Part shown: piece after piece, positions 1 through 10,651 of the stretch
How the letters are laid out: the number at the start of each line of letters is the position of its first letter
Numbering within the stretch: the first letter of the stretch is position 1
Source of the DNA: Treponema sp.
GTDB lineage: Bacteria > Spirochaetota > Spirochaetia > Treponematales > Breznakiellaceae
NCBI GenBank assembly: GCA_031271075.1
Contig: JAISWN010000167.1
Span: forward strand, 1-10,651
Direction: 5' to 3'
DNA: 10,651 nt
Program-made: the position numbers and the translations under genes
The notes under the pieces: model-generated
Database searches by the model: none
What the model was told of the DNA's origin: nothing
Seen by the model: only the letters and a program-made list of their open reading frames with translations

Positions 1-1082
1 CCTTCCTTGCCGTCCACATGGGTGATAAAGTCGCCGGGCATGATCCCCCCCTTATCCGCCGGGGAACCCAGGAATACCTGGACGGCCAGGGCGCCCCGCT
101 TGCCCGCCAGGCCCAGGGCCTCCAGAAGCTCGCGGTCCGCGTCAACAAGGGAAACCCCCAGCCAGCCGTAGCTGGTGGAGCCGGAATTGATAAAATCGTC
201 GATGGAACGCTTGGCGTTGTTTACGGGAATGGCAAAGCCCAGGCCGATGGAGCCGCCGCCGGAACTGTTGCTGGCGATCCAGGTGTTGATGCCGATCACC
301 TCTCCCCGGATATTCACCAGCGCGCCGCCGGAGTTCCCCTGGTTGATGGAGGTATCAACCTGGATAAAGTCGTTGATGTTCCCCGCCGGCCCGCCGGTTC
401 TCCCCACGGCGCTTACGATACCCATGGTAACCGAGGACATGAAGCCCAGGGGATTTCCCACGGCGATTGCCCAGTCCCCGACCCGCACCTGATCCGAATC
501 GCCCAGCACCGCCACCGGAAGCTTGTCGCCGGTTTTGATGGAGATCATGGCCAGATCCTTGCGCTCGTCCTTCCCCACCAACTCGGCGGAATATTCCTTG
601 CCCTCCACGGAGACCACCAGAATTTCACTGGCCCCTTCCACTACATGGAAGTTGGTAAGAATGTAGTAGGTACCCGCTTTATGGCGCACCAGGATCCCCG
701 AACCCATACCCTGGGCCCGGAACTCCCGCTCCTGGTTCCGGCCGTCCGGGCCGCCCTCCCGGGGGCCGAAGAAAAATTCCCAGGGGATGCCGGGATAGTT
801 GGGAAACTGCTGCCGCCGGACGGAAACCGTTTTTACCTCCACCACCGAAGGAAGCGCCTTGTCCGCCACCGAGCGGAAAGCGGTCTGGAGCCCTTCGGCC
901 ACCGCAAGGGCGTCCTTGGGTATGGCCGCCGGACTCTCCTGGGCCTGGACGGTCTTCTGCCCTCCCGTGGGGGTAGAGCAGGAAAACGAAAGAAAAGCCA
1001 GGGAAAAACCAAAAATAACCCCGATAAGCACCAGGTTAAACACCAATAGATTCCTGGAAGACAATTTCTGCAGGATATTCAT
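1..1082 (-). CDS. htrA: HtrA/DegQ-type periplasmic serine protease (3' end outside window)
   Basis: Envelope serine protease/chaperone that degrades misfolded exported proteins. About 360 codons are visible. Residues 12-33 form a hydrophobic signal or membrane anchor ending FLSFSC, with Cys35 as a possible but atypical lipidation site. A low-complexity linker follows. The trypsin-like domain spans about 65-300, with the complete triad His146 (TNFHVVEG), Asp176 (ERKDLAMI) and Ser251 (QGNSGGAL). The first PDZ domain starts near 305 (GWLGV, then SPADKGGIMPGD) and is cut by the window edge, so a second PDZ cannot be judged. The ATG at 1082 is chosen because AAGGAG lies 10 bases upstream and the signal segment starts directly after. 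It lies downstream of map and a J-domain gene on the same strand, fitting a protein quality-control cluster. Family assignment is firm; the choice among DegP, DegQ and DegS is not possible. Confidence 0.95.
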   Translation of the reverse strand, partial: MNILQKLSSRNLLVFNLVLIGVIFGFSLAFLSFSCSTPTGGQKTVQAQESPAAIPKDALAVAEGLQTAFRSVADKALPSVVEVKTVSVRRQQFPNYPGIPWEFFFGPREGGPDGRNQEREFRAQGMGSGILVRHKAGTYYILTNFHVVEGASEILVVSVEGKEYSAELVGKDERKDLAMISIKTGDKLPVAVLGDSDQVRVGDWAIAVGNPLGFMSSVTMGIVSAVGRTGGPAGNINDFIQVDTSINQGNSGGALVNIRGEVIGINTWIASNSSGGGSIGLGFAIPVNNAKRSIDDFINSGSTSYGWLGVSLVDADRELLEALGLAGKRGALAVQVFLGSPADKGGIMPGDFITHVDGKE

Positions 1083-1180
1083 AAGATCTTTACTCCTTGA
1101 AAATGGAATTTTTCCCAGAATTTCAACTTCCGGAAAAGTCGGCCTCAATTTAATGTGCTGCGAATCTTTTTACGATTTTT

Positions 1181-1190
1181 GTGACGTCAC
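1181..1190. promoter_or_regulatory. GTGACGTCAC perfect palindrome in htrA leader, possible operator
   Basis: A 10-base perfect palindrome, loosely framed by TACGA (1171-1175) and TCGTA (1197-1201). It sits about 15-25 bases downstream of the predicted htrA transcription start, a position where a bound repressor would block elongation. The palindrome is seen directly; its regulatory role is inferred. Confidence 0.35.
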
Positions 1191-1210
1191 CGTATTTCGT
1201 ATATACAAAA

Positions 1211-1239
1211 ATAATAATATTCCGGCCCGATGGTTACAA
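1211..1239 (-). promoter_or_regulatory. Candidate sigma70-type promoter for htrA
   Basis: On the minus strand TTGTAA (1239-1234) is separated by exactly 17 bases from TATTAT (1216-1211), followed by an AT-rich run. The -35 matches consensus at 4 of 6 positions and the -10 at 5 of 6. Predicted start is near 1204, giving an htrA leader of about 120 bases. This would let htrA be expressed apart from map. Confidence 0.5.
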
Positions 1240-1255
1240 ACGGGCTTTTCCAATG

Positions 1256-2035
1256 CTACAGGCCGCCGGAAAGATCGTCCAGCGCTTCGGTAAGAATCTC
1301 CGCCTTCCCCCCGTAGAGGGCCACCGTATGCTCCCAGTGGGCAGAAACGCTGTTATCCGAAGTAACCACCGTCCAGCCGTCCTCCAGAACTTCCACCCCC
1401 CCTTCCCCCAGGTTTATCATAGGCTCAATGGCGATCACCAGACCGTTGGGCATCCGGGGATTCGGGCCGTGGGGGTAGTTGGGCACCTGGGGATCTTCGT
1501 GAAGATCAAATCCCACCCCGTGGCCGCCCCACTCCCTTACCACCCCGAAGTTCCGGGAATGGGCGTGGCGCTGGACCGCCCGGGCAACCTGGAGCAGCCG
1601 GTCCCCGGCCTTGACCGCGGCGATACCCTTGTAGAGACACTCCCTGGTCGCCACGTTAAGGGCGTGGAGATCCGGCCTTACCTTCCCTATCTCCACGGTC
1701 AGGGCCTGATCGCTGACGAAGCCGTCCAGTTCGATGCCGCTGTCCAGGGACACCAGGTCCCCGTCCCTGATTTTCCGCTTGCCGGGGATGCCGTGGATCA
1801 CCTCGTTGTTGATGGAAACGCAGATCGCCGCAGGGTACGGGTTGTCCCTGGGGCCGTAACCCAGAAAGGCCGGCCTTCCCCCGGCTTTTTTGATCCAGAT
1901 CCGCGCCCAGCGGTCTATCTCGGCGGTCTCCATGCCGGGTTTCACCAGGGGAACCAGTTCCCGGTACATGGCGGAGAGGAGTTTGCAGGACTTCCTTATC
2001 CCCGCTATCTGTTTTTCGTTTTTAAGGCGTATCAC
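1256..2035 (-). CDS. map: Type I methionine aminopeptidase
   Basis: Cytosolic metalloprotease that removes the initiator methionine from nascent proteins. At 259 residues it has the normal size of the short bacterial type Ia enzyme with no N-terminal extension. All five dinuclear-metal ligands are present at nearly E. coli numbering: Asp98 (SLDSG), Asp109 (VSDQA), His172 (GGHGVG), Glu204 (AIEPM) and Glu235 (WEHTV). Substrate-site His179 (DLHEDP) is also present. The start is GTG at 2035, with AGGAG five bases upstream; translation from it gives the expected MIRLKNEKQI N-terminus. It lies 81 bases after the J-domain gene and 173 bases before htrA on the same strand, so it probably shares the J-domain transcript. 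Confidence in identity is very high. Confidence 0.96.
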   Translation of the reverse strand: MIRLKNEKQIAGIRKSCKLLSAMYRELVPLVKPGMETAEIDRWARIWIKKAGGRPAFLGYGPRDNPYPAAICVSINNEVIHGIPGKRKIRDGDLVSLDSGIELDGFVSDQALTVEIGKVRPDLHALNVATRECLYKGIAAVKAGDRLLQVARAVQRHAHSRNFGVVREWGGHGVGFDLHEDPQVPNYPHGPNPRMPNGLVIAIEPMINLGEGGVEVLEDGWTVVTSDNSVSAHWEHTVALYGGKAEILTEALDDLSGGL

Positions 2036-2069
2036 AAAGGCTCCTGATATTTAAGAAGCTTTCCCTAAA

Positions 2070-2097
2070 CCGGCCTTGAACCGAAGCGAAGGTCCGG
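2070..2097. other. Inverted repeat between J-domain gene and map
   Basis: CCGGCCTT (2070-2077) pairs with AAGG-T-CCGG (2089-2097), an 8-bp stem with a one-base bulge and an 11-base loop. On the minus strand it follows the J-domain stop by about 20 bases, but only a weak TTT follows, so it is more likely an mRNA processing or stability stem than an efficient terminator. Confidence 0.35.
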
Positions 2098-2116
2098 GGA
2101 AAACTACCTTGGATTT

Positions 2117-2893
2117 TTATACTTTAAGTTTCCGTCTGAGCCCGGCGGCGTTGGACAGGGTTGGATCCCTCTTCAGAGCCTCCCGCATGATCGGCTCCGC
2201 CCCAAGGGCATCCCCCATTTTCAGTAAAGTCTCGGCCATAGACCGCATCCACCGGGCCTCGTCCCGGGGGGAAAACCCCAGGCCCAGCAGGGTTTCCATA
2301 CATTTCACCCAGGTTCCGGCGTCCACCCGGCTTTTCAGGCGCAGCCGCACCAGTTCCTTAAGGTAACTTTCAATCTCGTCTATAAAGTGTTTGAAGTAAG
2401 GCTGCCGCCGTTCCTCCCGAACCAAGGTGGTAAGGAGGATAAAGGCCTCGTAACACCGTTCCCGTTTGTCAAGCTCCTCCGCCAGAATATAAACGCAGTC
2501 CATCCAGTCTTCCCTGTCCAGATACCTTTCCATACCGAAATCCATGCCGCCGTTCCGGTCCCAAACGGCAATGGCCGCGTCTTCCTCAAGGTGGAGCAGC
2601 TCAAAAAACACCAGCTTTGCCTGGCTTGAGGGATCGTTCGCCCGTTCCCGCAGCCAGGACCGGTAATCGAAATCGACTTTTTTGATAAAACGGCCGTAGG
2701 CCCGGTCGTACTCGTAACGCCTGTCCCGGTCGGAAAGCACCTCGTAGGCCGTAAGGAGCTTCCGCATCGCCTCCTCCGCCGTCTTTCCCGCAATGTCCGG
2801 ATGGAGCCGCTTGGCCTTTTCGCGGAAGGCCCGTTTAATCTCCTGGGTCGAGGCGTTCTGCTTGACCGCAAGCAGGGAGTAGTAGTTTTCCAT
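2117..2893 (-). CDS. J-domain (DnaJ-like, class C) protein with helical C-terminus
   Basis: Likely Hsp70/DnaK co-chaperone. Residues 3-65 are a J domain (YYSLLAV, helix II rich in Lys/Arg, HPD at 31-33, then YEVLSD), which stimulates Hsp70 ATPase. There is no Gly/Phe-rich linker and no zinc-binding CxxCxGxG repeats, so this is not DnaJ itself but a class C J protein. Residues about 80-258 are charged and predicted helical; the end (LKMGDALGAEPIMREALKRD) resembles a tetratricopeptide repeat helix pair and may bind a client or partner. Start ATG at 2893 is chosen because the J domain begins at once, although no good Shine-Dalgarno is visible and the predicted leader is only about 15 bases. It heads the minus-strand set with map and htrA. 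Its specific client is unknown. Confidence 0.88.
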   Translation of the reverse strand: MENYYSLLAVKQNASTQEIKRAFREKAKRLHPDIAGKTAEEAMRKLLTAYEVLSDRDRRYEYDRAYGRFIKKVDFDYRSWLRERANDPSSQAKLVFFELLHLEEDAAIAVWDRNGGMDFGMERYLDREDWMDCVYILAEELDKRERCYEAFILLTTLVREERRQPYFKHFIDEIESYLKELVRLRLKSRVDAGTWVKCMETLLGLGFSPRDEARWMRSMAETLLKMGDALGAEPIMREALKRDPTLSNAAGLRRKLKV

Positions 2894-2914
2894 ACTTTAC
2901 ATAAACCCGGTTCA

Positions 2915-2943
2915 ATCATAACGGTCTATTCAAGCGAAGGCAA
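2915..2943 (-). promoter_or_regulatory. Candidate promoter for J-domain gene (and map)
   Basis: Minus-strand TTGCCT (2943-2938), a 17-base spacer, then TATGAT (2920-2915). Matches to consensus are 4 of 6 and 5 of 6. Predicted start near 2908 leaves a very short leader before the ATG at 2893. Confidence 0.5.
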
Positions 2944-2988
2944 TCCGTCGCAATCATTTTGTTGCCCTGCCGCTCCTTTCCGCTTAAT

Positions 2989-3018
2989 TTGTTTTCCCAT
3001 CTTCCCCGCGCCTATACT
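2989..3018 (+). promoter_or_regulatory. Candidate promoter placing the start of transcription at the plsC-like ATG
   Basis: TTGTTT (2989-2994), an 18-base spacer and TATACT (3013-3018). Transcription would begin around 3024-3026, that is, at the ATG at 3025. No Shine-Dalgarno precedes that ATG. Together these point to a leaderless mRNA. Confidence 0.5.
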
Positions 3019-3024
3019 GGTAAC

Positions 3025-3873
3025 ATGAAAAAAACGCCCAAAGAACCGCTCCCCGGAAAAGAAAAGGGGCCTTATGTTCCGGAACTTGGTTTAAGCTACC
3101 CGGACAAACCGGATGCCCACATGTACCCGCGGCCGGGAGGGGCGGAACTGGTTCTTGATGAGCATTACCCTTTTCTGGACAGATCTTTTTCCTTCAGGTT
3201 CAAAAGCGGCCTGCTCTACCTGGGTATCTTTACCCTGGTTTTTCCCCTCAACATAATCCGCTTCGGGCTGCGGATAGAGGGCCGGGATGTCCTCAAAAGA
3301 AACCGGGAACTCCTCCGCCACGGGGCTCTTTCCGTATCCAACCACGTACTCCGCTGGGATCTTCTCATGGTACTCCAGGCGCTGCGGTTCCGGCGGCTCT
3401 GGTATCCCGCGTTCAAAGACAACCTGAGCGGCCCGGATCGGGGGCTTATCAGGCTGACCGGGGGTATCCCCGTGCCCGACAGAATTCACGGGATAAAGTT
3501 CTTTAACCGGGCCTTTGATGAACTTCACAGAAGGAAAAAGTGGTTCCATGTGTTCCCCGAAGGGGCCAACTGGCACTACTACCAGCCCATACGGCCCTTC
3601 AAAAAGGGCATGTTTACCGTGGCCTGGGACTACCAACTGCCGGTTATTCCCCTGGCCTTTTCATGGCGTCCGGCCTGGGGGCTCTACCGGCTCTTCAACC
3701 GTATTGCCGGGAAGAACTACCCCCTGGTTACCCTGCGGATAGGGGAACCCCTGCTGCCCGACCTTTCAAGGCCCCGCAGAGAGGCGGTCAGGCTGCTGCG
3801 GAAGGAAGTTCACCGGCGGATCGCCGAGCTTGCGGGGATAACAAACAACCCTTTCCCCCCCGAAGGGGACTGA
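3025..3873 (+). CDS. PlsC-family acyltransferase (1-acylglycerol-3-phosphate acyltransferase-like)
   Basis: Membrane-associated acyltransferase, likely transferring an acyl chain to lysophosphatidic acid or a related phospholipid or glycolipid precursor. The 282-residue protein has a charged, proline-rich N-terminal 50 residues, then a hydrophobic segment (about 61-80). The catalytic HX4D box is His107-Asp112 (NHVLRWD), a substrate-binding FPEG sits at 177-180 (VFPEGANWH), and a block IV motif PVIPLAF follows. ATG at 3025 is preferred over an in-frame TTG at 2959, because a -10 box sits just before it and the extra N-terminus has no family support. It is divergent from the J-domain gene and separated by about 200 bases from the next operon, so it is probably monocistronic. 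The order of blocks is typical of PlsC; the exact acceptor lipid cannot be told, and the long soluble N-terminus is unlike E. coli PlsC. Confidence 0.85.
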   Translation: MKKTPKEPLPGKEKGPYVPELGLSYPDKPDAHMYPRPGGAELVLDEHYPFLDRSFSFRFKSGLLYLGIFTLVFPLNIIRFGLRIEGRDVLKRNRELLRHGALSVSNHVLRWDLLMVLQALRFRRLWYPAFKDNLSGPDRGLIRLTGGIPVPDRIHGIKFFNRAFDELHRRKKWFHVFPEGANWHYYQPIRPFKKGMFTVAWDYQLPVIPLAFSWRPAWGLYRLFNRIAGKNYPLVTLRIGEPLLPDLSRPRREAVRLLRKEVHRRIAELAGITNNPFPPEGD

Positions 3874-3888
3874 GGGGCCGTTCTACCC

Positions 3889-3905
3889 GCGCAATAGGCG
3901 CTTTT
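3889..3905 (+). terminator. Weak possible terminator after the acyltransferase gene
   Basis: GCGC (3889-3892) pairs with GCGC (3898-3901) around a five-base loop, followed by TTTT. The stem is only 4 bp, so efficiency is doubtful. Confidence 0.25.
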
Positions 3906-3956
3906 CCGGTTTCCCTGTAAACTTTGGTGAAAAACGCATTTGCAAAACTTTGAGGG

Positions 3957-3982
3957 AGTGTGATCCAAGAGTGTAATCCAAG
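3957..3982. repeat. Two 13-base tandem repeats abutting the operon promoter
   Basis: AGTGTGATCCAAG (3957-3969) is followed without gap by AGTGTAATCCAAG (3970-3982), differing at one base. A third partial copy (AGTTGA, from 3983) runs into the -35 box. Upstream, AAACTTTG occurs at 3919 and 3945, 26 bases apart, which is twice the repeat length. The position directly upstream of -35 suits an activator site; that function is inferred. Confidence 0.55.
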
Positions 3983-3984
3983 AG

Positions 3985-4013
3985 TTGACATAGCGCCCGG
4001 AGAATCTTATAAT
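3985..4013 (+). promoter_or_regulatory. Perfect-consensus sigma70 promoter for the carboligase-ADH-LarA operon
   Basis: TTGACA (3985-3990), exactly 17 bases, TATAAT (4008-4013): both boxes match consensus completely with ideal spacing. Predicted start is near 4020, giving a leader of about 50 bases. A second TATAAT at 4037-4042 lacks a matching -35. Such a strong core promoter usually needs repression, and inverted repeats overlap its -10 and start. Confidence 0.88.
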
Positions 4014-4035
4014 GAAACATTATTCAAAATTTGAA
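4009..4035. promoter_or_regulatory. Two adjoining inverted repeats over the -10 and start, putative operators
   Basis: ATAATG-AAA-CATTAT (4009-4023) is a perfect 6-3-6 inverted repeat that includes five bases of the -10 box and the predicted start point. It shares its last base with TTCAAA-A-TTTGAA (4023-4035), a perfect 6-1-6 inverted repeat. Placement is that of a repressor operator. No regulator gene is in the window, so the binding protein is unknown. Confidence 0.5.
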
Positions 4036-4071
4036 ATATAATTTTAATCCTAATTAACAGGAGTGTTATTC

Positions 4072-5754
4072 ATGGTAGTATCGGAAGTGATCGTCAAAAT
4101 TCTGGAGAAGGAAGGGATAAGCCATGCCTTCGGCATCCCCGGCGCGGGCATAAACGGCCTTTACAAGTACCTGGAAAAGGCCCCAATTAAGCATTACCTG
4201 GTAAGGCACGAGGAAGCGGCGGTTCACGCGGCGGACGGCTACTACCGCTCGGCGGGGAAGATGGCGGCGGCCCTTTGTACCTCCGGCCCCGGGGCCACCA
4301 ATTTTGTTACCGGCCTCTATACGGCCTGGCAGGACTCCATCCCCCTTTTGGCCATTACCGGTCAGGCGCTTACCGCCCAGCTTGGCAAGGGCGCCTTCCA
4401 GTGCGTGGATATCGCGGAGATTTGCCGGACGGTTACCAAAAGATCCTGGTGCCTTACCAATCCCAACGCGGTTCCGGCGATCCTGCGGGAGGCCTTTGAC
4501 GCCGCCCTTTCCGGCAGGCCCGGGCCGGTACTGATCGATCTGCCCCTGGATGTGCAGAACGCGGAGATCGAATTCGATATTGACGCCTACCTGCCCTCCC
4601 GGACCAGGGCGCCCCGGCCCCCAAAGGCCGCCGTCGAAAAGGCGGTAAAACTTCTGGACCAGGCGAAGAACCCGGTTATCATCATGGGCGGCGGGGTTAT
4701 CCTGGCCAGGGCGGAGAAGGCCCTGGTTGAGTTTGCCGAATACATGGGCATCCCCGTGATTACGACCTATATGGCAAAGGGCGGTATCCCCCTGGATCAC
4801 CCCCTGAACGCCGGGCAGGCGGGAATTCAGGTTGGCGCGGTTTCCAGCGGCAACGATCTGCTGCTTGCCGCGGATGCGGTCCTGGGTATCGGCTGCCGTT
4901 TTACCGACCGGCATACGGGAAACGCGGGTGTCTACCAGGGGGATCGTACCTTTATCCACATCGACATTGACGCCGGGGAACTGGGCAAGATCGTCAAGAC
5001 CGCCCTGGGTATCCAGGCGGACGCCGCCGACGCGATCCCCCTGCTGCTTGCCGCGGCGAAGGCGACGGGCGGGCCCCGGAAGCGGCCGGCCCCCGCAATA
5101 CCCTTCGCGGAGCAGCGTAAAAAGTACGTCCGCCAGCCGGATCCCGTCAAGGCCGTGCTGGATCCCCGGGAAGTGTTTGAGACCATCAACCGGGCCTTTG
5201 ATGACGAGACCCAGTTTACCACCGGCTGCGGGATAACCCAGATCTGGAGCGGCCAGTACCAGCGGATCAACAAGCCCCGCAGATACTTCCCCTCAGGCGG
5301 CGCCGGGACTCTGGGCTTCGACATTCCCGCGGCCATCGGCGCTTCCGTTGCCGCCGCCGCTTCAGGCGGGAAGGCCAAAACCGTCTGCCTGATGGGGGAC
5401 TTCGGCTTCACCTTCCTGGTAGAGGAGTTGGGGGTAGCCGCGGCCTACAATCTGCCGGTGGTGGTCCTGATCATCAACAACGCCTACCTGGGGCTTATCC
5501 GTCAAAACCAAAAGTACGCCTACGGCTACGAGTACCAGGTGGCCATGAGGGAAAACAAGACCCTGATGGATTACGTCAAGGTTGCCGAAGGTTTTGCCTG
5601 CAAGGCGGAGCGGGTCTTTACCCAGGCGGAGCTTGAAGCCGCCCTCAAGCGGGCGGATGCCGCCGCCGGTCCCTATGTGGTTGATATCATCGTAAACGAC
5701 CATACGGACTGCGATATGGGGAACGACATTGCCCATATCCGGCATTTTGAGTAA
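4072..5754 (+). CDS. gcl: Glyoxylate carboligase-like ThDP enzyme (acetolactate synthase superfamily)
   Basis: Thiamine diphosphate enzyme predicted to join two 2-oxoacid units with loss of CO2; Gcl converts two glyoxylates to tartronate semialdehyde. The 560 residues show the three-domain layout: N-terminal ThDP pyrimidine domain (FGIPGAGIN, RHEEAA, GPGATNFVTGL), a central FAD/nucleotide-type domain from about 180 (NPVIIMGGG, RFTDRHTG, HIDIDAGELGKI), and a C-terminal ThDP-binding domain with GD at 442-443 and NN at 469-470. Stretches such as RPGPVLIDLPLDVQNAEIEF, NNAYLGLIRQNQ and YVKVAEGFACKA read like E. coli Gcl. Unlike E. coli Gcl, which has valine at the cofactor-activating position, this protein has the canonical glutamate E47. 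It is about 30 residues shorter than E. coli Gcl. ATG 4072 has AGGAG eight bases upstream; a GTG at 4063 overlaps that site and is rejected. No ilvN-type small subunit adjoins, so a catabolic acetolactate synthase is the main alternative. Confidence 0.8.
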   Translation: MVVSEVIVKILEKEGISHAFGIPGAGINGLYKYLEKAPIKHYLVRHEEAAVHAADGYYRSAGKMAAALCTSGPGATNFVTGLYTAWQDSIPLLAITGQALTAQLGKGAFQCVDIAEICRTVTKRSWCLTNPNAVPAILREAFDAALSGRPGPVLIDLPLDVQNAEIEFDIDAYLPSRTRAPRPPKAAVEKAVKLLDQAKNPVIIMGGGVILARAEKALVEFAEYMGIPVITTYMAKGGIPLDHPLNAGQAGIQVGAVSSGNDLLLAADAVLGIGCRFTDRHTGNAGVYQGDRTFIHIDIDAGELGKIVKTALGIQADAADAIPLLLAAAKATGGPRKRPAPAIPFAEQRKKYVRQPDPVKAVLDPREVFETINRAFDDETQFTTGCGITQIWSGQYQRINKPRRYFPSGGAGTLGFDIPAAIGASVAAAASGGKAKTVCLMGDFGFTFLVEELGVAAAYNLPVVVLIINNAYLGLIRQNQKYAYGYEYQVAMRENKTLMDYVKVAEGFACKAERVFTQAELEAALKRADAAAGPYVVDIIVNDHTDCDMGNDIAHIRHFE

Positions 5755-5772
5755 AATCAGGCGAACAGAGAT

Positions 5773-5809
5773 CCGGCGTGAGCTTGGGCGCCGCCGGGCA
5801 ATTATTTTT
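5773..5809 (+). terminator. Intra-operon hairpin with T-rich tail, possible attenuator
   Basis: CCGGCG (5773-5778) pairs with CGCCGG (5792-5797) over a 13-base loop, followed by CAATTATTTTT to 5809. A competing register pairs CGGCG (5774-5778) with CGCCG (5789-5793). It lies between the carboligase stop and the dehydrogenase Shine-Dalgarno (AGGAG 5811-5815), so it could lower expression of the downstream genes or protect the upstream message. Confidence 0.45.
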
Positions 5810-5823
5810 GAGGAGTTAAAACC

Positions 5824-7125
5824 ATGGATGAGTTGTTCACTAAAGCGCGGGATCTTCTTGCCAAATGGAAGGGGGATACGTATGTGTTTGGCCGGGGGGT
5901 GCTGCCCCAGGTGGGCAAGCTTGCCGCGGCCCAGGGTAAAAACGCCCTGGTGGTCTGTAATACCACCTACATGAAACCCGTGGCGGACGCGGTAGTGGAT
6001 GCCCTTAAAAAGGCCGGTGTCTCCGTCTCCGGCGGCGCGATAGTACCCGACGCGGGCCCCAATGCCCCCCGGGCGGACGTGTACCGTATCGAGACCTATA
6101 TCCTCCACCATAAGCCCGACGTGATCATCGCGGTAGGGGGAGGATCCACCATCGACGCCTGCAAGGCGGCAAATTTCCTGGCCACCCTGGGCGGCGCGGT
6201 AAGCCCCGAAGTGGATCACTGGTTCGGAACCGGCATCGTAAGCGGGGCACTGAAAAGCACGGGGAAGAAACTCTACCCCCTGATCGCCGTGGAAACCTCC
6301 GCCAGCTCCGGCGCCCACCTGACCAAGTATTCCAACATTACCGACCCCGTGGCAGGCCAGAAGAAGCTGGTGGTAGACGACGCCATTGTTCCCCAGTACA
6401 GCGTTTTCGACTACGACGTAACTGCCTCTATGCCCATCCCGGTTACTATCGACGGCGCGCTGGATTCCATTGCCCACTGCTTCGAGGTCTTCTCCGGGCT
6501 TCCCGCCGGCGCCCCCCAGGAGAAGTACGATCTTGCGGCGTCCCTTACGGAAGCGGCGGTAGAGCTGACCGTGAAGTACGCGCCCCGGGTTATCAAGGAT
6601 CCCAAGGACATGGAAGCCCGGGAAGCCATCGGGATGTCCACCGACCTGGGCGGCTACGCCATCATGGTGGGAGGCACCCACGGCCCCCACATGACCAGTT
6701 TTTCCCTGGTGGATCTGGCCGGCCACGGGACGGCCTGCGGGATCATGAACCCCTACTACCTGGTGTTCTTCGCCCCGGTAATCGAGAAACAGCTTAAACT
6801 GGTGGGGAACATCTTCAAGAAATACGGTTATATCGGTGAAAACCCGGACAGCCTTTCCGGCCGGGATCTGGGCATTGCCGTTGCCAGGGGCATGGTTGCC
6901 TTCGGAAAAGCCATCAAGGCCCCCACCACCCTGCGGGATCTGCCCAAGTGGAACGACGGCTACGTGGAGAAGATCCTTACCGCCGCCAAGGATCCCCAGT
7001 TGGATATGAAGCTCAAGAACATGCCCGTACCCCTTTCCGCCACCAAGGTGGACGAGTACATGGGCCCCATCATCCGGGCCGCGGTAGACGGGGACTTCTC
7101 CCTGATCAAGAGCATGGCTTCTTAG
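5824..7125 (+). CDS. Iron-type (group III) NAD(P)-dependent alcohol dehydrogenase
   Basis: Cytosolic oxidoreductase interconverting an aldehyde or ketone and an alcohol with NAD(P)H. The N-terminal Rossmann-like domain carries VGGGSTIDACKA (about 104-115), the nucleotide-phosphate loop. The C-terminal helical domain supplies a full metal site: Asp214 and His218 (LDSIAHCFE), His286 (GGTHGPHM) and His301 (AGHGTACG), equivalent to FucO D196, H200, H263 and H277 with one extra residue between the last two. At 433 residues it is about 50 longer than FucO, partly from an insertion around 120-150. ATG 5824 has AGGAG eight bases upstream. The 69-base gap after the carboligase gene and 30-base gap before larA place all three in one operon. 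The natural substrate is unknown; tartronate semialdehyde, lactaldehyde or another carboligase-derived carbonyl are candidates by context. It is not related to the usual GarR/GlxR tartronate semialdehyde reductases. Confidence 0.9.
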   Translation: MDELFTKARDLLAKWKGDTYVFGRGVLPQVGKLAAAQGKNALVVCNTTYMKPVADAVVDALKKAGVSVSGGAIVPDAGPNAPRADVYRIETYILHHKPDVIIAVGGGSTIDACKAANFLATLGGAVSPEVDHWFGTGIVSGALKSTGKKLYPLIAVETSASSGAHLTKYSNITDPVAGQKKLVVDDAIVPQYSVFDYDVTASMPIPVTIDGALDSIAHCFEVFSGLPAGAPQEKYDLAASLTEAAVELTVKYAPRVIKDPKDMEAREAIGMSTDLGGYAIMVGGTHGPHMTSFSLVDLAGHGTACGIMNPYYLVFFAPVIEKQLKLVGNIFKKYGYIGENPDSLSGRDLGIAVARGMVAFGKAIKAPTTLRDLPKWNDGYVEKILTAAKDPQLDMKLKNMPVPLSATKVDEYMGPIIRAAVDGDFSLIKSMAS

Positions 7126-7136
7126 GCCCGCGGGCC
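7125..7136. repeat. 12-base GC palindrome between dehydrogenase and larA genes
   Basis: GGCCCGCGGGCC is a perfect palindrome beginning on the last base of the dehydrogenase stop codon. No T-run follows, so it is not a terminator; it may form a small mRNA stem just upstream of the larA Shine-Dalgarno (AGGAGG 7144-7149). Confidence 0.35.
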
Positions 7137-7155
7137 GGGACTCAGGAGGGCGTCT

Positions 7156-8427
7156 ATGCCGATTGTTTCGTTCCCCTACGGGAAAGAGGTTCTTAACTAC
7201 GATATCCCCGCTTCCCGTTTTAAAGGGGAACTGGTGTCCCGGATGCACCATTACCGGGCGGAAAAAAGCCAGGAGACCCTGGTTGACGAAGCCCTGGAGC
7301 AGCCAGCAGGCACGCCTCCCCTTAGGGTAATGGCGGAAGGCAAAAAAAAGGTGGTCCTGATAGCCAGCGACCACACCCGCCCGGTTCCCAGCAGGATCAT
7401 CGTTCCCCGGCTTCTCGCGGAGATCCGCCGGGGAAGCCCCGAAGCGGATATCACGATCCTCGTGGCCACCGGCTGCCACCGGGAAACCACCCGGACGGAG
7501 TTGGAAGGCAAGTTCGGCCCGGAGCTCATGAAAAGGGAAAAGATCGTCGTTCACGACTGCGATTCCCCCGACATGGTTTACCTGGGAAAACTCCCCTCCG
7601 GCGGGGACCTTATCATCAACAAACTGGCGGCGGAGGCGGATCTCCTTATCGCCGAAGGCTTTATAGAGCCCCACTTTTTCGCGGGATTCTCCGGGGGCCG
7701 CAAGAGCGTCCTTCCCGGCATTGCCAGCCGCAAAACCGTGGTCTACAACCACAACGCCGAGTTTATCGCCCACCCCCGGGCCCGGACGGGAGTTTTGGAG
7801 GGCAACCCCATCCATACCGACATGCTCTACGCCGCCCGGAAGGCCCGGCTCGACTTTATCTGCAACGTGGTGATCAACGCCCAAAAGGAAGTGATCTACG
7901 CCGCCGCGGGGGACTGCGACCTGGCCCACCGGCAGGGCAGCGAATTCCTCCTGGACAAGTGCCGGGCGGATGCCATACCCGCGGACATCGCCATCTCCAC
8001 CAACGGGGGTTATCCCCTGGATCAGAACATCTACCAGGCGGTTAAGGGCATGACCGCCGCCGAGGCCACGGTAAGAAAAGGCGGGGTGATCATCATGCTG
8101 GCCAAATCCAACGACGGCCACGGCGCCCCGGAATTCTACAAGACCTTTGCGGAGGAAAAAGATCCGGATCGGATGCTGGACACCTTCATGAAGACTCCCA
8201 AGGAAAACACCCGTGTCGATCAGTGGCAGTCCCAGATCTTTGCCCGGGTTCTGAAACACGCCCGGGTCGTCTACGTTTCCGATGCCCCGGACGGGATGGT
8301 TCGGGATCTCCACATGATCCCCGCCCATTCCCTGGAAGAAGCGCTAAAACTTGCCGGAGAAACGCTGGGGAACCCCCGGGCCTCCATCGTCGCCATCCCC
8401 GACGGGGTGGCGGTAATGGTGCGCTAG
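7156..8427 (+). CDS. larA: LarA-family nickel-dependent 2-hydroxyacid racemase/epimerase
   Basis: Predicted to invert the C2 centre of a 2-hydroxyacid by hydride transfer using the nickel-pincer nucleotide cofactor. The 423-residue length matches L. plantarum LarA (424). Key residues match in order: nucleotide-binding SDHTRPVP (71-78), catalytic His108 (ATGCHRET) and His173 (EPHFFAG), Lys183 (GGRKSV) for covalent cofactor attachment, and His199 (YNHN) for nickel. These correspond to LarA H108, H174, K184 and H200. ATG 7156 has a strong AGGAGG six bases upstream. It ends the operon with the carboligase and alcohol dehydrogenase. The LarA superfamily includes racemases for lactate, malate, 2-hydroxyglutarate and aromatic hydroxyacids, and sugar-acid epimerases, so lactate need not be the substrate; glycerate or a carboligase-derived hydroxyacid is suggested by context only. 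Cofactor genes larB, larC and larE are not in the window and must lie elsewhere. Confidence 0.9.
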   Translation: MPIVSFPYGKEVLNYDIPASRFKGELVSRMHHYRAEKSQETLVDEALEQPAGTPPLRVMAEGKKKVVLIASDHTRPVPSRIIVPRLLAEIRRGSPEADITILVATGCHRETTRTELEGKFGPELMKREKIVVHDCDSPDMVYLGKLPSGGDLIINKLAAEADLLIAEGFIEPHFFAGFSGGRKSVLPGIASRKTVVYNHNAEFIAHPRARTGVLEGNPIHTDMLYAARKARLDFICNVVINAQKEVIYAAAGDCDLAHRQGSEFLLDKCRADAIPADIAISTNGGYPLDQNIYQAVKGMTAAEATVRKGGVIIMLAKSNDGHGAPEFYKTFAEEKDPDRMLDTFMKTPKENTRVDQWQSQIFARVLKHARVVYVSDAPDGMVRDLHMIPAHSLEEALKLAGETLGNPRASIVAIPDGVAVMVR

Positions 8428-8442
8428 TATCACGGAATGAAC

Positions 8443-8530
8443 CGCGAAGTCGAAGAAGGCGAAAAAGAGAGGGAATAGTTGGATTTTCCCTCCCTGCTTC
8501 GACTGCGAACCGAAGGTTCGATTCGCCTTT
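8443..8530. repeat. Nested palindromic element downstream of larA
   Basis: Four inverted repeats interlock here. AGTCGAAG (8448-8455) pairs with CTTCGACT (8497-8504), extendable by CG/CG past one mismatch. Inside it GAGGGAA (8469-8475) pairs with TTCCCTC (8486-8492) over a 10-base loop. CGAACC-GAA-GGTTCG (8506-8520) is a perfect 6-3-6 hairpin. AAGGCGAA (8456-8463) pairs with TTCGCCTT (8522-8529), competing with the first stem. It begins 16 bases after the larA stop. It could be a 3' processing or termination structure, a REP or MITE-like unit, or part of a small RNA; no clear T-tail follows. I see no coding gene in 8428-8744. Confidence 0.6.
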
Positions 8531-8603
8531 GTGCTTAAATCTTCTGTAACTACTCAATCGTAGCGTAATTTCAGAACTTTTTCTTCTGTTGTTTTGTTAT
8601 CCC

Positions 8604-8622
8604 CAGTTCGTGGTACGAACTG
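8604..8622. repeat. Perfect 8-3-8 hairpin in the larA-atpD gap
   Basis: CAGTTCGT-GGT-ACGAACTG is a perfect inverted repeat with a three-base loop. It lies about 110 bases upstream of the predicted atpD start and has no T-run. It may be an operator or an RNA stem. Nearby, ACTGCGAAC at 8641-8649 repeats a word also at 8502-8510 in the preceding palindromic element, so the two parts of the gap share sequence. Confidence 0.5.
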
Positions 8623-8696
8623 TAGCTTCGTTATGGTAAAACTGCGAACTTGCTGCCGCGCTGCCGAGTCTCAGGTTTTGGGAACACCCGCGTAAC

Positions 8697-8725
8697 TCGA
8701 CATTTGGCCGTGTATAGTATATTCT
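8697..8725 (+). promoter_or_regulatory. Candidate promoter for the atpD-usp-flavodoxin-like genes
   Basis: TCGACA (8697-8702), 17 bases, TATTCT (8720-8725). The -35 matches 5 of 6 and the -10 4 of 6. TATAGT at 8713-8718 is a better -10 but has no -35 at proper distance. The -10 to start segment TATTCTGGTAAC nearly equals TATACTGGTAAC ahead of the acyltransferase gene. A start near 8732 would leave AAGGAG at the extreme 5' end of the message. Confidence 0.4.
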
Positions 8726-8744
8726 GGTAACAAGGAGAAGATTC

Positions 8745-9368
8745 ATGGCCAGGGATCAGATAGCACCCACAAAGAGCAATCTGTTTCGGGTAAAGGAGCG
8801 TCTTGCCACCGCCGAGGAGGGATACGACCTTCTGGAGCAGAAGCGGGAGATCCTGGTTATGGAACTCATGCGCCAGGTGGAGGAGGTAAAGCTCCTGGAA
8901 CGGGACCTGGACGCCCGGGCGGCTACGGCTTACCCGGCCCTCAAGCGGATGCTCGTTGCCGTGGGCCGGGAGCGGGCCGATCGGCTTGCCCGGGATATCC
9001 GTTACCGTTTTGACTTGGAGGAAAAACGGGTTGCCGCCGCGGGGATGACCCTGCCGGGCCTGGAGATCCGTATGCCCAACGCGGAACTAAAGTATTCCCC
9101 GGCAAATTCATTTGCCGAATGCGATGAAACCGTGTTAGAATTCTTCGAGTTGCTGAAGATATGCACGGAACTGGCGGCGGTCAGGACCATCGCCTGGCGG
9201 CTTGCCCGGGAACTGCGGAAAACCCAGCGCCGGGTAAACGCCCTGGAAAAGATGGTTATTCCTACCGCCCGGGATACCAAGGCGTATATCGAAGCCGCTC
9301 TGGAAGAAAGGGAGAGGGACTCTTTCTTCACGAGTAAACTCCTAAAAAGGAAGGCCGGTAAGGAATGA
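8745..9368 (+). CDS. atpD: V/A-type ATPase central-stalk subunit D
   Basis: Rotor shaft subunit that links the catalytic A3B3 head to the membrane ring of V/A-type ATPases. The 207-residue, nearly all-helical protein has the family signatures: N-terminal PTKSNLFRVKERLATAEEG with a long coiled coil, and a C-terminal coiled coil with ELRKTQRRVNALEKM, IPTARDTKAYIEAAL and EERERDSFFTSKLLK. ATG 8745 has AAGGAG seven bases upstream. Genes for subunits A, B, E, I and K normally flank it, but here upstream is the palindromic gap after larA and downstream is a universal stress protein gene overlapping by ATGA. It is thus an isolated D gene, either split from the main ATPase operon or a second copy. Identity is firm; the gene symbol follows spirochaete usage and should not be confused with the F-type beta subunit. 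Confidence 0.92.
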   Translation: MARDQIAPTKSNLFRVKERLATAEEGYDLLEQKREILVMELMRQVEEVKLLERDLDARAATAYPALKRMLVAVGRERADRLARDIRYRFDLEEKRVAAAGMTLPGLEIRMPNAELKYSPANSFAECDETVLEFFELLKICTELAAVRTIAWRLARELRKTQRRVNALEKMVIPTARDTKAYIEAALEERERDSFFTSKLLKRKAGKE

Positions 9369-9850
9369 TAAAACCCCTTATCTCCAACATTGTTGTGGCT
9401 ATCACCGGTTCTGACGCTTCTATTCTGGCGGCGAAGTACGCTATCGTCATGGCAAAGGCGTACCGGTGCAAGATGACTGCTGTCTATGTGGTGGACACCG
9501 CCACCATCAGGCAGCTTACCCTGAGCAAGATATTCATCCAGGAAGAGAGCCAGGAATACGAGAAAAGCCTTACGTCCAACGGGGAACGTTACCTTTCCTT
9601 TGTGGAGGAACTGGCCCGGGCCAAAGGGGTTAAGATAGACCGGGAACTCCGTCAGGGGGCGGTGTATACCGAGATTCTCACCGTGGCGGACGACCGGAAG
9701 GCGGATCTTATCATCCTGGGATGCTGGGAAAAGGACCGTAGTGCCAGGGATATTATCAGCCAGGCCCACCGGGAAATTATGGTAAACGCCAAGTGCTCCG
9801 TGCTGCTGGTGAAGGAACCGGGTATCGATCAGATTTACAAACAGGCTTGA
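9365..9850 (+). CDS. Universal stress protein (UspA) family, degenerate nucleotide site
   Basis: Small cytosolic alpha/beta protein of the Usp fold, 161 residues. The first strand and helix (NIVVAITGSDASILAAKYAIVMA) and the last block (KADLIILG ... NAKCSVLLVKEPG) are clearly Usp. The ATP-binding signature G-x2-G-x9-G-S/T is not kept: after LG the sequence reads CWEKDRSARDIISQ, losing the second glycine and the GS pair, and the N-terminal Asp that contacts the nucleotide is replaced (AITGSD). It is therefore likely a non-ATP-binding, UspA-like member. Its ATG overlaps the stop of the V-ATPase D gene (ATGA, 9365-9368), implying translational coupling and a joint role in stress or energy status. 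That role is inference; no partner is known. Confidence 0.88.
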   Translation: MIKPLISNIVVAITGSDASILAAKYAIVMAKAYRCKMTAVYVVDTATIRQLTLSKIFIQEESQEYEKSLTSNGERYLSFVEELARAKGVKIDRELRQGAVYTEILTVADDRKADLIILGCWEKDRSARDIISQAHREIMVNAKCSVLLVKEPGIDQIYKQA

Positions 9851-9885
9851 GTAACGATTTTTAACCGGAGGCAGGAAACAGTTTT

Positions 9886-10293
9886 ATGAGAATAGCGGTA
9901 GTAAGCGCGCCGAGGAACCGGGGGGGGATCCCTGAGTATGTAAAGGCCCTGGTCAGGGGCATGGAGTCTATGGGGCACCGGGTTGATGTGGTGGATGCCT
10001 GGACCGAGGATGGTATGCGTCTTCCGGGTTACGAATATATCACCGTGGTCGCCGAGTCTATTTCTTTTTTCTCCGGCAAGATCCCCGAGCCTCTGTCCAG
10101 GGTTCTGGCGGCGGGAAGCAGTCTGGTAGGGAAAAAAAGCGCCGCCTTTGTTAAAAAGGGTAGTTTCTTCCTGGGCCGCACCCTTTCCAACCTGATGAAG
10201 GCCATGGAAAAAGAGGGGATGATGGTAAACTGGAGCGATATTCTCCTCAATCCGTCCCACGCGGAGGCTATGGGTAAACGCATTGGGGCATAG
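9886..10293 (+). CDS. Small flavodoxin-fold protein of unknown function
   Basis: Function not recognised. The 135 residues show an alternating strand-helix pattern of a flavodoxin-like fold: strand 1 MRIAVVSA, a loop PRNRGGIP where flavodoxins bind phosphate, helix 1 EYVKALVRGMESMG, strand 2 RVDVVDA, strand 3 YEYITVVAES, strand 4 KKSAAFVKKGS and helix FLGRTLSNLMKAMEKEG, strand 5 MMVNWSD. There is no cysteine, signal peptide or membrane segment. The classical T/SxTGxT phosphate loop is not obvious, so FMN binding is unproven. ATG 9886 has GGAGG 14 bases and AGGA 9 bases upstream. It lies 35 bases after the stress-protein gene and 50 before the PTS enzyme I gene, likely the same transcript. The start also faintly resembles the N-terminus of GT4 glycosyltransferases, but the protein is far too short for one. 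Confidence 0.7.
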   Translation: MRIAVVSAPRNRGGIPEYVKALVRGMESMGHRVDVVDAWTEDGMRLPGYEYITVVAESISFFSGKIPEPLSRVLAAGSSLVGKKSAAFVKKGSFFLGRTLSNLMKAMEKEGMMVNWSDILLNPSHAEAMGKRIGA

Positions 10294-10343
10294 GATTCGG
10301 TATACTTTCGGGGAAAGGAAATAGCGGAGCCCCGGCTGCTGGT

Positions 10344-10651
10344 ATGAACATATATTCAGGAAAAAGTGTTTTCGCGGGAATCGCCCGGGGAACCGTTTAC
10401 CTATTGCAAAAGCCCGATTTAGCGGTGGACGAGAGCCCTTCCGCTTCCCCCGAAGAGGAATGGGCCGCCTTTGAGACGGCGAAAAAGCAGGCCGACGATC
10501 AGTTGGCGGCTCTTTTTGAAAAGACCAGCCGGGAAATAGGGGAAGAGGAAGCCCTTATCATCGACATTCAGCGGATGATGCTGGAAGACGGCGACCTAAA
10601 TGAGGCGATAGAGCAGTCTATCAGGAAGGAATCCCGCCGGGCCGCCCATGC
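10344..10651 (+). CDS. ptsI: PTS enzyme I, N-terminal part (cut by window edge)
   Basis: Phosphoenolpyruvate-protein phosphotransferase that phosphorylates HPr. Only 102 codons are visible: the first strand GKSVFAGIARGTVYLL matches the enzyme I start, followed by charged helices of the HPr-binding domain (AFETAKKQADDQLAALFEK) and the characteristic IIDIQRMMLEDGDLNEAIEQSI. The active-site histidine and the PEP-binding barrel lie beyond the edge. ATG 10344 has only a distant GGAG (14 bases), so translation initiation looks weak or coupled; no other in-frame start fits before the in-frame upstream sequence loses family similarity. An HPr gene, often just upstream, is absent here. Many spirochaetes keep a regulatory rather than sugar-transporting PTS, which may apply. 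Confidence 0.85.
   Translation, partial: MNIYSGKSVFAGIARGTVYLLQKPDLAVDESPSASPEEEWAAFETAKKQADDQLAALFEKTSREIGEEEALIIDIQRMMLEDGDLNEAIEQSIRKESRRAAH

Follow-up and report, generated by a model that had tools for sequence, protein, structure and literature searches.

A candidate glyoxylate-to-glycerate operon with a carboligase sister to Gcl, an iron-type alcohol dehydrogenase and a LarA racemase in a termite-gut-type spirochaete

Introduction

The closest described counterpart of the locus studied here is the Gcl-Hyi-GlxR-glycerate kinase pathway, exemplified by the Escherichia coli allantoin genes and by Pseudomonas aeruginosa PA1498-PA1502 (PMC12694930). The whole family of its first enzyme, glyoxylate carboligase (Gcl), is said in excerpts of PMC3534367 to be marked by Val in place of the catalytic Glu, a loss considered there to point to a different mechanism. 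For the nickel-pincer LarA enzymes, the relevant sections of PMC11770544 report that every LAR tested was active on lactate and that LarAH43 of Enterocloster asparagiformis, which carries Q359, had kcat/KM values of 1.14e5 with glycerate and 8.3e4 with L-lactate. The same sections linked a Gln in place of T359 to glycerate preference, and the physiological role of the glycerate activity was left open by the authors. A further enzyme, LarAIp, is broad range, with lactate and 2-hydroxybutyrate as its best substrates and a flexible Gln357 in the pocket, which may not be the position equivalent to Gln358 discussed below (PMC11851776). In the open-access literature searched, "glycerate racemase" was not found, and no paper contained "glyoxylate carboligase" together with "lactate racemase." The main text of a termite spirochaete paper (PMC13067680) has no glyoxylate, allantoin, uric acid, or racemase.

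Results

The window, that is, the whole stretch of 10,651 nucleotides analyzed, comes from a termite-gut-type spirochaete whose assembly is 63% complete. Three open, co-directional genes on the plus strand encode a ThDP enzyme, an iron-type alcohol dehydrogenase (Fe-ADH), and LarA (Table 1), with Pfam domains TPP_enzyme_N/M/C, Fe-ADH, and Lar_N plus LarA_C, respectively. The open reading frame coordinates confirmed the arrangement given in a preliminary description of this DNA, with gaps of 69 bases between the ThDP and Fe-ADH genes and 30 bases between the Fe-ADH and LarA genes. The ThDP reading frame opens at GTG 4063, but ATG 4072 is preferred as the start codon, being preceded by AGGAG. 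Within positions 3850 to 8760, 7 promoter-like sites were found versus 1.7 expected, and a single one matched the consensus at 12/12; the start at 3957 chosen in the preliminary description includes the upstream stretch with this site.

Table 1. Features of the three-gene locus
Feature	Position	Strand	Basis
Sigma-70-type promoter-like site, TTGACA-17-TATAAT, 12/12	3985..4013	+	Consensus match only
ThDP enzyme, Glu-type clade sister to glyoxylate carboligase, 560 aa	4072..5754	+	Pfam, NCBIfam, tree
Glu47 codon of ThDP enzyme, at the place of the Val marking classical Gcl	4210..4212	+	Alignment
Iron-type alcohol dehydrogenase, 433 aa; proposed tartronate semialdehyde reductase	5824..7125	+	Pfam; substrate predicted
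LarA, lactate-racemase group, 423 aa; proposed glycerate racemase	7156..8427	+	NCBIfam, alignment
Gln358 codon of LarA (DQWQ)	8227..8229	+	Sequence and published passages

The best NCBIfam and PDB matches of the ThDP enzyme were Gcl. With classical Gcl (TIGR01504, PDB 2pan) it shares ∼41 to 43% identity, the same domains, an NNAYLGLIRQ stretch, an HTG stretch, and the Gcl C-terminal tail. The earlier label "Gcl-like" thus holds by similarity but not by the curated thresholds, since the enzyme scored below both NCBIfam Gcl cutoffs (TIGR01504, 496 versus 711.2 bits; NF008431, 583 versus 791 bits), as did its Enterococcus and Breznakiella relatives. In the tree, 12 Glu-type rows grouped together (support 89/98) and had 3 classical Gcls as their sister group (100/100 for the two combined), apart from 7 acetolactate-synthase-like rows. 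Glu47 takes the place of the Val that marks classical Gcl and lies in RHEEAAVH in the window versus RHVEGASH in classical Gcl. The window enzyme has Glu there, as do 115 of its 120 best homologs (the other 5 sequences are truncated at this point), whereas 3/3 classical Gcls have Val; the residue known by standard position as Val51 is therefore not Val in the window enzyme. A literature search for Val51 found no paper.

The member from Enterococcus gilvus, with 54.8% identity to the window enzyme, neighbors genes for an allantoin permease, an allantoinase, and PucR and IclR regulators and, further, for a TIM-barrel protein, a D-2-hydroxyacid dehydrogenase, and a glycerate kinase. We consider Gcl activity of the ThDP enzyme probable. 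The preliminary description had glyoxylate or pyruvate being condensed; the Gcl-sister clade and the Enterococcus allantoin cluster support the former, while for pyruvate no evidence was found, and the tree and gene context led to its rejection as the main substrate.

LarA exceeded the NF033504 (lactate racemase) cutoff (608 versus 460 bits). Its catalytic and NPN-binding residues were present, and they were invariant in 14 chosen aligned rows; they correspond to D72, R75, H108, H174, K184, H200, Y294, Q295, K298, and W358 of L. plantarum LarA. The genome also encodes LarE (C247; 314.4 bits versus a cutoff of 150). Gln358 matched T359 of L. plantarum LarA and Q359 of LarAH43. Gln at this position was also seen in several Lachnospiraceae LarAs and in LarAs lacking an Fe-ADH gene within 1.5 kb on each side, so the idea that it singles out Fe-ADH-linked LarAs was rejected. 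Among Lachnospiraceae, 26 of 299 genomes had a LarA match, and a plasmid search with LarA gave 15 matches, all below 60% identity. The LarA reading frame was broken in two genomes, G058 and G206, and a profile search of the former found no LarE above the cutoff.

The Fe-ADH scored 111 bits against PF00465 (gathering score, 31.3), and an Asp-His-His-His metal site and GGGS were kept in 93/93 aligned rows; the metal ligands are presumably D214, H218, H289, and H301. It was far from every named family (best, 89 bits versus a cutoff of 550), and among the structures nearest to it is sulfoacetaldehyde reductase, an enzyme whose substrate is an acidic C2 aldehyde. Pfam and NCBIfam profile searches gave no match to TIGR01505, the GarR/GlxR tartronate semialdehyde reductase, so the Fe-ADH would at most be a functional stand-in for it.

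Conservation of the neighborhood, which the preliminary description had wanted checked across genomes, was examined at 80 loci found via the Fe-ADH, of which 74 were readable for the upstream gene. The ThDP gene lay directly upstream in 13/74 loci, and the commoner predecessor was a split transketolase (32/74, a count that may miss genes because they were called as longest ORFs). LarA directly followed the Fe-ADH in 10 of the 13 ThDP-linked loci and not in the other 3, and locus L205 had the ThDP gene with LarA directly after. The direct order ThDP, Fe-ADH, LarA was thus kept in 10 of 80 loci, and the arrangement is therefore not attributed to chance. Across the 80-locus set, one LarA class occurred with the ThDP-type loci and the other with the transketolase-type loci. 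Since the Fe-ADH is far from named families and more often follows the split transketolase, it may act on something other than tartronate semialdehyde; its assignment as tartronate semialdehyde reductase is evenly balanced and forms the weakest step of the proposed pathway.

Besides Enterococcus, three genomes had a glycerate kinase gene adjoining a LarA or ThDP gene or lined up with it. At L130, a DUF4147/MOFRL glycerate kinase gene came directly after LarA; at L063, the order was transketolase C part, Fe-ADH, isomerase, LarA, and glycerate kinase (DUF4147/MOFRL; cut by the contig end); and in G225, the ThDP gene, IclR, and glycerate kinase stood in a row. Judged by length and position, the G225 ThDP contig is the L081 contig, which carries Fe-ADH and LarA. 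Glycerate kinase (PF02595 or PF13660) was present in 14/14 ThDP-positive genomes tested and, within a sample of 213 genomes, in 21/21 with LarA above the cutoff versus 121/213 overall (hypergeometric for the LarA-positive genomes, 3e-6, uncorrected for kinship). The sample's 7 ThDP-positive genomes all fell among the 21 LarA-positive ones, and for these 7 alone the co-occurrence was weak (0.018). The window's own genome has a PF02595 kinase on another contig, unlinked to the operon; the reported absence of glycerate kinase is accordingly true of the window and not of the genome. The usual GarR/GlxR reductase, also reported absent, is indeed lacking from the window, and the incomplete assembly gave no TIGR01505 match either. 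Glycerate had been offered as an example of the hydroxyacid inverted by LarA, and this gains support from Gln at the glycerate-linked position and the kinase beside LarA in two loci, as well as from the Gcl-sister clade and the allantoin cluster. It is therefore likely that LarA acts on glycerate.

Discussion

The computations show how the genes are built and conserved, to which clade the ThDP enzyme belongs, which catalytic residues are kept, and how glycerate kinases are linked to and co-occur with these genes; the three enzyme activities, their direction, and their stereochemistry are what we infer. The ThDP enzyme would convert two glyoxylates to CO2 and tartronate semialdehyde. The Fe-ADH would use NAD(P)H to reduce this semialdehyde, probably yielding L-glycerate or a mixture of both enantiomers. 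LarA, as a nickel enzyme, would then convert L-glycerate to D-glycerate, and a glycerate kinase encoded elsewhere would yield phosphoglycerate for glycolysis. On balance, we favor by a modest degree the reading that the operon turns glyoxylate into glycerate as a variant of the known pathway.

It is rather unlikely that Gcl instead works with an unlinked GarR or a hydroxypyruvate route to give D-glycerate, with the Fe-ADH as a redox valve from glyoxylate to glycolate and LarA salvaging L-glycerate or lactate. Absence of GarR from all relatives was considered and proved false, as a TIGR01505 reductase was above the cutoff in 5/8 genomes examined, in agreement with this alternative; none was above the cutoff in the other three, all incomplete assemblies (no match at all in the window's genome, G000; a weak match in G200; and a partial match of 152 residues and 203.6 bits in G206). 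The pairing of the Fe-ADH with split transketolase, whose acidic product could be glyoxylate, and its structural nearness to sulfoacetaldehyde reductase would also fit. However, LarA lay directly after the Fe-ADH in 40/76 loci, for which a product bearing a stereocenter fits better than glycolate.

An ordinary lactate racemase, with the ThDP enzyme and Fe-ADH in pyruvate/lactate fermentation through acetolactate or acetaldehyde chemistry, is improbable. LarA does pass the NCBIfam lactate racemase cutoff, and lactate was a substrate of all LARs in the tests described in sections of PMC11770544, but the ThDP clade has Gcl, not the acetolactate synthases, as its sister group, one member lies inside an allantoin cluster, and glycerate kinase is both linked and co-occurring. 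That the three genes are mere neighbors without joint function is very improbable, because, although L010, L011, and L025 either carry LarA at a distance from the Fe-ADH or lack it right next to that gene, and a pathway is not proved by a promoter and gaps by themselves, their order is kept in 10 loci and the two locus types each have their own LarA class.

Beyond the glyoxylate-to-glycerate reading of this operon, a wider and more tentative proposal is that Fe-ADH and LarA leading to glycerate kinase may form a general anaerobic semialdehyde tail for different ThDP C-C enzymes, a Glu-type Gcl in one bacterial set and split transketolase on a ketose-acid in another, with glycerate racemization as the natural role of LarA there and a second, mechanistically classical Glu-containing Gcl lineage. 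If true, the nickel-pincer LarA enzymes would gain a physiological role on glycerate, and there would be natural glyoxylate carboligases retaining the catalytic Glu. Glu-type and Val-type lineages side by side would then allow a direct test of the mechanistic idea put forward in the excerpts of PMC3534367.

Compared with known systems, the window LarA resembles LarAH43, by its description in sections of PMC11770544, in being a lactate-racemase-group enzyme that carries Gln where L. plantarum LarA has T359; LarAH43 is glycerate active, whereas this activity is only proposed for the window enzyme. The split-transketolase neighborhoods of other spirochaetes and Bacillota share a close Fe-ADH (∼60 to 70% identity), often LarA next to it, and in a few loci a glycerate kinase nearby, but transketolase replaces the Gcl-type enzyme, LarA is of the other class, and an extra isomerase and TctABC transporter are often present. 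With the Gcl-Hyi-GlxR-glycerate kinase pathway, the operon would have in common the sequence from glyoxylate through tartronate semialdehyde to glycerate and its phosphorylation. It differs in having a Glu-type carboligase, an Fe-ADH in place of GlxR, an added nickel racemase, no hyi in the window, and a kinase gene that lies elsewhere in the genome.

Results

The window (10,651 bases, contig C252 of a 2.53-Mb assembly that is 63% complete) carries genes for a thiamine diphosphate (ThDP) enzyme related to glyoxylate carboligase (Gcl), an iron-type alcohol dehydrogenase (Fe-ADH), and a nickel enzyme of the lactate racemase group (LarA), separated by gaps of 69 and 30 bases, respectively. Across positions 3850 to 8760, seven promoter-like matches were found versus 1.7 expected from shuffling, and the tabulated site was the sole 12/12 match. 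The flanking genes look like housekeeping genes: upstream, domain and family scans identified a methionine aminopeptidase, a J-domain protein, and an acyltransferase; on the downstream side, they identified V-ATPase subunit D and Usp, followed by the beginning of a protein resembling PTS enzyme I. The Usp gene directly follows that for subunit D, and no second V-ATPase subunit was found among the ten window proteins scanned. The first open reading frame (ORF), on the minus strand, looks by eye like a DegP-type protease. Close homologs came from Treponema sp., Spirochaetia, Leadbettera azotonutricia, and Breznakiella homolactica, which makes a termite-gut-type spirochaete the probable source of the window.

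Coordinates of the three genes and nearby features of the window
Feature	Positions	Strand	Basis
Promoter-like site TTGACA-17-TATAAT	3985-4013	+	Consensus match, 12/12
ThDP enzyme	4072-5754	+	ORF + domain scan
Fe-ADH	5824-7125	+	ORF + domain scan
LarA	7156-8427	+	ORF + domain scan
V-ATPase subunit D	8745-9368		Domain/family scans

The preliminary description had called for a search for conserved co-occurrence of the three genes. Genome contigs were searched once with the Fe-ADH, and the loci of the best 80 of 137 relatives were tallied from ORF calls and tblastn, with direct adjacency taken as ≤700 bases for the ThDP gene and ≤400 bases for LarA; for parts of a transketolase, the limit was about 1.2 kb. 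Of the 74 readable loci among these 80, 13 had a ThDP gene and 32 a split transketolase directly upstream of Fe-ADH; LarA was directly downstream in 40 of 76, and neither partner adjoined Fe-ADH in 17/80. Window-class LarA was directly downstream in 10 of the 13 ThDP-type loci (absent there in L010, L011, and L025), so that the complete trio does recur, in 10 loci. At L011:11274-12566, a PF07005/PF17042 kinase-like gene follows the ThDP and Fe-ADH genes, and LarA is located about 7 kb beyond it. PF12831 FAD-dependent oxidoreductase genes occur beside Fe-ADH or the ThDP gene (L028:8598-9998, L054:5375-6781, L069:8300-9652, and L081:8584-9978), and both L205 and L210 carry weak relatives (about 30%) upstream of their ThDP gene.

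Of the 32 transketolase-type loci, 29 were readable downstream: 17 had a second class of LarA directly there, about 29 to 36% identical to that of the window, 12 had no LarA, and none had the window class. In L063, also of this type, window-class LarA is present with one isomerase gene between it and Fe-ADH. A cluster of split transketolase, Fe-ADH, second-class LarA, and an IolO/Hyi-like TIM barrel recurs in spirochaetes and Bacillota (L021, L022, L035 to L037, L049, and others); PdxA and TctABC genes join the split-transketolase/Fe-ADH cluster in many loci, and it may release an acidic aldehyde. At L016:11284-12600 (B. homolactica), second-class LarA lies beside Fe-ADH in a genome without LarE, the LarA cofactor synthesis protein, over the cut-off.

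The best NCBIfam and PDB matches of the ThDP enzyme were Gcl, and the window protein, like its Enterococcus and Breznakiella relatives, missed both curated Gcl cut-offs. In alignment, it has Glu at the Val position of Escherichia coli Gcl; this Glu was present in 115 of the 120 best homologs, and the remaining 5 are truncated at that point. A tree was built from 22 hand-chosen rows, comprising 12 Glu-type sequences (spirochaetes, Lachnospiraceae, Oscillospiraceae, another Eubacteriales bin, and Enterococcus), 3 classical Gcls, and 7 acetolactate synthase-like sequences. The Glu-type clade was sister to the classical Gcls (joint clade, 100/100), apart from the acetolactate synthase-like rows, and its own unity was moderately supported (89/98), the tree carrying a long-branch warning. 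In Enterococcus gilvus, plasmid pCR1A encodes a Glu-type member (54.8% identity) within an allantoin cluster that also holds genes for an allantoin permease, an allantoinase, regulators of the PucR and IclR types, a TIM-barrel protein, a D-2-hydroxyacid dehydrogenase, and glycerate kinase. Nine transketolase-type loci contain relatives of this TIM-barrel protein (37 to 42%). In L028, L069, and L074, the neighbor of the ThDP gene is an IclR-type gene; the three belong to a single cluster, and one of them was scanned.

The metal-ligand positions and GGGS of the Fe-ADH were kept in 93/93 rows. Its AlphaFold model (32 sequences; mean pLDDT, 92.5) matched the Fe-ADH fold, the first structure matches (19 to 26% identity) being methanol dehydrogenases, ADH/D1, BdhE, sulfoacetaldehyde reductase, and lactaldehyde reductase; such matches to a predicted model fix the family, not the substrate. 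From its position, with a Gcl-type enzyme on one side and a glycerate-type LarA on the other, we infer that it is a tartronate semialdehyde reductase. Counting against this assignment, the usual GarR-type reductase (TIGR01505) scored over the cut-off in 5/8 genomes (G058, G125, G168, G187, and B. homolactica); G206 had a partial and G200 a weak match below it, and the window's genome had none.

LarA scored 608 bits (lactate racemase cut-off, 460), and its catalytic residues were invariant across 14 aligned rows. Its conserved DQW is followed by Gln, the residue to which PMC11770544 ascribes LarAH43's preference for glycerate (the equivalent in Lactiplantibacillus plantarum LarA is T359). Among the 80 loci, Gln was found in 16 of 17 readable window-class rows, the exception (L069, Ser) not adjoining Fe-ADH, and at every readable second-class row. 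Elsewhere the position held Glu (L129, L134, and L147), Cys, or Val, and in Lachnospiraceae Gln, Glu, Cys, or Thr. The residue should not be over-read, since Gln also occurs in LarAs with no Fe-ADH within 1.5 kb on either side (L124 to L128, L131, and L133) and LarAIp, another enzyme with a flexible Gln in its pocket, has lactate and 2-hydroxybutyrate as its best substrates (PMC11851776). In L124 and L133, window-class LarA directly follows a KdgT-family permease gene, hinting at small hydroxyacid uptake.

LarE was over the cut-off in 6/8 genomes, including the window's own, and was not found at that level in G058 or B. homolactica. The LarA frame is broken at different places in G058 (L140) and G206 (L139), and the ThDP and Fe-ADH genes are open in both. 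D-glycerate made directly by GarR, where present, could explain a possible loss of LarA in G058.

A DUF4147/MOFRL kinase gene directly follows LarA in L130 and L063 (cut by the contig end in the latter), and in G225 the ThDP, IclR, and glycerate kinase genes lie in order on one strand. In transketolase-type loci, PF02595-type kinase genes were found about 2 kb downstream (L065), 2.7 kb upstream on the other strand (L066), and about 5 kb downstream on the other strand (L056; cut by the locus end, tblastn only). PF02595 or PF13660 was present in 14/14 distinct ThDP-positive genomes tested, a set that leaves out L002, L003, L004, L005, L007, L011, and G446 and counts G125 and G228 once because their kinase places coincide. 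In a background sample of 213 genomes of the order, PF02595 occurred in 68, PF13660 in 56, and either in 121. Within it, a kinase was found in 21/21 genomes with LarA over the cut-off, broken-frame G058 and G206 included (hypergeometric, 3e-6; in G172 a short PF13660 match alone), and in 7/7 ThDP-positive genomes (0.018); kinship is uncorrected in both figures, which therefore serve as guides only.

Discussion

In the proposed pathway, the ThDP enzyme would join glyoxylate, Fe-ADH would then yield glycerate, and LarA would supply its D-form to the kinase. That LarA is present suggests L- or mixed glycerate as the product of Fe-ADH. Allantoin as the glyoxylate source is a lead by analogy, coming from Enterococcus only.

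In the open-access papers searched, no mention of "glycerate racemase" was found, nor of "glyoxylate carboligase" together with "lactate racemase"; among the matches listed, iron-containing alcohol dehydrogenase was not paired with Gcl or tartronate semialdehyde. The pathway logic is already known (PMC12694930). Classical Gcl has Val at the position discussed here, given as characteristic of the entire family in PMC3534367, whereas the window's ThDP enzyme has Glu; on present evidence, both the combination of enzymes and the Glu-type lineage appear to be new.
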